From Rhizobiales bacterium 62-17 (GTDB lineage Bacteria > Pseudomonadota > Alphaproteobacteria > Rhizobiales > Beijerinckiaceae), in assembly GCA_001898965.1 (NCBI GenBank), contig MKVW01000004.1, forward strand, positions 1 to 64,000: a stretch of DNA of 64,000 bases, in the 5' to 3' direction. The notes beneath the pieces are model-generated. The model had not been told where the DNA came from and searched no databases. It saw only the letters and a program-made list of their open reading frames with translations. The translations under genes and the position numbers were made by a program. Below are positions 1 to 64,000 of this stretch, in pieces; the stretch's first letter is position 1; each line of letters opens with the position of its first letter.

Positions 1-537
1 CGATCCATTCAGATGATGTACGCCTCGAGAAGCTCGAAGAAACCGAGTTTCGGCAGCCGCTTGGAAGCGGCGTCGCCGTCGGTGTGCTGCTTATGGAGGA
101 CGCCGACCCTACTGTCAACATCGATTTTCAACGAAGTTTCACCTTCGGCGCTAACTCACGGAAAATAATCGCTTTCAGAGATATTCACAGGGCCCTTTCC
201 GGCGCCAAATCCGGGACCCGACCGGAAAATTTTCCTCTCCCCTCTGCGAAAATTTTCCTGACACCCCCACACAGATGATCGGCGCAATCGCCCCAATTGC
301 GCCATGAACAAGGGGCTTCGTGCCCGGGCCATCGCTCCGAGAGGAGCCGATCGCAAGCCGGGGACGGTCAGGCGGAAGGGTCATCCACCTTCAAGCAGAC
401 AATCCAACCACGGGTTATCACGTGGTTTGCATTGACGCTTTTCGCGCCAGAAGCCATGATTCGACCCGACTTTTTCGAATCGAGATCGATCAACGGGCGC
501 CGTCACAGTCGAACGCCAGAAAACCAGGATTTGACGA
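1..537. other. Left-edge stretch with no confident gene
   Basis: I see no protein that I can support in the first 537 bases. A minus-strand open stretch of about 43 codons ends at a stop at positions 9-11, but it has no ATG or GTG start and no recognisable motif. It could be the end of a small gene or chance. The stretch holds two copies of a 10-base palindrome (listed separately) and must contain the promoter of the peptidase gene that follows. Confidence 0.4.
225..257. promoter_or_regulatory. Two copies of the palindrome GAAAATTTTC
   Basis: GAAAATTTTC, a perfect 10-base palindrome, occurs at 225-234 and again at 248-257. The spacing is 23 bases, close to two helical turns, and both copies are followed by CT. 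They lie about 280 bases upstream of the M23 peptidase start in GC-rich DNA. A pair of protein-binding sites is an inference; no known regulator is recognised. Confidence 0.25.
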
Positions 538-2619
538 GTGCCAGGTTCGCCGACATCCGCCACCGACGCGCAATGGAGCGCTCAGGGGAACCCTCAAGGG
601 AACTCCCAAGCGAGCGCGCAAGGCAGCGTCCCTGATCGACGGCTCGACGAACGACGTTCCAGCAATTCCGTCGACCTGGGTGTCGACCCGCCGATCGAGG
701 TCGATGGCCGCCGCCATTCCGATCAGGATCATCGCCGCGTTTCTCTGCGTTGGCTCTCAGGCACGGCTCTCACCGGCGTGGCCGGTGGATTGTTGATCGG
801 CTCGGCTGTTTTCGCCGCCCTCGATCAAACCACCAATCTGGCCGAAGAACCGCAGCTGGCAGCAATGATGCCCCGCTCGCCCGAACGCGATACGGACACC
901 GCGCACCGCGGCGATCGCCTCGTACGCCCGGTTGATTTGATCGCGGCACGGCAAACGTTCCGCACGCCAACGACCATTCGCGTCGGCGATCGCGAGATCG
1001 TCAGAACCCGCAACTTCACCCGTGTCGCGACGACGATGACGCTGACCAGCACGGGTCTCGCCGACGACGTTCCGCAATTCAACCCGCTGCGACTTCTCGC
1101 TGGCGCACCGTCGCAAAACGAAAACCTGCAGGTCGAGCTCGATCACTCTCGCGACGATGCCGACGTCAGCTTCACCAGCGAGGATGTCGGCCCGATCCCC
1201 GAGGACAATTTCGGTCTGTCGCGTCCGGAAGTCGAAGCGCAGGTCGCCGAAACGGTGAAATCGGCGATGCGCAGCGGCGCGCAAGCGCCCCTGGCCCTGC
1301 CCTCGCAGATGCTGCTGATGCGCACCAGCCGCGCCAATTTCAATCCAGGCGCTTTGTCCTACGCCAATCCGACGGACTCGCCGATCACCGCGCCCTTCTC
1401 CTCCATCGCCGTGAAGATGGTGGCCGAGAACGTTTCCGTGATCCCCAAGAGCGAGGCGAACCGAGACAGCGATGAACAATTGATCGTCGTGCGGCGTGGC
1501 GAAACCCTCGATGACGTGTTGAAAGATACCGCGACCAAGGATCAGATTCGTAAGATCGCCGCGGCGCTTGGCTCCCGTCGTGGCGGTGGCCCGGTCAACG
1601 AAGGCCAGAAGGTGCGCGTTCTGCTGTGCGACACCGACGGCAACGGACAGACCAGCAAGGTATGCCGCATTTCCGTCTATACGGATGAAAATCTCGAGAG
1701 CACCGCCGCGCTCGCCGACAATGGCGAATATGTGCAGGTGGCGCAGGCTTTCCTGACGCCCTCGAAACCCATTCGCAAACCGGCCGACGATGATGACGAT
1801 GAAGAAGATTCGGGCGGCATGCGCCTCTACAACTCCTTCTTTGAAACGGCGCTGAAGCAGGAAATTCCGCGGCCGGTGATCGACGACCTGGTGCGCATTT
1901 TCGCCAATGACGTCGATTTCCAACGCGCCACCAGCGCGGGCGATTCCTTCGAGGCCTTCTACGAGGAGAGCGACGAAGGCGAAGGCCGTTACGATCTTCT
2001 CTATGCCTCCATCACCGCGCGCAGCGAGACGTTCAAATATTATCGCTATGTCTCGCCCGATGATAATTCAATCGACTTCTTCGATGGCAACGGCCGCTCC
2101 ACCCGGCGTTTCCTGATCCGCAAACCGATCGCCATTGGCGAACAGCGCTCTGGCTTCGGCATGCGCCGCCACCCGATCATGGGTTATTCGCGCATGCACA
2201 CGGGCGTCGACTGGGCCGCGCCCGTTGGCACCCCCATCGTCGCCGCCGGCAACGGCACGGTCATCAAAGCGGCGCGCGAATCCGGTTATGGCAACCGCGT
2301 CGAGATTCAGCACGCCAACGGTTATATCACCACCTACAACCATATGACGGGCTTCGCCCGCGGCATCACCGAAGGCGTGCGCGTGCGCCAAGGCCAGGTG
2401 GTGGGCTTCCTCGGCTCGACCGGTCTCTCCACCGGCCCGCACCTGCACTATGAAGTCATCGTCAACGGCAGTTTCGTCGACCCGTTGCGTATCCGCCTGG
2501 CGCGGACGCGCGAACTGACAGGTCGCCAGATCTCCGACTTCCGTCGCGAACGCGAGCGCATCGACGATCTGATGGCCAAGGCGCCGAACGCCACCCGCGT
2601 GGCCCAGCGGACCAATTAA
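538..2619 (+). CDS. M23-family metallopeptidase, membrane anchored
   Basis: This is a probable zinc endopeptidase of the LytM/M23 family that cuts peptidoglycan cross-bridges in the periplasm or activates amidases. The 693-residue protein has a hydrophilic, Q/S/A-rich N-terminus, one membrane segment at about residues 73-95, a long periplasmic linker with an OapA/LysM-like part (about 320-390), and a C-terminal M23 domain at about 535-650. The zinc ligands are visible: a GFGMRRHP stretch, HTGVD (H554, D558) and HLHYE (H634, H636), so the enzyme should be active. The GTG start at 538 has a weak AGGA about eight bases upstream; a later start before the membrane segment cannot be excluded. It converges with gluQ, with the stop codons almost touching. 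Confidence 0.88.
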   Translation: MPGSPTSATDAQWSAQGNPQGNSQASAQGSVPDRRLDERRSSNSVDLGVDPPIEVDGRRHSDQDHRRVSLRWLSGTALTGVAGGLLIGSAVFAALDQTTNLAEEPQLAAMMPRSPERDTDTAHRGDRLVRPVDLIAARQTFRTPTTIRVGDREIVRTRNFTRVATTMTLTSTGLADDVPQFNPLRLLAGAPSQNENLQVELDHSRDDADVSFTSEDVGPIPEDNFGLSRPEVEAQVAETVKSAMRSGAQAPLALPSQMLLMRTSRANFNPGALSYANPTDSPITAPFSSIAVKMVAENVSVIPKSEANRDSDEQLIVVRRGETLDDVLKDTATKDQIRKIAAALGSRRGGGPVNEGQKVRVLLCDTDGNGQTSKVCRISVYTDENLESTAALADNGEYVQVAQAFLTPSKPIRKPADDDDDEEDSGGMRLYNSFFETALKQEIPRPVIDDLVRIFANDVDFQRATSAGDSFEAFYEESDEGEGRYDLLYASITARSETFKYYRYVSPDDNSIDFFDGNGRSTRRFLIRKPIAIGEQRSGFGMRRHPIMGYSRMHTGVDWAAPVGTPIVAAGNGTVIKAARESGYGNRVEIQHANGYITTYNHMTGFARGITEGVRVRQGQVVGFLGSTGLSTGPHLHYEVIVNGSFVDPLRIRLARTRELTGRQISDFRRERERIDDLMAKAPNATRVAQRTN

Positions 2620-3554
2620 GACAGCCCCAGCTGGCGCTTGATATCGCTCGGCGTCACACCCTCGGCGCGCAGTTGTCGCAACGACATCGACTTGATGCTT
2701 TTCGACAGTTTGCGCCCGTCGTCATCGGCCAGCAGCCGGTGGTGATGATAATGCGGTTCGGGCAGATCGAGCAGCACCTGCAACAGGCGATGCAGACTGG
2801 TGGCGTTGAACAGATCCTGCCCGCGCACGATGTCGGTCACGCCTTGCGCCGCATCGTCGATGACGACGGCCAGATGATAACTGGTCGGCACATCCTTGCG
2901 GCCGACGATCGCATCACCCCATAGGCCAGGCTCGGCGTAAAGCTCGCGGCTTTCGGCATCGTCGTAAAATTCGCGCCAGCCGATTTGCCCATCGATACAG
3001 GTCCTGGCGAAGGCCATATCGATCCGGCGCGCCGCATAACGACCAAGCGCGCGCCAGTGCGCCCTCCCCTCGGCGGAAAGAGCGCGGCACGTACCTGGAT
3101 AAAGCGGCTGGCCATCGGGATCGCAAGGCCAGTCCGGCCGTTGCGCCACCCGCTCGGCGATCTCGCCGCGCGTGCAATAGCAAGGATAGATCAAGCCGCG
3201 CGCCGCCAGACGCTCCAGCGCCAGTTCGTAAACAGCGAACCGTTCCGATTGCCGCATGACCGGCTCTTCCCAGGACAGCCCCAGCCAGGCGAGATCCTCA
3301 TAAATCGCCGCTTCGTAGTCCGGCCGCGAACGCTGCGTGTCGATATCCTCGATGCGCAGCAGAAAGCGCCCGCCCATCTCCTGCGCCAGGCGATGATTGA
3401 GCAGCGCCGAATAGGCGTGCCCGAGATGAAGATAGCCGTTCGGCGAGGGGGCGAAACGCAACACCGGACGCGTGTCGGCGGCGATCCTGCGCGTCACTCC
3501 TGACAGATCTTGTCGCGTCGGTGCGGTCTCGTCTTGCCGAGTCTTGTGTTGCAT
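2616..3554 (-). CDS. gluQ: Glutamyl-Q tRNA(Asp) synthetase
   Basis: GluQ (YadB) is a truncated glutamyl-tRNA synthetase paralogue that attaches glutamate to queuosine in the wobble position of tRNA-Asp. The class I signature FAPSPNGYLHLGHAYS (HIGH motif as HLGH) lies near residues 34-49, the zinc-site type CYC residues follow in the middle, and the KLSKS motif lies near the end. The 312-residue length fits the family, which lacks the anticodon-binding domain of GltX. I chose the ATG at 3552-3554; the frame stays open far upstream over the glycosylase gene but carries no synthetase sequence there. The first 85 bases overlap possible upstream starts of the divergent glycosylase gene. Confidence 0.93.
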   Translation of the reverse strand: MQHKTRQDETAPTRQDLSGVTRRIAADTRPVLRFAPSPNGYLHLGHAYSALLNHRLAQEMGGRFLLRIEDIDTQRSRPDYEAAIYEDLAWLGLSWEEPVMRQSERFAVYELALERLAARGLIYPCYCTRGEIAERVAQRPDWPCDPDGQPLYPGTCRALSAEGRAHWRALGRYAARRIDMAFARTCIDGQIGWREFYDDAESRELYAEPGLWGDAIVGRKDVPTSYHLAVVIDDAAQGVTDIVRGQDLFNATSLHRLLQVLLDLPEPHYHHHRLLADDDGRKLSKSIKSMSLRQLRAEGVTPSDIKRQLGLS

Positions 3555-3638
3555 TGTCGCGTCGTTATGCGGATCATTCCGTTCGCCGGCAGGATGCGCC
3601 GTGCCGGCAGCGGACTCAAGAGCGGCTTTCAAGACCAG

Positions 3639-4373
3639 ATGTCCATGTTGCAGGCCCCAAAAAGCGGAACGCGGAAAGCGCGAATCAAGCACAGCGCCAC
3701 GCCCATCGAGCCGCCGCTGCTGATCCGCTCCGAAGACGCTCTGGTGACAGGCCTGGAGCAACTCAAGCTCATCGATCCCGAGATTGTCGGCCATATGCTT
3801 GCGGCGGCCGGCCATCCGCCGCTGCGCAAACGGGAGCCTGGCCTCGAAGGCCTGCTCAGTATCGTGATTTCGCAACAGGTTTCCACGGCCAGCGCCCGCG
3901 CCATCCTGGCGCGTTTCCGCGCCCGCTTCGAAACTTTCGACGCGGGCGAGATCGCCGGCGCCAGCGACGATGATTTGCGCGGTTGTGGCCTCTCCGGCCC
4001 CAAAATGCGGACCATGCGCGCGGTCTGCGAAGCGGTTGCCAGCGGCGCCATCGATCTCACCGATCTCGCAAACCTTTCCGCCGAAGAGGCGCATGCCCGT
4101 CTCGTCACGCTCAAAGGCATCGGTCCTTGGACCGCCGACATCTATCTGCTGTTTTGCCTCGGACACCCCGACATTCTGCCGGTCGGCGACCTCGCCTTGC
4201 AGGAGGCGGCAAAACTCGCCCTCAACCTCAAGAAACGTCCGGATCAGAAGAAACTGGCGCGCCTCGGCCAGCGTTGGCGGCCCTGGCGCGGCATCGCCGC
4301 GCGCCTGCTCTGGGCCTATTACGCCAGCATCAAACAGCGTGCGGTCGACCCCGCCAGCGTCCTCAAATCCTGA
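3639..4373 (+). CDS. DNA-3-methyladenine glycosylase, HhH-GPD superfamily (AlkA-like)
   Basis: This is a base-excision repair enzyme that removes alkylated purines. In the 244-residue product a helix-hairpin-helix (LVTLKGIGPWTADIY) lies near residues 155-169, followed by PVGDLALQ, where the Asp is the expected catalytic residue of the HhH-GPD superfamily. It lacks the extra N-terminal domain of E. coli AlkA and resembles the shorter yeast Mag1-type enzymes. The frame opens at 3510, but the first 43 residues look non-coding and overlap gluQ, so I take the ATG at 3639; ATG at 3645 is also possible. The esterase gene follows after 56 bases on the same strand. Confidence 0.85.
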   Translation: MSMLQAPKSGTRKARIKHSATPIEPPLLIRSEDALVTGLEQLKLIDPEIVGHMLAAAGHPPLRKREPGLEGLLSIVISQQVSTASARAILARFRARFETFDAGEIAGASDDDLRGCGLSGPKMRTMRAVCEAVASGAIDLTDLANLSAEEAHARLVTLKGIGPWTADIYLLFCLGHPDILPVGDLALQEAAKLALNLKKRPDQKKLARLGQRWRPWRGIAARLLWAYYASIKQRAVDPASVLKS

Positions 4374-4429
4374 CCTTGCGCCACGCCCCTTCGGGCGCGT
4401 AAGACACCGCCAACATCAGGAGACAGATT

Positions 4430-5122
4430 ATGGCGCAACCGGTGATCGACGGTCCGCGGCGCGAAGCGCCGTCGGGCAAGGCCAAACAATTGATCGTCAT
4501 CCTTCATGGCTATGGCGCTGACGGCAATGACCTCATCACCATCGGCGCCGAATGGCAGAAGATTTTTCCCGATGCCGTCTGCGTCGCGCCCAACGCCCAC
4601 GAAGCCTGTCAGCAAATGCCGATGGGCCGGCAATGGTTCAACCTCACCGATCGTAATCCGCACGAACGCTGGAACGGCGCCTGCGCCGCGCAACCGATCA
4701 TCGATAGCTTCGTCGATGCGGAGATGGCGAAATATGGCCTCGCCGATAAAGACGTCGCGCTCGTCGGCTTCAGCCAGGGCGCGATGATGGCGCTGCATAC
4801 GGGCCTGCGCCGCAAGCAGCGGCCCGCCGGCATCATCAGCTATTCCGGTCTGCTGATCGGTCCCGAACATCTGAAGGAAACGGTCACGCACACTGCCGCC
4901 ACCGCGCCGCCGATCTTCCTGCTGCACGGCAGCGCCGATGGGGTCGTGCCGGTGCAATCGCTATTCCTGAGCACCAATGCGCTGGGCGAAGCGGGCATTC
5001 CCAGCCAATGGCATCTCAGCGTCGGCCTCGAACACAATATCGATCCGCAAGGCATCCTGCTCGGCGCGCTGTTTCTTGCCAATTGCTTCGGCCTGCCCTA
5101 TCCGGCGATGTTGCGGCGTTAA
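4430..5122 (+). CDS. Alpha/beta hydrolase, carboxylesterase/phospholipase family
   Basis: This is a cytoplasmic serine hydrolase of the YpfH/dienelactone-hydrolase-like carboxylesterase group. The 230-residue protein begins with the family's LIVILHGYGADGND stretch, which forms the oxyanion region. The nucleophile elbow is GFSQG (near residues 112-116), the acid is the Asp in GSADGVVP and the base the His in GLEHNIDP, so the triad is complete. The start has a good ribosome site (AGGAG, about seven bases upstream). Substrate cannot be told from sequence. Its last four bases overlap the end of the convergent methyltransferase gene. Confidence 0.88.
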   Translation: MAQPVIDGPRREAPSGKAKQLIVILHGYGADGNDLITIGAEWQKIFPDAVCVAPNAHEACQQMPMGRQWFNLTDRNPHERWNGACAAQPIIDSFVDAEMAKYGLADKDVALVGFSQGAMMALHTGLRRKQRPAGIISYSGLLIGPEHLKETVTHTAATAPPIFLLHGSADGVVPVQSLFLSTNALGEAGIPSQWHLSVGLEHNIDPQGILLGALFLANCFGLPYPAMLRR

Positions 5123-5853
5123 TCGACGCTCCGCGCCGGCGCCAAGGCCGGCTGCAATTGCGGCGCTCTGCGCCGCAAGCCGCGCCGCACGACCACCGGG
5201 CTGTAAAGCTGCTTCGTCGCTTCGACGAGATGTACGCCCGCGCCCGGCAGAGCGAGCTTGCCGCCAACCTTCTCGAAGGCCAAGGCCGAGCGCAGAAGAT
5301 AGGGCCGCGCGAAGGGCGGTACATACAAAGCTTCCGACCAATTGATCGGCGAGAACTGCGCTTCCTTCAAAAGCTCGCGCAACTGACTGCGCGAATAAGG
5401 CTCGCCGTAACCGAACGGCGTTGAGTCGACGCGCGCCCACATGCCGCTGCGATTGGGCACGACGGCGATCATGCGTCCACCCGGCGTCAACACGCGCCAA
5501 ACTTCGTTCAGGAGATCATAGGGCTGATCGCTCGTCTCGAGCGCATGCACGACCAACACCCGATCGATGCTCGCATCGGGTAGCGGCAGCATGGTGACAT
5601 CGACGAGCGCCGCCGAGGAAACGCCCTGCCCTGGCCAGTGCATCACGCCCTGTTCGGCGGGCATGAACGCCAGCACGCGCACCGCTTCGTTCAAGAAAAC
5701 GTCGAGATAGGGCGTCGCATAGCCGATGCCGAGCACCGCATGGCCCGTGCAGGTTTCCCAACGGCCCCGCACGAACTGCCGAATGAAACGCGTCGCCACG
5801 TTTCCCAGCGGCGAGGTATAAAAACTGCGGAGATCGACGGCATCGAGCGACAT
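5119..5853 (-). CDS. Class I SAM-dependent methyltransferase
   Basis: The product (about 244 residues from the ATG at 5853) has the layout of a class I methyltransferase. A glycine-rich VLGIGYATPY motif (SAM-binding motif I) comes early, an acidic post-motif follows, LPLPDASIDRVLVVHALE corresponds to motif II/III, and the segment WRVLTPGGRMIAVVPN is typical of the Methyltransf_11 family. The substrate is unknown. A TTG at 5925 would add 24 residues, but the ATG is preferred. The gene is divergent from gloB, with which such methyltransferases are often paired in Rhizobiales (recalled, not checked), so a shared 206-base promoter region is likely. Confidence 0.8.
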   Translation of the reverse strand: MSLDAVDLRSFYTSPLGNVATRFIRQFVRGRWETCTGHAVLGIGYATPYLDVFLNEAVRVLAFMPAEQGVMHWPGQGVSSAALVDVTMLPLPDASIDRVLVVHALETSDQPYDLLNEVWRVLTPGGRMIAVVPNRSGMWARVDSTPFGYGEPYSRSQLRELLKEAQFSPINWSEALYVPPFARPYLLRSALAFEKVGGKLALPGAGVHLVEATKQLYSPVVVRRGLRRRAPQLQPALAPARSVD

Positions 5854-6059
5854 GCCCCAGTGTGCCACCGCTGCCCCGTCAGATTCAACGGATGATTGCG
5901 GATTTAGGTAACGTTTCGCGTTCAATCCCGCTGCGTATTTGACGCAAGTAAAGGCGATTTTGCCGGGAATTTCTTATTTTGATGCGTTCGCCACGTTTGG
6001 TGATTCCATCAAACGCCGAAACGCTATAGCGTCGCCGCTCGAAACGAGAGGGTATTCGC

Positions 6060-6830
6060 ATGGCTGCGCAAGTTCATCAGTTTATGTGTCTTCAGGACAA
6101 TTTTGGTGTCCTCATTCACGATCCCGCCACAGGCGCCACCGCCTCGATCGATGCGCCGGAAGCAGCGCCGATTCTCGCCGCCCTGGCGGAAAAGGGCTGG
6201 ACGCTCACCGACATTCTCGTCACCCACCACCATGACGATCACATCGGCGGCATCGCGGCGCTACGCGAAAAGTTCCCAAAGGTGCGTGTCGTCGGCCCCG
6301 CACCCGACCGCGACCGCGTCCCAGGCGCCGATATCTACGTGGGTGAAGGCGACAAAGTGAAAGTGGGCAATCTCGAAGCGCAAATCTTCGAAACGCCAGG
6401 CCACACGCGCGGACACATCGTCTATTTCTTCCCCACCGACAAAATGCTCTTTGCCGGCGACACACTGTTCGCGCTTGGCTGCGGTCGCGCCTTCGAAGCG
6501 CCGGGTGCGGTGCTGTATCAATCCGTCATGAAACTGGCCGCGCTGCCGGGCGACACCAAACTTTATTGCGGCCACGAATATACGCTGTCGAACGGCAAAT
6601 TCGCGCTCGCGGTCGATCCCGATAACAAAGCGTTGCAGGAGCGCATGAAGGAGATCGTCGCGTTGCGCGACAAGCAGCAGGCCACGTTGCCCTCGCTGCT
6701 GTCGGTCGAGCTCAGCACCAATCCGTTCCTGCGCGCCGACGATGCGGCGATTCGCAAGCAACTCGACATGGTCGGTGCCGAGCCTGCCGCCGTGTTCACC
6801 GAGCTGCGTGAACGCAAGAACAAATTCTGA
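6060..6830 (+). CDS. gloB: Hydroxyacylglutathione hydrolase (glyoxalase II)
   Basis: Glyoxalase II hydrolyses S-lactoylglutathione to D-lactate and glutathione, completing methylglyoxal detoxification in the cytoplasm. The binuclear metal site THHHDDHIGG lies at about residues 59-68, followed by the metal-ligand His in TPGHTRGH, the Asp in FAGDTLF, and the His in YCGHEYT. The C-terminal part with the glutathione-binding region (ELRERKNKF at the end) is complete, and 256 residues is the normal length. A ribosome-site-like GAGAGGG precedes the ATG. The small cupin gene follows after nine bases, suggesting one transcript. Confidence 0.95.
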   Translation: MAAQVHQFMCLQDNFGVLIHDPATGATASIDAPEAAPILAALAEKGWTLTDILVTHHHDDHIGGIAALREKFPKVRVVGPAPDRDRVPGADIYVGEGDKVKVGNLEAQIFETPGHTRGHIVYFFPTDKMLFAGDTLFALGCGRAFEAPGAVLYQSVMKLAALPGDTKLYCGHEYTLSNGKFALAVDPDNKALQERMKEIVALRDKQQATLPSLLSVELSTNPFLRADDAAIRKQLDMVGAEPAAVFTELRERKNKF

Positions 6831-6839
6831 GTCCCGCAG

Positions 6840-7283
6840 ATGGCCGCCCACGCTTCCGCAGACATGACCGCGGATGAAATCATCCGCCTTCTCGATCTGC
6901 AGCCGCATCCAGAGGGCGGCCATTTTCGCGAAACCTACCGCGATCCGGCGACCGATGCCGCCGGACGCGCTCGTTCGACATTGATCTATTTTTTGCTCGC
7001 CGCCGGCGAACGCTCCGCCTGGCACCGGGTCGACGCGGTCGAAATCTGGCACTGGTATGCGGGTGCCCCCCTCAAGCTCGACATCGCCGCGGCCGGCGCG
7101 CCGATCGAGACCATCCGGCTCGGCGCCGATCTGCTGGCGGGCGAGCGGCCTCAAGGAGTAGTTCCGGCGCACGCCTGGCAGGCCGCGGAAAGCCTCGGGC
7201 CCTGGACGCTGGTTGGCTGCACGGTGGCGCCTGGCTTCACCTTCGCCGGTTTTGAACTGGCTCCGCCCGGCTGGAAGCCCTAA
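6840..7283 (+). CDS. Cupin-fold protein, DUF985 family
   Basis: The 147-residue protein matches the DUF985/cupin_5 family by its opening (HPEGGHFRETYRD), the STLIYFLLAAGERSAWHRVD segment and the cupin-type WHWYAGAP and FTFAGFEL strands. These small beta-barrel proteins have no settled function; a sugar- or small-molecule-binding role is usually assumed. It lies nine bases after gloB and probably shares its mRNA. The start at 6840 has little ribosome-site support; ATG at 6864 (MTADEII) is equally possible and would begin closer to the conserved domain. Confidence 0.82.
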   Translation: MAAHASADMTADEIIRLLDLQPHPEGGHFRETYRDPATDAAGRARSTLIYFLLAAGERSAWHRVDAVEIWHWYAGAPLKLDIAAAGAPIETIRLGADLLAGERPQGVVPAHAWQAAESLGPWTLVGCTVAPGFTFAGFELAPPGWKP

Positions 7284-7358
7284 CCTAGTTCCCTTGATTC
7301 TAGCGGGAGTTACACCACTCCTTAACGGATTTTAAGCCATAACGAATCATGCGGAATT

Positions 7359-9140
7359 ATGAGTCCGCTCGACCCTTGTATTGCGCGGTGCCCTGTGAAC
7401 GACCGGCCAGCCAGCCCTTCTCGCCAGATCGACAATCAAATCAATGCCTTTGCCCCCAATCCGGTCGATATCCTGAATTCCATTGGCGCGGTGGTCTATA
7501 CCTGGGACGTCGCCAGCGATCAGATCACCTGGGGCCCGAATGCCGAGCAGGTTCTCGGCATCATTCCGAAAAGCATCGGCTCTGGCGCCGCCTTCCACGA
7601 ACTGCTGTCGATGGATTCGCCGACCTCGCGTTTTGATTCGGTGATGCACGGCACCGAGAGCGATACCGGCGCGGGCGTCACCTTCAGCATTCAATATGGC
7701 CTGCGTATCGTCCCGCTCTCCGGCGAACGCGCCCCGACGATCTGGGTTGACGACACTGGCCGCTGGTTCGCCGACCAATCGGGCCGCCCGGGGCTCGTTC
7801 ACGGCGTCATCCGCAACCTTTCGGCACTCGGCCTCGCCCATCCGGTTGGACACGGCAATCGGTTCGATGCGCAGACCAGCGCCCTGTCGCGCACGCGCCT
7901 CGCCGATCAGATTACCCGCCAAATCGAAAATGCCCGGCGTCGCCAGTCGACCTTCGCCTTCCTGCTGCTGGCGATCGACGACTTGCCGGCGCTTAACCAG
8001 CGTTACGGTTTTGACGTGGGCGACGAATTGCTGGCGAGCCTCGGCCAGCGACTGCGCGGCCAGATGCGCATCACCGACACCGTGGTGCGCTATGCGGGCA
8101 ATCGCTTCGCGATGGTGCTGGAATGTTGCGACCAAGCCAAATTGATCGCCGCCGCCGAACGCATCGAACGGATCGTCGCCGAGAGCCCGTTCAACACGAC
8201 CGCCGGCCCGCTTCCCTGCAAGATCCGCATGGGCGGCGTCGTCGCGCCGGTTGACGCGCGCAATGCGCAGGCGGTTTTCCAGAACGCGGAAGAAGCGCTG
8301 ACCATCTCAAAGAGCCGCGCCACCGAACGTTTCGTCAAATATGAGCCGAGCCTGGCGCTCAACGATCAACGGCGCCGCACACAATTCATGGTCGATACGA
8401 TCGTCGAAGCGCTCAACGATCGCCGGATTTCCATCGCCATGCAGCCGATCATCGCGCGCGCCACCGGCGAACCCGCACTTCATGAAGCTTTGTTGCGGCT
8501 GCGCCTTGAAGGCGGCGAAGTGCTGTCACCGGCCAATATCTTCCCGGTCGCCGAAAAGACCGAACTCGTGCAGATGCTCGACCGGCGCGTCCTCGAATTG
8601 GCACTGGCCCGCATGAGCGCCGATCCCTCCCTGCATGTCTCGGTCAATATGTCCGGCAAGACGGTACATGGCGTACGATGGGTCGACGATGTCGCCTCGC
8701 TGCTGCGCTTGCATCCAGGCTGCGCCGAAAGGCTCGTCATCGAATTCACCGAGACTTGCGCGATCGAGGATATCGAAGCGACTGCTCACGTCATCAGCGG
8801 GATCAAGGCTCTCGGCGTGAAAGTGGCGATGGACGATTTTGGCGCGGGCCATAAGTCTTTCCGCAACCTGCGCCGTCTCGACATCGACATGCTGAAGATC
8901 GACGGCGCGTTCATTCAGAATCTGACGCGCTCCGCTGACGATCGCTTCTTCGTGCGCACCTTGATCGACCTGGCGCGCCATCTCTCCATCCCTGTCGTCG
9001 CCGAATGGGTCGAAGACAAGGACACGGCCGATCTCCTCAGCGAATGGCAGGTCGACTATTTCCAAGGCGATTATTTCGGTTCCGCTCAGGAACTGCCGGC
9101 CGACGACGTCGGCACGGCCTCCCAGATGTCGGCTGCGTAA
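7359..9140 (+). CDS. Degenerate GGDEF plus EAL domain protein (cyclic-di-GMP phosphodiesterase)
   Basis: This is a cytoplasmic cyclic-di-GMP signalling protein of 593 residues. The N-terminus (about 30-150) looks PAS-like (VVYTWDVASDQITWGPNAEQ). A GGDEF-type domain follows at about 185-330, but its signature reads VGDEL, so cyclase activity is unlikely. The EAL domain (about 345-585) keeps EALLR, the DDFGAGHKSF loop, DMLKIDG, AEWVED and QGDYFG, so phosphodiesterase activity is likely. No membrane segment is seen. A GTG at 7396 could serve as an alternative start. A perfect hairpin overlaps the stop codon (9128-9153). Confidence 0.88.
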   Translation: MSPLDPCIARCPVNDRPASPSRQIDNQINAFAPNPVDILNSIGAVVYTWDVASDQITWGPNAEQVLGIIPKSIGSGAAFHELLSMDSPTSRFDSVMHGTESDTGAGVTFSIQYGLRIVPLSGERAPTIWVDDTGRWFADQSGRPGLVHGVIRNLSALGLAHPVGHGNRFDAQTSALSRTRLADQITRQIENARRRQSTFAFLLLAIDDLPALNQRYGFDVGDELLASLGQRLRGQMRITDTVVRYAGNRFAMVLECCDQAKLIAAAERIERIVAESPFNTTAGPLPCKIRMGGVVAPVDARNAQAVFQNAEEALTISKSRATERFVKYEPSLALNDQRRRTQFMVDTIVEALNDRRISIAMQPIIARATGEPALHEALLRLRLEGGEVLSPANIFPVAEKTELVQMLDRRVLELALARMSADPSLHVSVNMSGKTVHGVRWVDDVASLLRLHPGCAERLVIEFTETCAIEDIEATAHVISGIKALGVKVAMDDFGAGHKSFRNLRRLDIDMLKIDGAFIQNLTRSADDRFFVRTLIDLARHLSIPVVAEWVEDKDTADLLSEWQVDYFQGDYFGSAQELPADDVGTASQMSAA

Positions 9141-9153
9141 AACCGCAGCCGAC
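9128..9153. terminator. Perfect hairpin over the stop codon of the EAL gene
   Basis: GTCGGCTGCG and CGCAGCCGAC form a perfect 10-bp stem with the loop TAAAAC, which contains the stop codon. It sits between convergent genes. There is no run of T on either side, so it may act as an mRNA end-protecting structure rather than a classical terminator. Confidence 0.5.
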
Positions 9154-9160
9154 CCATGAG

Positions 9161-9784
9161 CTATCGCTTGTCGATCGCTTCGAGCCGTTTCTGCATTTCC
9201 TCGATCTGCTTCTTCAGCGCATCAAGGTCAGCCTGGCTCTTATCGCCCTCGGGCGCGGCCGCGCCCGGCGTCTCCGGTGCCTTGGGCGTGGCACTGGTTC
9301 CAGCGGAGGCCGCTGGATTAAGACCGAATGGATTGAACATCGTAAGCGCCTGCGAGAACATCGCCAGGTTCTTGCGTGTCTGTTCTTCCATCGCCTCGAA
9401 AATCTGCCCTCCCTGACCGGCGCCCATAGAACCACGAAATGCATCGCGCATCTTCTGCTGGTCTTCAACGAAACGGCCGAACGAAAATTCGAGATAGCGT
9501 GGCACCAGCAATTGCATGCTGTCGCCATAGAAGCGGATCAATTGACGCAGGAAAGTCGTCGGCAATAGATTTTGTCCGTCCTTGCCTTCCTGCTCGAAAA
9601 TGATCTGCGTCAGAACTGGCCGGGTAATGTCTTCCCCGGACTTGGCGTCATAGACCGCGAAATCCTCGCCCTCTTTCACCATTTTAGCGAGGTCTTCCAA
9701 CGTCACATAGGTGCTCGTGCCCGTATTATAGAGGCGTCTATTGGCGTATTTCTTGATCTTTATTGGCTGCTTCTCGTCGGTCAT
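9161..9784 (-). CDS. phaR: Polyhydroxyalkanoate synthesis repressor PhaR
   Basis: PhaR represses phasin and PHB genes and binds nascent PHB granules, releasing DNA when polymer forms. The 207-residue protein starts with the PHB/PHA-accumulation regulator DNA-binding domain (IKIKKYANRRLYNT, residues about 8-21, continuing to ITRPVLTQIIFEQE), followed by the PHB_acc domain with LPTTFLRQLIRFYGDSMQ and YLEFSFGRF. The C-terminus is Ala/Pro/Thr-rich with a terminal coiled-coil-like ADLDALKKQIEEMQ. It is divergent from phaA across 257 bases, the usual alphaproteobacterial order phaR-phaA-phaB. Confidence 0.95.
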   Translation of the reverse strand: MTDEKQPIKIKKYANRRLYNTGTSTYVTLEDLAKMVKEGEDFAVYDAKSGEDITRPVLTQIIFEQEGKDGQNLLPTTFLRQLIRFYGDSMQLLVPRYLEFSFGRFVEDQQKMRDAFRGSMGAGQGGQIFEAMEEQTRKNLAMFSQALTMFNPFGLNPAASAGTSATPKAPETPGAAAPEGDKSQADLDALKKQIEEMQKRLEAIDKR

Positions 9785-10041
9785 TTCACCTCAGCCCGAT
9801 CGTTGCCCAATCGTCATGTCGACCCGGCATGACACTGTGAGGATAAGCGTTTTTTGCGCCGCGTAAACAGAATTGCGCATAGCGGTAGAAAACCGGGCCG
9901 CTGCATGCCATCTGAATACCGCGCGGCCGGGCGTTTGGCCTATTGACCTTGCCCGCTCGCCTCTGATGATAAGGATCGAGCAGCATCAATCACGCGGCCA
10001 TCGTCCTGAGCCGGTGCCGCCGTCTGGAAAGGAAGTTCAAT

Positions 10042-11217
10042 ATGTCCAGTGACATCGTTGTCGTAGGAGCAGCCCGCACGGCGGTCGGTTCCTTCAATGG
10101 GGCTTTTGCCAATACACCGGCTCACGAATTGGGGGCGACCGCCATCACCGCAGCCCTGGCCCGCGCCAATGTGGCCGCGGCCGATGTTGACGAAGTCATC
10201 ATGGGGCAGATTTTGTCCGCCGGCGAGGGCCAGAACCCGGCCCGCCAGGCGGCCATGCAAGCTGGCGTGCCGCAGGAAAAAACCGCCTGGGGCCTCAATC
10301 AGCTTTGCGGCTCGGGCCTGCGCGCCGTGGCGCTCGGCCTGCAGCAGATCGCCAATGGCGACGCCAAGGTGATCGTCGCCGGCGGCATGGAATCCATGTC
10401 GATGGCGCCGCACGCCGCGCACATGCGCTCTGGCACCAAAATGGGCGACATGAAAATGCTCGACACCATGCTGAAGGACGGCCTGATCGACGCCTTCCAC
10501 GGCTACCACATGGGCATCACCGCCGAGAACGTCGCCGCCAAATGGCAGATCAGCCGCGACGAGCAGGACAAGTTCGCGCTCGGCTCCCAGAACAAGGCGG
10601 AAGCCGCCCAAAAGGCCGGCCGCTTCAAGGACGAGATCGTCCCCTTCACGGTGAAGACCCGCAAGGGCGACATCGTGGTCGACCAGGACGAGTACATTCG
10701 TCACGGCGCCACGCTCGACTCCCTGCAAAAGCTGAAACCCGCTTTCACCAAGGAAGGCTCGGTGACGGCCGGCAATGCCTCGGGCATCAACGACGGCGCC
10801 GCCGCCGTGGTGCTGATGACCGCCGACGAAGCCAAGAAGCGCGGCCTGACCCCGCTGGCGCGCATCGTTTCCTGGGCCACCGCCGGCGTTGATCCCGCCA
10901 TCATGGGTTCGGGTCCGATCCCGGCCTCGCGCGCCGCGCTCGCCAAGGCCAATTGGAAGGTGAAGGACGTCGAGCTGGTCGAAGCCAACGAAGCCTTTGC
11001 CGCGCAGGCCCTCGCCGTCAACAAGGACATGGGCTGGGATCCGTCGATCGTGAACGTCAACGGTGGCGCCATCGCCATCGGCCATCCGATCGGCGCATCG
11101 GGCGCCCGCGTGTTCACCACGCTGCTCTACGAAATGCAGCGCCGCGGCGTTTCCAAAGGCCTGGCCACGCTGTGCATCGGCGGCGGCATGGGTGTTGCTA
11201 TGTGCGTGGAACGCTAA
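10042..11217 (+). CDS. phaA: Acetyl-CoA C-acetyltransferase (beta-ketothiolase)
   Basis: PhaA condenses two acetyl-CoA into acetoacetyl-CoA, the first step of poly-3-hydroxybutyrate synthesis. The three catalytic residues fall exactly where expected for the 391-residue thiolase II family: C89 in LNQLCGSGLRAV, H348 in GHPIGASG and C378 in CIGGGMG. The start has a good ribosome site (AAGGAAG) nine bases upstream. phaB follows after a hairpin-containing gap, and phaR lies upstream on the other strand, so PHB synthesis rather than fatty-acid breakdown is the likely role. Confidence 0.96.
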   Translation: MSSDIVVVGAARTAVGSFNGAFANTPAHELGATAITAALARANVAAADVDEVIMGQILSAGEGQNPARQAAMQAGVPQEKTAWGLNQLCGSGLRAVALGLQQIANGDAKVIVAGGMESMSMAPHAAHMRSGTKMGDMKMLDTMLKDGLIDAFHGYHMGITAENVAAKWQISRDEQDKFALGSQNKAEAAQKAGRFKDEIVPFTVKTRKGDIVVDQDEYIRHGATLDSLQKLKPAFTKEGSVTAGNASGINDGAAAVVLMTADEAKKRGLTPLARIVSWATAGVDPAIMGSGPIPASRAALAKANWKVKDVELVEANEAFAAQALAVNKDMGWDPSIVNVNGGAIAIGHPIGASGARVFTTLLYEMQRRGVSKGLATLCIGGGMGVAMCVER

Positions 11218-11235
11218 CGTCGGTTTGACGAAAGC

Positions 11236-11259
11236 CTCCGGCGGCATCCGCCGCCGGAG
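11236..11259 (+). other. Strong stem-loop between phaA and phaB
   Basis: CTCCGGCGGC and GCCGCCGGAG form a perfect 10-bp stem with a 4-base loop, 18 bases after phaA. It is followed by AAAATATT and not by a T run, and phaB begins 43 bases later. It may stabilise the phaA message or cause partial readthrough, lowering phaB relative to phaA (inference). Confidence 0.5.
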
Positions 11260-11301
11260 AAAATATTGCAGCTCCAATTTAAGAAACGAGGAGGGGGCAT
11301 T

Positions 11302-12027
11302 ATGGCTCGGGTCGCAGTGGTTACGGGAGGGACGCGCGGAATTGGCGAGGCGATTTCAAAAGCGTTGAAAGCCGCCGGCTATACGGTGGCCGCCAATTAC
11401 GCCGGTAATGATGAAGCTGCGGCGAAGTTCAAAGCCGAGACCGGCATTCCGGTCTACAAGTGGGACGTGTCGAGCTACGACGCCTGTGCCGCCGGCCTCG
11501 CCGAAATCGAAAAGGACCTCGGCCCGATCGATGTCCTGGTCAATAATGCCGGCATCACCCGCGACGGCTTTTTCCACAAGATGACCCCGCAGCAGTGGGG
11601 CGAGGTCATCAATACCAACCTCAATTCGCTCTTCAACATGACCCGTCCGACCTGGGAAGGCATGCGCAACCGGAAATTCGGCCGCGTCATCTGCATTTCC
11701 TCCATCAACGGTCAGAAGGGCCAGGCCGGCCAGGCCAATTATTCGGCTGCCAAGGCCGGCGAACTCGGCTTCGTCAAAGCGCTGGCCCAGGAAGGCGCCC
11801 GCGCCGGCATCACGGTCAATGCGATCTGCCCTGGCTATATCGGCACCGAAATGGTCCGCAAGATCGACCCGGCCATCATCGAAAAGTCGATCCTGCCGCA
11901 TATCCCGACCGGCCGCCTGGGTGAGCCTGAGGAAATCGCCCGTTGCGTGGTGTTCCTGGCTTCCGACCAGTCCGGCTTCATCACCGGTTCGACGCTGACC
12001 GCCAACGGCGGCCAGTATATGGCCTGA
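11302..12027 (+). CDS. phaB: Acetoacetyl-CoA reductase
   Basis: PhaB is an NADPH-dependent short-chain dehydrogenase that reduces acetoacetyl-CoA to (R)-3-hydroxybutyryl-CoA for PHB polymerisation. The TGGTRGIG cofactor motif is at residues 8-15, NNAG follows mid-protein, and the catalytic Ser, Tyr and Lys are in ISSINGQKGQAGQANYSAAK. 241 residues is the typical length. The frame opens at 11266, but the ATG at 11302 has a very strong ribosome site (AGGAGGGGG) and starts the Rossmann strand directly. No PHA synthase gene is present in this window, so phaC must lie elsewhere. Confidence 0.96.
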   Translation: MARVAVVTGGTRGIGEAISKALKAAGYTVAANYAGNDEAAAKFKAETGIPVYKWDVSSYDACAAGLAEIEKDLGPIDVLVNNAGITRDGFFHKMTPQQWGEVINTNLNSLFNMTRPTWEGMRNRKFGRVICISSINGQKGQAGQANYSAAKAGELGFVKALAQEGARAGITVNAICPGYIGTEMVRKIDPAIIEKSILPHIPTGRLGEPEEIARCVVFLASDQSGFITGSTLTANGGQYMA

Positions 12028-12029
12028 TT

Positions 12030-12049
12030 CCGCCGCAAACGGCGGTTTT
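12030..12049 (+). terminator. Terminator after phaB
   Basis: CCGCCG and CGGCGG form a 6-bp stem with a CAAA loop, followed by TTTT, three bases after the phaB stop. It has the form of a short intrinsic terminator that separates phaAB from rplS. Confidence 0.6.
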
Positions 12050-12173
12050 CGCGGCTCCGGACGGGTGGACAAACCCGTCCGGCCAGTGTATCTGCGCGCA
12101 TCCAACTAGAACAGCGTCCCGAAACGCTCGCTTAAGGCCAAGCTTGGCCAACGCGAAACGGTAGGAGTTAGTC

Positions 12174-12584
12174 ATGAATATCATCGAGCAGCTCGACGCC
12201 GAGCAGATGCAGCGTCTGAGCGAAATCCGCAAGATTCCCGATTTCCAGCCGGGCGACACCGTTGTGGTGAACGTCAAGGTGAAGGAAGGCGAGCGCAGCC
12301 GCGTTCAGGCCTACGAAGGCGTTTGCATTGCCCGCGCCGGCGCCGGCATCAACGAGAACTTCACCGTCCGCAAGATTTCCTACGGCGAAGGCGTCGAGCG
12401 CGTGTTCCCGCTCTACTCGCCGATCATCGATTCGCTCACCGTGGTGCGCCGCGGCAAGGTGCGTCGCGCCAAGCTCTACTACCTGCGTGATCGTCGCGGT
12501 AAGTCGGCCCGTATCGCCGAGCGTATCGACAACACGCAAAAGGCCAAGACTGCCAAGCCGGCCGCGAAAGCCGCCAGCAAATAA
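12174..12584 (+). CDS. rplS: 50S ribosomal protein L19
   Basis: L19 sits at the interface of the 30S and 50S subunits. The sequence opens with the family's [12 protein letters not shown] and contains [35 protein letters not shown] core elements, the [17 protein letters not shown] segment and the basic [24 protein letters not shown] 136-residue length with a Lys/Ala tail is usual in alphaproteobacteria. TAGGAG lies six bases before the ATG. The usual partners trmD, rimM and rpsP are not adjacent here; rplS stands alone with its own terminator. Confidence 0.97.
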
Positions 12585-12603
12585 GCCGGTCCATCTGGTC
12601 CAG

Positions 12604-12635
12604 AAAAGCGCGGCTCCGGCCGCGCTTTTTCTTTT
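12604..12635 (+). terminator. Intrinsic terminator of rplS
   Basis: GCGCGGC and GCCGCGC form a 7-bp stem extended by AAAA/TTTT pairs, with loop TCCG and a T-rich tail (TTTTTCTTTT). On the minus strand it also ends in a short T run and may stop transcription from the convergent VOC gene. Confidence 0.85.
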
Positions 12636-12646
12636 CGGACGGCGGT

Positions 12647-13060
12647 TTAGACGGTTGGACCGTTCAAGACCCAGCGATGGCCGAACGGATCGCGCACCAC
12701 AGCCAGGCGCGTCCCCCAGAACGTGTTCATCGGTCCCATTTCCGTGGTGGCGCCAAACTTCGCTGCCCGCTCCACGGTTGCATCGACCTCCTGCCCGGTC
12801 GCAAATTCGAGGCTCACCGACATGGTTGCCGGCTCGCCCGGAATGGGGGTGCGCGCCTTGCCGAACTCCGGAAAGGCGTCGGCGACCATGACCGAACCAC
12901 CGTTGATCAGCAGTTCGCAATGCATGATGCGCAGCCCATCCAACGCCGGCATGAAGGCCTTTTGCGTGGCCCCGAACACCTGCACGTAAAAAGCAATCGC
13001 CGCCGCTGCCGGAGATACTGTGAGATAGGGCGCGACCGGTGGGCGGCTGGACACGTTCAT
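12647..13060 (-). CDS. VOC-superfamily protein, PhnB-like
   Basis: A vicinal-oxygen-chelate fold protein of about 137 residues, similar to PhnB/YdcJ-type glyoxalase-like proteins. It starts VAPYLTVSPAAAAIAFYVQVFGA, has the first-repeat end MHCELLINGGSVMVADAF and the second-repeat end LAVVRDPFGHRWVLNGP, which are typical of the family. The function is unknown; no clear substrate clue is present. The frame allows a start at 13102, but MNVSSRPPV at 13060 starts close to the domain. It is convergent with rplS and stands next to the IclR gene on the same strand, 98 bases downstream of it. Confidence 0.8.
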   Translation of the reverse strand: MNVSSRPPVAPYLTVSPAAAAIAFYVQVFGATQKAFMPALDGLRIMHCELLINGGSVMVADAFPEFGKARTPIPGEPATMSVSLEFATGQEVDATVERAAKFGATTEMGPMNTFWGTRLAVVRDPFGHRWVLNGPTV

Positions 13061-13158
13061 GGACGTCTCGTTGCAGGCGGTTCTGTTATGTTTTTGTAGC
13101 ACAAGCCCTGCGCTTGGGCACGCCCATCACACAACAATGCAACGCCAGCGCCGAGGGC

Positions 13159-13923
13159 CTAGCGCGGCACGATACTCGCCTGCGAGAGCTCGGCTGAGAT
13201 CAGGCGGGCGGCTTCGATCACGTGGTCCCTGTATTCCGTCAGTCGCTGGCGCTCTGTCGTATTGGGAACGGCGACGAGGCTGATGCCCGCGACCACCTGC
13301 TGGTCTCGCGCGATCGGCGCGGCCAGGCCGATCCGCCCCGGGGCCACTTCTGAATCGGTCATCGCATAGCCCGCGCGTTTGATCCCGCGAATCTGCTCCT
13401 TGAACTGCGGCCACCCTTCGACATGCAGCAAACGATGAATCGTCTGTTCGTTGCTGAGGTAGATCGCCTTCAACGTGCGATCGGGCAGATTGGCCAGGAT
13501 CACTTTTGAAGTCGCGCCCAGGAACATCGGCATGGCCACGCCGCGCTCATAACTCGTCGTCAGATGCGGCTCGCTGCCATGCACTTCGAACACGCACATG
13601 ACGCAATCCTTGAAGCGACGGCACAAGATGACCATCGCCTTCTGGCTGGTCTGCCCCAACAGCTTTTCCATGATCGGGGCAGCGATCCGGATCAGTTCGT
13701 CGTTTTGCCGCAGAATGCGGTCGTAGCGGATGAACGCTGGCCCCAGCGCATAGCCCGCGCCCGAGACCGGATCGAGAAAACCCGACTGCACGAGTTCGCG
13801 CACATGCCGGTAGGTGGTGCTCGTCGAAGCGCCGAGCTCACGGGCAATTTCCTCCACCGTCCAAACGGGCTGACCGTTTTCGAAGAGCTGCAAAATGGCG
13901 AGGACACGATTGGCTGGGGTCAT
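13159..13923 (-). CDS. IclR-family transcriptional regulator
   Basis: The 254-residue protein has an N-terminal winged helix (NRVLAILQLFENGQPVWTVEEIARELGASTSTTYRHVREL, residues about 4-45) followed by the IclR effector-binding domain, ending with the usual AAPIARDQQVVAGISLVAVP stretch. IclR proteins typically control catabolic genes next to them and respond to a pathway compound. It is divergent from the ABC transporter/amidohydrolase genes across 208 bases, so it is the best candidate regulator of that operon. A possible operator is noted at 13993-14013. Confidence 0.9.
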   Translation of the reverse strand: MTPANRVLAILQLFENGQPVWTVEEIARELGASTSTTYRHVRELVQSGFLDPVSGAGYALGPAFIRYDRILRQNDELIRIAAPIMEKLLGQTSQKAMVILCRRFKDCVMCVFEVHGSEPHLTTSYERGVAMPMFLGATSKVILANLPDRTLKAIYLSNEQTIHRLLHVEGWPQFKEQIRGIKRAGYAMTDSEVAPGRIGLAAPIARDQQVVAGISLVAVPNTTERQRLTEYRDHVIEAARLISAELSQASIVPR

Positions 13924-13992
13924 TTCGGAAGCGCATAGAACAAAAAGGGAGCCGAACTGCCCGATTGATTAGCACATAACAGGAAAAATAAA

Positions 13993-14013
13993 AATTCCTG
14001 ATATATGAGAATT
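13993..14013. promoter_or_regulatory. Candidate operator for the IclR regulator
   Basis: AATTC and GAATT are arranged as an inverted repeat separated by 11 AT-rich bases (CTGATATATGA). It lies in the divergent promoter region between the IclR gene and the ABC-transporter genes, the position expected of an IclR site. The match is short and the assignment is inference. Confidence 0.3.
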
Positions 14014-14132
14014 CTGTTGCGCACCTTCTCGTTCGTTGCGATAGTCGCGATCACGAGACCGGACGGGCGCGACGCCCGCCGGCCCCTCGCAAGACGAAAA
14101 CAGGTCTCAGACCGAGTGAGGAGAGTGCGGGT

Positions 14133-15116
14133 ATGAGCACGATTTTCCGGCGTTTCTCTTGGCTGCTGCTGACGGCAGCTTTCAGTGCCGTCTCTTTGGC
14201 AGCCCCCTTGCGCGCTCAGGCGCAAACCACCGAAGTCCGCGTCGCCATGCTGGCCCCCAGCGCCCTGCTCTGGCTGCACGCCATCGCCAAGGACCAGGGG
14301 TTTTACGCAGAGCGTAAGATCGCGGTGAAAGAACTGATCGCCGGATCGAGCCCCACCCTTCTGCAAGCCGTGTCGTCAGGCAGTGTCGAAGCCGGCATGT
14401 CGCTTGGCGACGTCGTTATTCGCGCCATCGACCAAGGCGCTCCGGTGATCATGACCGGCGCCATTCTCGAAAAGACCGTTCTGCGTCTCGTCGGCGGCAC
14501 GGGCGTTTCAACGATCAAGGATCTTGGCGGCGCGACGGTGACGGCCGGCGCTGTCGAAGGCGGCACCGCCAATATGCTGCGCTTCCAGCTGCAACGGGCT
14601 GGCGTCGATCCGCGCAGTGTCAAAATGGTCGCGCTGACCAATTCCAAGGACCGCGTCGTGGCGCTTGGCAACGGCCAGGTGAAAGGCGCTCTGCTTATCG
14701 CGCCGTTCGATACGATGGCCGAACGCGAGAAGATGCCCATTCTCGATGTCTATAAAGAGCCCTATGTCCAGACGCCGCTGATCGTCAATCGTCCCTGGGC
14801 CGAGAAAAACCGCGACGCCGCCATTGGATTGACCAAGGCGCTGCAGAAAGCCGCTGTGTGGATCTACGATCCGGCCAACAAACAGAAGGCGATCGAAATT
14901 CTCGCCAGCTTCACCAATGTTCCCGCCGATATCTGCGCCGAGTCCTATGCCTTCATCGTCGATCAGCAGAAGGCCATCGGACGCAATCTCGAAGTCTCCG
15001 CGGCAAGCCTCGAGAACATTATCAAGATCGATCAGGCGATCGGCGCCAATCCGGCTTCGTCAAAGCCGTTCGATCTCTCGCGCTATTACGATGCGAGCTA
15101 TCTGGCCGCCAAATAG
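14133..15116 (+). CDS. ABC transporter substrate-binding protein, NitT/TauT type
   Basis: The periplasmic binding component of an importer for a small organic molecule. The 327-residue protein has a Sec signal peptide (hydrophobic core around residues 10-25, cleavage near LRAQAQ) and the NMT1/SsuA-like fold with LWLHAIAKDQGFYAERKI and AVSSGSVEAGMSLGDVVIRA. It is the first gene of a run on the plus strand: binding protein, GTPase, amidohydrolase, permease, ATPase, with gaps of about 20-35 bases or overlaps. The permease and ATPase downstream complete the importer. The ligand is unknown. Confidence 0.87.
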   Translation: MSTIFRRFSWLLLTAAFSAVSLAAPLRAQAQTTEVRVAMLAPSALLWLHAIAKDQGFYAERKIAVKELIAGSSPTLLQAVSSGSVEAGMSLGDVVIRAIDQGAPVIMTGAILEKTVLRLVGGTGVSTIKDLGGATVTAGAVEGGTANMLRFQLQRAGVDPRSVKMVALTNSKDRVVALGNGQVKGALLIAPFDTMAEREKMPILDVYKEPYVQTPLIVNRPWAEKNRDAAIGLTKALQKAAVWIYDPANKQKAIEILASFTNVPADICAESYAFIVDQQKAIGRNLEVSAASLENIIKIDQAIGANPASSKPFDLSRYYDASYLAAK

Positions 15117-15149
15117 CGAAATCAAGCGACAGAGTTCGGAGTGCGTACC

Positions 15150-16181
15150 ATGGCTGACGACCGTATTCCCGTCACGTTGCTCACCGGCTTTCTCGGGAGC
15201 GGCAAGACAACGCTTCTCAATGCCTGGCTACGCACACCGGACCTGGCTGATGCGGCGGTCATCGTCAATGAATTCGGAGAAGTTGGGATTGATCACGCGC
15301 TGATCGCTTCCAGCAATGACAATACGATCGAACTGTCCACGGGCTGCCTGTGCTGCACGGTGCGCGGCGATCTCGTCAACACGTTGCGCGAGCTGATCGT
15401 GCGGCGTGAGAAAGGCGAAGTCCGCGCCTTTAGCCGCGTATTGATCGAAACCACAGGCCTCGCCGATCCGGCACCCGTGATTCAAGCCCTGATGACCTTT
15501 CCGGTGGCGCGCCGCTTTCGCCTGCGCCAGGTCGTCACTACAGTTGATGCGGTCAACGGCGTGGCCACACTGGCAAACCATCAAGAGTCGGTGAAACAGG
15601 TCGCAGTGGCCGATGAACTCATCCTCACCAAGGTCGATGTTGGCGCAACGGACGAGGGCATCGTCGCCAGCCTGAGGCAGATCAACCGCGGCGCACGGTT
15701 CCATCGCTCCGCGCTCGACAACATCACGATGCCCGACGATCTCGAAACCATCGATATCTATGATCCAGCCACTAAAAGCGAGGATGTCACCCGCTGGCTC
15801 AACGCGGAAGCGCATGCCGCGCACCATGATCATGGCCACGATCATCATCACGATGTGACGCGCCATGGCGCCGATATTTCCTCTTTCGTCTTCGAATTCA
15901 AATCGCCGCTCCATTGGGAACATGTCGCCAATTGGCTCGACGCGCTCGTGATGGGCAACGGCCAGGACCTTCTGCGCGTCAAAGGGATCGTCGACATCAT
16001 CGGCCGCCCGCGTCCGATCGTCATTCAAGCGGTGCAGAGCCTGCTGCATCCGCCCTTTGAACTCCCGGCTTGGCCCGAAGGCCCACGGACCTCGCGCATC
16101 GTCTTCATCACCCGCCGGCTATCGCGCGCCTATGTCGAAGAAGTCTTCGACACGATCCGGCAACGCGCGCCAGCCGCTTAA
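15150..16181 (+). CDS. COG0523 (CobW/P47K) GTPase, putative metallochaperone
   Basis: A G3E-family GTPase. Visible are the P-loop GFLGSGKTTLLN, the EFGEVGIDH switch region, the metal-binding CLCC motif (GCLCCTVRGDL), the Walker B-like ETTGLADP, the TKVD base-recognition motif, a His-rich linker (HHDHGHDHHHD) and a C-terminal CobW_C domain. Such proteins deliver Zn, Co or Fe to target metalloenzymes. It lies between a transporter gene and a metal-dependent amidohydrolase gene, which suggests the amidohydrolase as client (inference). GTG at 15141 is in frame, but the ATG at 15150 has the better spacing from GGAG. Confidence 0.9.
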   Translation: MADDRIPVTLLTGFLGSGKTTLLNAWLRTPDLADAAVIVNEFGEVGIDHALIASSNDNTIELSTGCLCCTVRGDLVNTLRELIVRREKGEVRAFSRVLIETTGLADPAPVIQALMTFPVARRFRLRQVVTTVDAVNGVATLANHQESVKQVAVADELILTKVDVGATDEGIVASLRQINRGARFHRSALDNITMPDDLETIDIYDPATKSEDVTRWLNAEAHAAHHDHGHDHHHDVTRHGADISSFVFEFKSPLHWEHVANWLDALVMGNGQDLLRVKGIVDIIGRPRPIVIQAVQSLLHPPFELPAWPEGPRTSRIVFITRRLSRAYVEEVFDTIRQRAPAA

Positions 16182-16208
16182 CCTTCTAGTCTCTGGAGAA
16201 TTCGACTT

Positions 16209-17594
16209 ATGGATACGCTTATCCGCAACGGCCTGCTGATCACCCCAAAGGGCCAGACGCAGGCTTCCGTCGGCATCGAGAACGGCCGCATCGCCGGCAT
16301 CTATCCCCCAGGCCAGGAACCCACGGCGAAAGAAACGATCGATGCCAAAGGTCTCGCCATTCTCCCCGGTGTGATCGACATGCACTCGCATCACCGCGAA
16401 GGCAGTCTGCCCGGCTTCGAGTATAAGGACACGATCTACACGTCGACCCAACAATGCGCCGCCGGCGGCGTCACCACCACCGTCGGCATGCCCAACGTCC
16501 AGCCGCCGCCCAATTCGCTCGACCTCCTGAAGAAGCAATTCGCCATCTACGAGCGCGATGCCATCGTCGACTGGAATTTTAATCCCGCCCCGACCATTCA
16601 GGACGAAATCCCCAGCATGGCGGAAGAAGGCATCGCCGCCTTCAAGATCTTCATGGTGGTCGATACCGGACGCGACTATCCGCATATGCCCGGCATCGGC
16701 GTGCACGATCACGGCCGCATTCTCGAAATCATGCAGCATTGCGCCAAGGTCAATGTGCCGCTGATGGTTCATCCGCACGATCAGGCCTTGATGGACGTGA
16801 TCGAAAAGGAATTCTGGGAGCGACAGGAGCGTGATGCCCTGGCCTATGCCAAAGCCTATGCGGCACACGACGGCGTCATCTGGGAAACGGCGATCGCCAC
16901 GCTTCTGCGCCTACAGAAAGCGGCAGGCTGCCACCTGCATATCCTGCACACGCAGACCGCTGGCAGCGTCGATCTCATCCGCAAGGCCAAAGCAGCCGGC
17001 CAACGCGTCACCTGCGAGATCAACCCCTGGGCGCTGTTCCTGGGTTGCGACTGGTCGGCGATCCAGCGCCTCGGCTCCTACGCCCTGTCTTACTGGGTGC
17101 CGGAAAAGAACGTGCCGGGCCTGTGGGAAGGATTGAACGACGGCACGATCGATATTGTCGCCACTGACCACGCGCCCCATACGCGCGAGGAGAAGGAAAT
17201 CGGCTGGATCAATGGTTGGAAGGCCCATACCGGAACGCCTTCCACCCAGTTCTATCTCAGCATGTTCCTGACGGCCGCGCAGGAAGGCAAGATTTCGCTG
17301 GAACGTGTCGTCGAAGCGACCTCCACGGCGCCGGCGCGCATCTTCGGCATCGAGCACAAGGGCAATATCGTCGCCGGTCATCATGCCGATATCGTCCTCG
17401 TCGATCTCGAGAAAGAATATGAGATCAACGACGAAGACGTGCTGAGCCTCACCGGCTGGAGCCCCTATGCCGGCCGCAAGGTCAAAGGCAAGCCGGTCCG
17501 CACCATCGTGCGCGGCAAGACGGTCTATCTCGATGGCCAGGTTGTCGGCGAGAAGGGCTGGGGCAAGCAAGCTTGGGCCCGCTATCCATCATAA
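16209..17594 (+). CDS. Hydantoinase/dihydroorotase-like amidohydrolase
   Basis: A metal-dependent cyclic amidohydrolase of 461 residues. It opens MDTLIRNGLLITP and has the metal ligands of the family: HSHH (after GVIDM), the probably carboxylated Lys in FKIFM, the His in MVHPHD, the His in HILHTQT and the Asp in ATDHAPHTREEKE. Enzymes of this family open cyclic amides such as hydantoins, dihydropyrimidines, dihydroorotate or allantoin. An acidic ring-amide imported by the neighbouring ABC system is a reasonable substrate (inference). It is not the housekeeping PyrC by context. TCTGGAG precedes the ATG. Confidence 0.88.
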   Translation: MDTLIRNGLLITPKGQTQASVGIENGRIAGIYPPGQEPTAKETIDAKGLAILPGVIDMHSHHREGSLPGFEYKDTIYTSTQQCAAGGVTTTVGMPNVQPPPNSLDLLKKQFAIYERDAIVDWNFNPAPTIQDEIPSMAEEGIAAFKIFMVVDTGRDYPHMPGIGVHDHGRILEIMQHCAKVNVPLMVHPHDQALMDVIEKEFWERQERDALAYAKAYAAHDGVIWETAIATLLRLQKAAGCHLHILHTQTAGSVDLIRKAKAAGQRVTCEINPWALFLGCDWSAIQRLGSYALSYWVPEKNVPGLWEGLNDGTIDIVATDHAPHTREEKEIGWINGWKAHTGTPSTQFYLSMFLTAAQEGKISLERVVEATSTAPARIFGIEHKGNIVAGHHADIVLVDLEKEYEINDEDVLSLTGWSPYAGRKVKGKPVRTIVRGKTVYLDGQVVGEKGWGKQAWARYPS

Positions 17595-17615
17595 CGACAA
17601 ACAACAGAGGCTCCC

Positions 17616-18398
17616 TTGCGCAAAGTTTATGACTTTCTCGAACAGGATACGCGCGCGGCCGCCGTCACGCGCATCCTCGTTTCGACTGGCTTCGTGCTCA
17701 TCCTCTGGCAGCTCCTGGCGATGTTTGTCACCAATCGGCTGCTGCTCGTCCCGCCGGCCGAAGTGGCGTCAGCCCTATGGAAGGAATTCCAGCAGGGCTC
17801 GATGGCGGAGAATGCCTGGGCGACGGTCACAGCGGTGGTAACGTCTTTTCTGGTGTCGATTGCCATCGGCATCGGCATTGGCCTGGCGCTGGCATCGAGC
17901 CGCTTTCTGTCGCTGACGGGCGGCCCTGTGCTGAGTGCCTTGAATTCGGTCCCGATCATCGCCTTAGCGCCTTTGTTCATCGCCTGGCTCGGCCTCGGTT
18001 TCGCTTCGAAATTCGTTCTGGTTCTGCTGGTCGCCGTCTTTCCCGTGGTTGTCACCACGGAAGCCGGCCTGCGCGCCACCGATAAACCGTTGATCGAAGC
18101 TGCCCGCTCCTTCAACGCCACGCCGCTGCAGATCTTCAGCACGGTGACGTTTCCCTACGCGCTGCCCTTCATCGTCAGCGGCATTCGCGTCGCCTGGGCG
18201 CGTGCCCTCGTCGGCATCGTCGTCGCCGAATTCTTCGGCTCGTTCGCCGGCTTTGGCTTCGCCATCATGTCGGCGAGCCAGACTTTCGATACCGCGCGCG
18301 TGCTGGGCTATGTCATCGTGCTCGGCGCCATGGGACTGATCGGCAGTGTCCTCTTTGCGGCACTGGAACGCTACCTCGCCCCCTGGAGGCTTGAATGA
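17616..18398 (+). CDS. ABC transporter permease, TauC/SsuC type
   Basis: The 260-residue inner-membrane protein has about six hydrophobic segments and the permease EAA-type loop (EAARSFNATPLQIFSTVTFPYALP). It begins with TTG at 17616, with AGAGG about seven bases upstream and no nearby in-frame ATG. Its stop overlaps the ATPase start by four bases (ATGA), so the two are translationally coupled. Together with the binding protein at 14133 and the ATPase it forms a NitT/TauT-type importer. Confidence 0.87.
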   Translation: MRKVYDFLEQDTRAAAVTRILVSTGFVLILWQLLAMFVTNRLLLVPPAEVASALWKEFQQGSMAENAWATVTAVVTSFLVSIAIGIGIGLALASSRFLSLTGGPVLSALNSVPIIALAPLFIAWLGLGFASKFVLVLLVAVFPVVVTTEAGLRATDKPLIEAARSFNATPLQIFSTVTFPYALPFIVSGIRVAWARALVGIVVAEFFGSFAGFGFAIMSASQTFDTARVLGYVIVLGAMGLIGSVLFAALERYLAPWRLE

Positions 18399-19183
18399 CC
18401 GCGCTGCTCAAAATCGACAACGTCAGCCAGACATTCGTTCGCAACGACAAATCATCGGTTGAAGCGCTACGTTCGATCGACCTGTCGATCAACGAAGGCG
18501 AGTTCGTGTCCATTGTTGGCGCCAGCGGCAGCGGCAAGTCAACGTTGCTGCGGATCATCGATGGTCTTCTCGCGCCCTCCAGCGGTTCGGTTTTCGTCGA
18601 CGGCACGAAGGTCGATCGTCCCGGTCCCGATCGCGCGATGGTCTTTCAACAAGACTCGCTCCTACCGTGGAAAACCGTCATCGAGAATGTCGGGTATGGC
18701 CTGACCCTTGCCGGCAGGCCAAAAGCCGAAGTCCAGGCGATCGCCCAGCGTTTCATCGACATGACAGGCTTGCGCGGTTTCGAGAGCCACTATCCGCACC
18801 AATTGTCCGGCGGCATGCGCCAGCGCGTCAATGTCGCCCGCGCCCTGGCGGTCGATCCGAAAATCTTGCTCCTCGACGAACCGTTCGCGGCACTCGATGC
18901 GCAAACGCGCGAGATCATGCAGACGGAACTGCTGTCGATCTGGCAGAAGAGCCGCAAGACTGTCCTGCTCATCACCCATCAGATCGACGAGGCCGTCTTC
19001 CTGTCGGACCGCGTCATCGTGTTCAGCGCCCGCCCGGGCTGCGTCAAAACGGAAGTCGCCATCGATCTGCCGCGCCCGCGCGATCTCGATTTGAAGCGGC
19101 ACCCCGCCTTCATCGAGCAGGTCGACCACATCTGGAAATTGATCGAGGCCGAGGTGCGCGCCGGCGTGAAACAGGGCGCGTAA
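18395..19183 (+). CDS. ABC transporter ATP-binding protein, TauB/SsuB type
   Basis: The ATPase of the same importer, 262 residues. Walker A is GASGSGKST (near residue 46), the Q-loop is VFQQDSLLPW, the signature LSGGMRQR, Walker B ILLLDEPFAALD and the H-loop ITHQIDEA. The QQDSLLPW stretch is typical of the nitrate/sulfonate/taurine group. It ends the tightly packed part of the operon; 243 bases separate it from the Rieske oxygenase gene on the same strand. Confidence 0.93.
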   Translation: MTALLKIDNVSQTFVRNDKSSVEALRSIDLSINEGEFVSIVGASGSGKSTLLRIIDGLLAPSSGSVFVDGTKVDRPGPDRAMVFQQDSLLPWKTVIENVGYGLTLAGRPKAEVQAIAQRFIDMTGLRGFESHYPHQLSGGMRQRVNVARALAVDPKILLLDEPFAALDAQTREIMQTELLSIWQKSRKTVLLITHQIDEAVFLSDRVIVFSARPGCVKTEVAIDLPRPRDLDLKRHPAFIEQVDHIWKLIEAEVRAGVKQGA

Positions 19184-19426
19184 TCGCACAGATATGCACT
19201 ATCCTGCCGGCGTGACGAGCGGGCTCCTCCTCATCTCTAAAGCCATTCTCACGCGCCCGCGAATGCGCTAAGGGAAGATCGAAGGCTGGCGAACACGGCC
19301 TCGTCCGGGGAGGACAATGGGCGCATCGCTTGCGGCGGTCATGCGAAGACCGACGCAAGAACTCCGCCACAGTTCGATCCCTGTCCGACCCGCGCCGACA
19401 GGCCCGAAGAACAGCGGGAGGATATC

Positions 19427-20698
19427 ATGCTGAGACGCGAGGATAACGAGCGGCTGACGCGCGTTGGCGCTGGGACGCCCGGCGGAGAGCTCTTCCGGCG
19501 CTACTGGATCCCCGCCTTGATGTCCTCCGAGCTGCCGGAAAACGACGGAGCGCCTGTGCGCGTGCGCCTGCTCGGCGAAGATCTGATCGCCTTCCGCGAC
19601 AGCAATGGCGACGTCGGCCTTGTTGACGCCTTTTGTCCGCATCGCCGCGCGCCGATGTTCTTTGGCCGCAATGAAGAGTGCGGGTTGCGATGCGTCTACC
19701 ACGGTTGGAAGTTCAACACCGAGGGCGACTGCATCGACATGCCCTCGGAGGCGGAAGGTTCGAGCTTGCACCAGCGGATCAAGATCAAGGCTTACCCCTG
19801 CATCGACAAGGGCGGGATCGTCTGGACCTATATGGGACCGAAGGAGACCATGCCGCAACCGCCGGACTATGAATGGATGCGCGCGCCCATAACTCATCGG
19901 CACGTCTCGAAAACCTACGAGGAATGCAATTATCTCCAGGCCATGGAAGGTGGCCTCGACACCGCGCATTCGTCTTTCGCGCACAACAACAATCTCGGCA
20001 GTCGCAATGAGCCCCGCCTACGTGATCGCTCGCCGCGGCTCGATGTCGAGCGTACCGAATATGGCTATTGCTACGTCTCCTTCCGCGACCTGAAGGACGG
20101 CAACTACTACATGCGCATCTATCATTATGTCATGCCGTTCCAGCAGTTTCGCGGCGGCATTCATAAGTTCGATGGTTCGCGCCGCGACTATCCGGAGCTC
20201 AATGGCCATATCTGGGTGCCGATCGACGATACAACGACCTATGTTTACAACTGGGCTTGCGCCTATGATGCCGACGCCAATTTCGGCGAGGACAACATCC
20301 TCGAGCGTGAATATTTCTACGGCCGTGGCCCCGATCAGATGATCCCCGGTACGTTCCAACTGAAAGCCAACAAATCGAACGATTATTTTATCGATCGCAG
20401 CAGGCAGAAATCCGAGACCTATACAGGCATCGAGGGCATCAACACGCAGGACTTCGCCTTGCAGGAAGGCATGGGCCCCATCGTCGATCGTTCCCTGGAA
20501 CATCTCGGCAGCTCCGACAAAGCCATCGTCGCCATGCGGCGCCTGATGTTGGAAGCCGTTACCGACGTCGCGGAAGGACGCAGGCCCAAGGGCGTCGACC
20601 CAAAAATTCATTCGCGGATCAGGCCCTATGACGGGTTCATGAAAACCAACGACGATTGGAAGGAAGTCTTCGCCGCCGAACTCACCCCGCGTTGGTGA
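19427..20698 (+). CDS. Rieske non-heme iron oxygenase, large subunit (phthalate-dioxygenase type)
   Basis: The oxygenase component of a ring-hydroxylating or demethylating system. Of 423 residues, the Rieske [2Fe-2S] site is CPHRRAP followed by CVYHGW (residues about 67-100), and the mononuclear iron motif is in EGGLDTAHSSFAH, where Asp and two His have the spacing of phthalate 4,5-dioxygenase and vanillate demethylase. Oxygenases of this type work as homotrimers with a separate reductase; none is encoded in this window. The start has a strong GGGAGG site. The next two genes follow on the same strand. Confidence 0.92.
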   Translation: MLRREDNERLTRVGAGTPGGELFRRYWIPALMSSELPENDGAPVRVRLLGEDLIAFRDSNGDVGLVDAFCPHRRAPMFFGRNEECGLRCVYHGWKFNTEGDCIDMPSEAEGSSLHQRIKIKAYPCIDKGGIVWTYMGPKETMPQPPDYEWMRAPITHRHVSKTYEECNYLQAMEGGLDTAHSSFAHNNNLGSRNEPRLRDRSPRLDVERTEYGYCYVSFRDLKDGNYYMRIYHYVMPFQQFRGGIHKFDGSRRDYPELNGHIWVPIDDTTTYVYNWACAYDADANFGEDNILEREYFYGRGPDQMIPGTFQLKANKSNDYFIDRSRQKSETYTGIEGINTQDFALQEGMGPIVDRSLEHLGSSDKAIVAMRRLMLEAVTDVAEGRRPKGVDPKIHSRIRPYDGFMKTNDDWKEVFAAELTPRW

Positions 20699-20724
20699 AG
20701 CGCCGCGAAACTTTGGAGACTTGA

Positions 20725-21720
20725 ATGACGATTGATCCTTTGCCCCTCAGCATCGCGCTTTCCAACAACGAACGTACCCGCCCCGTGATCGAGGGACGCC
20801 ACCAGCCGCAGGGCGTCAGGCTGCTGCCGACGGTGGTCCACCCGTCGGAAATGTTCTGGCGTCAGCTCAAATTCACCGAGTTCGACATTTCGGAAATGTC
20901 GCTGTCATCCTTGTTCATCGCCGTGTCGAAAGGCGACCAGCGTTTCGTCGGCCTGCCGATCTATACCGCGCGCATGTTCTTTCACACCCGCATCATCGTG
21001 CGCAAAGACAGCGGCATCAAAAAGCCGTCAGATCTCATCGGCAAGAAAATCGGCGTTCCCGAATATCAGCAGACTTCGGCCATCTGGTCGCGCGGCGTGC
21101 TGCAACACGAATTCGGCGTGCATGCGCGCGACATCGATTGGTACATGGAGCGCGTGCCCGATATCAGCCACGGCGGCTCCACCGGCTTCAAACCGCCGCC
21201 AGGTGTCAGGATCAATCAAATTCCGCTGTCGACCAATATCGGCGACATGCTGGTGAAAGGCGAGCTCGATGGTGCCCTGCTCTATCTCAACGAGCGCAAT
21301 CTGGTCGATCGCAGCTCAGCCGATGTCTCCGAGGTTTGCGAACCTCTGTTTCCCAATGCTGTCGCTGAATCAACCCGCTTCTATCAAAAAACCGGGCTCT
21401 ATCCGATCAACCACGCCATGGTGATCAAGCGTGAGGTGCACGAAAAATATCCTTGGGTGGCGGTGAACGTCTATCACGCCTTCATGGCGGCCAAGGCTGA
21501 AGTCGAGAAGACGGCTCAGGCGACCCTGAAGGACTATGCCGCCTGCGGCCTCGTCGCGGCGGAACCCGCCAAACTCTTCGCCGCCGACCCGAAAAGCTAC
21601 GGCCTGCGCTACAACCGCAAGGTCATCGAGACCATCGCGCAATATGTGCACGAACAAGGCCTTACTGACCGGCAGGTGGGCGTTGAGGAAATCTTCGCGC
21701 CTGCCACGCTCAATCTGTAG
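20725..21720 (+). CDS. 4,5-dihydroxyphthalate decarboxylase-like protein
   Basis: The 331-residue protein resembles Pht5-type 4,5-dihydroxyphthalate decarboxylase: LPLSIALSNNERTRPVIEG at the start, SEMSLSSLFIAVSKGD, GLPIYTARMFFHTRIIV, and IGVPEYQQTSAIWSRG. It has a periplasmic-binding-protein-like fold but no signal peptide, so it should act in the cytoplasm. Location 26 bases after the Rieske oxygenase gene supports a role in breaking down an aromatic acid. Some family members may act only as binding proteins, so the exact reaction is uncertain. Confidence 0.82.
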   Translation: MTIDPLPLSIALSNNERTRPVIEGRHQPQGVRLLPTVVHPSEMFWRQLKFTEFDISEMSLSSLFIAVSKGDQRFVGLPIYTARMFFHTRIIVRKDSGIKKPSDLIGKKIGVPEYQQTSAIWSRGVLQHEFGVHARDIDWYMERVPDISHGGSTGFKPPPGVRINQIPLSTNIGDMLVKGELDGALLYLNERNLVDRSSADVSEVCEPLFPNAVAESTRFYQKTGLYPINHAMVIKREVHEKYPWVAVNVYHAFMAAKAEVEKTAQATLKDYAACGLVAAEPAKLFAADPKSYGLRYNRKVIETIAQYVHEQGLTDRQVGVEEIFAPATLNL

Positions 21721-21832
21721 CGAGCGCCTGTTGGAACCCGCGGGTGGGCAGGCGACCAAGATTGACAGGCCGTCCGCTCGCCCCAATATGGGGTTTGAAT
21801 AGGGGCGAAATCGCCCCGGTCGGAACGGAAAA

Positions 21833-22309
21833 ATGAGCCAGATCAGGGTTGAACCCGGCGAAGACATGCTTGGCTTCGGCTGCGCCTGCTGCGGCAGCGA
21901 CGGCGGCGTGCGCGGATTCATCTACGACAATGAAGACCCGCTGGCGATCTATTATGCCGAGGCTGGCGGCATGTCGAACATGCCTGTCGTCCTCGTCGGT
22001 ATCGCCATGGGCGCCTGGGAGGCCGGAACCACCAAATCGCAGCGCACCGCCATCGTCTTTGCTTGCAGCAAACCCGACAATGCCCCGCGCCAGACCGTGC
22101 CGACAACGCCCTTCCTGCTCGGCTTTCCGGAATTTCCCCTGCTCGGTGAAACGATCGAGCCCGAAGTCGCACCCGAACATAAGGATTATGCGCGACTGCT
22201 GGAGCTTTGCGATGCGCTGATCGACAACGATGCCCGCTTTATGCATCTGCGCAACGATCCCGTTGCCCGCCGGCGCTTCGTCGCCGATGCGCCCTCGGCC
22301 GAACCCTGA
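21833..22309 (+). CDS. Unknown 158-residue protein with a CxCC motif
   Basis: I do not recognise this protein. It starts with an acidic MSQIRVEPGED, has a compact cysteine cluster GFGCACCGSDGGVRG at residues about 15-29, no signal peptide or membrane segment, and a C-terminal helical part (DYARLLELCDALIDN). The cluster might bind a metal or a cofactor. It lies 112 bases after the decarboxylase-like gene on the same strand and codes with normal regional base use, so I take it as a real gene and possibly part of the same pathway. GGAACGGAAAAA precedes the ATG. Confidence 0.7.
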   Translation: MSQIRVEPGEDMLGFGCACCGSDGGVRGFIYDNEDPLAIYYAEAGGMSNMPVVLVGIAMGAWEAGTTKSQRTAIVFACSKPDNAPRQTVPTTPFLLGFPEFPLLGETIEPEVAPEHKDYARLLELCDALIDNDARFMHLRNDPVARRRFVADAPSAEP

Positions 22310-22315
22310 GCGGCT

Positions 22316-23104
22316 TTAAGCTCCCTTGAACTGCGGCAGGCGTTTCTCTTTGAAAGCCGCCTGCCCTTCCTGGTAGTCCTCGCTGCTGAAGCAAAGCGCC
22401 ACCAGCGCATCGGCACCGGCGCGATCGCGCTCGTGATGCGGTTTGGCGGTTTCAGCCAGCGATTTCTTCAACGCCATCAAAGTAAGCGGCGCATTGGTGG
22501 CGATGGCAGCGATATAGTCATCGGCAGCCTTATCGAACGACGTCGCATCCCACGTCTTGTTGACCAGCCCCAATCGCTGAGCCTCGGCGCCATCGACGAT
22601 GCGCGCGCTGAGCAGCATGTCGCTGGCCGGCCCCAAACCAATGCGATGCACCAAGGCCTCGACATTGGAAAACGCATAACCAAGTCCCAACCGCGCCGCC
22701 GGAATGCGAAAGCGCGAATCCGACGAAGCGATCCGCAGATCACAGCAAAGCGCCAGCGCCAGACCGCCGCCGAAGGCAATGCCGCGAATGCGTGCGAGCA
22801 CGGGCTTTTTGGCGTGCATCAGCGCTTCCATGCCCGCGAGCACGGCCACTTCATAGGCCTGCACGGCGGCTTCCCCCGTCCGCTTCGTGCCGAACTGTGA
22901 GATATCGGCGCCGGCGCAGAAGGCTTTGTCGCCGGCACCGGTCACAACGATCAATCGAACCGAATGATCTTCCTCGGCTTGGGCGACAAGCCCCGGAATG
23001 GCGCTCCACATTTCGAAGGTCAGAGCATTCATCTTCGCCGGCTGATTGATCGTCAGCGTGGCGACGCCATCTCCGGCTTGATAATCGATGCGTGGCTCGC
23101 TCAT
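22316..23104 (-). CDS. Enoyl-CoA hydratase/isomerase family protein
   Basis: A crotonase-fold protein of 262 residues. The oxyanion-hole stretches are visible: KAFCAGADISQF (near residue 60-70) and RIRGIAFGGGLALALCCDLRIAS. In the region where hydratases have their catalytic Glu (PE-x-x-LG), this protein reads AARLGLGYAFSNVEAL, so the usual Glu is not evident and the reaction may differ from simple hydration. Its start overlaps the stop of the upstream FAD oxidoreductase gene by four bases, so the two are co-translated. Confidence 0.85.
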   Translation of the reverse strand: MSEPRIDYQAGDGVATLTINQPAKMNALTFEMWSAIPGLVAQAEEDHSVRLIVVTGAGDKAFCAGADISQFGTKRTGEAAVQAYEVAVLAGMEALMHAKKPVLARIRGIAFGGGLALALCCDLRIASSDSRFRIPAARLGLGYAFSNVEALVHRIGLGPASDMLLSARIVDGAEAQRLGLVNKTWDATSFDKAADDYIAAIATNAPLTLMALKKSLAETAKPHHERDRAGADALVALCFSSEDYQEGQAAFKEKRLPQFKGA

Positions 23105-24234
23105 ACATTCGCCTCTGCTGCAACCAGATCGGCCACGCGCGCGGCGATCGCAAGCGCGCTGGTCAATCCTGGACTTTCGATACCATAGAGCGCGACAAGC
23201 CCGCGCACACCATGCACATCCTGCCCTTGAATCATGAAATCAGCCTCCGCAGTACCCTGCGGCACGATCTTCGGCCGCACGCCCGAATAATCCGGCAGCA
23301 GTTCGCCATCGCGCAAGCCAGGCCAATAACGGCGGATAGCGCGATAGAATTTGTCCGCCCGTGCCGGATCGACCGCATAATCAATCGCCAGATCGTCTTG
23401 CGTGTCGAGCCATTCGACATCGGGACCAAAACGGGCGCGGCCCCCCAGATCGATGGTCAGATGGGTGCCTAAACCACCCGGCTCTGGTGCCGGATAGATC
23501 AGGCGCGAAAACGGCGAGCGACGGCCAAGCGTAAAATAATTTCCCTTGGCGAAATGCGGCACCGGGATGCTGTCGCGGGGGATGCCATCGATCGTGTGCG
23601 CCAGACGGGGCGAAGCGAGGCCCGCCGCCAGCACGCAGGTGTTGACCGAGATGTCGCAGGCCTCGTCGCCGCCGAGCCGCACGCGCAAATATTCTCCCGT
23701 GCGCGCGGCACTCAGAAACGGCGTTGCGAAAGCCGTACTGGCGCCGTGCATCGCCGCATCGCCTTCCAGCGCCAACATCAGCGCATGAGTATCGACAATG
23801 CCGGTCGAAGGCGAGGCAAGCCCCATGACACCTTCGATCTCAGGCTCCATCGCCTTCATCTCATCGCGCCCGATTTCACGCACATCGGTCGCGCCATTGG
23901 CATGAGCGCGTGCCGCGATCGCGAGCAGCGTGTCGCGTTGGTCGGCGCTGGCCGCCACGATGATTTTTCCGCAGCGCGCATGCGGGACGTGATGATCGGC
24001 GCAGAAACGATAAAGCTGCTGGCGGCCTTCGACACAGAGTTGGGCCTTTAGCGAACCCGGCGCATAATAGATGCCGGCATGGATGACCTCGCTGTTGCGC
24101 GAAGACACCCCTTGGCCCACGGCGCGCTCGCGTTCGACCACCACGACCTCGCGGCCGGCGCGCGCCAAGGCGCGCGCGATGGCAAGGCCGATAACGCCAG
24201 CTCCAATCACCAGACAGTCGATATCAGCACTCAT
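23101..24234 (-). CDS. FAD-dependent oxidoreductase, L-2-hydroxyglutarate oxidase (LhgO)-like
   Basis: A DAO-fold flavoprotein of 377 residues from the ATG at 24234. It begins with the FAD-binding Rossmann motif CLVIGAGVIGLAIARALA, then VVVVERE and SSRNSEVIHAGIYY, a stretch typical of L-2-hydroxyglutarate dehydrogenases and their relatives; the end carries a GLVALYGIESPGLTSALA type FAD motif. It probably oxidises a 2-hydroxy acid and passes electrons to oxygen or quinone. An upstream start at 24288 would add 18 residues without domain support. It forms an overlapping pair with the crotonase gene. Confidence 0.85.
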   Translation of the reverse strand: MSADIDCLVIGAGVIGLAIARALARAGREVVVVERERAVGQGVSSRNSEVIHAGIYYAPGSLKAQLCVEGRQQLYRFCADHHVPHARCGKIIVAASADQRDTLLAIAARAHANGATDVREIGRDEMKAMEPEIEGVMGLASPSTGIVDTHALMLALEGDAAMHGASTAFATPFLSAARTGEYLRVRLGGDEACDISVNTCVLAAGLASPRLAHTIDGIPRDSIPVPHFAKGNYFTLGRRSPFSRLIYPAPEPGGLGTHLTIDLGGRARFGPDVEWLDTQDDLAIDYAVDPARADKFYRAIRRYWPGLRDGELLPDYSGVRPKIVPQGTAEADFMIQGQDVHGVRGLVALYGIESPGLTSALAIAARVADLVAAEANV

Positions 24235-24463
24235 GATCGATGCGTCCACCTCGACAATCGGGATAGCCCCGGCGCGGGGCCGGCGCAAATAAGACCAAGA
24301 GCCAAGAGCCTGAGCAGCTATTCCGAGACGGCGGTTTTCCTCTCCCCGGCAATGAGCTAGAAAAGGCTAAGCGAAGCAGGACGCCATAAAAAGCCTGCTC
24401 GCGGCACAGGATCGTCCCGGCAATCATCCCCGTCGCGGCGATCAGAGGAAACGGAGAGGGTTT

Positions 24464-25468
24464 ATGCGCGCCAAGGCTGTATTTGCGTCGGCCACATTGG
24501 GCATTGCGGCATTCGTCTCGTCGGCGAACGCCCAATCAGGATCAACGGTCAATCTCTATGTCGGCTATTCGGCCGGTGGTGGCTACGATGTTTATGGCCG
24601 AATGGTCGGCCGCTTCATGAGCCGCCATCTGCCGGGCTCCCCGACGATCCTGATCCAGAACATGCCCGGCGCCGGCAGCCTGCGCCTCGCCAACTGGCTG
24701 TATGCCGTGGCGCCGAAGGACGGCAATAATTTCGGCATCGTCGCGCGCGGCATCGCCTTCGATACCCTGCTCGGCCTGCCTGGCACCAATTACGACGCCA
24801 CCAAATTCACCTGGATCGGCAGCGCCGCTAATGAGGTGAGCGTTTGCGTGGCCTGGCACACCAGCAATATCAAAACCGTCGACCAGATTTTCTCGCAGGA
24901 GTGGATTGTCGGCGGCACCGGCGGCAGCGCCGACACCGATCAGTATCCGAAACTCATCAATGGTGTGCTCGGCACCAAGATGAAACTGGTCGTCGGCTAT
25001 CCCGGCGGCAGCGACGTCAATCTCGCGATGGAACGCGGCGAAGTGCAGGGACGCTGCGGTTGGTCCTGGTCGAGCGTCAAGTCCACCGCATCGGAGTGGT
25101 TACGGGACAAAAAGATCAACGTGCTCATGCAATTGTCCTTGAACAAACATCCCGATCTGCCGAACACGCCCCTGATCCTGGATCTGGCCAAGACGCCTGA
25201 GCAGAAAGGCATCTTCCAACTCGTCTTTGCCCGGCAAGTTTTGGGACGCCCGTTCCTCGCACCTCCCGGTATTCCGCCTGAACGCGCCGCCGTCCTGCGC
25301 AAGGCCTTCATGGATACGATGCAGGACAAGGAATTTCTGGCGGAAGCGGAACGCGCCAAGCTGGAAATCACGCCGGTGTCAGGCGAGGAAGTGCAGAAGA
25401 TCGTCGCCGATGCCTATGCGATGCCGCCAGAGGTCATCAAGAAGACCGCCGATCTGCTGAAGGAATAA
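24464..25468 (+). CDS. Bug/TctC-family periplasmic solute-binding protein
   Basis: The 334-residue protein has a Sec signal peptide (cleavage after SANAQ) and the Bug fold: YVGYSAGGGYDVYGRMVGRF, then PTILIQNMPGAGSLRLANWLY. Bug proteins bind carboxylates such as citrate, aspartate or aromatic acids. No TctA or TctB membrane gene lies nearby. It is divergent from the FAD oxidoreductase and convergent with the porin. GGAGAGGG precedes the ATG. This copy is more distant from the other Bug proteins in the window (QNMPGAGS in place of ENRxGAGG). Confidence 0.85.
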   Translation: MRAKAVFASATLGIAAFVSSANAQSGSTVNLYVGYSAGGGYDVYGRMVGRFMSRHLPGSPTILIQNMPGAGSLRLANWLYAVAPKDGNNFGIVARGIAFDTLLGLPGTNYDATKFTWIGSAANEVSVCVAWHTSNIKTVDQIFSQEWIVGGTGGSADTDQYPKLINGVLGTKMKLVVGYPGGSDVNLAMERGEVQGRCGWSWSSVKSTASEWLRDKKINVLMQLSLNKHPDLPNTPLILDLAKTPEQKGIFQLVFARQVLGRPFLAPPGIPPERAAVLRKAFMDTMQDKEFLAEAERAKLEITPVSGEEVQKIVADAYAMPPEVIKKTADLLKE

Positions 25469-25521
25469 AGAAGCGTCTCACGCGCGAAAGCGCTTTACTT
25501 CGGACAATGCCAGCAAAGAAA

Positions 25522-25550
25522 AACCCCGGTGCTTTCGCACCGGGGTTCTT
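25522..25550 (-). terminator. Strong terminator of the porin gene
   Basis: AACCCCGGTGC and GCACCGGGGTT form a perfect 11-bp stem with a TTTC loop. On the minus strand it is followed by TTTTTCTTT, making it an intrinsic terminator about 35 bases after the porin stop. It may also stop plus-strand transcripts from the Bug gene. Confidence 0.88.
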
Positions 25551-25584
25551 GTTTCTAAGCCTGTTTGAGCAGGCAAAGAGTGGA

Positions 25585-27027
25585 TTAGAAGGTGCGCTCG
25601 ACGCGAACACGACCCGTCCAGTTGCTCGGGCTGACCGAAGCCAGCGTGCCGAGGCCGACCGGGAACGAGAGCGGCAGGCTCTGGTTCAGGCGAGCGTAGG
25701 ACAGTTCGACACCGATGTCGAAGTTGCGCACCGGCGACCAGATCAGGCTGCCCATGACGCCCCACACCGTGGCGTTCGACAGACCGCCGTTGGCCCAAGC
25801 CGTGTTGCGGGTCACCGAGCCCGGCATGATGCGCGCATACGAACCAATCAAGTTCGAACGCAGAGACGGGGTCCAGTAGTGGGTGAACATCGCGGCAGCC
25901 GACCAAGCCTTGGTCTGTTCCGCGCCACCAACCGTACAAGCCGCGTTCACGCAGAACAGCGTGACGTTGCGGTCGGCACGCAGGAAGCCACCGAGCCAGT
26001 TGGCGGTGACCGGCGGGTTCGAGTTGATACCCGAGTTGGTCACGTAGTCGAGCGCGCCGACGCCGTAAGCGACCCAACCCTGGATGTGATCGCCAGCGGC
26101 GAGCATCGGCAGGTTGATGCGCAGACCACCGCTGACCGCCCAACCCGTACGGGTGACGCGCGGACCGGCGTTGCCAACGACCGCGAGAGCGGCATTGCCG
26201 AAGGTGGCGGTGTTCTCGAGCACCGCGGCCGACAGCATCGCGGAACCCCACGGCTGATCGATGCGGACGTTACCGACGAGAGCCGGCAGACGCTGCGCGA
26301 TCGGGCCAGCGGTCGCCGCCGTGGCGGTGAACGGGTTGGCGCCGAGCGTGTTGACGGCCGTTGAATTGGTCAGTTCAGCACGGTTTTCCAGAGCGATCGT
26401 CGCCGAGAAACCGCCGCCGAAGGTCGCCGTGTAGGCCAACTGACGGATGCCGTTCGGGAAGCCCGCGGTGAACATCGAGTGGTACTGATACGGCGGCAGG
26501 AACGTGAAGTTCGAAGCCGCTTGACCGACCGTGAAGCCGGCGAAACGGATGTAGGCCGCTTCGATGGTCGCCGTCGAGGCGTTACCAGCCGCGAACACGT
26601 TGCCGGAATAGCCCGGCGGGGTGTTGGCGAGGCCGGAAGCCGACATCAGACGCAGCGCGAAGACGGTCTGCACGGTGCCCCAAGCGGACTGCGTGCGGGC
26701 ATCCATGTTGACGATACCGCGCGCATACCAGCCGTTCTGGTCGACGCCGTTCGACGAGATGAACGTGTTGGCTGCTGCAACGCCGGTCGAACGATGCGTA
26801 ACCGCGTTCTTCGCCGGGGTGTACCACATGTCGACACGGACGCGGCCACCGACCTTCAAGCAGGTGTCGGTGCCGGGAATCCAATAGAAGCCTGCGCCGT
26901 AAGCGTCGCAAACTCGCACATATTCAACAGGTGCGGCCTTGCGCGACGGCAAGTCCGCAGCCTGCGCGCCGGCCACGGCGAGCAGAGCCGCCGAGGTGCC
27001 GAGCAGAAGGCTCTTGGTGAGCGTCAT
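25585..27027 (-). CDS. Alphaproteobacterial porin (Porin_2/Omp2b family)
   Basis: A 480-residue outer-membrane channel protein. The signal peptide (MTLTKSLLLGTSAALLAVAG, cleavage after AQA) leads into ADLPSRKAAPVEYVRVCDAYG, a hallmark of Rhizobiales porins, followed by the short Cys-containing TDTCLKVGGRVRVD strand. The rest is rich in alternating beta-strand sequence and ends with a Phe (RVRVERTF), as outer-membrane proteins do for assembly. GGAGG precedes the ATG. Codon use is strongly biased, suggesting high expression. A dedicated terminator follows. Confidence 0.95.
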   Translation of the reverse strand: MTLTKSLLLGTSAALLAVAGAQAADLPSRKAAPVEYVRVCDAYGAGFYWIPGTDTCLKVGGRVRVDMWYTPAKNAVTHRSTGVAAANTFISSNGVDQNGWYARGIVNMDARTQSAWGTVQTVFALRLMSASGLANTPPGYSGNVFAAGNASTATIEAAYIRFAGFTVGQAASNFTFLPPYQYHSMFTAGFPNGIRQLAYTATFGGGFSATIALENRAELTNSTAVNTLGANPFTATAATAGPIAQRLPALVGNVRIDQPWGSAMLSAAVLENTATFGNAALAVVGNAGPRVTRTGWAVSGGLRINLPMLAAGDHIQGWVAYGVGALDYVTNSGINSNPPVTANWLGGFLRADRNVTLFCVNAACTVGGAEQTKAWSAAAMFTHYWTPSLRSNLIGSYARIMPGSVTRNTAWANGGLSNATVWGVMGSLIWSPVRNFDIGVELSYARLNQSLPLSFPVGLGTLASVSPSNWTGRVRVERTF

Positions 27028-27391
27028 TACTTAACCTCCAGATTAAGACTACGAGATAGAGGATCCGGATCGAGCCTGACCGGCGGGCGCAATTCCCACA
27101 GGCCGAACCATTTGATCCTTCATCTCTGCCCCTTGCCCCGGGTCCGCTCCCTCTGAGCAGCAGACCTGACGCAATTTTGCTCCCGGTGATTCCGTTCGCG
27201 AAGGACAATGTAACCGAAACATGGCGAGCGGCGAACTTCCAAATGCCTTAAAACACTTCCAAAAGGCGTGTTCTTCCCGGAGTGTGGCTTTATAGCCACA
27301 ATTTCTCCACATAGTGGGGAGAAATCATATAATATATTGATTCAAAAGAATAAATTTAAGCACCAGACTGTGGCTTAGCAGTAAAAAACTG
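27028..27391. other. Porin upstream region, AT-rich at its far end
   Basis: No gene is seen in these 364 bases. The part next to the porin contains its ribosome site and, by position, its promoter on the minus strand. Bases about 27290-27390 are clearly AT-rich (ATATAATATATTGATTC type) in a GC-rich genome, which could be a promoter up-region or the end of the DUF2336 transcript. No convincing hairpin terminator for the DUF2336 gene was found. Confidence 0.5.
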
Positions 27392-28624
27392 TCATGCGGC
27401 GTTGCAAAAAAGCTCGTCTTCGATCGCTTTGAGATCGATCGCGACCGGCGGCCGAACCTGAACCGGGTGGGCAATTGCGGCAAGATCTGGTCGGGCGATC
27501 GGCATCATCGTCATGGCCCTTTGCCGGGCTTCCTCCCGTGCCGCCTCGGCCTGGAACCGGCGCAAAGTGGCGATCACCGGCCGGAGCGCCGGATCATGCC
27601 GCGCCTCGCAGGCCGCCAGCACAGGCTCGACCACACTCAATCTCAGGGTCCCTGTGTGAGCGTAGCTGTCATCGATCCCGAGTTCATCGAGCACGTCGAG
27701 CGCCGCCTTGATCGGGACGATCAGCCAGTCTGGCAAACCGGACCGGGCGAAGAGTGCCCGAAAGCCGGCCCCATTCCACAGCCGCGTCAGGCCGGCAATC
27801 CGCTCGACCGAAAAGCCCGACAATTCACTGAGCGCTGCCTCAAGCAGTAAACGGTCCCCAGACAAGAGCGAGCGCAGCAACAGAGCCGCCGTGAGCTGCC
27901 GACCGTCGCGCAAATGCCGGACCAACAAACAGAGGTCCTCGACCTGGTAGTCGCTGTCGCTGGCGATGATCACCGCGCCGCGTTCACAGGCCTCGCGCTT
28001 TACCCGCGTCAACCGCTCCTGCGGAATCCAGCCGGCAACGAAACTCGCAAGCGCCGTCGCCGTCGCTTCGACCAGGCGCACCCGCAGGTCGGCGGGTAGT
28101 TCGGGCAGTTGCAGAATGGCTTCACGGATTTCGCCGTCATCAGCGAACCGATCAATCAGCCGCGCCAACACGGCATCGGTCAAATGCGCATCGATGATCG
28201 TCAGCACGGCTTCGCGGCAGCCGATTTCCGCCAGCACCGCCCGCAAGGGCGCGCTCAGACCGGCACGGCGCGCGATCACCACCTGCGCTTCGGCGCAGCC
28301 CCCAGCAAGGATGTCGATCAGATCCCCATCCTCCAACACCGGCGAATGCTGCAGGATCGGCAAGGCCACGTCGAACTGGTCGGCGGCGAGTGACGCGACG
28401 ATGTGGTGCGGCGCCGCGTCCGACAAAGCCAGCGCCACGGCGAGTTCGCGCCGGACCAACGGCGAAGGATCGTCGAGCAAAACCGCCATCGCCACCAAGG
28501 CATCGGCACGCTCGGCTTCGCTCAGATCGGAAACCAGAAAGGCCCGCGCCAAGGCGCCAGCAGCACGCGAGCGCTGCGCCACGGTCGCGGTTTCGGACCA
28601 GGCAAGAAACGAACGGACGATCAT
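27392..28624 (-). CDS. DUF2336 domain protein
   Basis: A cytoplasmic, alpha-helical protein of about 410 residues. HEAT-like repeats are suggested by DPSPLVRRELAVALALSDAAP and similar units, and the whole fits DUF2336, a family common in alphaproteobacteria and of unknown function. The C-terminus is Ala/Arg-rich (EAAREEARQRAMTMMPIAR). The start is uncertain; ATG at 28624 (MIVRSFLAWSE) and 28636 are both in frame. It is divergent from the MaoC gene. Confidence 0.78.
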   Translation of the reverse strand: MIVRSFLAWSETATVAQRSRAAGALARAFLVSDLSEAERADALVAMAVLLDDPSPLVRRELAVALALSDAAPHHIVASLAADQFDVALPILQHSPVLEDGDLIDILAGGCAEAQVVIARRAGLSAPLRAVLAEIGCREAVLTIIDAHLTDAVLARLIDRFADDGEIREAILQLPELPADLRVRLVEATATALASFVAGWIPQERLTRVKREACERGAVIIASDSDYQVEDLCLLVRHLRDGRQLTAALLLRSLLSGDRLLLEAALSELSGFSVERIAGLTRLWNGAGFRALFARSGLPDWLIVPIKAALDVLDELGIDDSYAHTGTLRLSVVEPVLAACEARHDPALRPVIATLRRFQAEAAREEARQRAMTMMPIARPDLAAIAHPVQVRPPVAIDLKAIEDELFCNAA

Positions 28625-28767
28625 GATGATCAGCAACTCTGTCTGGACACTTCGCCAGCCCGCCGGGCAAAGTAAGTCCGGCCCTAGAATGGGATTTTAT
28701 GGTAAATGCCCGTTTAAGACTCGGCCGCCATAAGGTCGGGCATCTGTATCATTAGGAGACACCTGCG

Positions 28768-29268
28768 ATGAGCAAGACGCCGATCACCGCCGACGACAAG
28801 CGCCACTGGCGCGGCGGCCTCTATCTGGAGGATTTCGAGGTCGGCGTGGTCTGGAAGCATCGCCTGACCCGGACCGTCACCCAAATGGACAACATGCTCT
28901 TTTCCAATATGACGATGAATCCACAGCCTCTGCATGTGGACCGGCATTTCTGCGAGACGGAGACCGACTGGGGCCAGCCGCTGATGAACTCCCTGTTCAC
29001 CCTCGGCCTGATGATCGGCATCGCCGTCACCGACCTCACCAACGGCACCACCATCGCCAATCTCGGCATGACCGAAACGCGCTTCCCCAATCCGCTGTTC
29101 GAAGGCGACACGGTTTATTGCACCACGGAAATTCTCGGCAAGCGCGAGTCGAAGTCCCGCCCCGATGCCGGCATCGTCGAGTTTCATCACAAAGCCTTCA
29201 AACAGGATGGCAAGCTCGTCGCCGAGACCAAGCGGCAGGCGTTCATCCTGAAACGCCCCAAAGCGTGA
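28768..29268 (+). CDS. MaoC-family hot-dog dehydratase
   Basis: The 166-residue protein has a MaoC-like hydratase fold: YLEDFEVGVVWKHRLTRTVTQMDN, then NPQPLHVDRHFC, where Asn/Pro-His and Asp are the hydratase motif positions, and GDTVYCTTEILGKRESKSRPDAGIV. It probably hydrates or dehydrates an enoyl-CoA. The CitE-like lyase gene begins four bases later, a pairing seen for mesaconyl-, citramalyl- or itaconyl-CoA metabolism (established for related gene pairs), so a role in short dicarboxylic acyl-CoA breakdown is likely. GGAG lies upstream of the ATG. Confidence 0.85.
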   Translation: MSKTPITADDKRHWRGGLYLEDFEVGVVWKHRLTRTVTQMDNMLFSNMTMNPQPLHVDRHFCETETDWGQPLMNSLFTLGLMIGIAVTDLTNGTTIANLGMTETRFPNPLFEGDTVYCTTEILGKRESKSRPDAGIVEFHHKAFKQDGKLVAETKRQAFILKRPKA

Positions 29269-29272
29269 GCGC

Positions 29273-30142
29273 ATGCGCTCGCTTCTCTTCGTGCCAGCCG
29301 ACAGCCCGCGCAAACTCGAGCGGGCCTTGGCCAGCGGCGCCGACGCGCTGATCCTCGACCTGGAAGATTCCGTCGCCGCCAGTGCCAAACAACAGGGCCG
29401 CAACGGCGCCGCAGCCTTCCTGGCCGCGCATCGTGGCCGCGCTACGCCAAAACTCATCGTACGCGTCAATGCGCTCGATACTGGCCTCACCGACATCGAT
29501 CTCAAGGCGATCGTCCCCCTGGCACCGACGGCCATCATGCTGCCGAAGGCCCAAGGCGGCACGGACGTGCAACATCTCTCAGTGAAACTGGGCGTGCATG
29601 AAGCGGAAAACGGCCTGCCGGCCGAGGCGATCTCCATCATCCCGATCGTCACCGAAACCGCGACGGCGATGTTTCAACTCGGCAGCTATCGCGCGGCCAG
29701 CGCGCGCCTGATGGCGATCACCTGGGGCGCCGAGGATCTCGCCGCCGATATCGGCGCTGAGACCAATCGCTTCGACGACGCCACCTATACGCCGCCCTTC
29801 GCTCTGGCCCGCAATCTGATGTTGTTTGCGGCCGCCAGCGCCGAGGTCGACGCGGTCGACACGGTGTTCGCCAATTTTCGCGACAGCGACGGCTTCCGCC
29901 GCGAATGTCTTGCCGCGCGCCGCGACGGCTTCGTCGCCAAAATGGCCATTCATCCCGATCAGGTGGCCATCATTAACGAGGTGTTCTCGCCGCAGCCGCA
30001 GGAAGTCGATAAAGCCCGCGCTATCGTCGAGGCCTTCAAGGCCAATCCCGACGCCGGCGTTCTCTCGATCGCCGGCGCCATGGTCGATCGCCCGCATCTG
30101 CGCAAAGCCGAACGGCTTCTGGCACGCGTGGCAGCAGGCTGA
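29273..30142 (+). CDS. HpcH/HpaI (CitE-like) CoA-ester lyase
   Basis: A 289-residue TIM-barrel lyase of the CitE/malyl-CoA lyase group. It opens MRSLLFVPADSPRKLERALASGADALILDLEDSV in which the LFVPAD and DLEDS motifs are diagnostic; IPIVTETATAMF and the magnesium-ligand region AITWGAEDLAADIGAE follow, then AKMAIHPDQVAIIN. It should cleave a malyl-, citramalyl- or similar CoA ester to acetyl-CoA and an oxo acid, or act as a malyl-CoA thioesterase. It is coupled to the MaoC gene and converges with a Bug gene after three bases. Confidence 0.88.
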   Translation: MRSLLFVPADSPRKLERALASGADALILDLEDSVAASAKQQGRNGAAAFLAAHRGRATPKLIVRVNALDTGLTDIDLKAIVPLAPTAIMLPKAQGGTDVQHLSVKLGVHEAENGLPAEAISIIPIVTETATAMFQLGSYRAASARLMAITWGAEDLAADIGAETNRFDDATYTPPFALARNLMLFAAASAEVDAVDTVFANFRDSDGFRRECLAARRDGFVAKMAIHPDQVAIINEVFSPQPQEVDKARAIVEAFKANPDAGVLSIAGAMVDRPHLRKAERLLARVAAG

Positions 30143-30145
30143 AGG

Positions 30146-31111
30146 TCAGCCCTGCTTCTCGATATTGGCGAGCTTGACGTAATCTTCCCAGTTCTTGATT
30201 TCGCGCAGAAAGAGAGCCTGCGCGTCCTCAGGCGAACTGACCCAGGGATCACTGGCGAAAGTATTGAGAAAGGCTTTGCCCTCGGGACTTTTCACCACGT
30301 CATTGAGCCAGCCATTGAGCTGCGACACAATCGGCTGAGGCGTCGCCGCCGGCACGAAGCCGGCGAACCAGCCGGAGAGGCTGACGTCAAACCCCAATTC
30401 ACGAATGGTCGGATAGTCGGGTGCCGCTTGCAGACGATCCGGCGTCGAGACCGCCAGAACGCGCAGCCGCCCGGCCTTCTCCTGCGCCACCGCCATCACG
30501 TTGTCGGGAATGCCGAAGTCCACATTGCCGGCGGCAAGATCGTTGAGATAGTCCGCACCGGTACGATATTGCACCTCGACCGACTGCAGCCCCGCGAGCT
30601 TGGTGAACATGGCCCCGACGACCCGTGCGGCCGGATTGGCCGTCGCATAGCTCGCCTTATTGCCTTTGCCCTTCATCGCCTCGACGAATTCAGGGAAGGT
30701 TTTCCAGGGTGCGTCGGTGCGCACAGCGATCATGACGGGCTGCCGATTGATCGTGCCGATCGGTACCAGTGCCTTGCCGACATCGATGCTCGGCTGTTTC
30801 ATCATGTTGTGCGCGGCCGCCAGCGAGCTGCCGCCGGTGACGTAAACCGTATGGCCATCCGGCTTCGATCGGGCCGTATATTCGGTGGCGATATTGCCCA
30901 CCGCCCCGACCTTGTTTTCGACGATGATATTGCGCTTCGCCAACGGCTTCATCTTCTCGGCGAAGAAGCGCACGATCACGTCGGCACCGCTGCCGGCGGC
31001 AAAGCCACAGACGAAACGAATATCCTGGGTTGGATAGCTCTGCGCCCAGGCCGGCGCACCAACGGCACAAGCCGTCGCCGCGCCGATGGTGAAATGCCGC
31101 CGCGTCAACAT
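30146..31111 (-). CDS. Bug/TctC-family solute-binding protein (third of a tandem set)
   Basis: A 321-residue periplasmic binding protein with a twin-arginine-like start (MLTRRHFTIGAATACAVG, cleavage after PAWAQ) and the Bug core: FVCGFAAGSGADVIVRFFAEK, VENKVGAVGNIATEYTA, VEVQYRTGADYLNDLAAGNVDF. The RR motif hints at Tat export, which is unusual beside its Sec-type neighbours. I take the ATG at 31111 with an AAAGGGAG site; a longer frame upstream has no signal. It is the last of three tandem Bug genes on this strand. Confidence 0.87.
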   Translation of the reverse strand: MLTRRHFTIGAATACAVGAPAWAQSYPTQDIRFVCGFAAGSGADVIVRFFAEKMKPLAKRNIIVENKVGAVGNIATEYTARSKPDGHTVYVTGGSSLAAAHNMMKQPSIDVGKALVPIGTINRQPVMIAVRTDAPWKTFPEFVEAMKGKGNKASYATANPAARVVGAMFTKLAGLQSVEVQYRTGADYLNDLAAGNVDFGIPDNVMAVAQEKAGRLRVLAVSTPDRLQAAPDYPTIRELGFDVSLSGWFAGFVPAATPQPIVSQLNGWLNDVVKSPEGKAFLNTFASDPWVSSPEDAQALFLREIKNWEDYVKLANIEKQG

Positions 31112-31136
31112 ATGGATTCTCCCTTTCATAAGCCCA

Positions 31137-32117
31137 CTACTCGGCCTTGATGCCGGCCGCACGGATCAACTTGGTGAAAGTCGCCACATCACGCGCCACC
31201 AGTGCTTCCATATCGGCGATCGACATGGCACTGAGAGAACGGCCGCCAGTCTTTTCAAACAAGGCGACGACATCGGGCTGCGTGCCAGCTTTACGCACAT
31301 CCGCGCGCAGCTTTTCGAGCACGGGTGCTGGCGTCGCCGCCGGCACGAACAGGCCGAACCACGTCTCCATATCGAGATCGCCGATCCCAAGCTCCTTGAT
31401 CGTGGCGACATTCGGCGCGCCCGGCAACCGCTGCGCCGTCGAAGCGGCGAGCGCAATCACCCGTTTGTCGTCGACAAGCGCCTGCGCCGTGCCCCAGTTG
31501 TCGAAAAACAGATCGACCCGATCGCCAAGAATATCCTGATAAGCCGCCTGCGCTCCGCGATAAGGCACGTGAGTCATTTTCACGCCGGCGAGTTCCGCGA
31601 CGATCGCCATGCCGATATGCTGGCCCGTGCCACGCCCACCCGAGGCATAAGTCACTTTCTCCGGATTGGCGCGCGCATAGTCGATCAATTCCTTCATCGA
31701 TTTCTGCGGCAGCCCCGGACGCGCGATCAACATATAGGGATTGCCGACGACGAGACCGACGAGTTTGAAATCCTTCAACGGATCGTAGCTCAGCTTATCG
31801 TAAAGGCCCGGATTGAGAGCGATATTGGCAAGGCCGCCAAGCAGCAGCGTATAGCCATCCGCCGGCGACTTCGCCGCCGCCTCCGTGCCAACCAGCGTGC
31901 CAGCACCGGTGCGGTTTTCAACCACCACCGGCTGGCCGAGGATTGGCCCCATGCGATCGGCGATAATGCGTGCCGCCGTATCGAAGCCACCACCCGGCGG
32001 CTGCGGCACGATCAGTTTCAGCGGACGATCAGGAAAAGTTTGCGCCTGCACCGCGAAAGCCGACACCGCCAATGCGAAAGCCAAAGCCCCACGCCTGATC
32101 ACATTCATTCCTTGCAT
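31137..32117 (-). CDS. Bug/TctC-family solute-binding protein (second of a tandem set)
   Basis: A 326-residue periplasmic protein with a Sec signal (MQGMNVIRRGALAFALAVS, cleavage after AVQAQ). Typical Bug motifs are LKLIVPQPPGGGFDTAARIIADRMG, VVENRTGAGTLVGTEAAAKSPADGYTLLLGG and MTHVPYRGAQAAYQDILGDRVDLFFDN. The ATG at 32117 follows a strong GGAGGGGAG. It closely resembles the next gene upstream (same TGAGTLVGTEA and PYRGAQ-AYQD phrases), which points to tandem duplication. No transport membrane protein is near. Confidence 0.89.
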   Translation of the reverse strand: MQGMNVIRRGALAFALAVSAFAVQAQTFPDRPLKLIVPQPPGGGFDTAARIIADRMGPILGQPVVVENRTGAGTLVGTEAAAKSPADGYTLLLGGLANIALNPGLYDKLSYDPLKDFKLVGLVVGNPYMLIARPGLPQKSMKELIDYARANPEKVTYASGGRGTGQHIGMAIVAELAGVKMTHVPYRGAQAAYQDILGDRVDLFFDNWGTAQALVDDKRVIALAASTAQRLPGAPNVATIKELGIGDLDMETWFGLFVPAATPAPVLEKLRADVRKAGTQPDVVALFEKTGGRSLSAMSIADMEALVARDVATFTKLIRAAGIKAE

Positions 32118-32156
32118 CACTTGCTCCCCTCCTTCGCGTCTCACGGACGCTCCCCT

Positions 32157-33125
32157 TCAATCAGCCGTCACGCCAATGGCCTTGAGCAGTTTCGTCCATC
32201 GCTCAAGTTCATTGCGTACGAATATTTCCGTCTCCTGCGGCGTCATCTGCAATGGCCGGCCACCGATCTGGCGAAACAACGCCATCACCTCCGGATCGAC
32301 GGCGATCTTTGCAACCGCGGCTCGTAGACTTTCGACCGTAGCTTTTGGCGTTGCCGCCGGTGCATAGAGACCAAACCACGTTTCCATATCCATCGGTGCG
32401 AGGCCGGTTTCAGCCACCGTCGGCACATCAGGATGAAACACTTGCCGCATACGTGACGACACCGCCAGCGGAAGCACCGCTTTTCCCTCCACATGCGGCA
32501 TCGCAGTCTGCGAATTGTCGAAATACAAATCGATGCGTCCCGTCAAGAGGTCTTGATATGCGGGCTGCGCGCCGCGATAGGGCACATAGAGAAATTTGAC
32601 GCCTGTCGCATTCTCCAATGTCGCGATCGCAATATGCTGGCCGGAGCCTTTACCATAGGCGACCGTGACTTTGTCCGGATTGGCGCGCGCATAATCGATC
32701 ATGCCGTGCAAATCTTTGTAGGGCGCATCCTTGCGCGCGATCAGCGTATAAGACCAGCTCACTACCAAGCCGAGCGGCGTGAAATCCTTCACCGGATTGT
32801 AGGCGATCTTGGCATAGAGCCCCGAGTTCAGCGCCATGTTGGAAAGACCACCGACCAGCAAGGTATAGCCGTCGGCCGGCGCCTGCAGCACGGCTTCGGT
32901 ACCCACCAACGTTCCCGCACCTGTCCGGTTTTCCACGACAAATCCTTGGCCGTAGATGCGTTGCAAACGCTCCGCCAACACGCGACCCACCACGTCGAAG
33001 CCGCCACCAGGCGATGACGGCACGATGATCCGCACCGGCCGATCCGGATAAGTTTGCGCGGCGAGCTGTGTGCAGGGCATCATCAGCGCGAGCGATGCCA
33101 AGATGTGCAAAAATTTGATCGGCAT
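32157..33125 (-). CDS. Bug/TctC-family solute-binding protein (first of a tandem set)
   Basis: A 322-residue periplasmic binding protein with a Sec signal (MPIKFLHILASLALMMP, cleavage after QLAAQ) and the Bug core VRIIVPSSPGGGFDVVGRVLAERL, VVENRTGAGTLVGTEAVLQAPADGYTLLVGG and LYVPYRGAQPAYQDLLTGRIDLYFDN. The ATG at 33125 has GGGAGG seven bases upstream; an earlier in-frame ATG at 33146 does not. It is the promoter-proximal gene of the three-Bug set, whose gaps are only 39 and 25 bases. Confidence 0.88.
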   Translation of the reverse strand: MPIKFLHILASLALMMPCTQLAAQTYPDRPVRIIVPSSPGGGFDVVGRVLAERLQRIYGQGFVVENRTGAGTLVGTEAVLQAPADGYTLLVGGLSNMALNSGLYAKIAYNPVKDFTPLGLVVSWSYTLIARKDAPYKDLHGMIDYARANPDKVTVAYGKGSGQHIAIATLENATGVKFLYVPYRGAQPAYQDLLTGRIDLYFDNSQTAMPHVEGKAVLPLAVSSRMRQVFHPDVPTVAETGLAPMDMETWFGLYAPAATPKATVESLRAAVAKIAVDPEVMALFRQIGGRPLQMTPQETEIFVRNELERWTKLLKAIGVTAD

Positions 33126-33265
33126 CGGCGCGCCTCCCATCGCCATATGTCGTAGCCAGCTTAACCGGCTCAGCGTCGATCGGAAATGGCTTTAACCGCG
33201 CTTGAACGATTGTCGGCACCGCGTCGTGGCGCTAACTTGACGAAACCGCTCGCAAGAGGCTGACG

Positions 33266-33637
33266 ATGATCACCCACCGCCCACCGCGTCCCACCTTACG
33301 CCTGTCGCTGCCTGTTCTGCTTCTGTCGGCCACGGTCCTGACCGGCTGCAACAGCACGCAACCGCAGGTCAGCGCCGCCGCGCCGACCGAGACCTATTCC
33401 AGCGTCACCCCTGCAAGTTTTCGCATGCCGGAAGGTTCGGGCTGCGCGGGCGAGGTTGCCCGCTGGCAGGCCATACAGGATAACGACCGCCAGACCGGCA
33501 ACGTCAATCAATCGGTCTACAACCAGATCAAAGCGGATATCGACAAGGCTTCAGCGGCCTGCCAGGCCGGCCGCGACGGCGAAGCACGCGCCATCGTGCG
33601 CGCCAGCCGCGCCCGCCACGGCTACCCCGCGGGCTGA
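33266..33637 (+). CDS. Small lipoprotein
   Basis: A 123-residue secreted protein with a lipobox: the hydrophobic stretch LRLSLPVLLLSATV is followed by LTGC, so it should be lipid-anchored through the Cys near residue 28. The mature part is short and helical with two Cys (SGCAGEVARWQAIQDNDRQTG and ASAACQAGRDGEA), which may form a disulphide. I recognise no function; similar small lipoproteins are common in Rhizobiales. Its end overlaps the convergent Nudix gene by 16 bases. Confidence 0.8.
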   Translation: MITHRPPRPTLRLSLPVLLLSATVLTGCNSTQPQVSAAAPTETYSSVTPASFRMPEGSGCAGEVARWQAIQDNDRQTGNVNQSVYNQIKADIDKASAACQAGRDGEARAIVRASRARHGYPAG

Positions 33638-34374
33638 ACCGGATCGTTCATCCGCGACAGCATGCGGTCGAGATAAGCAACGACAAAGCTGGGCATGACG
33701 TCCGGCCGCAAATCGTTGGCCCGCCGCACCGCGTGCAGACGCACCAGTTCCGCCTGTGCGTCCGCGCGCAAAAACGCGTCAACTTGCGCGATGATCGCCG
33801 CCGCATCGAGCGGAGAACGCGCGATCTTCATGCAACCGACGCGCGGCCCGTCGAATACGACCGTCCAACCCGCCTCACATTGAACCTGTTCGGCCGTGAT
33901 CCCGGTTTCCTCGGCGAGTTCGCGCAAGACGCTGCCGGCAAGATCGACGCGCGCACCTGCGTGATTAGCCGAAACGTCACCCATGTCGGGCGTACCCGCC
34001 GGAAAATAGATCTTGCCCGCATTGGCGGTGTGCCCAGCCATTTCGCCCAGCAGAAAGACATCATCACGGGACAACAAAGCGGCGGCAGCGAAACAATTAC
34101 GAACCGTCTGATCGGGAAAGCCGAAATCGCGCCAGGCCAGAAAATCGCGGTAATTGGTCGGGAAATGTCGGGTGGTCAGCACGCGTTGGCCGTCGCGCTC
34201 GACAATCTCGTATCGATCGATCAGCAGGACACGCCCATCATACAGCAACGGCTTTTGCGCGGTCAGCTTCGCCCAATGCGCATCGATCTCTGCTTTGCGC
34301 CCAACGGCGAACGCCCATTCACGCGGCACATAGATGCTTTCGATACGATCGACGGTCTCGACGCGAACATTCAT
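33622..34374 (-). CDS. Nudix hydrolase
   Basis: A 250-residue Nudix-fold pyrophosphohydrolase. The Nudix box is present around residues 125-160: GKIYFPAGTPD... followed by GSVLRELAEETGI, with the REUxEE core as RELAEE. The N-terminal 80 residues form an extra domain (YVPREWAFAVGRKAEIDAHW), so it is not a minimal MutT. The substrate is unknown, probably a nucleoside diphosphate derivative. Its ATG overlaps the phzF-like stop by four bases, so both are one translational unit. Confidence 0.85.
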   Translation of the reverse strand: MNVRVETVDRIESIYVPREWAFAVGRKAEIDAHWAKLTAQKPLLYDGRVLLIDRYEIVERDGQRVLTTRHFPTNYRDFLAWRDFGFPDQTVRNCFAAAALLSRDDVFLLGEMAGHTANAGKIYFPAGTPDMGDVSANHAGARVDLAGSVLRELAEETGITAEQVQCEAGWTVVFDGPRVGCMKIARSPLDAAAIIAQVDAFLRADAQAELVRLHAVRRANDLRPDVMPSFVVAYLDRMLSRMNDPVQPAG

Positions 34375-35282
34375 GCTTCCAGAGTGCCTTCCATAACCGG
34401 CACGGCCGCGCCGCCGATGGCGGCGCTTTGGAGAACGCCGTCGACGACGCTCAACTTCAGCATGATCTGGCTGGGCCGCCCCATTTCATAGCCTTGTTCG
34501 ATGACGATGAGATGTTCGCCATCCTCGGGTTTTTCATAGGCCATGCAGACACCAGCGAAAGCCGCGGCCGCCGAGCCGGTAGCCGGATCCTCGGCGATAC
34601 CAAGCTTCGGCGCGAACATCCGCGCATGGACGTGATGGCCGTCATCCGACACCTGCTTGGTATAGAGCAAAGCGCCAAAGCCGCCCTCGCCCGGAAAGGC
34701 CGCGTCCCAATGCGCCAGGTTGACGCGCGCACGCGCGACGGCCGCGAGAGAGGCCACTGGTACGAAACTCAACGCCACGCCTGCAGACCACACGCCAGTC
34801 TGATGGCCGTCAAAGCCAATATCGCTTTCATCCACCGAAAGGGCTTGCGCCACATCCGCAAGGGCGCCCGTCTCGCCGAGGCGCTGCGGCAGACGCGGCA
34901 AAATAAATTCAGCCTCGGCTTGCCGGCCTTTACGTTGCCGCACTGTGCAGGAAACCGCCCCGATCTCCTCCTCGATCACGAGACCGACGTCCTGGACCTG
35001 GATGAGCCGTGGTGCTTTCATCAAGCCGATGGCCACCGCCGCGCCAATCGTCGGATGGCCGGCAAAAGGCAATTCGGCGCCCGGCGTAAAAATGCGGACC
35101 CGCGCCGTATTCACCGGATCGCGCGCTTCCAGCAGGAAAATCGTTTCCGATAGATTGAACTCACGCGCGATCCGCTGCATGTCGTCGCCCGACAAGCCTT
35201 CGCTATCGATCACGACCGCCAGCGGATTGCCGCCAAAACGGCGTTCGGTGAACACGTCGAGAGTTTGAAACTTGCGTTGCAT
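34371..35282 (-). CDS. PhzF-family isomerase/epimerase
   Basis: A 303-residue protein of the PhzF/diaminopimelate-epimerase fold. It starts RKFQTLDVFTERRFGGNPLAVV; the catalytic Glu is in NLSETIFLL (near residue 47), and later come ELPFAGHPTIGAA, and AEDPATGSAAAAFAGV, all standard for the family. The family contains phenazine biosynthesis PhzF but mostly housekeeping enzymes of unknown substrate; no phenazine genes are here. It is coupled to the Nudix gene downstream by a four-base overlap. Confidence 0.9.
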   Translation of the reverse strand: MQRKFQTLDVFTERRFGGNPLAVVIDSEGLSGDDMQRIAREFNLSETIFLLEARDPVNTARVRIFTPGAELPFAGHPTIGAAVAIGLMKAPRLIQVQDVGLVIEEEIGAVSCTVRQRKGRQAEAEFILPRLPQRLGETGALADVAQALSVDESDIGFDGHQTGVWSAGVALSFVPVASLAAVARARVNLAHWDAAFPGEGGFGALLYTKQVSDDGHHVHARMFAPKLGIAEDPATGSAAAAFAGVCMAYEKPEDGEHLIVIEQGYEMGRPSQIMLKLSVVDGVLQSAAIGGAAVPVMEGTLEA

Positions 35283-35347
35283 GATCTAAATTCCGGAGCG
35301 CCATTGGCGCATGGCCGGCGATCAGATGCAAGTGTTCACAAAAGTAG

Positions 35348-35740
35348 CTAAAATCGTGCGTTTGCCGGCTTCCAAAAAACAAACAGCGTCAAAAGGACGA
35401 AATTAAGCGTCGGAACAGCGACACAAACGAGAACCGTTGCGATGAGGGGCGGCCAGTTCATGATGTCTGTCAAAAGCAAAGGCACGACCACAGCCACCAG
35501 ATAGCCGGCAAGATTAGCGACAATGAAGCGCGGCACTGCCTTGCCATGCGGGGTGTCCGATTGAAACGTCAGCAGCCGATGCCCCAAATAAGAGCAGGCA
35601 CCCGATATCCCATAGGCGATGAGAGAAGTTAAAGAGGCTGGCCGCACGCCCAGACGCAACAGCAGCGTCGCACAGAAAAAATAGATGATTGCCGCAGCAA
35701 TACCGACCGTAGCAAAAACGAAAATGCGCCGCGAGCGCAT
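35348..35740 (-). CDS. GtrA-family membrane protein
   Basis: A 130-residue protein with four hydrophobic segments (FVFATVGIAAAIIYFFCATLLL; LTSLIAYGISGACSYLGHRLLTF; FIVANLAGYLVAVVVPLLL; PLIATVLVCVAVPTLNFVLLTLFVFW), the GtrA layout. GtrA proteins are thought to help move polyprenyl-phosphate-linked sugars across the inner membrane for glycan modification. Its ATG overlaps the upstream methyltransferase stop (TAATG), and a GtrB-type glycosyltransferase lies two genes upstream, which fits. Confidence 0.88.
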   Translation of the reverse strand: MRSRRIFVFATVGIAAAIIYFFCATLLLRLGVRPASLTSLIAYGISGACSYLGHRLLTFQSDTPHGKAVPRFIVANLAGYLVAVVVPLLLTDIMNWPPLIATVLVCVAVPTLNFVLLTLFVFWKPANARF

Positions 35741-36429
35741 TACCGCACCATGCCCAGTGTCAAATACTGTCCGCCCAATGGCAGTCGCGCGAAAGCCCGT
35801 TCAATGGCCTGCAATGGCCTAACAGCGAACGGCGACAATAAAAAATAGCGCGTCTCAACATCCACGATTCCTGACTGTCGCATCAACGCTTCTGTGCGCG
35901 CTTTTCCAAGAAGAACCGCATCCGCATCAAAAGCACAACGAGCCACACCAAGCCGCGTCAACGGATTAAGAGGGTTATGTTCGATGATACAAATAAAACC
36001 GCCCGGCCGCACCACACGGCGCATTTCGTCGACAAAGGACTGCCACTGCACCACCGGAACATGATGTATAACGCAAACGGTCAACGCGAAATCGACCGAT
36101 CGGTCGGAAAGCGGTAAACGTTGTCCATCGTAGCTTTCATAAACGTTCGCCGGATGACGATCGCGCGCTTCGGCTATACTTTCGGAGGACGTGTCGACGC
36201 CCGTGATACGCCCGAACATAGGCATCAGTAGATCGTGCATCGATCCGACGCCACATCCGACATCGACCAGATGCTTATCAGAAGGGTCGAACTGGCGAGT
36301 CTTCAGCATCTCATCCATAAGTTCGATCTTGGCCCGCAAGAAGAACTCGTGGGCCAAGCCGGTGAAAGCGACCGATTGTTCAACCGCGCTTCCATAGGAT
36401 TTGCGATAGGCGTCGAACGTTTCGCTCAT
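35740..36429 (-). CDS. Class I SAM-dependent methyltransferase
   Basis: A 229-residue methyltransferase. Motif I is LVDVGCGVGSMHDLL (about residues 53-67), then ITGVDTSSESIAEA, LPLSDRSVDFALTVCVIHHVP and MRRVVRPGGFICIIEHNP, the UbiE/Methyltransf_11 pattern. It sits between GT2 and GtrA genes with one- and four-base overlaps, so it most likely methylates a sugar or lipid of the same surface structure. Confidence 0.86.
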   Translation of the reverse strand: MSETFDAYRKSYGSAVEQSVAFTGLAHEFFLRAKIELMDEMLKTRQFDPSDKHLVDVGCGVGSMHDLLMPMFGRITGVDTSSESIAEARDRHPANVYESYDGQRLPLSDRSVDFALTVCVIHHVPVVQWQSFVDEMRRVVRPGGFICIIEHNPLNPLTRLGVARCAFDADAVLLGKARTEALMRQSGIVDVETRYFLLSPFAVRPLQAIERAFARLPLGGQYLTLGMVR

Positions 36430-37412
36430 GCGCTTCGCGCCGCCGGCAAATGGACCGCTTTACTATCTTCAAAGCCAACGCGCTCGTTGACGACATAAAG
36501 CGGACGCTGTTTCACTTCACTATGGATGCGACCGATATAGAGGCCGATAATGCCTGTCATCAGCATATTGGCACCGCAGAGGAAGGAAACGACGACCATT
36601 GTCGACGCCCATCCTTCAATAATCTGGCCTCCTATCAACTTGAGGCCGATGACGTAAAGACCATAGAGCAATGCCAGCACGGAGACGCCCATACCTCCCC
36701 AGATCGCCAAGCGCAGCGGCACATCTGAAAAGCCGATGAGGCCGGTTACGGCCAGACGGATCATCTTCCACAGAGGATATTTCGTCTCGCCCGCAGCTCT
36801 TGCTGGGCGGTCGAATTCGACCGCTGTCTGCTTAAAGCCAAGCCAGGCAAACATCCCGCGCACAAAGCGGTCTCGTTCGGGCATCTGAAGAAAGGCGTCT
36901 AGAGCGTTACGACCCACCAGTCGAAAATCGCCAACGTCTTCGGGAATAGATACCGACGACATTCGGTTCAAGGCCCGATAAAACAGGCGTGCGCTGCGGA
37001 GCTTGAAGCGGCTCTCGCCCTCACGCAGCAATCGTTTGGCATAGACGATGGAAAATCCTTCCCGCCATTTGCCAATCATCTCGAGAATAAGCTCGGGCGG
37101 ATCTTGTAGGTCGCCATCCATGACGATCACTGCCTCACCACTCGCCGCTTCCATACCCGCAGATATTGCTATTTGATGGCCAAAGTTGCGTGACAGACTG
37201 AGGTACTTGAAGCGATCGTCGTGGAGCGCTTTGGCTCGCAGGAATATGCCCGTCGTGTCGGAGCTTCCATCGTTGACGAGGATGACCTCCGCCGGCGCAT
37301 CGAGCCGAGCGAGCAAGCTCTCCAGACGCAGCGCCAATACTGGCAAGACCGCCTCTTCATTGAAGAGCGGAATAACGATGCTGTAGACAACCTGGGGTTT
37401 CGTGGATTGCAT
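36426..37412 (-). CDS. Glycosyltransferase family 2 (GtrB/DPM-like)
   Basis: A 328-residue membrane-bound GT2 enzyme. The GT-A domain has SIVIPLFNEEAVLP at the start, VILVNDGSSDTTG, and VIVMDGDLQDPPELI (metal-binding DGD). Two C-terminal membrane segments (LRLAIWGGMGVSVLALLYGLYVIG and TMVVVSFLCGANMLMTGIIGLYIG) are typical of enzymes that load sugars onto polyprenyl phosphate. I use the ATG at 37412 with AGGGTGA upstream; the frame extends to 37502 but overlaps the previous gene. Confidence 0.9.
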   Translation of the reverse strand: MQSTKPQVVYSIVIPLFNEEAVLPVLALRLESLLARLDAPAEVILVNDGSSDTTGIFLRAKALHDDRFKYLSLSRNFGHQIAISAGMEAASGEAVIVMDGDLQDPPELILEMIGKWREGFSIVYAKRLLREGESRFKLRSARLFYRALNRMSSVSIPEDVGDFRLVGRNALDAFLQMPERDRFVRGMFAWLGFKQTAVEFDRPARAAGETKYPLWKMIRLAVTGLIGFSDVPLRLAIWGGMGVSVLALLYGLYVIGLKLIGGQIIEGWASTMVVVSFLCGANMLMTGIIGLYIGRIHSEVKQRPLYVVNERVGFEDSKAVHLPAARSA

Positions 37413-37452
37413 GAAGGTCACCCTAGTTGGGGACAACATACGGCCAGTGGCG

Positions 37453-39054
37453 TTAAGGAATAATTGAGGATCGTAGGTCCGGACGCCGTCGCAGGATATC
37501 AACCGTATAACCCGTACCCCTCGTCTCTATCCTTTCGGCGAGTTCATAATGGTCGAGCTCCTTCTTCATGCCAGGAAAGACGCGCAACCGATCGTGCAGC
37601 GGCGTTTCCTTCGATAAAGACAGAAGAATGTCCGGACGGTTGCGTCGAAGGTCCGCGAGGAAGACCGCAAGATCGGCATTCATCGCATCCTCGATGGCCG
37701 ACAAGCTTGACGGAGATAGATCGGGCCGACTCCGTTGCAGTCGAATACCGTTTGTCATGACCCATAGCGCGGGCTGTGTCGCTCCCCAGCGCCCGTTCAC
37801 CATGCGGGTCACGGGATGGCCCACGGCAATGTCGCCCGACAGACTGGCTATGACCGGATTGGGATGAAGACGCGTGATCGCGTCGGCGAGCGCCTGATGA
37901 TGAGGATGAATGAAAAGCAGCGGCGAAAAGCTGATGAGCGCCCCTACCCCAATAATACCGGGATTAATGACGCGGCACAGCAAGGACATTCTGGCCAATA
38001 GAGGACTGACTTCCGCCTGACGCCCATCTGTTTCCCGCAGAGAGCGATCGAATGCCGCCAGGGCTCCGCCAAGCACACCCAAAGCAACCACCGGATAGAC
38101 ATGATAAGGCCACAGCTTTCCCTGTATGACAAAGGCGACATAAAATCCCACCGAAGTCGCGAGGACCATCGCGGCCGGATGTCGGAGGAAGGAACGACCG
38201 CAGAAAAGCCAAGAAGTAAGGCACAGCGCGAACAGAATGGGCGTCGCAATCGAACTGAGAGCCTGCAAGCGATCGGCGTTGGGAAGATAGACGATTGCAT
38301 TCACCGGCATCGCTATCGTCCAAAACTCTCGGTACAAGACGAATGTACCTACGATGTAAGCAAGGCAGAGAAAGCCTGCGATTAGATTTTCCGGACTGAA
38401 AAGTGTTCTCAGCCGTCGCTGAAAACAGAGTGCCAAGAGGACAGGCAACTCCAAAGCCAGCAGAAAATGCGGCTTGATGATAACGACAAGGCCGCCACAG
38501 AAACCCGCAGCAATCAAGAGCGACCAACTCAATGCCTTTCCCTCTGCCCGCGCCAGCGTTGCGGCGAGGAATGGCAAGCACAGCATCGCCGCAATATGTT
38601 CTCGCTCCGAGAATGTATCTCCTGGTAAGACGGCAAAAAGAGCGATAAAAACCGCGGCAAGGAGAAAGCCATTATAACGGCTGAGCCAACCGGCGCGGGA
38701 TAGTATCAGGCCCGATAGGACGAAGCTGATCGCAAGTAATCCGAATAGATAGGAAATGACGACGGGCTCTGGCCGAACATGAAGGAAGCGCGCGAGCATG
38801 ACGAGTGGCGCATAGAGCCAGACTGAAGCCGGAGGATTGGTTTCACCAATATCGACATAAAGCTTCTTGCCATCGAGCAGCATTTCGGAGGCCGAAATGA
38901 GCCAGCTCGTATCTGTATTCATCGGCAACAGCGCACGTATCCATATCGCGATACCGATCAGCATCAGGATCAGTACCCAACCCAGATATAGACCGACGGA
39001 CACACGCACGCCTCGCTCATGCCTGATAAAGGGAAAGCCGAACGAAGCGGACAT
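37453..39054 (-). CDS. Polytopic membrane protein, glycosyltransferase-like (GT-C type)
   Basis: A 533-residue integral membrane protein with about ten hydrophobic segments, beginning VSVGLYLGWVLILMLIGIAIWIRALL. An early periplasmic loop holds NTDTSWLISASEMLLDGKKLYVDIGETNPP, resembling the acidic first loop of GT-C glycosyltransferases that use polyprenyl-linked sugars. I cannot assign a donor. The ATG at 39054 is preferred over a start at 39126 inside the previous gene. It lies seven bases after the upstream methyltransferase and 40 before the GT2 gene. Confidence 0.8.
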   Translation of the reverse strand: MSASFGFPFIRHERGVRVSVGLYLGWVLILMLIGIAIWIRALLPMNTDTSWLISASEMLLDGKKLYVDIGETNPPASVWLYAPLVMLARFLHVRPEPVVISYLFGLLAISFVLSGLILSRAGWLSRYNGFLLAAVFIALFAVLPGDTFSEREHIAAMLCLPFLAATLARAEGKALSWSLLIAAGFCGGLVVIIKPHFLLALELPVLLALCFQRRLRTLFSPENLIAGFLCLAYIVGTFVLYREFWTIAMPVNAIVYLPNADRLQALSSIATPILFALCLTSWLFCGRSFLRHPAAMVLATSVGFYVAFVIQGKLWPYHVYPVVALGVLGGALAAFDRSLRETDGRQAEVSPLLARMSLLCRVINPGIIGVGALISFSPLLFIHPHHQALADAITRLHPNPVIASLSGDIAVGHPVTRMVNGRWGATQPALWVMTNGIRLQRSRPDLSPSSLSAIEDAMNADLAVFLADLRRNRPDILLSLSKETPLHDRLRVFPGMKKELDHYELAERIETRGTGYTVDILRRRPDLRSSIIP

Positions 39055-39061
39055 CGAAACC

Positions 39062-39991
39062 TCAGGCTTTACGCAAAACGAGTTCCATCTGCGACAACTT
39101 CGCGAACGGCCTGCGAATGAAGTCAAAGGCAGCGAACATGGCTTGCAGGAAAGGTATAAGCGGGTGCGTTATCGCTGGATGTTCGGCATCAACCTTGACG
39201 AGCCCCATGCGACGCAGAAAATCGAGCGTCGAGACGCTCCAGAATGGCGCACCTTGCGTATAATTGAATGAAACCACTTCAAGGCCACTGCGGCGACATA
39301 GCTCAACGAGGCTTTCGCGCGTGAACAGCACGAAGTGCCGCGGCGTGTGCAAGCCGCCCCACGAACGATGTCGAAAGAGCCGCGCGTCGAGGGCATCGAA
39401 ATTGGGCGTTTTAAGAAATAGGCGGCCATCGGGGGAAAGCATATCCGCCGCCTTGCACAGAACGCTTCCCGGATCGGCCACATGCTCGATGAGATTGAGC
39501 ATGAAAATCAGATCGAAGGGACGATTGGCAGAAAAGCTCTCGATCGATCCAAGGGCAAAACCATGTCCCGCCGCTTCAGCCAGCGTACCCGCCCTCGCAT
39601 CGATATCCACGACACACGTATAAGTGAAGCGATTGTCGACAAGCCTCAACTGATCGAGCAACCAACCCGATCCACCGCCGACATCGAGAGCCGCGAGATC
39701 CTGCCCCGGAATTTTCGCGCTGACGGCACGAAAGGCATGCCGATCCAAAGCTTGTTTTATGCGTTGCACCAAACTCGGCTTTTGCCCGACAAACGAATAA
39801 TAATTTTTCGGATAAATCGTCTGCAAGGCATCGCGCAGCATCGGCGTGATGAACAGCACGTCACAGGCTTCGCAGCGACGAAAATCGAAGGTTCCAGTCG
39901 GCGTGAAATATTCAATGTCCCGTGCAGTCGCCCAGAACGATGTACTGGACTTTCCGCATAATGGACAAATGGCCTGATGGTAATCACTCAT
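39062..39991 (-). CDS. Class I SAM methyltransferase with N-terminal Cys4 motif
   Basis: A 309-residue methyltransferase. The N-terminus has two CxxC pairs (CPLCG at 9-13 and CEACD near 39-43), a probable zinc ribbon. Motif I is LDVGGGSGWLLDQL, then FDLIFMLNLIEHVADPGSVL and LLSPDGRLFLKTPN, the Methyltransf_23 pattern. Similar proteins occur in glycan and O-antigen clusters. It lies three bases after the desaturase and seven before the membrane protein gene, so all are in one operon. Confidence 0.88.
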   Translation of the reverse strand: MSDYHQAICPLCGKSSTSFWATARDIEYFTPTGTFDFRRCEACDVLFITPMLRDALQTIYPKNYYSFVGQKPSLVQRIKQALDRHAFRAVSAKIPGQDLAALDVGGGSGWLLDQLRLVDNRFTYTCVVDIDARAGTLAEAAGHGFALGSIESFSANRPFDLIFMLNLIEHVADPGSVLCKAADMLSPDGRLFLKTPNFDALDARLFRHRSWGGLHTPRHFVLFTRESLVELCRRSGLEVVSFNYTQGAPFWSVSTLDFLRRMGLVKVDAEHPAITHPLIPFLQAMFAAFDFIRRPFAKLSQMELVLRKA

Positions 39992-39994
39992 GTT

Positions 39995-40957
39995 TCAACC
40001 GGCGGTGAGCAGAGAGCGGAACGTATGCCAATAGGTGCTGCGCCGCGACACGAGATGGTCTCGCAACGGCGTTTCCAGCAGATAGGCTTCGAACTCTCGC
40101 AAGTTGGTATAAGAGAGTTGTGGTTCCCAGTGATGCAGGAGATGCCGATTGAACCCGGCGCCGCCCAACACCGCATCGATAGGCCCGTCGCCGAACAGTC
40201 TGGTGTAAGCGCCGTGGGCTTCGGCGAAATAATTGACGTGAGCCAGCGCGTCCGGGCGGCGATGCTCCAGCAATTGGCGCAATGCTCCCAAGAAGGGAAA
40301 AACGATGGCAACACCAGCAATCCAGCCGAGTGCCAACCACCAATAGCCCACAGCAAAACTGCCCATGACGATCGCCAGATGCGAACACACGCCCAGGACC
40401 ACAGGCCAACTTAGCGCTCCTCCGCGATCGCCCCTTGAAGGCCCTTTGATGCCGCGCCGGAAAGCCAGAACTTCAAATGCGCGCCAGCCCGTCAGCGATT
40501 TCAGGAGAAACGTCGGATTCAAAGCGAAGAAATAAGTATGTTCGCTGTCATCTGGTTGACCAAGCTCGCGATGATGCCGGAAATGCACCAGACGATATTT
40601 GCCGACCGTCGTACCAGCCATCCATGAGACCAACAGGTCACAAATCAGATCGCTCTGTTGTCGATCGGAGGCGAGGTTGTAATGCGCGCCTTCGTGAATG
40701 AATAACTGTAGATATGCGATCGAGGCACCGATCAGCGCAGCTCCGATCGCTGCCGCGACCAGCCACGAGATGCCGAACGATGGTAAAATAGCCGTCAGCA
40801 AGCATGATAGAGCCAACGCCAGATAGCCGAGCCCAATGTCGCGATAGACAATGCGATATCGCGGCCGCAACTGGCGAATGAAATCGACGAGCCGGGTACC
40901 AGCAGCGTTCCGCAGCGCCATGCGCTGGTTCGCATAAAGAGCAATATCGTCGGTCAC
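39995..40957 (-). CDS. Fatty acid desaturase
   Basis: A 320-residue membrane di-iron enzyme. The three His boxes are clear: HEGAH (in LQLFIHEGAHYNLA), HFRHH (in YRLVHFRHHRELG) and HLLHH (in GFNRHLLHHWEPQLSY). Four or so membrane segments lie between them. It would introduce a double bond or hydroxyl in an acyl chain. As first gene of the surface cluster (desaturase, methyltransferase, membrane GT, GT2, methyltransferase, GtrA), it may modify the lipid part of the same product (inference). Confidence 0.9.
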   Translation of the reverse strand: MTDDIALYANQRMALRNAAGTRLVDFIRQLRPRYRIVYRDIGLGYLALALSCLLTAILPSFGISWLVAAAIGAALIGASIAYLQLFIHEGAHYNLASDRQQSDLICDLLVSWMAGTTVGKYRLVHFRHHRELGQPDDSEHTYFFALNPTFLLKSLTGWRAFEVLAFRRGIKGPSRGDRGGALSWPVVLGVCSHLAIVMGSFAVGYWWLALGWIAGVAIVFPFLGALRQLLEHRRPDALAHVNYFAEAHGAYTRLFGDGPIDAVLGGAGFNRHLLHHWEPQLSYTNLREFEAYLLETPLRDHLVSRRSTYWHTFRSLLTAG

Positions 40958-41089
40958 TGGCCTGTCCCGCGCGGCAGGGCGCGATCGGGCAGGACCGCAG
41001 CCGGTTGAACCTAGCGCGGGGCCATTAATACGGGCTTAATTGGAACTCTCGTTTTCCAGGCTCAGGCCGGGAAAACGCTCCCAAAACAG

Positions 41090-42115
41090 CTATTTCACCG
41101 TTTCCGCTGCCTTCTTGGCGAAGCGGTCGTCAAAAGTGCGGCCAAGATCGACCTTGGCGTCCTTCATTTCCGGGTCGAACTTCACCAGCATGTCGAGGGT
41201 CGATTGCATGCCTTCGCGCGGGATGAGGCCGGTTAGCGAATAGGACGGCAGCGAGTTTTTCACTGCCAGCATGTAAAGCTCCTTGTCGCCGAGTAGATAT
41301 TGCTCCGGCACCGTGGCGGCCACATCGGCCGGGCTCGCGGTCTTCAGCCAGACCAAAGCCTTGTAGAGCGCATTGACCACGGCCTGGGTGGTGCGCGGCG
41401 ATTTTTCGGCGAAATCGGCTTTCAGATAGACCACCGCCGCCGGGTTGGAGCCGCCGAACAAGGCGCGCGTGCCCTCTTCCGTGCGGGTGTCATAGACGAT
41501 GCGCACGTCGCCCGAACGCTCGAGGAAGGACAGAACGGGCTCAAGGTGGGAAATCGCCTGGATCTCGCCCTTCTGGATCGCCGCCAGCGCCGACTGCGCC
41601 GAGCCGATGCCAATATAGGCGGCATCCGACGGGGACAAACCCGACTTGGCCATGATGAAGTTCATCAGCATGTTGGTGGACGAGCCCGGCGCGGTGACGC
41701 CAATCTTCATGCCTTTGAAATCGGCAGGCCCGTCCCATTTGACGCCCTTCTTCACTGCCACGGCGATCGCTGGGAAGCGGCCGAGTTCAAGCACGGCGCG
41801 AATGTCCTGCCCCTTGGCCTGCATGCGGATAGTGTGTTCATAGGCGCCGGTTACGACATCGACAGAACCGCCGACCAACGCCTGCAGCGAACGCGAGCCG
41901 CCGGCGAAATCCTGGATTTCGACGTTCAGCCCTTCGTCCTTGAAGAAGCCCTTCTGCTCGGCGATCGTCAGCGGCAGATAATAGAGCAGCGCCTTGCCGC
42001 CGACGCCCAGCTTGATGTTCGGCTTTTCCGGCCCGGTCTGCGCCTGTGCCGCGAAAGCCAAAACAGCGACGGAAGCCGCCATCAACAGTCGCCCGAACAT
42101 CTTCGACGTCATCAT
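41090..42115 (-). CDS. ABC transporter substrate-binding protein, NitT/TauT/SsuA type
   Basis: A 341-residue periplasmic protein with a Sec signal (LLMAASVAVLAFAAQAQ) and NMT1-like core: LPLTIAEQKGFFKDEGLNVEIQDFAGGSRSLQALVGGSVDVVTGAYEHTI. It is the last gene of the minus-strand run ATPase, permease, Bug protein, SBP. It likely supplies substrate to the permease/ATPase pair. Organic sulfonates, nitrate-like anions or pyrimidine precursors are known ligands of the family; the ligand here is unknown. Confidence 0.88.
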   Translation of the reverse strand: MMTSKMFGRLLMAASVAVLAFAAQAQTGPEKPNIKLGVGGKALLYYLPLTIAEQKGFFKDEGLNVEIQDFAGGSRSLQALVGGSVDVVTGAYEHTIRMQAKGQDIRAVLELGRFPAIAVAVKKGVKWDGPADFKGMKIGVTAPGSSTNMLMNFIMAKSGLSPSDAAYIGIGSAQSALAAIQKGEIQAISHLEPVLSFLERSGDVRIVYDTRTEEGTRALFGGSNPAAVVYLKADFAEKSPRTTQAVVNALYKALVWLKTASPADVAATVPEQYLLGDKELYMLAVKNSLPSYSLTGLIPREGMQSTLDMLVKFDPEMKDAKVDLGRTFDDRFAKKAAETVK

Positions 42116-42171
42116 CTCTTCCTCCCGCTGTCGTGTGCGGCACCGCCTATGTGGCGATGCCGCTCTTCATC

Positions 42172-43149
42172 TTAATCCAAGGAAACGCCGGCCGCCTTGA
42201 CGATCGGCGCCCATTTGGCCAGTTCAGCCTTGATGTGAGCGTCGAGCTCTTCCGGCGTGCCGCCGGCCGCCATGGCGCTGAGATCGGCCAGTTTCTGCTT
42301 CACCTGCGGATCGCTGGTCGCCTTGTTCGACGCATCGTTGAGAATGGTGATCACATTCTTCGGCGTATTTGCCGGCGCCAGGAAGGCGTTCCAGGTGTAG
42401 GTCTCGTAGCCCGGCACACCGGCCTCGATCATGGTCGGAATGTCGGGCGCGGCCGGGCTGCGTTCCTTGGTCGTCACCGCCAGAGCCCGCGCACCGCCAC
42501 CACGGATCTGTTCGATCGCCGACGGCAGGTTATCGAACATGATCGGCACCTGGCCGCTGATCAGATCGGCGAGAGCCGGACCACCGCCGCGATAAGGCAC
42601 GTGAACGAAGTCAGTCTGGGTCAGCGATTTGAACAGTTCGCCCGACAGATGCAGCGGTGTGGCGACGCCCGACGAGGCATAGCTGTATTTGCCGGGGCTG
42701 GCCTTGAGCAGAGCGATCAGTTCCTTCACGTCCTTCGCCGGAAACTTCGGCGTCACAATCAGGACATTTGGCACATAGGCGAGCAGCGCGACCGAGGAGA
42801 AATCCTTCACCGGATCGAACGGCAGCTTCTTGAACGCCGCCGGATTGATCGCATGGGTCGCGACGGTGGCGAGCAACAGCGTGTAACCGTCGGGCGCGGC
42901 CTTGGCGACGGCGGTCGCCCCAGTGCTGCCGCCGGCCCCTGCCCGGTTTTCCACCACCACCGACTGGCCCAAAAGCTCGCTCATTTTTTGGGCAATGACG
43001 CGCGCGACGATATCAGTGGAACCGCCAGCGGCGAACGGCACGACGACGGTCACGGGGCGTGTCGGAAAATTCTGCGCCCATGATGGAACGCTCACGGCCG
43101 ACGCCAGACCCATGGCGAGAACACCAGTCAACAGACTGCGACGCTTCAT
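42172..43149 (-). CDS. Bug/TctC-family solute-binding protein inside an ABC operon
   Basis: A 325-residue periplasmic protein with a Sec signal (LLTGVLAMGLASAVSVPSWAQ) and the Bug core VTVVVPFAAGGSTDIVARVIAQKM, VVENRAGAGGSTGATAVAKAAPDGYTLL and FVHVPYRGGGPALADLISGQVPIMFDN. Its position is odd: it lies between an ABC permease gene (34 bases) and the ABC binding-protein gene (56 bases), though Bug proteins normally serve tripartite TctAB carriers. GGGAGG precedes the ATG. Confidence 0.9.
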   Translation of the reverse strand: MKRRSLLTGVLAMGLASAVSVPSWAQNFPTRPVTVVVPFAAGGSTDIVARVIAQKMSELLGQSVVVENRAGAGGSTGATAVAKAAPDGYTLLLATVATHAINPAAFKKLPFDPVKDFSSVALLAYVPNVLIVTPKFPAKDVKELIALLKASPGKYSYASSGVATPLHLSGELFKSLTQTDFVHVPYRGGGPALADLISGQVPIMFDNLPSAIEQIRGGGARALAVTTKERSPAAPDIPTMIEAGVPGYETYTWNAFLAPANTPKNVITILNDASNKATSDPQVKQKLADLSAMAAGGTPEELDAHIKAELAKWAPIVKAAGVSLD

Positions 43150-43183
43150 ACTTCCCTCCTTGCTGAGCCCGCGCGCGCTTCCC

Positions 43184-43972
43184 TCAAGCGCCGTGGGCCG
43201 TGGCTTCCGGCCGCCAGGCCAGCAACCGAACCTCTATCAGTGTAACGAGCCAGTCAATCAGTACAACGACGACCGAGAGCACCACCATGCCGGCGACGAC
43301 GCCGGTCATGTCAAACGTGCTTTCCGCCTCGTGGATCAGATAGCCAAGCCCGGCGGCGGAACCGAGATATTCGCCAACCACCGCACCCACCAGCGCAAAA
43401 CCGACCGATGTGTGCAGCGACGAGAACATCCACGACAAAGCCGACGGCCAATAGACGTGCCGGAACAATTGCCGCTCGTTCATGCCGAGCATACGTGCGT
43501 TCGACAGGATCACCGGGCTCACTTCCTTGACGCCCTGATAGACGTTGAAGAAGACGATGAAGAAGACGAGCGTCACGCCGAGCGCCACCTTCGACCAGAT
43601 GTCGAGACCGAACCACAGCATGAAGATCGGCGCCAGCACGACGCGCGGCAAGGCATTCGCCATTTTCACGAAAGGATCGAGCACGGCGGCAACGCGCGGC
43701 TGGCGTGCCAGCCAGAAGCCGATGACGATGCCGGCGATGGAACCGATGCCGAAGGCAAGCAGCGTTTCCAGAAGCGTGATCCACAGATGCCGCCAGATCA
43801 TGCCGGTGGCGAAGAAGCGCCATACCCGCACCGCCACATCCACCGGCGTCGAAAAGAAGAAGCGCGCCTGCTTCACATCCGAGATGACGGGATAAGTCGT
43901 CAGCACGTGCCAGACGACGATGATGGCGATAGCCAGTCCGATCTGCCAGGCGAGCAGCGTCGTGCGTTTCAT
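43184..43972 (-). CDS. ABC transporter permease, TauC/SsuC type
   Basis: A 262-residue inner-membrane protein with about six membrane segments, starting LLAWQIGLAIAIIVVWHVLTTY, and with the permease EAA-like loop SNARMLGMNERQLFRHVYWPSALSW. The NALPRVVLAPIFMLWFG segment is typical of the nitrate/taurine/sulfonate group. Its start overlaps the ATPase stop by four bases. It forms an importer with the ATPase upstream and the binding proteins downstream. Confidence 0.88.
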   Translation of the reverse strand: MKRTTLLAWQIGLAIAIIVVWHVLTTYPVISDVKQARFFFSTPVDVAVRVWRFFATGMIWRHLWITLLETLLAFGIGSIAGIVIGFWLARQPRVAAVLDPFVKMANALPRVVLAPIFMLWFGLDIWSKVALGVTLVFFIVFFNVYQGVKEVSPVILSNARMLGMNERQLFRHVYWPSALSWMFSSLHTSVGFALVGAVVGEYLGSAAGLGYLIHEAESTFDMTGVVAGMVVLSVVVVLIDWLVTLIEVRLLAWRPEATAHGA

Positions 43973-44841
43973 TTCGCCCCCGCCGATTTGCCCAACCCCA
44001 TGGCGGCGAATTCATCGCCATAGGCGCGCATCACCTCCGCCTTCAGATCGCGCCAGATGGCACTCTGCAAGGCGTGGAAGCGCGGATCGAGGCGGATGTC
44101 GACGATTTCGCGCGGGCGCGGCAGATCGATGCGATGATCGGCGATGATGCGCGAGGCCGGCCCCGCCGACATCACCACCACCCGGTCAGCGAGCGCGATC
44201 GCTTCGTCGAGATCGTGGGTGACGAACAGCACCGCCTTGCGATCGGCCTGCCACAGCGACAGCAGGAGATCGCCCATCAAAGTACGGGTCTGCGCATCGA
44301 GCGGGCCGAACGGCTCGTCCATCAGCAGAATGGCGGGATCGCGGATCAGCATCTGCGCCAGCGCCACGCGCTTCTTCTGGCCGCCGGACAATTGATGCGG
44401 ATAGCGCTCGGAAAAGCCTTTCAGCCCCACCCGCGCCAACCAGGCCAGCGCCCGCTCGCGCGCCTGCGCGCGGCCGACACCCGCCACTTCCAGCGCGACG
44501 GCGACATTGGCAAGCGCCGTCTTCCACGGCATCAGCGCATCAGCTTGAAACAGATAGCCCGCCGCGCGGGTAATGCCCTCGACCTTGCGGCCGCTCACCT
44601 CGGCAGCACCGGCGCTTGGCGTCAGCAGGCCGGCGGCGACATTGAGAAGAGTGGATTTGCCACAGCCCGTGGGGCCGACGATGGCGACGAATTCGCCGGG
44701 CTGAACAGTGAGATCGACATCGGCGACGGCGCGATAAAGGCTGGCGCCGGACCCGAAGGAGATGGCGACGCCGGAAAGCGATACCGCAGCGGCAGTTTTA
44801 TCTGCGCTCACTTGGTCACGCTCCCTGCCCGCACCACTCAC
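43969..44841 (-). CDS. ABC transporter ATP-binding protein, TauB/SsuB type
   Basis: The ATPase of the second TauABC-type importer, up to 290 residues. Walker A is GPTGCGKST, the Q-loop LFQADALMPW, the signature LSGGQKKR, Walker B ILLMDEPFGPLD and the H-loop VTHDLDEA. It is the first gene of its operon. A GTG at 44811 (VSADKT) with GGGAG upstream is an alternative and perhaps better start than the ATG at 44841; both precede the domain. Confidence 0.91.
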   Translation of the reverse strand: MSGAGRERDQVSADKTAAAVSLSGVAISFGSGASLYRAVADVDLTVQPGEFVAIVGPTGCGKSTLLNVAAGLLTPSAGAAEVSGRKVEGITRAAGYLFQADALMPWKTALANVAVALEVAGVGRAQARERALAWLARVGLKGFSERYPHQLSGGQKKRVALAQMLIRDPAILLMDEPFGPLDAQTRTLMGDLLLSLWQADRKAVLFVTHDLDEAIALADRVVVMSAGPASRIIADHRIDLPRPREIVDIRLDPRFHALQSAIWRDLKAEVMRAYGDEFAAMGLGKSAGAK

Positions 44842-44910
44842 TCCCTACCTGCCGCCGAACCCAGTTAACAGGCCCGGCGGCGGCAGAGAAGCGTACTTTA
44901 GTTGCGTATT

Positions 44911-45978
<1,068 letters not shown>

Positions 45979-46099
45979 CTAAAGCGGGAGTACAGATTTC
46001 CGTGCCGTCCGGCCCCGTTCGGGCGCCGTTCTATGCGGCCCCGGAGCCTGCGTCAAAGGTGGCGGTGCTGGCTGGCGCCCGCCGGCTGAGGTTTTGAGT

Positions 46100-46711
46100 T
46101 TAGGATCGCACCTCCACCAGCATCGGATAGAGCGAAGCGAGCAGCAACACCGCCATCACCACATTGAAAACGCGGGCCTTGCGCGGATCGGTCAAAAGCT
46201 GACGCAGACCGGTGCCGAACGAGGTCCAGACCAGCACCGAGACCAGGGTGGCCACGGTGGCGATGACCAGAAGGGCCCCCAGGGTGACGATAAATTCCCC
46301 CGGCCGGGTGAAGGCGGCGACGCCGCTGATCGCCACCAGGACGCCTTTGACATTGACCCATTGGAAGGCCGCCGCCTGGAAAAAGGTCAAAGGCGACGAG
46401 CGCCCCTGCCCCTCCGAGCCGCCCCGCGCCGTGGCGATCTTCCAGGCGAGCCAGATCATATAGAGCGCGCCGATGATGCGCAGCGTCTGGAAGGCCACCG
46501 GATGCTCGACCACCGTCTGGCCGAGCCCCATGCCGATCACCAAGAGCAGGAAGGCATAGCCCAGCACGACGCCAACCATATGCGGCACCGTGCGGGCGAA
46601 ACCGAAGTTCACGCCCGAGGCCAAGAGCATCACATTATTGGGTCCGGGCGTCAGCGCCCCCGCGAAGCAGAAGGCTGCCGCCGCGAGGGCGAGTTCGAAG
46701 GTCATATCCAA
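46100..46711 (-). CDS. LysE/RhtB-family amino acid exporter
   Basis: A 203-residue inner-membrane protein with about six membrane segments. The start has the diagnostic ALTPGPNNVMLLASGVNFG (residues about 20-38), followed by GVVLGYAFLLLVIGMGL and WLAWKIATARGG. The family exports lysine, threonine, homoserine lactone, leucine or other amino acids. Its place between ilvH and ilvC suggests, but does not prove, export of a branched-chain amino acid or related compound. Confidence 0.88.
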   Translation of the reverse strand: MDMTFELALAAAAFCFAGALTPGPNNVMLLASGVNFGFARTVPHMVGVVLGYAFLLLVIGMGLGQTVVEHPVAFQTLRIIGALYMIWLAWKIATARGGSEGQGRSSPLTFFQAAAFQWVNVKGVLVAISGVAAFTRPGEFIVTLGALLVIATVATLVSVLVWTSFGTGLRQLLTDPRKARVFNVVMAVLLLASLYPMLVEVRS

Positions 46712-46754
46712 CCGCCCATGAACCTGCCCATGTGCCTTTTGTCGAACTCCTCAC

Positions 46755-46894
46755 CGTCATTGCGAGGAGCAAAGCGACGAAGCAATCCAGGAGCGCGTGG
46801 TAGAGCATCAAGAAATGCCGGCCACACAGGCCGGTTTCCTTCTATGCTTCCACACCTTTGCCCCTGGATTGCTTCGCTGCGCTCGCAATGACGG
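46755..46894. repeat. Palindromic intergenic element R1
   Basis: Two arms of about 35 bases in opposite orientation, beginning CGTCATTGCGAG and ending AATCCAGG, enclose about 70 bases with a small internal hairpin (GGCC-ACACA-GGCC type). Each arm can also fold on itself (ATTGC with GCAAT). It lies between the LysE gene and ilvH. The arm end (AATCCAGG plus GTGGTAG) is shared with elements R2-R5, so it is a divergent member of that family. Confidence 0.8.
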
Positions 46895-46916
46895 GAAGAA
46901 ACGCGATCGTCCATCA

Positions 46917-47465
46917 TCAACCAGCCTCGGCGCCCCGCTCGATGGCGGCGACGCCCGTGCGCGCGATCTCGACGAGGCCGAGCGGCCGCATGATCTCGAT
47001 GAAATCGTCGATCTTGGTCGAATTGCCGGTCAGCTCGAAAATGAAGCTCTCGATCGTCGCGTCGACCACTTTCGCTTTAAAAGCCTCAGCCAGACGCAGC
47101 GCCTCGACCCGGTTGTCGCCCTTGCCGCGCACCTTGATCATGGCGAGTTCGCGCTCGATCGCACGGCCGCGCACGGTCAGGTCCGTCACCTTGTGGATCG
47201 GCACGATGCGCTCGAGCTGATGGCCGATCTGCTCGATCGCCTCGGGCGTGCCGACGGTAACGATGGTGATGCGCGACCAATGTTCGAGATGCGCCACCTC
47301 TGCAACCGTCAGGCTTTCGATATTGTAGCCGCGGCCGGAGAACAGTCCCACGACCCGCGCGAGAACCCCTGGCTCGTTGTCGACAAGCACCGACAAGGTC
47401 CGCCGCACGGTGTTGGACTTGCCGGTGGACGACGAATAGGGAGACAGGGAAGCCGGGACGTTCAT
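46917..47465 (-). CDS. ilvH: Acetolactate synthase small (regulatory) subunit
   Basis: The regulatory subunit that activates acetohydroxyacid synthase and gives valine feedback inhibition. The 182-residue protein has an N-terminal ACT domain (RRTLSVLVDNEPGVLARVVGLFSGRGYNIESLTVAEV) and the C-terminal ALS_ss_C domain (ELAMIKVRGKGDNRVEALRLAEAFKAKVVD ... FIEIMRPLGLVEIARTG). It lies 285 bases downstream of ilvB, an unusually long gap filled by repeat element R2. Confidence 0.96.
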   Translation of the reverse strand: MNVPASLSPYSSSTGKSNTVRRTLSVLVDNEPGVLARVVGLFSGRGYNIESLTVAEVAHLEHWSRITIVTVGTPEAIEQIGHQLERIVPIHKVTDLTVRGRAIERELAMIKVRGKGDNRVEALRLAEAFKAKVVDATIESFIFELTGNSTKIDDFIEIMRPLGLVEIARTGVAAIERGAEAG

Positions 47466-47585
47466 GACTTTTTTCCGTTCAAAGGTCGGGCCGTTGCGCC
47501 CATTGTTATCGCTGAAATGCCGCTTGCATGGGGTTGTTCCTCGGTTTTGGCGGATACCCCCATTCCCTCGGCTCTTAAAAAGCTC

Positions 47586-47746
47586 TCCGTGTCATTCCCG
47601 ACGCGCCCAGCGGGCGCGAGCGGGAATCCAGAGCGAGTGGTAAAATGATACTTCACTGTAGCCTCTTCGCCGCCACGGACGACGTTCTACCGGTTGCTCT
47701 GGATCCCCGCTCAGCCGCTGCGCGGCTGTCGGGGATGACATCAAGG
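47586..47746. repeat. Palindromic intergenic element R2
   Basis: The left arm has GTGTCATTCCCGAC, a GC hairpin and GCGGGAATCCAGAGCGAGTGGTA; the right arm is its near inverse, TACCGGTTGCTCTGGATCCCCGC, a hairpin and GTCGGGGATGACATCAAGG. About 45 bases separate the arms. It fills the gap between ilvB and ilvH, so the element lies inside the ilv transcript and could fold in the mRNA. Confidence 0.82.
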
Positions 47747-47750
47747 TTTC

Positions 47751-49511
47751 TCAAACCAGCATCTTGCCCTTCTCGTCGATGACCGAGCCGATATCGTCGG
47801 AGAAGTCCGGCATGATCATCTCGTTATGGGCCTTGCCCGACGGGATCATCGGCAGGCAATTCTCTTCCTTGTCGACGAGACAGTCGAAGATCACCGGGCC
47901 CGGATGGTCGATCATCTCGCGGATGGCATCGTCGAGCTTGGCCGGATCGTCGCAGCGCATGCCCTTGGCGCCATAGGCCTCCGCCAGTTTGACGAAGTCC
48001 GGCAGCGCCGCCGAATAGCTCTCCGAATAGCGCCCGCCATGCAGCAGCTCCTGCCACTGGCGCACCATGCCCATATATTCGTTGTTGAGGATGAAGATCT
48101 TCACCGGCAGCCGATACTGAGCCGCCGTCGACATCTCCTGCATGTTCATCAGGATCGAGGCTTCTCCGGCAATGTCGATGACCAAGGCTTTCGGATGGGC
48201 CATCTGCACGCCGAGCGCCGCCGGCAGGCCATAGCCCATGGTGCCCAGGCCCCCGGAGGTCATCCAGCGGTTCGGCTCCTCGAAGTGGAAGTGCTGCGCC
48301 GCCCACATCTGATGCTGGCCGACTTCGGTGGTGATGTAGGTGTCGCGATCCTTGGTCAGCTCATAGAGACGCTGGACGGCGAGCTGCGGCTTGATCGTCG
48401 TCTTCGACGTGCGGAAAGCCAAGGACTTGCGCGCGCGCCAGATGTCGATCTGCTTCCACCACTCAGCCAGCGCCGCCGCATCGCTCTTCAGCTTGCGCGC
48501 CTTCCACAGGCCGATGGCCTGTTCCAGCACATGGGCGCAATCGCCGATGATGCCGATATCGACCTTGACGTTCTTGTTGATCGACGAGGCATCGATATCG
48601 ATATGCACCTTCTTGGCACCCGGCGCGAAGGCATCGAGCCGGCCGGTGATGCGGTCATCGAAGCGCGCGCCGACGCAGATCATCAGATCGCAATCGTGCA
48701 TCGTATTATTGGCCTCGAACGTGCCGTGCATGCCCAGCATCCCGAGCCAGTTCTTGCCCGAAGCCGGATAGGCGCCAAGCCCCATCAAAGTGGAGGTGAT
48801 GGGGAAATTGGTCAGCTCGACGAATTCGCGCAGCAGATCCGACGCCTTCGGCCCGGCATTGATGACGCCGCCGCCGGTGTAAAACACCGGCCGCTTGGCC
48901 CTGGCCATCATCTCGACCATGGCCTCGACCTTGGCCTCGTCGCCCTTCAGGCGCGGACGATAGGTCTTGTGCTCGATGTTCTGCAGGAATTCATAGGCGC
49001 CGGTGGCGAACTGCACGTCCTTCGGCAGGTCGACGACGACCGGCCCCGGCCGGCCCGAGCGGGCGACATGGAAGGCCTCGTGCAGGATGCGCGGCAGGTC
49101 CTCGATCGAGCGCACCAGATAGTTATGCTTGGTGCAATGGCGGGTGATGCCGACCGTATCGGCCTCCTGGAAGGCATCCGAGCCGATCAGATGGGTCGGC
49201 ACCTGGCCGGTGAGGCAGACCAGGGGAATGGAGTCCATCAAGGCATCTGTGAGGCCGGTGACCGCATTGGTGGCGCCGGGGCCGGAGGTGACGAGCAGCA
49301 CGCCGACCTTGCCGGTGGAGCGCGCATAGCCCTCGGCCGCATGGGCCGCGCCCTGCTCATGGCGCACCAGCACGTGCTTGACGAAATTCTGGTGGAACAT
49401 GGCGTCGTAGATCGGGAGGACGGCGCCGCCCGGATATCCAAACACCGTATCGACCCCCTGATCCTTCAGGGCCTCGATCACCATCTCCGCGCCGGTCATC
49501 TGCTTGCTCAT
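47751..49511 (-). CDS. ilvB: Acetolactate synthase large (catalytic) subunit
   Basis: The ThDP- and FAD-dependent catalytic subunit that makes acetolactate or acetohydroxybutyrate. The 586-residue protein shows GYPGGAVLPIYDAM and VRHEQGAAHAAEGYAR (with the catalytic Glu), the FAD-binding middle domain, and the ThDP motif region GLGTMGYGLPAALGVQMAHP ... DIAGEASILMNMQE ... NNEYMGMVRQWQE. ATG at 49511 (MSKQMTG) is the likely start. A leader with attenuator lies directly upstream. It could equally be named ilvI; ilvB and ilvI cannot be told apart here. Confidence 0.96.
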   Translation of the reverse strand: MSKQMTGAEMVIEALKDQGVDTVFGYPGGAVLPIYDAMFHQNFVKHVLVRHEQGAAHAAEGYARSTGKVGVLLVTSGPGATNAVTGLTDALMDSIPLVCLTGQVPTHLIGSDAFQEADTVGITRHCTKHNYLVRSIEDLPRILHEAFHVARSGRPGPVVVDLPKDVQFATGAYEFLQNIEHKTYRPRLKGDEAKVEAMVEMMARAKRPVFYTGGGVINAGPKASDLLREFVELTNFPITSTLMGLGAYPASGKNWLGMLGMHGTFEANNTMHDCDLMICVGARFDDRITGRLDAFAPGAKKVHIDIDASSINKNVKVDIGIIGDCAHVLEQAIGLWKARKLKSDAAALAEWWKQIDIWRARKSLAFRTSKTTIKPQLAVQRLYELTKDRDTYITTEVGQHQMWAAQHFHFEEPNRWMTSGGLGTMGYGLPAALGVQMAHPKALVIDIAGEASILMNMQEMSTAAQYRLPVKIFILNNEYMGMVRQWQELLHGGRYSESYSAALPDFVKLAEAYGAKGMRCDDPAKLDDAIREMIDHPGPVIFDCLVDKEENCLPMIPSGKAHNEMIMPDFSDDIGSVIDEKGKMLV

Positions 49512-49582
49512 GATACGCTCCAACGGCTTAATTTCGGTCGTTCTTTGCGGTTTTCTTCGTGGTTTTTAGGAATTTAGGCAAC

Positions 49583-49606
49583 AAAAAAGGCCCTCTCGGG
49601 GGCCTT
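49583..49606 (-). terminator. Attenuator terminator of the ilvB leader
   Basis: AAGGCCC and GGGCCTT pair around CCGAGA and are followed on the minus strand by TTTTTT, a classic intrinsic terminator. It lies between the leader peptide and ilvB, about 70 bases before the ilvB start, where an attenuator is expected. An upstream pairing, CAGCGCC (49660-49666) with GGCGCTG (49614-49620), could form an alternative structure. Confidence 0.85.
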
Positions 49607-49640
49607 CGGGGATCAGCGCCTATGGAGGGAGTACCGGGGG

Positions 49641-49694
49641 TTACCCCCGTCCCTGCTGCGGCGCTGACGATACTACAATAAGCTTACGGGCCAC
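49641..49694 (-). CDS. ilvB leader peptide
   Basis: A 17-codon reading frame on the minus strand reads (M)ARKLIVVSSAPQQGRG and stops with TAA. Four consecutive codons specify Leu-Ile-Val-Val (CTT ATT GTA GTA), the end products of the pathway encoded downstream. The start is GTG at 49694 with TGGAG eight bases before it; a second in-frame GTG at 49703 is possible. The frame is followed by a terminator hairpin and then ilvB. Ribosome stalling at these codons when branched-chain aminoacyl-tRNA is scarce would favour readthrough, as in other ilv leaders. Confidence 0.8.
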   Translation of the reverse strand: MARKLIVVSSAPQQGRG

Positions 49695-49720
49695 GTCGGG
49701 CACTCCAGTTGTGGGGGAGG

Positions 49721-49749
49721 TTTTTAGAGGAAGGCAGGGGGGAGGTCAA
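49721..49749 (-). promoter_or_regulatory. Promoter of the ilvB leader
   Basis: On the minus strand TTGACC (49744-49749) and TAAAAA (49721-49726) are separated by exactly 17 bases, fitting -35 and -10 boxes of the housekeeping sigma factor. Transcription would start near 49713, about 20 bases before the leader-peptide GTG. Confidence 0.6.
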
Positions 49750-50000
49750 GCGAGGGGAAAAGAGACAACGACCCAGGCTGCCCTTCGCTCCCGGAGAACG
49801 GAACGGAAAGTATGCCCCACTCACGCGCCTCAATAGTCAGCCGGTGCTAGATCAGGATGATCCGCTCTAGTGGAGCCTTACGTCGTCTGGCTTCACTCAA
49901 CTTTGCTTTCGGAAAATACGACAGGCGGATAACCAACAGATATTGCGTGGTAAAGCTCCCTCAGACAGTCTCAACTTATTTTCTCTCGTGGCCGATTCGC

Positions 50001-51602
50001 ATGCACATCACGAAAGCTAAAATCCGCAATTATCGTTCGCTCGACCATTGCGATATTCATTTTCGCGAGGGTCTGAACATTCTTGTGGGTGATAATGAGG
50101 CTGGAAAGTCCACGCTTCTAGAGGCCATAAGCTTGGCGCTGACTGGCTTACTTAATGGACGTCCGATTGTCCAAGAACTGCATCCCTATCTCTTCTCTGC
50201 AAAGGCAACACGGACGTATCTCCAAGCGCTCCACAACGGCAAACCTGCACATCTTCCCTCTATCACTATCGAACTCTTTTTTAACGACACTCCCGAGCTA
50301 GCACTTTTCCGAGGCGACGATCATTCGGAAAAACCAACAGACTGTACGGGCATCCTCTATTCAATAGAATTCAATGATGCCTTTAAGGATTCTTACGAGG
50401 AATATATCTCCAAGCCTCTCGACGTCCGCTCCATTCCAGTCGAATACTATCACCCGGTTTGCAGGGCATTTTCCCGCAAACCCATTTTGGCACGCGAAAT
50501 ACCCTTATCACCCGTCATCGTCGATGCCAGCCGCATCACCACGATCACCGGCGCCAATCGCTATGTCACCGGCCTCGTCCGCGAAGCCCTCCCGCGCCAG
50601 GAACAAGTTCAGTTATCTGTAGCGTATCGCAAACTGCGCGAGTTGTTTCTCGCAGACCCTGGCGTTGGACAGATCAATGAAAAGCTCGCGAATCGCCATG
50701 GCGAAATTTCCGAAAAGACGATCACTATGGCACTCGACCCAACAGCACGCGGGGGATGGGAGACGGCCGTAATGCCGAGCCTTGACGACATTCCAATCAC
50801 ACTTGTTGGCAAAGGCGAACAGAATGCTGTCAAGATCAAATTGGCACTCGAAAACAGCGGAGATTCGAACGTCTTCTTGATCGAAGAACCCGAAAACCAT
50901 CTTTCATATTCACGCCTACATGGTCTTATCAACGCGATTACAAAAAAAGCTGGCGCTCGCCAACTCATTGTCACAACACATTCGAGCTTTGTCTTGAACA
51001 AGCTCGGCATCAATCACGTAATTCTGTTCAAGAACGGAAAATCCACACGACTCGACGCCCTTTCGCCCGACACGTATGAATATTTCCGGAAGCTCCCAGG
51101 GCACGACACATTGCGGCTTCTCTTGAGCGACCGGAGTGTACTCGTTGAAGGTCCTTCAGATGAACTCGTTGTCCAAAAAGCGTTCATCGAAAAACACGGC
51201 CTTAGTCCGCTTGAGAAGGGAATTGATATCATTTCCGTCAAAGGCTTGGCCTTTAAGCGATTCCTCGAAATCGCGAAGCTGCTTGGAATTAGAGTGGATG
51301 TCGTAACTGACAACGACGGCGATGTAGCTGCGCTACAGACGAAATATGCCGAATACCTCGGCGAGAGCCTGATCAATATCCGCTACGATCCAGACCAAGA
51401 TTACAAAACCTTGGAGCCGCAGATGCTCAAAGCCAACAGCCTCGACACCCTTAATCGGATATTTGGAACGAATTACATTAACCCGGATGAGCTCATTAGA
51501 TGGATGACGAAGCCATCGAACAAGACAGATGTAGCATTGAAGATTTTCGACACAACCGAAAAACTAGCCTTTCCTAGTTATATCAATGCTGCCATCGAAT
51601 AA
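50001..51602 (+). CDS. gajA: OLD-family ATPase/TOPRIM nuclease, Gabija GajA-like
   Basis: A 533-residue protein with an N-terminal ABC-type ATPase (IRNYRSLDHCDIHF; Walker A GDNEAGKST at about 30-38; Walker B VFLIEEPENHLS near 291; TTHSS H-loop) and a C-terminal TOPRIM nuclease domain (LVEGPSDE near 381, TDNDGD near 434). This is the OLD nuclease layout. The adjacent helicase gene makes it a class 2 OLD pair, known as the Gabija anti-phage system, in which GajA nicks DNA and is controlled by nucleotide levels. I chose ATG at 50001; 48 upstream codons lack domain sequence. The DNA is clearly more AT-rich than its neighbours. Confidence 0.72.
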   Translation: MHITKAKIRNYRSLDHCDIHFREGLNILVGDNEAGKSTLLEAISLALTGLLNGRPIVQELHPYLFSAKATRTYLQALHNGKPAHLPSITIELFFNDTPELALFRGDDHSEKPTDCTGILYSIEFNDAFKDSYEEYISKPLDVRSIPVEYYHPVCRAFSRKPILAREIPLSPVIVDASRITTITGANRYVTGLVREALPRQEQVQLSVAYRKLRELFLADPGVGQINEKLANRHGEISEKTITMALDPTARGGWETAVMPSLDDIPITLVGKGEQNAVKIKLALENSGDSNVFLIEEPENHLSYSRLHGLINAITKKAGARQLIVTTHSSFVLNKLGINHVILFKNGKSTRLDALSPDTYEYFRKLPGHDTLRLLLSDRSVLVEGPSDELVVQKAFIEKHGLSPLEKGIDIISVKGLAFKRFLEIAKLLGIRVDVVTDNDGDVAALQTKYAEYLGESLINIRYDPDQDYKTLEPQMLKANSLDTLNRIFGTNYINPDELIRWMTKPSNKTDVALKIFDTTEKLAFPSYINAAIE

Positions 51603-52659
51603 GATTGTCTTTGCTTCCGCAGGTGCCGGAAAAACGACCGTAATTGCAACTGAAGCGCTTGCAATGCGCCCGCAACACGTCGCGATCACTACGTTTACGA
51701 TTAAGAACGCAGAAGAAATCCGCCGAAAAATTGTGCAATTGAACGGCTGCGTTCCGAAAGAAATCACAATTTATCCCTGGTACACCTTCTTACTGCACGA
51801 ACTGGTGCGACCATACCAAGGCCACGTGCACCCAACACGAGTGGCTGGCATCCACTTCGCGAAGGGGGCGACGCAGACTCGCGTCCGAAAAGCCGACGTC
51901 GCTCGCTATTATTGTGACGTCAACAATGATGCTTACTCTGACCGTCTCGGAGAATTTGGCCTGCTGTGTGAGGTTGCAAGTGAGGGAAAAGTCGTGCGCA
52001 GGCTAGGCGACATGTATTCGCATATTTTTATCGACGAAGTTCAGGATCTTGCTGGATTTGATATCGAGGTACTCGAACTCCTGCTACGATCACCCATTGG
52101 AGTGAGTTGCGTTGGCGACATCCGTCAATCAACCTTTCGTACGAGCCACGCTCCAAAGAACAAAAAGTTCTGCGGACGAGGATTTCTTCTCAAAGCCGAT
52201 AACTGGAAAAAGGCAGGCCTATGCGACGTGAAGTTCATGGCGCACAGCTATCGTTGCATTCAAAATATTTGCGATGTCGCGGATCTCATTTTTCCTAATC
52301 TTCCTAAAGCGCAATCACACAACGAACGGCGAACCAAACATGATGGTGTTTTCGCGGTTCGAAGTATCCACGCGGAGGAATATCGCCGCCGCTACACTCC
52401 GCAAATTTTACGCCTCGACCGCAGGTTCGGCAAAAACCTTCCAGCGGAAAATTTTGGAATGACGAAAGGCCTTGGTTTCGAGCGAGTTTTAATCGTGCCT
52501 TACAAGGGCATTACAAAATGGCTTTCAACAGGTGACGCTCAGCACGTCGCAGGCTCCGCCGACGAGGTCTATGTTGGCATTACACGTGCTTATCAAAGCG
52601 TTGCATTCATCCACGACGGAGACGTTGCTCTGCCAGGTGTAACTATATTCGAACCATAG
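51586..52659 (+). CDS. gajB: Compact UvrD-like helicase, Gabija GajB-like
   Basis: A 357-residue superfamily 1A helicase-like protein. Motif I is ASAGAGKTT (10-18), Ia TTFTIKNAEEIRRKI, II FIDEVQDLAG (about 148), III GDIRQSTF, IV HSYRC, V TKGLGFERVLI and VI YVGITRAYQSVAF. All core motifs are present, but the protein is much shorter than UvrD (about 720) or a typical GajB (about 490), so the 1B/2B insertions must be reduced or missing. It overlaps gajA by 17 bases in another frame, so translation is coupled. Base use is AT-rich as in gajA, suggesting joint transfer. Confidence 0.7.
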   Translation: MLPSNKIVFASAGAGKTTVIATEALAMRPQHVAITTFTIKNAEEIRRKIVQLNGCVPKEITIYPWYTFLLHELVRPYQGHVHPTRVAGIHFAKGATQTRVRKADVARYYCDVNNDAYSDRLGEFGLLCEVASEGKVVRRLGDMYSHIFIDEVQDLAGFDIEVLELLLRSPIGVSCVGDIRQSTFRTSHAPKNKKFCGRGFLLKADNWKKAGLCDVKFMAHSYRCIQNICDVADLIFPNLPKAQSHNERRTKHDGVFAVRSIHAEEYRRRYTPQILRLDRRFGKNLPAENFGMTKGLGFERVLIVPYKGITKWLSTGDAQHVAGSADEVYVGITRAYQSVAFIHDGDVALPGVTIFEP

Positions 52660-52737
52660 TTATCGTTGGCAGAAGACTGAAATATCGGATTGCCATTGAG
52701 CAACAGCATCAGTCTATCCGCTTTATTGCCCCAGCCC

Positions 52738-53802
52738 TCATCCCACCTCCGGCCCCTTCCCCGCCTCCGGCTTAAACTCCGCCAGCGGTTTCTCGCCTGC
52801 CTTCAAACTCTCCAGATAAGCCTCGGTGAAATCCATCTTGATTTCGGTCCACAGCGGCAGGTGGTCGGACATCTGCCATGTCCGCCATTTTTTGTAAGCC
52901 GCCGCATCGGTCTTGGCCGGCTTGCCGGTCTTGGTCTTCTTCGGCATCGCCGCTTTATAGGCCGCGAAATCCGCCTCGCGGAACACATAGTCCTGCCAGG
53001 GGAAGTTGCCGGCCTTGCGGATTTCGACGAGCTTGTTTTGCGTGCGCAGCGCGATCTGGTCGTAATAATGCGCGCTCGCCAAAGCGGTGGGCTTGCGCAA
53101 TTGTGCCGGCACTTCGAAGCCGCCGCCTAAAAGCGCGTTCATCGTCGGATCGGTCGGATTGAGGATGTTGAAATCGCCGAGCAGAATGTAAGTCTCGCCG
53201 TCCTTCTTCTGCCGTGCCGTGAAGAAATTGGCGATGTCGGATATCTCGCGCTTGCGCTTGGTCGTATCCGCGGCCGAGCCATAATAGATATGCACGGTGC
53301 AGAGATTGAACTTGAACCAGCCGGCCTGGAAGGCGACGAGAAAAGGCGTGCGGTTGAACTGCGGCTGATCCACGCCTTTCTTCGCCGGCAGCACGATCTC
53401 GCCCGCCATATGGCGAAACCTGATCTTGCGCGTGTCGAAGACGAAGGCGAGCCGCTCCATATTGCCGCTCTGATCGGTGACGATATAGTCCCAATGCGGT
53501 CCGAGCAGGCGCATCACCTGCTGAAACTCCGCCATGTCCTCGTTCACCTCCTGCACGGCGACGAGATCGAAGGCGGAGATCACCTCGGCGATATAAAGCA
53601 GGGTCTCCGGCAGGCGCGGCGACGGATTGAGCCGATGCCCGCCAAAATCGCGGATGTTCCACGTGGCGAGATGAAAGCTGTCCTGTTTGTTGTTGGGCGA
53701 GACATTTTGCGCGAGCCCGGCGCGCAAGGCCAGCAGGCGATCAATCGCGCGATCGCGCGCCCCCGTATCCTGCCAGAACCGCAGCCCGGAATATTGAACC
53801 AT
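52738..53802 (-). CDS. Endonuclease/exonuclease/phosphatase-family protein
   Basis: A 354-residue EEP-fold protein. HLATWNIRDFGG (metal-binding Asn), VAVQEVNED (catalytic Glu), FVFDTRKIRF, TVHIYYG, YILLGDFNILNP (Asp and Asn) and QMSDHLPLWTEIKMD (catalytic His) are all in order, so it should be a Mg-dependent phosphoesterase. Whether it acts on DNA, a nucleotide or a phospholipid is not evident. There is no signal peptide. The C-terminal tail is Lys/Glu-rich. It is convergent with the Gabija-like pair and has normal regional GC. Confidence 0.82.
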   Translation of the reverse strand: MVQYSGLRFWQDTGARDRAIDRLLALRAGLAQNVSPNNKQDSFHLATWNIRDFGGHRLNPSPRLPETLLYIAEVISAFDLVAVQEVNEDMAEFQQVMRLLGPHWDYIVTDQSGNMERLAFVFDTRKIRFRHMAGEIVLPAKKGVDQPQFNRTPFLVAFQAGWFKFNLCTVHIYYGSAADTTKRKREISDIANFFTARQKKDGETYILLGDFNILNPTDPTMNALLGGGFEVPAQLRKPTALASAHYYDQIALRTQNKLVEIRKAGNFPWQDYVFREADFAAYKAAMPKKTKTGKPAKTDAAAYKKWRTWQMSDHLPLWTEIKMDFTEAYLESLKAGEKPLAEFKPEAGKGPEVG

Positions 53803-53863
53803 CGCAGCCCCCACTGTGAGCAGAGGAAAGTGTAGCAGAATGCAGGGGGTTGAAAATCCCTTG

Positions 53864-53942
53864 AGGCCGCAGCCTCCGTGTCATCCCGGACGCGCTGAAA
53901 GCGCGATCCGGGAACCAGGGGCGAGTGGTAGAGCCCATCGAT
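53864..53942. repeat. Element R3, left arm
   Basis: This arm reads AGGCCGCAGCCTCCGTGTCA, then TCCCGGAC, a small GC hairpin, GATCCGGGAACCAGGGGCG and AGTGGTAGAG, ending in CATCGAT. Its near inverse lies at 54261-54345. Between the two arms there is only the GIY-YIG gene. Four bases separate the arm from the gene's stop codon. Confidence 0.85.
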
Positions 53943-53946
53943 AGTC

Positions 53947-54240
53947 CTAGCCGTTCAACGTCTCATACAAATCATTCCACTGCGGATTGGCCGTCTCGAT
54001 CAGTTGCAGCTTCCAGTCCCGGCGCCACCGTTTGAGTTTCTTCTCGCGTGCGATCGCATCGTCGATCTCGCTATGCTCCTCGTACCAAACGAGCTTCGAA
54101 ACGTCGTGGCGGGCCGTGAAACCAGGGGCGGCTTTCGTCTTATGCTCATGCACGCGTCGGACAAGATCATTGCTCACACCGGTGTAAAGCGTACCGTTGC
54201 GACCACTCGCGAGAATGTAAACCCAATAAGACTGCGGCAT
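53947..54240 (-). CDS. Small GIY-YIG endonuclease inside a palindromic element
   Basis: A 97-residue single-domain GIY-YIG nuclease (YhbQ/UPF0213 type). YWVYILASGRNGTLYTGVSNDLVRRVHEHK carries the GIY-YIG strands (VYIL and YTG), the catalytic Arg and His; the acidic metal residue is likely the Glu in AIAREKKLKRWRRDWK, and NPQWNDLYE forms the usual end. Such proteins cut DNA. The gene is enclosed by two inverted arms of a repeat that also exists without a gene at 55071-55256, which suggests that the nuclease belongs to the element, perhaps helping it spread (inference). Confidence 0.87.
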   Translation of the reverse strand: MPQSYWVYILASGRNGTLYTGVSNDLVRRVHEHKTKAAPGFTARHDVSKLVWYEEHSEIDDAIAREKKLKRWRRDWKLQLIETANPQWNDLYETLNG

Positions 54241-54260
54241 GGGTGGATTCTTGATGGCTT

Positions 54261-54345
54261 CATCGATGCCTCAGTCTACCACACGCCCCTGGATCCCGGA
54301 TCACCTGCTGCGCAGGTGTCCGGGATGACACCAAGGCTGCGGCCT
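54261..54345. repeat. Element R3, right arm
   Basis: The inverse of the left arm: CATCGATG, CTACCACACGCCCCTGGAT, CCCGGATC, the hairpin CACCTGCTGCGCAGGTG, TCCGGGATGACACC and AAGGCTGCGGCCT. Outside the hairpin loop, almost all positions match the left arm. It begins 20 bases upstream of the GIY-YIG start, so the arm may also carry or influence the promoter of that gene. Confidence 0.85.
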
Positions 54346-54444
54346 AGGCTTCACCCGAAGCCAACTTTGCCACCGCCGCCCCGCCCCACCCTCGCCACGA
54401 TCACAACCGATCTTGCCCGCTCCTTCCTCTCCGGGGACTCTGCA

Positions 54445-55053
54445 ATGTTTTCACGACGACGTTTACTCGCCGCCGCTGGCGGCCTGGCCGCGCTCGACCT
54501 GGTGCCGGCCACGGCCGCCCCCGCCGAGCCATGGGCGAAGAAACTGTTGCAGGCGGCGCAGGCGCAGATTGGCGTCACCACGCGCTATGCGCCAGCCTAT
54601 GCGCGCATCGGCTTTCCCAATGGCGACGTGCCGCGCGAGGGCGGGGTGTGCACCGATGTGATCATCCGCGCCTATCGCGATGCCTTCGCGCGCGATCTCC
54701 AGCAATTGGTCCATCGCGACATGGCGGCGAATTTCGCGCTCTATCCCAAGACATGGGGGCTCAGCCGGCCTGACCCCAATATCGATCACCGCCGCGTCGG
54801 CAATCTGCAAACCTTCCTGCGCCGTCACGGCCGCGCTTTGCCCGTGACGCGCGTCGCCACCGATTACGCGCCGGGCGATATCTACACCTGCCTGCTGCCC
54901 GGCAACCTGCCGCATATCGGCTTCGTCGCCGACAAAGCCGGCAGCGATGGCGCGACGCCTTTGATCATCCACAACATCGGCCAGGGCGCACGCCTGGAAA
55001 ACCGCCTGTTCGACTTCCCCCTCACCGGCCACTACCGCTATCCGGTGGCGTGA
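54445..55053 (+). CDS. DUF1287 secreted protein
   Basis: A 202-residue protein with a twin-arginine-type start (MFSRRRLLAAAGGLAALDLV) and cleavage near ATAAPA. The DUF1287 domain shows GVTTRYAPAYARIGFPNGDVPREGGVCTDVIIRAYR, with an exposed Cys, RPDPNIDHRRVGNLQTFL, YAPGDIYTCLLPGNLPHIGFV and PLIIHNIGQGA. The Cys/His arrangement is NlpC/P60-like, so a cell-wall amidase role is plausible but unproven. I chose ATG at 54445 because the frame upstream overlaps the GIY-YIG gene and repeat. Confidence 0.87.
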   Translation: MFSRRRLLAAAGGLAALDLVPATAAPAEPWAKKLLQAAQAQIGVTTRYAPAYARIGFPNGDVPREGGVCTDVIIRAYRDAFARDLQQLVHRDMAANFALYPKTWGLSRPDPNIDHRRVGNLQTFLRRHGRALPVTRVATDYAPGDIYTCLLPGNLPHIGFVADKAGSDGATPLIIHNIGQGARLENRLFDFPLTGHYRYPVA

Positions 55054-55070
55054 GATGGCCAATACGCCGA

Positions 55071-55256
55071 AGCCTTCGTGTCATCCCCGACAGCCGCGCA
55101 GCGGCTGAGCGGGGATCCAGGGGCAAATGGTAGAATAATGATCGGACCTGCGGCGCTCGATCGTCACGCCGCGCTTTACCACTCGCCCCTGGATTCCCGC
55201 TCGCGCCGATGTCTAAAAATTTTGGCGCGTCGGGAATGACACGAAGGCTGCGGCCC
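55071..55256. repeat. Palindromic intergenic element R4 (no gene inside)
   Basis: The left arm (55071-55134: AGCCTTCGTGTCATCCCCGA, hairpin, GGGGATCCAGGGGCAAATGG, TAGA) and the inverted right arm (55175-55256: TTTACCACTCGCCCCTGGAT, hairpin with AAAATTTT, GGGAATGACACGAAGGCTGC, GGCC) are separated by about 40 bases. The arms match those of R3, but no gene lies between. The right arm reaches the stop codon of the flavoprotein gene. Confidence 0.87.
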
Positions 55257-56776
55257 TAACCTATTCCATACCGCCCCGGCGCGATGACGCCGTTGGGATC
55301 AAGCGCCTGTTTGATGCCGTTGCAGGCGCCCTGAAAGCTCGCCGCCGTCTGCTGCATGTGGAAGGCGTGATAATCGATCGGCGCGCGGCCGACGAAGACG
55401 CCACGGCTCGCCACCGCTTCCGACATTTTCTTGTAGCAGGCATCGGCGCGCTGGCGCTCGTCCTCATCCTCGCGATTGAAGACGATGACATGCAGGCCGC
55501 GCGCAAAACGGGCGCTGCACACATTCATCACCATGTAATCGAGGCCGTTATCCTCATAAATCTTGCGGCACAAAGCCTGGAATTCGTTGGCAACCTTGCC
55601 GTCCATCGGCGTGCCCGGCAGGAACCAGGTGTTGCCGCCGCCCGGCCGCCATTTCAACAAGCCCAGTTCGCCATGGCTCGGCACGCCGGAGAAAGCGTTG
55701 ATCGCCACCTGCAACGGCCCGATCGCCTGCGCTTCCTCATGCGAAATGTATCTCGCCTTGCCGGAACGCTCGAAGACATCGCGCACGCGCCGGATCATCG
55801 GTTCCACCGCCTCGGCGCTGGCGCCATAGAACGCGCCGGAGACGGTCCAAGCGCCAAGGCCATGGCGCTCACGTAACGCGCGGCGGCCCTCATCGCTCAT
55901 CGCCTTGCGCGGGTTCGCCCGATATTCAGGGCTCTCGCCTTCCGAGCCGCAGAGATAAAGATCGTTGGCGAGGCGAAACAAAGTCGGCACGAAATTCGAC
56001 ATTTTCAGCGGCCGGCACAGTTCGACGATTTCTTCCAGATCGCCGTCGTCGGGAAAGGCGAAGTGGAAACTGCGCACCGCCGGCGGGCGCGGCATCAGCC
56101 ACATGCCCATGCGGGTGACGATGCCATAGTTCGATTGCGCGAACAGGCCGTCGATCACAGGCCCATAGGAATATTTCGACGTGTGCCAATTGGTCGGCGT
56201 GTCGCTCGCCAGCGCCCCGTCGCCCGTGCGCAGGATATCGCCATTGCCGAGCACCACTTCCATGCCGCAGGCGGTGCCGAAATGATCGAAGTAAGGCCCG
56301 TAGCCGGCGCCCTTGTCGAGCGCATTGCCGATGACGCCGCCTTGCGGCGGGCCGGAGGTGACATCGACCATGTAGCGATTGCCGAGCCGCACCAGCTCGT
56401 CATGCATCATCTGATAGCTGACGCCCGGCTCCACCACCGCATAGCCCAGCCGCTCGCTGACTTCGAGAACACGGTTCATCCGCGCGCCAAGATCGACCAC
56501 CACCTGGCCCGCCAACGTGGCCGAGCGGCTGCCGAGGCCGATGTTGTTACCGGTGCTGATCGGATAGAGCGGAATCTTGTGCGCGTTGGCCGCCTTGACG
56601 ATGGCCTGCACATGCTGTGTCGACGAGGGAGTGACCACCGCCGCCGGCGGCCGGTCGCCGCCCGGCATGGTGTTTTCGCCATAACGCGCGATCGTCTCAG
56701 CGCTGACATTAACCGCATCAGGGCCGACATCGCGGGCCACGTCTTTCAGAAAAGCTTCGAGTGCTGCGGCGTTCAT
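55256..56776 (-). CDS. VAO/PCMH-type FAD-linked oxidase
   Basis: A 506-residue flavoprotein of the vanillyl-alcohol oxidase/4-cresol dehydrogenase group. The PCMH FAD domain shows VVTPSSTQHVQAIVKAANAH, PISTGNNIGLGSRSATLAGQVVVDL (PP loop) and YAVVEPGVSYQMMHDEL; the cap domain runs from about residue 250 and the end GVIAPGRYGI is family-typical. It should oxidise an aromatic alcohol, a phenol or a 2-hydroxy acid. The gene begins 13 bases after an Fe-S protein gene of GlcF type, an uncommon partner for this flavoprotein class. Confidence 0.86.
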   Translation of the reverse strand: MNAAALEAFLKDVARDVGPDAVNVSAETIARYGENTMPGGDRPPAAVVTPSSTQHVQAIVKAANAHKIPLYPISTGNNIGLGSRSATLAGQVVVDLGARMNRVLEVSERLGYAVVEPGVSYQMMHDELVRLGNRYMVDVTSGPPQGGVIGNALDKGAGYGPYFDHFGTACGMEVVLGNGDILRTGDGALASDTPTNWHTSKYSYGPVIDGLFAQSNYGIVTRMGMWLMPRPPAVRSFHFAFPDDGDLEEIVELCRPLKMSNFVPTLFRLANDLYLCGSEGESPEYRANPRKAMSDEGRRALRERHGLGAWTVSGAFYGASAEAVEPMIRRVRDVFERSGKARYISHEEAQAIGPLQVAINAFSGVPSHGELGLLKWRPGGGNTWFLPGTPMDGKVANEFQALCRKIYEDNGLDYMVMNVCSARFARGLHVIVFNREDEDERQRADACYKKMSEAVASRGVFVGRAPIDYHAFHMQQTAASFQGACNGIKQALDPNGVIAPGRYGIG

Positions 56777-56789
56777 GCGCTCCTCCCAA

Positions 56790-58145
56790 TTACCAGAAAT
56801 TGTCGCCGCCGCTCGGCGGCTCGTCCTTGATCGCCACGGGCGACGGTGGCGCACGCAGCGAGCGGCCCTGCAAGGCCGGCGGCATCGGGCCGCCCGTCGC
56901 CCAGTCGAGCAGTTCCACCGTGTGAACGATGGGCAACGGCAGATAGCGGCCGATCTGCATCATGCAGCCGATATTGCCCGTCGCCAGGATGTCGGGATCG
57001 GCGCCGGTGATATGCGCGGCCTTGCGCCGCCCCAATTGCGCGGCCATCTCCGGATGCAGCAGATTATAAGTGCCAGCCGAACCGCAGCAGAAATGCTTTT
57101 CCGCGATGTCCTGCACGCGATAGCCCGCCGCCTGCAACAGATCGCGCGGCGGCCGGATCACCTTCTGCACATGCTGCATGGAACAGGGATCGTGATAGGC
57201 GATTTTATAAGCGCGGGTCTCCACCGGCGCCTGCAAGCCGAGCCGCGCCAGAAATTCGGTGACGTCGCACGCGAGCGCCGCCACGGCGCGCGCCGGTGCG
57301 GCCATGTCGGCATCGCGCGCGAACAGATGGCCATAGTCCTTCACCGTCGTGCCGCAGCCCGATGCGTTGACGATGACAGCATCAAGGCCTTCGCCCGCAA
57401 TCTCGCGCTGCCATGCCAGCACATTGGCCCGCGCCGAGGCCTTGGCATCCTGCTCCCGGCCCATATGCAAGGTGAGTGAGCCGCAACAGCCGGCCTCTTG
57501 GGCGATCACCACGTCGCAGCCATGCCGTTGCAACAGGCGGATGGTCGCCGCATTGATGGCACCGTTCAAAACCTGCTGCGCGCAACCCGCCAGCAAAGCG
57601 ACGCGCGCCCGCCGCTTACCCTCAGCCTTGAACACCTGCGGCGGCAGAATGTCCGTCACCGTCTCATCCGGCACCATGTCGAGCAGCGGCCGCAACGGCG
57701 CTGGCATCACGCCGCGTAGCGGCTTGCCCAGACGGCCCAACATCAACGCACCGCGAAAACGCTGCGGATATGGCAGGATGCGCGCCAACGTCGCCCGCAG
57801 CAGGCGCGCAGCCGGCGCACGCCGATAATTTTCTTCGATATAGATGCGGGCACGATCGATCAGGTGCACATAATCGACCTTCGCCGCGCAGGTGGTCATG
57901 CACGACAGGCACGAGAGGCAATTGTCGAGATGTAAAACCGTCTCGGGTTTCGGCGCCCCGCCCTGCTCGAGCATTTCTCGGATGAGATCGATGCGCCCGC
58001 GCGGCGCTTCATTCTCGTCGCGGGTCAGAACGTAAGTCGGGCAGGCATTGGTGCAGAAGCCATAATGAACGCAGGTTTCGAGAATGGCATTGGCTTCGGC
58101 GATGTCGGGCCGCTCAAGCTGTTCAGGGGTGAAATGGGTGCGCAT
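56790..58145 (-). CDS. GlcF-like iron-sulfur protein (CCG domain)
   Basis: A 451-residue electron-transfer protein of the glycolate oxidase GlcF/LutA type. Two [4Fe-4S] motifs are near the N-terminus (CVHYGFCTNACPTY and CLSCLSCMTTCAAK) and two CCG cysteine-rich domains follow (EAGCCGSLT and FCCGSAGTYN). It takes electrons from a flavoprotein subunit and passes them to the quinone pool at the inner membrane. The ATG at 58145 is chosen. The AraC gene is divergent; the GlcD-like flavoprotein lies beyond it on the other strand and may be an alternative partner. Confidence 0.92.
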   Translation of the reverse strand: MRTHFTPEQLERPDIAEANAILETCVHYGFCTNACPTYVLTRDENEAPRGRIDLIREMLEQGGAPKPETVLHLDNCLSCLSCMTTCAAKVDYVHLIDRARIYIEENYRRAPAARLLRATLARILPYPQRFRGALMLGRLGKPLRGVMPAPLRPLLDMVPDETVTDILPPQVFKAEGKRRARVALLAGCAQQVLNGAINAATIRLLQRHGCDVVIAQEAGCCGSLTLHMGREQDAKASARANVLAWQREIAGEGLDAVIVNASGCGTTVKDYGHLFARDADMAAPARAVAALACDVTEFLARLGLQAPVETRAYKIAYHDPCSMQHVQKVIRPPRDLLQAAGYRVQDIAEKHFCCGSAGTYNLLHPEMAAQLGRRKAAHITGADPDILATGNIGCMMQIGRYLPLPIVHTVELLDWATGGPMPPALQGRSLRAPPSPVAIKDEPPSGGDNFW

Positions 58146-58303
58146 GCCGTGCCGCTTCGTTGATGGGGCACTTTTGCAGACCGACTCCCACCGGGCTTGG
58201 ACATGAGCGCAGGCGATTTGACCGTCCGCGCAGCCCAAATGCATATATTTCAGGCTTGAAATTTCGTGTAAGCTCCTGCCAGCGTAAGCGAGAAAGCAGT
58301 GGG

Positions 58304-59254
58304 ATGGCTGTGACGGGCGCGACCAACGAGACTTGGACGACAGAGACCGTGCGGACGGTGGATCGCCTGGCCTACTGGCGCGAAATCGTCTGCCAGACCA
58401 TTCTCAACGTCTCGCCCGAAAGCGAAGCCCAGCCCGCTTTCCAAGCCAGCATCGCCGCGCACAATTACGGCGCCTTCAAAGTGGCGCAGTTTCGCTCGCA
58501 GCGTCACCGCATCCTGCGCCGGCCGCAGCATATCCGGCGCGAGGATGAGCCGACCTATCTGGTGAGCCTGCAGGTGGCCGGGCAAAGTCTCATCGCCCAG
58601 GACGAAACGCGCTTCGCCCTTAATCCCGGCGAAATCGCCATCATGGACAGCCGCCGGCCATTCGAGATGCGCTTCGAGGCGCCGGTGCAGCGGCTGATCG
58701 CCATTATTCCGAGCACCGTTTTGGAGCCGCGCATTCCGCGGCTGAAGCGCGCACGCACCCTCAAGATCGAGACGAGCGCGCCCTATGCCGCGATGACGCA
58801 GCAGCATATCCGCCAACTGGTGGGGAGCGATGCCTTGCCTGGCATCGAAGCGCATCTGCTCGTCGAAAATCTCTACAATCTCCTGGCGCTTTCTACCCGG
58901 AGTGAAGATGCCGGGCGGCCCGACCACGAAGTGCAACTCGAAAACATCCTCGCCTTCTGCCGCAGCAATCTGTTCAATCCGGAACTTTCGCCGGCACTGG
59001 TCGCGCGCGGTTTCGGCATTTCGCTACGCACATTGCACAAACGCTTCGAAAGCACCGGACTGAGCTTTGGCGACTGGGTGACCGAGCGACGCTTGGAAAG
59101 CTGCCGCGAAGCGCTGAGCGACCCACACCAAATCGACCAGAACATTTCCCAGATCGCCTATCGTGCCGGTTTCAACGACCTCTCGCATTTCTGCCGGCTC
59201 TTCAAGCGCCGCTATGGCGTGAGCGCCAGCGCCTGGCGCGGTCGCCGCAATTAA
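58304..59254 (+). CDS. AraC-family transcriptional regulator
   Basis: A 316-residue activator. The N-terminal cupin-like ligand domain (AraC_binding_2, FeaR-like; AYWREIVCQTILNVSPE, LVSLQVAGQSLIAQDETRF) is followed by two helix-turn-helix units (LSPALVARGFGISLRTLHKRFE and NISQIAYRAGFNDLSHFCRLFKRRYGVS), which end the protein. It lies between the GlcF/VAO genes (minus) and the GlcD-like gene (plus) and is the obvious regulator of both. ATG at 58304 is preferred; upstream codons to 58160 look non-coding. Confidence 0.9.
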   Translation: MAVTGATNETWTTETVRTVDRLAYWREIVCQTILNVSPESEAQPAFQASIAAHNYGAFKVAQFRSQRHRILRRPQHIRREDEPTYLVSLQVAGQSLIAQDETRFALNPGEIAIMDSRRPFEMRFEAPVQRLIAIIPSTVLEPRIPRLKRARTLKIETSAPYAAMTQQHIRQLVGSDALPGIEAHLLVENLYNLLALSTRSEDAGRPDHEVQLENILAFCRSNLFNPELSPALVARGFGISLRTLHKRFESTGLSFGDWVTERRLESCREALSDPHQIDQNISQIAYRAGFNDLSHFCRLFKRRYGVSASAWRGRRN

Positions 59255-59313
59255 GCGGATTGTTCCGCCGCGCCAACCCTTCTAATGTCCACTTTCGGCT
59301 CCGATCTCAGGAA

Positions 59314-60735
59314 ATGCTCTTGAACACGCACCAGACCATCACCGCGACGCGCCCGCCTCAAGCCGCCCTCGACACCGTGCGCGACGCCTTGGCCAAGAAA
59401 TTCGGCAATCGCTATTCGGCCAACGAGACCGTGCGCCAGCAACACGGCCACACCCTCACCTGGACGCCGACACAGGCACCCGATGCGGTGGTCTTCGCGC
59501 AGTCGACCGAGGAAGTGGCCGAGATCGTCAAGCTCTGCGCCTTAAATCGCGTGCCGGTCATTCCCTATGGCACGGGCACGTCGCTCGAAGGCCATGTCAA
59601 TGCGCCCTTTGGCGGCATCTGCATTGATCTGTCCCAGATGAAGCGTGTCGTCGCCGTTCATGCCGAAGACCTCAATGTCGTCGTCGAGCCCGGCATCACC
59701 CGCAAGGAGCTGAACGAATATCTGCGCGACACCGGCCTGTTCTTTCCCATCGATCCGGGCGCCGATGCCTCGGTCGGCGGCATGGTGTCGACGCGCGCGT
59801 CCGGTACCAATGCGGTGCGCTACGGCACGATGAAGGACAATGTGCTCTCGCTCACCGTGGTCATGCCCGATGGCGAGATCGTCAAGACGGCGAGCCGCGC
59901 CAAGAAATCCTCCGCCGGCTATGATCTCACCCGCCTGTTCGTCGGCGCCGAAGGCACGCTCGGCGTCATCACCGAAATCACCTTGCGCCTCTACGGCATT
60001 CCCGAAGCGATTTCGGCTGGTGTCTGCACCTTCCCCACGGTGCGCGCCTGTTGCGATGCCACCATCGCCACCATTCAAAGCGGCCTGCCGGTGGCACGCA
60101 TCGAACTGCTCGACGCCCTCATGGTCCACGCCGTCAACCTGCATTCCAAACTCGGCCTGCCGGAAGAGCCGATGCTGCTGCTGGAGTTTCACGGCACCGA
60201 TGCCAGCGTGAAGGAACAGGCGGAACGCTTCGGCGAGATCGCCCAGGAATTCGGCGGCGGCGATTTCGTCTGGGCCACCAAGCCGGAGGATCGCACGAAG
60301 CTCTGGCAGGCGCGCCACGATGGCTATTGGGCCGGTTTCACCCTGCGCCCCGGCGCCAAATCACTGGCCTCGGACGTCTGCGTGCCGATCTCGCGCCTGG
60401 CCGATTGCGTCGAGGAGACCTATCGCGACCTCGCCGAGGCGAAACTCGTCGCGCCGATCCTCGGCCATGTCGGCGACGGCAATTTCCACGTCAATCTTCT
60501 CGTCAACATGGACGATAAAGACGAAGTCGCTCGCACCGAGGCCTTCCTTGAGCGGCTTGTGCTGCGCGGCATCGCCATGGAAGGCACGTGCACCGGCGAA
60601 CATGGCGTCGGCCAGGCCAAGATGAAATATCTCCTCAAGGAACACTCGCCGGCAACGCTCGATCTGATGCGCACGCTCAAGCGCTCGATCGATCCCCTCA
60701 ACATCATGAATCCCGGCAAGGTGGTCAGCGTCTGA
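59314..60735 (+). CDS. FAD-linked D-lactate/2-hydroxy-acid dehydrogenase (GlcD/DLD type)
   Basis: A 473-residue flavoprotein. The PCMH FAD domain has VIPYGTGTSLEGHVNAPFGG and VVEPGITRKELNEYL, and FFPIDPGADASVGGMVSTRA; the FAD-oxidase C domain has GHVGDGNFHVNLLV and EGTCTGEHGVGQAKM, as in D-lactate dehydrogenases (cytochrome) and GlcD. It should oxidise D-lactate, glycolate or a similar acid to the oxo acid. The ATG at 59314 has CAGGAA upstream. The Bug gene and the two-component genes follow on the same strand after repeat R5. Confidence 0.92.
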   Translation: MLLNTHQTITATRPPQAALDTVRDALAKKFGNRYSANETVRQQHGHTLTWTPTQAPDAVVFAQSTEEVAEIVKLCALNRVPVIPYGTGTSLEGHVNAPFGGICIDLSQMKRVVAVHAEDLNVVVEPGITRKELNEYLRDTGLFFPIDPGADASVGGMVSTRASGTNAVRYGTMKDNVLSLTVVMPDGEIVKTASRAKKSSAGYDLTRLFVGAEGTLGVITEITLRLYGIPEAISAGVCTFPTVRACCDATIATIQSGLPVARIELLDALMVHAVNLHSKLGLPEEPMLLLEFHGTDASVKEQAERFGEIAQEFGGGDFVWATKPEDRTKLWQARHDGYWAGFTLRPGAKSLASDVCVPISRLADCVEETYRDLAEAKLVAPILGHVGDGNFHVNLLVNMDDKDEVARTEAFLERLVLRGIAMEGTCTGEHGVGQAKMKYLLKEHSPATLDLMRTLKRSIDPLNIMNPGKVVSV

Positions 60736-60753
60736 GATATCAATCAATGTTCA

Positions 60754-60928
60754 AAGGCCGAAACCTCGGCGTCATTCCGGATACTTGTGCAGCAAGTGAT
60801 CCGGCAGCCCGGGGGGCAAAGGCCGCGATGTTGCTGATGGATCGGGAGCGGCCATCAACCATGCAGCATTCTACTCTGTAGCCTCTTGATCCCGGATCGC
60901 CTGCGGCGCCCAGGATGACACCAAAATT
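60754..60928. repeat. Palindromic intergenic element R5 (degraded)
   Basis: The left part (AGGCCGAAACCTCGGCGTCA, TTCCGGAT...GATCCGG) and the right part (CTCTTGATCCCGGATCGCC, CAGGATGACACC) are recognisable inverse relatives of the R3 and R4 arms, but with more changes and a missing AGTGGTA box. It lies between the GlcD-like gene and the Bug gene. Confidence 0.65.
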
Positions 60929-60962
60929 TCGACGACACGTTCAAAATGAGGAGGAAAAGAAT

Positions 60963-61946
60963 ATGACGTTTCAGAGGACGATGCAGGCAGCTCTGTGTGG
61001 TGGCTTCTTTCTGGCGGCGCTGGGCACTGCGGCGCAAGCGCAGACCACCTACCCCGATCGTCCCGTGCGTTTCGTCGTTTCCTTCGCGCCGGGCGGCCCC
61101 GCCGATGTCGGCGCCCGCATCATCGGCCAGGCGCTGCAGGAGCATTGGGGCAAAGGCGTAGTCATCGAAAATCGCGGTGGGGCCGGCGGCAATATCGCAA
61201 CCGTCGCCGTCGCCCGCGCCGAGCCCGACGGCTATACGGTGCTCGCCTCCACCAGCTCCTTCTCGGTCAATCTCAGCTACTATCCGAACCCCGGCTATGC
61301 CGCCTCGGATTTCAAGGTGGCCGCGCTCGTCGCCACCACGCCCAATATCGTCGTCGGCGCGCCCGATCTGCCCGCCGCCACCCTGGCTGACGTGTTGAAA
61401 CTGGCGAAGACCCAGCCGCTGGCTTATGCCGGCCCCGGCACCGGCACGACGCCGCATCTGTCCGCCGAGCGCATTTTCCGTCTCATCGGCAAGGTCGACA
61501 TCCGCCACGTGCCCTTCACCGGCGCCGGCCCAGCCATGAACGCCGTCACCGCCGGCCACGTGCAGTTGGGCGTGGTCGCCATGACGCCGGCGATCGAGCT
61601 GGTGAAGGCCGGCAAGCTCAAGGGCTATGCCATCACCGCCACAAAGCGCACCCCTGAACTGCCCGACGTGCCCACCATGGCCGAAACCGGCATCGGCCAG
61701 GTCGACGATGCCACCTGGATCGCCTTGTTCGTGCCGGCCAAGACGCCGGACGCCATCGTCGCCAAGATCAATGCCGATGCCAATGCGGCCCTCAAGAACA
61801 GCGCCACCGTCCAGCTCATCAATCGCGCCGGCATGAGCCCGCTGGGCGGCAGCCTGGAGGAAATCAATGCCTATGTTTCCAACGAGACGAAAAAATGGGA
61901 AGAGGTGGTGCGGGCCGTCGGCCTGAAGGCCGAAGAGAGTAAATAA
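60963..61946 (+). CDS. Bug/TctC-family solute-binding protein
   Basis: A 327-residue periplasmic binding protein with a Sec signal (MQAALCGGFFLAALGTAAQAQ) and the Bug core VRFVVSFAPGGPADVGARIIGQAL, VIENRGGAGGNIATVAVARAEPDGYTVL and IRHVPFTGAGPAMNAVTAGHVQL. GAGGAGG precedes the ATG at 60963. It stands between the GlcD-like gene and a histidine kinase gene 19 bases downstream. Bug proteins are known to act as sensing partners for kinases such as BctE/TctE, so a sensory role is possible besides uptake. Confidence 0.9.
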   Translation: MTFQRTMQAALCGGFFLAALGTAAQAQTTYPDRPVRFVVSFAPGGPADVGARIIGQALQEHWGKGVVIENRGGAGGNIATVAVARAEPDGYTVLASTSSFSVNLSYYPNPGYAASDFKVAALVATTPNIVVGAPDLPAATLADVLKLAKTQPLAYAGPGTGTTPHLSAERIFRLIGKVDIRHVPFTGAGPAMNAVTAGHVQLGVVAMTPAIELVKAGKLKGYAITATKRTPELPDVPTMAETGIGQVDDATWIALFVPAKTPDAIVAKINADANAALKNSATVQLINRAGMSPLGGSLEEINAYVSNETKKWEEVVRAVGLKAEESK

Positions 61947-61965
61947 CACTGGTTTTCCTGGAGTG

Positions 61966-63621
61966 ATGACGAAGTTTAAATTCCCGGGCCTGCCGAAACG
62001 GTCGGACCTTGTCGTTCTAACCCTGGCTTTCGTGGCGCTCGAATGGATCAGCGAGATTCACGAGCATAAGGGGCTGCATGTCACTGCCTGGAGCCCAGGC
62101 ATTGGCCTGCTCTTCGGCATCATGTTCCGCAATCTGACGGCGGGCAGCGTTTCCATGCTGGTCAGCATCATGCTGGCCGAGACGATCTTCATCGATCGCG
62201 CGCCCGGCTGGCCGATGATCGGCGTGGTCGCCGCCGTCACCACCGCGAGCTATGCTGGCGCCAGCCTGGTGGCCCGGCGTTATTTCGACTTCAATCCGTC
62301 GCTCGCCCGCATCGGCGACATCAGCGTGCTGCTCGGCAGCGGCCTCATCGCCTCCGCGCTCACCTCGTCGCTGGTGACGGGCACGTTCCTGATGTCGGAC
62401 AATATCACCGTCTCCGACATCCCCTATGTCACGATCCCCCTGCTGATCAGCGAATTGATCGGCGTTGGCGTGGTCACACCCTTGGTGCTGCGCTGGCCCA
62501 AGATCAAAGCGACACTGTTCGATCGCAAGCCAAGCCCCTCGGACCTCAGCGCGCCGATCATCGCCATCACCACCGGCCTTCTGATCGGCCTGGTGCTGAA
62601 GACCTTTCCGATGGTCGGCACGTCTTATTTCTATCTGTTGTTTCTGCCCGTCATCGCCGTCGCGCTGATCTATGGCATCGATGGCGCCTGCATGACATTG
62701 GCCTGCGTGCAAGTCGCTTTCGTCGCCGATGCCAGCCTGGCCGGCAGCAGTCCTGACGACAGCCTGTTCAGCGTCTATCAAAGCGGCATGATCGTGCTGA
62801 CCGCGACCGCCTTGCTCATCGGCTCCATCGTCACCGAGCGCGATGCCGCCGCACACGCCGCCGCCGATGCGGCGGAAAAATTGAAGGAAGCCGAACGTGG
62901 CGCCGCCCGCGCCGACCGGTTTCATCTGGTCTCCGGCATGACGTCCACCCTCGCCCACGAAATCAGCCAGCCCTTGACCGCCGCGCGCGCCTTGGCGCGC
63001 ACCGCCGCCGTACGCAGCGAACAGGAAAGCGCCATCGATCCCTCGCGCTTGCAGGACAATCTGCGCGGCGTCGTGCAGAACATCGATACGGCCGGCGAAA
63101 TTCTGCGGCGCATGCGCGAATTCCTCAAGCGCGGCGAACCGGAAAAGAGCGAGGCCGACATGCGCGACATCATCGCCGATGCGATGGCGCTGCAACGCCC
63201 GCTGATCGCCCAGCAAGGCATCATCGTCGAACAGCCACGCTTTACCGGCCCGCTGCGCCTGCAATGCGACCGCATTCAGATCCAGCAGATCGTCATGAAT
63301 CTGGTCGCCAACTCGGTCGATGCCATCAATTCGACCGGGCGCAGCGACGGCCGCATCCGCATCGCCGCCACCCTGCTCGACGATCCCGCCCGCATCGAAG
63401 TGCTTGTCCAGGATAATGGTTCAGGTATTGATCCATCAGCCAGCGAGCGGCTGTTCGAACCGTTATTCACCTCTCGCGCCAATGGCTTGGGACTGGGGCT
63501 GGCGGTCTGCGCCAATATCGCGCAGGCTCATGCGGGCCGGATATGGCTAGAACGGAGTAAGCCCGGCGACACCGAATTCCGGTTTTGGTTGCCGGCTGAT
63601 CAATCGGGAGATGACACGTGA
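61966..63621 (+). CDS. MASE1-type membrane sensor histidine kinase
   Basis: A 551-residue sensor kinase. About eight membrane segments fill the first 300 residues in the MASE1 pattern (starting PKRSDLVVLTLAFVALEWISEIH, with GLHVTAWSPGIGLLFGIMFRN). The dimerisation H-box is STLAHEISQPLTAARALA (His near residue 328), followed by the N-box QIVMNLVANSVDAIN, DNGSGID and GLGLGLAVCANIAQAH of the HATPase domain. Its stop overlaps the response regulator start by four bases (GTGA). A GTG three bases earlier is also possible. Confidence 0.9.
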   Translation: MTKFKFPGLPKRSDLVVLTLAFVALEWISEIHEHKGLHVTAWSPGIGLLFGIMFRNLTAGSVSMLVSIMLAETIFIDRAPGWPMIGVVAAVTTASYAGASLVARRYFDFNPSLARIGDISVLLGSGLIASALTSSLVTGTFLMSDNITVSDIPYVTIPLLISELIGVGVVTPLVLRWPKIKATLFDRKPSPSDLSAPIIAITTGLLIGLVLKTFPMVGTSYFYLLFLPVIAVALIYGIDGACMTLACVQVAFVADASLAGSSPDDSLFSVYQSGMIVLTATALLIGSIVTERDAAAHAAADAAEKLKEAERGAARADRFHLVSGMTSTLAHEISQPLTAARALARTAAVRSEQESAIDPSRLQDNLRGVVQNIDTAGEILRRMREFLKRGEPEKSEADMRDIIADAMALQRPLIAQQGIIVEQPRFTGPLRLQCDRIQIQQIVMNLVANSVDAINSTGRSDGRIRIAATLLDDPARIEVLVQDNGSGIDPSASERLFEPLFTSRANGLGLGLAVCANIAQAHAGRIWLERSKPGDTEFRFWLPADQSGDDT

Positions 63622-64000
63622 GCGGAGCCAGAATCGCCATTGTTGACGACCAGGCGGAGGTGCGCCGGGCGCTCGGCGAACTGTTAGGCGTCTACGGCTA
63701 TGTCACTGAATTGTTCGAAACAGCGGATGCGCTGCTCGAAGCCACAGTCGACGAAAAGTTCGCCTGCATCGTCAGCGACGTGCGCATGCCCGGCATGGAC
63801 GGCGTCGAACTCGTGCGCCGCCTCGGCGAGCGCAAGCCCGCCATTCCGGTGATTCTCATCTCCGGCCACGCCGATATTCCCATGGCGATCGCCGCCATTC
63901 GTTCCGGCGCCGAGGATTTCATCGAAAAGCCTGTTGATGACATCAAACTGGTTGCGGCCATTAATCGCGGCCTCGCCCGCGCCGCCCAGATCAACGCGGC
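63618..64000 (+). CDS. Response regulator, FixJ-type receiver (cut by window end)
   Basis: The window holds 127 codons of this gene, which begins with GTG at 63618 and runs off the right edge. The receiver domain is complete: IAIVDDQAEVRRALGELL (acidic pair), phospho-acceptor Asp in IVSDVRMPGMDG, the Thr/Ser position in ILISGHADIPMAI, and the Lys in FIEKPVDD. The SGHADIPMAIAAIRSGAEDF phrase is typical of the FixJ/NarL group, so a LuxR-type DNA-binding domain probably follows outside the window. It is the partner of the overlapping kinase gene. Confidence 0.88.
   Translation, partial: MSGARIAIVDDQAEVRRALGELLGVYGYVTELFETADALLEATVDEKFACIVSDVRMPGMDGVELVRRLGERKPAIPVILISGHADIPMAIAAIRSGAEDFIEKPVDDIKLVAAINRGLARAAQINA

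Follow-up and report, generated by a model that had tools for sequence, protein, structure and literature searches.

A gene for a 97-aa GIY-YIG nuclease was found between two inverted copies of a CGTC-tagged hairpin in a 64,000-nucleotide stretch of DNA from Rhizobiales bacterium 62-17 (the window, by which we mean this whole stretch). We consider that gene and arms together probably form a REPtron-like mobile unit, and that the gene-less hairpin pairs scattered through the genome would be its non-autonomous copies served in trans. At the level of sequence comparison, our analysis shows the linkage of the gene to the hairpins, the pairing of paralogs with their own arms, the constraint on the hairpin, and the presence or absence of whole units. 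We further infer that the nuclease cuts the hairpins and drives their spread.

The gene and its enclosing arms

The following features of the window are referred to throughout.

46754..46894, no strand given: gene-less hairpin pair, stem type GTCATTGCGAG, inner GTGGTAGAG at left
47589..47741, no strand given: gene-less hairpin pair, stem type GTCATTCCCG, inner GTGGTA/TACC boxes
53864..53942, plus strand: left arm, a CGTC-type tagged hairpin in the order GTC tag (outside), stem, loop, stem, CCAG (gene-facing), inner box GTGGTAGA
53947..54240, minus strand: GIY-YIG nuclease gene, 97 aa (Pfam PF01541)
54261..54345, minus strand: right arm, the left arm inverted (from arm comparison and folding)
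55066..55255, no strand given: gene-less hairpin pair of the family of the gene's arms (arms 55066-55134 and 55173-55255)
60771..60920, no strand given: degenerate pair of this kind of hairpin, recognised by eye at a single match to the core

An earlier note on this DNA had described near-perfect inverse arms around a 97-codon GIY-YIG gene, and this was confirmed. The outer segments of the two arms (53864-53891 and 54318-54345) and their inner segments (53905-53932 and 54275-54302) are each 28 nt long and 93% complementary, and the sole Pfam match of the protein was the GIY-YIG domain (PF01541, E = 2.6e-16). The gaps of 4 and 20 bases between gene and arms were computed from the arm ends and gene ends of that note. 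Of the shared runs it named, CATCGAT is weak evidence, being itself palindromic. Each of six arms from the window folds by itself (DNA MFE -14.8 to -17.2 kcal/mol; folding z -3.5 to -5.2), with equally stable structures in 0 of 200 shuffles for every arm. The core GTCATYCCSG was observed seven times in the window against 0.96 expected, a count that 0 of 100 shuffles attained.

These arms appear to fit the CGTC-tagged REPs surveyed by Di Nocera et al. (2013, PMC3733652). As described in that survey, such repeats carry an unpaired (C/T)GTC tag, a stem of 8-9 bp starting with A-T, a loop of 4-5 and a CCA tail, occur mainly as head-to-head pairs, are richest in Alphaproteobacteria, and take in Neisseria dRS3 and Rickettsia RPE-4 and RPE-6. 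The window arms begin TGTCATCCC, with an unpaired CGTC or TGTC tag, and carry AACCAG and ATCCAG, with the CCA tail; the right arm retains the A-T at the start of the stem, the left arm ends AACCA, and 33 of 40 places in the host genome are pairs. Their stems are two-part with a bulge and longer than 8-9 bp. The arms of homologs elsewhere do fit the stem rule, e.g. a 29-nt class with 9 pairs and a 5-nt loop.

The same survey reported a search for transposase genes near the repeats and stated that they "apparently lack a dedicated transposase" (PMC3733652). No transposase gene is linked to the repeats in that paper, whereas here a GIY-YIG gene is regularly enclosed. From the survey's intragenic set, repeats in hypothetical proteins of <120 aa were left out as plausibly spurious, which is a possible reason why the link to GIY-YIG genes was missed.

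Constraint on the hairpin was examined in arms picked solely by their GTCA...TCCA ends, using the length that was commonest by distinct sequences (29 nt). There were 35 distinct sequences of this kind. At pairs 2-9, 31-33 of them had a Watson-Crick pair, where the composition of the columns would predict 12.9-30.3; double changes were seen, and several positions used three or more pair types. Such a Watson-Crick excess with varied pair types indicates that the hairpin is conserved while the sequence of its stem changes.

The arms also occur without the gene. The pair reported earlier at 55071-55256 belongs to the same family as the arms of the gene but is not identical to them in sequence (72-89%). 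A query with the element gave at least 135 matches in the 5.66-Mb host genome, both strands counted. Outside the gene's own arms we observed at least 73 arm places in at least 40 spots, including the window's 55066-55255 pair; 33 of the 40 spots were pairs (9-72 nt apart) and 7 were singles, all of these counts being lower bounds (scores were computed for 40 of 129 candidates). At E <= 1e-3 the host genome has a single gene of the GIY-YIG family, with three further matches at E 0.08-0.18. Dispersed arms accompanied by one gene or a few are thus seen in the host and also in a genome with three paralogs described below. The pair at 46754-46894 is of the GTCATTGCGAG CGTC type, and the host's lone GIY-YIG gene has arms of another stem type. 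The inner GTGGTAGA box at 46754-46894 is similar to the one in the unit with the gene, which suggests that a single enzyme may act on several stem types; with several stem types and a single family gene in the host genome, the pairing is not one-to-one here.

Fourteen positions of the enzyme were invariant in 27 homologs hand-picked out of 157 with <75% mutual identity, among them Y8, Y19, G21, R29, H33, E66 and N85. Apart from G21 these correspond to the GIY-YIG catalytic set Tyr, Tyr, Arg, His, Glu and Asn. The family also has a specific conserved C-terminal stretch, NPxWxDL. The structure model of the 97-aa protein had a pLDDT of 91, and its closest solved fold was UPF0213 BH0048 (1zg2; E 8e-4, TM 0.56), the sole match below 1e-3. 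The same protein was the nearest solved relative by sequence (E 5e-4). The next ten fold matches (ranks 2-11) were Slx1 chains, at E values of 1e-2 to 6e-2 and a probability of 0.99-1.0; UvrC came below them. Values of dN/dS were 0.05-0.22 in the 10 computable of 14 pairs (three others were saturated, one was without an open frame, and dS exceeded 1 in four of the ten), and at the sequence level these show purifying selection on the enzyme. Several other origins were set aside: a classical DDE insertion sequence, there being no transposase domain and no target duplication seen (at junctions that have diverged); a phage origin, since a comparison with 50,697 phage records gave no match at E 1e-5; and intron homing, the protein being single-domain.

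Gene and hairpins in other genomes

Of 150 related genomes, 67 (counting the host) contained a homolog at E <= 1e-10; the other 83, many of them incomplete, were without a match at this threshold. The related genomes gave 113 places in 66 genomes, of which 110 were examined and three at contig ends were left out. For named genomes the best 80 of 164 relatives were kept as loci, and 11 of the 31 plasmid records that matched were examined. Loci with <200 bp on one side were dropped (5 of 110 related, 5 of 80 named and 0 of 11 plasmid loci). Among the records, NZ_CP119142.1, NZ_CP119140.1 and CP090106.1 carry "plasmid" labels on chromosome-sized Neisseria gonorrhoeae records and a 3.7-Mb Sinorhizobium meliloti record. 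Two-sided flanking was called strong if any one of three tests was positive: an inverted-flank score >33, a CGTC core on both sides, or a tagged hairpin on both sides. The score counts any inverted repeat, CGTC or other, and its threshold was chosen after the control scores were known. A loose tag matcher (195 and 216 of 1388 control positions matched on the two sides, or 14-16%) and a 9-bp stem rule, which overlooks true 8-bp stems, were excluded from the counts.

Strong two-sided flanking was observed at 79 of 105 related, 56 of 75 named and 10 of 11 plasmid places, far above the control positions (2 of 334, 5 of 665 and 1 of 94, respectively), and homologs are thus regularly bounded by arms, a point that the earlier note had proposed to check. 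Any flanking evidence was found at 98 of 105, 74 of 75 and 10 of 11 places, compared with 64 of 334, 89 of 665 and 17 of 94 control positions. A chance association was rejected by these controls, which were random and often coding, so that open reading frames from the same loci make the fairer comparison. For 59 of 105 genes, including the one in the window, a CGTC core was present within 200 bp on each side; among distant ORFs (flanks >450 bp away) this was so for 2 of 113, and among neighbouring ORFs for 6 of 151. With the core counted on any side, the figures were 80 of 105 genes against 12 of 113 distant and 89 of 151 neighbouring ORFs. A core or hairpin on just one side was seen at 28 of 105 related and 21 of 75 named loci, and 9 of 191 loci gave no flanking signal by any of the three tests. 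Under a stricter null, in which one locus's left flank was matched with another's right (600 pairs), 50 of 109 loci exceeded the 99th percentile, a number held down because the arms of different loci resemble each other.

Inward tagged hairpins were densest next to the gene: the first 50 bp had 0.318 per 50 bp, and beyond 400 bp the density was 0-0.015 per 50 bp (110 loci, the window's included), so neither a lack of arms at most homologs nor arms at random distances was found. Two layouts recurred, one with the gene within a single pair and one with the gene flanked by two complete pairs. The earlier picture of a gene inside one arm pair accordingly applies to many homologs but not to those between two complete pairs. 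On inspection by eye, dRS3-like hairpins surround the gene in Neisseria gonorrhoeae, and GTCATTCTGAG hairpins do so in the cyanobacterium Planktothrix.

Paralogs with their own arms and the gain or loss of whole units

Three paralogs are present in one genome (G070), and every one of them is flanked on both sides by a copy of its own hairpin pair of about 195 bp, the two copies being closely similar. Queries with these pairs gave 117, 59 and 80 matches within the genome (both strands counted) and at most two in any of seven other genomes, the first two of the three repeat families cross-matching in part. Across 25 multi-copy genomes (69 genes), the similarity between a gene's own left and right flanks had a median of 60, compared with 27 between paralogs. 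Forty-one of the 69 genes had an own-flank score >33 and above every paralog value, 9 scored >33 with some paralog's flank equally or more similar, and 19 scored 33 or less. Protein identity and flank similarity were correlated (rho 0.66) over 71 within-genome pairs, which are non-independent and to which recent duplication of whole units contributes. Within 3 kb of a GIY-YIG gene in the three-paralog genome (G070:C1:2624479-2627662), a gene-linked pair of about 194 bp is repeated in tandem with a 243-bp step and 98-99% identity, a sign of recent local amplification.

The earlier note had asked for empty sites in sister strains, and these were found in sister genomes and in species of Azospirillum, Shinella and Sphingobium. 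In Azospirillum lipoferum 4B an arrangement of pair, gene and pair lies between sufB and sufC, where nothing but a short spacer is present in A. oryzae, A. ramasamyi and strain B510. In eight further Azospirillum records about 85% of the query was covered, in two pieces, and together with the three empty sites this makes a gain in 4B the simplest reading. Four of seven Sphingobium plasmids examined had the unit (in one of them with a frameshifted gene), two had a single fused hairpin and one had neither. In the TomTYG64 plasmid the fused form is one symmetrical hairpin, GTCACCCCGGGTCAAGCCCGGGGTGAC, where relatives have arm, gene and arm, and TomTYG74 has a less perfect form of it at the matching spot; these solo hairpins could be an excision scar or an insertion target. 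In Shinella the unit was present in two and absent in two of those examined, with diverged junctions. The sister genome G022 has three copies, one of them orthologous to the window's. At the host site corresponding to a second copy (site A) a different CGTC pair is found, and at the site of another (site B) the unit is absent and no hairpin is present. By the rules used for the flanking counts, neither a core nor a tagged hairpin was present in seven empty stretches, which represent four loci (three stretches from Azospirillum, two from Shinella, one from Sphingobium, and host site B). At the compared sites we saw no target duplication and no fixed end; the junctions differ by a few dozen target bases.

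A further difference between the host and G022 concerns positions 54347-55255 of the window, 909 bp that hold the adjacent gene and the gene-less pair and are lacking in G022. This stretch ends at repeat arms, which suggests loss or gain by recombination between arms.

Mechanism, alternatives and related systems

The unit resembles the REP/RAYT REPtron as presented in the literature (PMC2817692, PMC8266576). In both, a gene lies between inverted tagged palindromes, sometimes whole BIMEs, as in E. coli, where rayt lies between BIME-2s (PMC2817692); few genes are accompanied by many gene-less repeats; and enzyme and repeat are paired. Unlike the RAYT system so described, the window unit has the tag CGTC in place of GTAG, and a GIY-YIG enzyme (PF01541) in place of an IS200/IS605-family tyrosine transposase (Transposase_17). 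The gene between two inverted REPs that characterizes a REPtron is therefore found in the window, but the tyrosine transposase that characterizes a RAYT is not, PF01541 being the only Pfam match. In this reading the unit would work as REP/RAYT does, with an enzyme outside the RAYTs. No paper linking GIY-YIG genes to CGTC repeats was found among the papers listed from the open PMC literature, and the string "palindrom" does not occur in the main text of the 2006 survey of the GIY-YIG superfamily (PMC1564403).

Among GIY-YIG proteins, UPF0213 (1zg2) is likewise small and single-domain, and is the closest solved relative by both sequence and fold, but the family of the window enzyme has its own C-terminal NPxWxDL stretch. 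We know of no published association of UPF0213 proteins with repeats. Slx1 is eukaryotic and has a further domain and a partner, Slx4. It has the GIY-YIG fold and, according to the titles of its structure entries, acts on branched DNA. In contrast to the role proposed here, Slx1 is not known to act in mobile elements. Homing endonucleases of the GIY-YIG type, I-TevI for example, have the fold and the catalytic residue set in common with the window enzyme. The latter differs from them in lacking extra DNA-binding domains and in being enclosed by repeats that often occur gene-less.

In the mechanism that we propose, the enzyme would recognise its own arms as hairpins or cruciforms, exposed in single-stranded DNA during replication, and would nick them in or close to their unpaired feet, GTC and CCA. 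Host repair or replication would then copy or insert the released hairpin DNA elsewhere. GIY-YIG enzymes act by hydrolysis, so the joining step would have to be supplied by the host, and this would fit the absence of a clean target duplication. That CGTC REPs are mobilised by cognate GIY-YIG nucleases through nicking and host joining, as a second chemical route that takes in the UPF0213-like subfamily described below, is a wider proposal on which we regard the odds as even.

The most serious alternative, although a rather unlikely one, is that the gene is a free-standing homing gene which cuts hairpin pairs, or the stretch that separates the two arms, and is copied into these pairs through repair, the arms being a target that spread by other means. 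GIY-YIG is a classic homing fold, and many of the genes do lie inside a single pair. The different CGTC pair in the host at site A, and the fused hairpin that two Sphingobium plasmids carry in place of their relatives' full unit, could also be read as targets of this kind. The seven empty stretches, however, had neither core nor tagged hairpin for such a gene to enter, and many genes sit between two whole pairs, an arrangement that simple homing into one pair does not yield. The co-variation of arms with enzyme inside genomes is likewise at odds with homing, as is a protein made up of one 97-aa domain with GIY-YIG as its only Pfam match.

It is improbable, in our view, that the nuclease is instead a caretaker that resolves the hairpins formed by repeats at replication, in the manner of Slx1 or SbcCD, and is retained because it makes the repeats tolerable rather than mobile. 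A fold nearest to UPF0213 and, weakly, to Slx1, purifying selection and the small number of genes relative to repeats would all suit such a role. But an enzyme acting in trans need not sit within its own repeat, and this one does; separate paralogs in one genome have separate repeat families, and the unit has been gained and lost. Hitchhiking, in which a small accessory gene would come to lie by chance near repeats that occupy the DNA between genes, has very little to recommend it. CGTC repeats are indeed dense in some of these genomes, and 12 of 113 distant ORFs have a core on any side, yet the two-sided contrast of 59 of 105 with 2 of 113, the repeat families particular to each paralog and the presence or absence of whole units all speak against it. 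The reading as a REPtron-like mobile unit is the one that we favor, and the earlier proposal of an autonomous element and its gene-less derivative, REP/RAYT-like with a GIY-YIG nuclease, draws support from the flanking, the empty sites and the dispersed arms.

What moves the CGTC REPs, a group that abounds in Alphaproteobacteria and to which Neisseria dRS3 and the Rickettsia RPEs belong, was a question that the 2013 survey did not answer. The GIY-YIG enzyme is a strong candidate for the driver of this widespread repeat family, and with a 97-aa candidate and cognate repeats for each genome the mobility of CGTC REPs becomes testable in vitro. If the proposal is true, a GIY-YIG route would be added to the known ways in which bacterial palindromes move, and a role would be provided for many proteins annotated merely as "GIY-YIG nuclease family protein".

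A second GIY-YIG subfamily was observed with another palindrome. UPF0213-like genes had been meant as a negative control, and a CGTC core or hairpin was found at 0 of 6 of them, but 2 of the 6 had another inverted palindrome. In the UPF0213-like subfamily (L259, L260 and L261-L289) a flanking palindrome is frequent, typically of the form CCTCAT..TGAGG..CTCGAA. Nineteen of 35 loci (31 distinct places) had an inverted-flank score >33, three of the 19 being more distant matches with CGTC-type flanks. Among loci at >=55% identity, 16 of 21 scored above all 150 controls, for which the maximum was 29.
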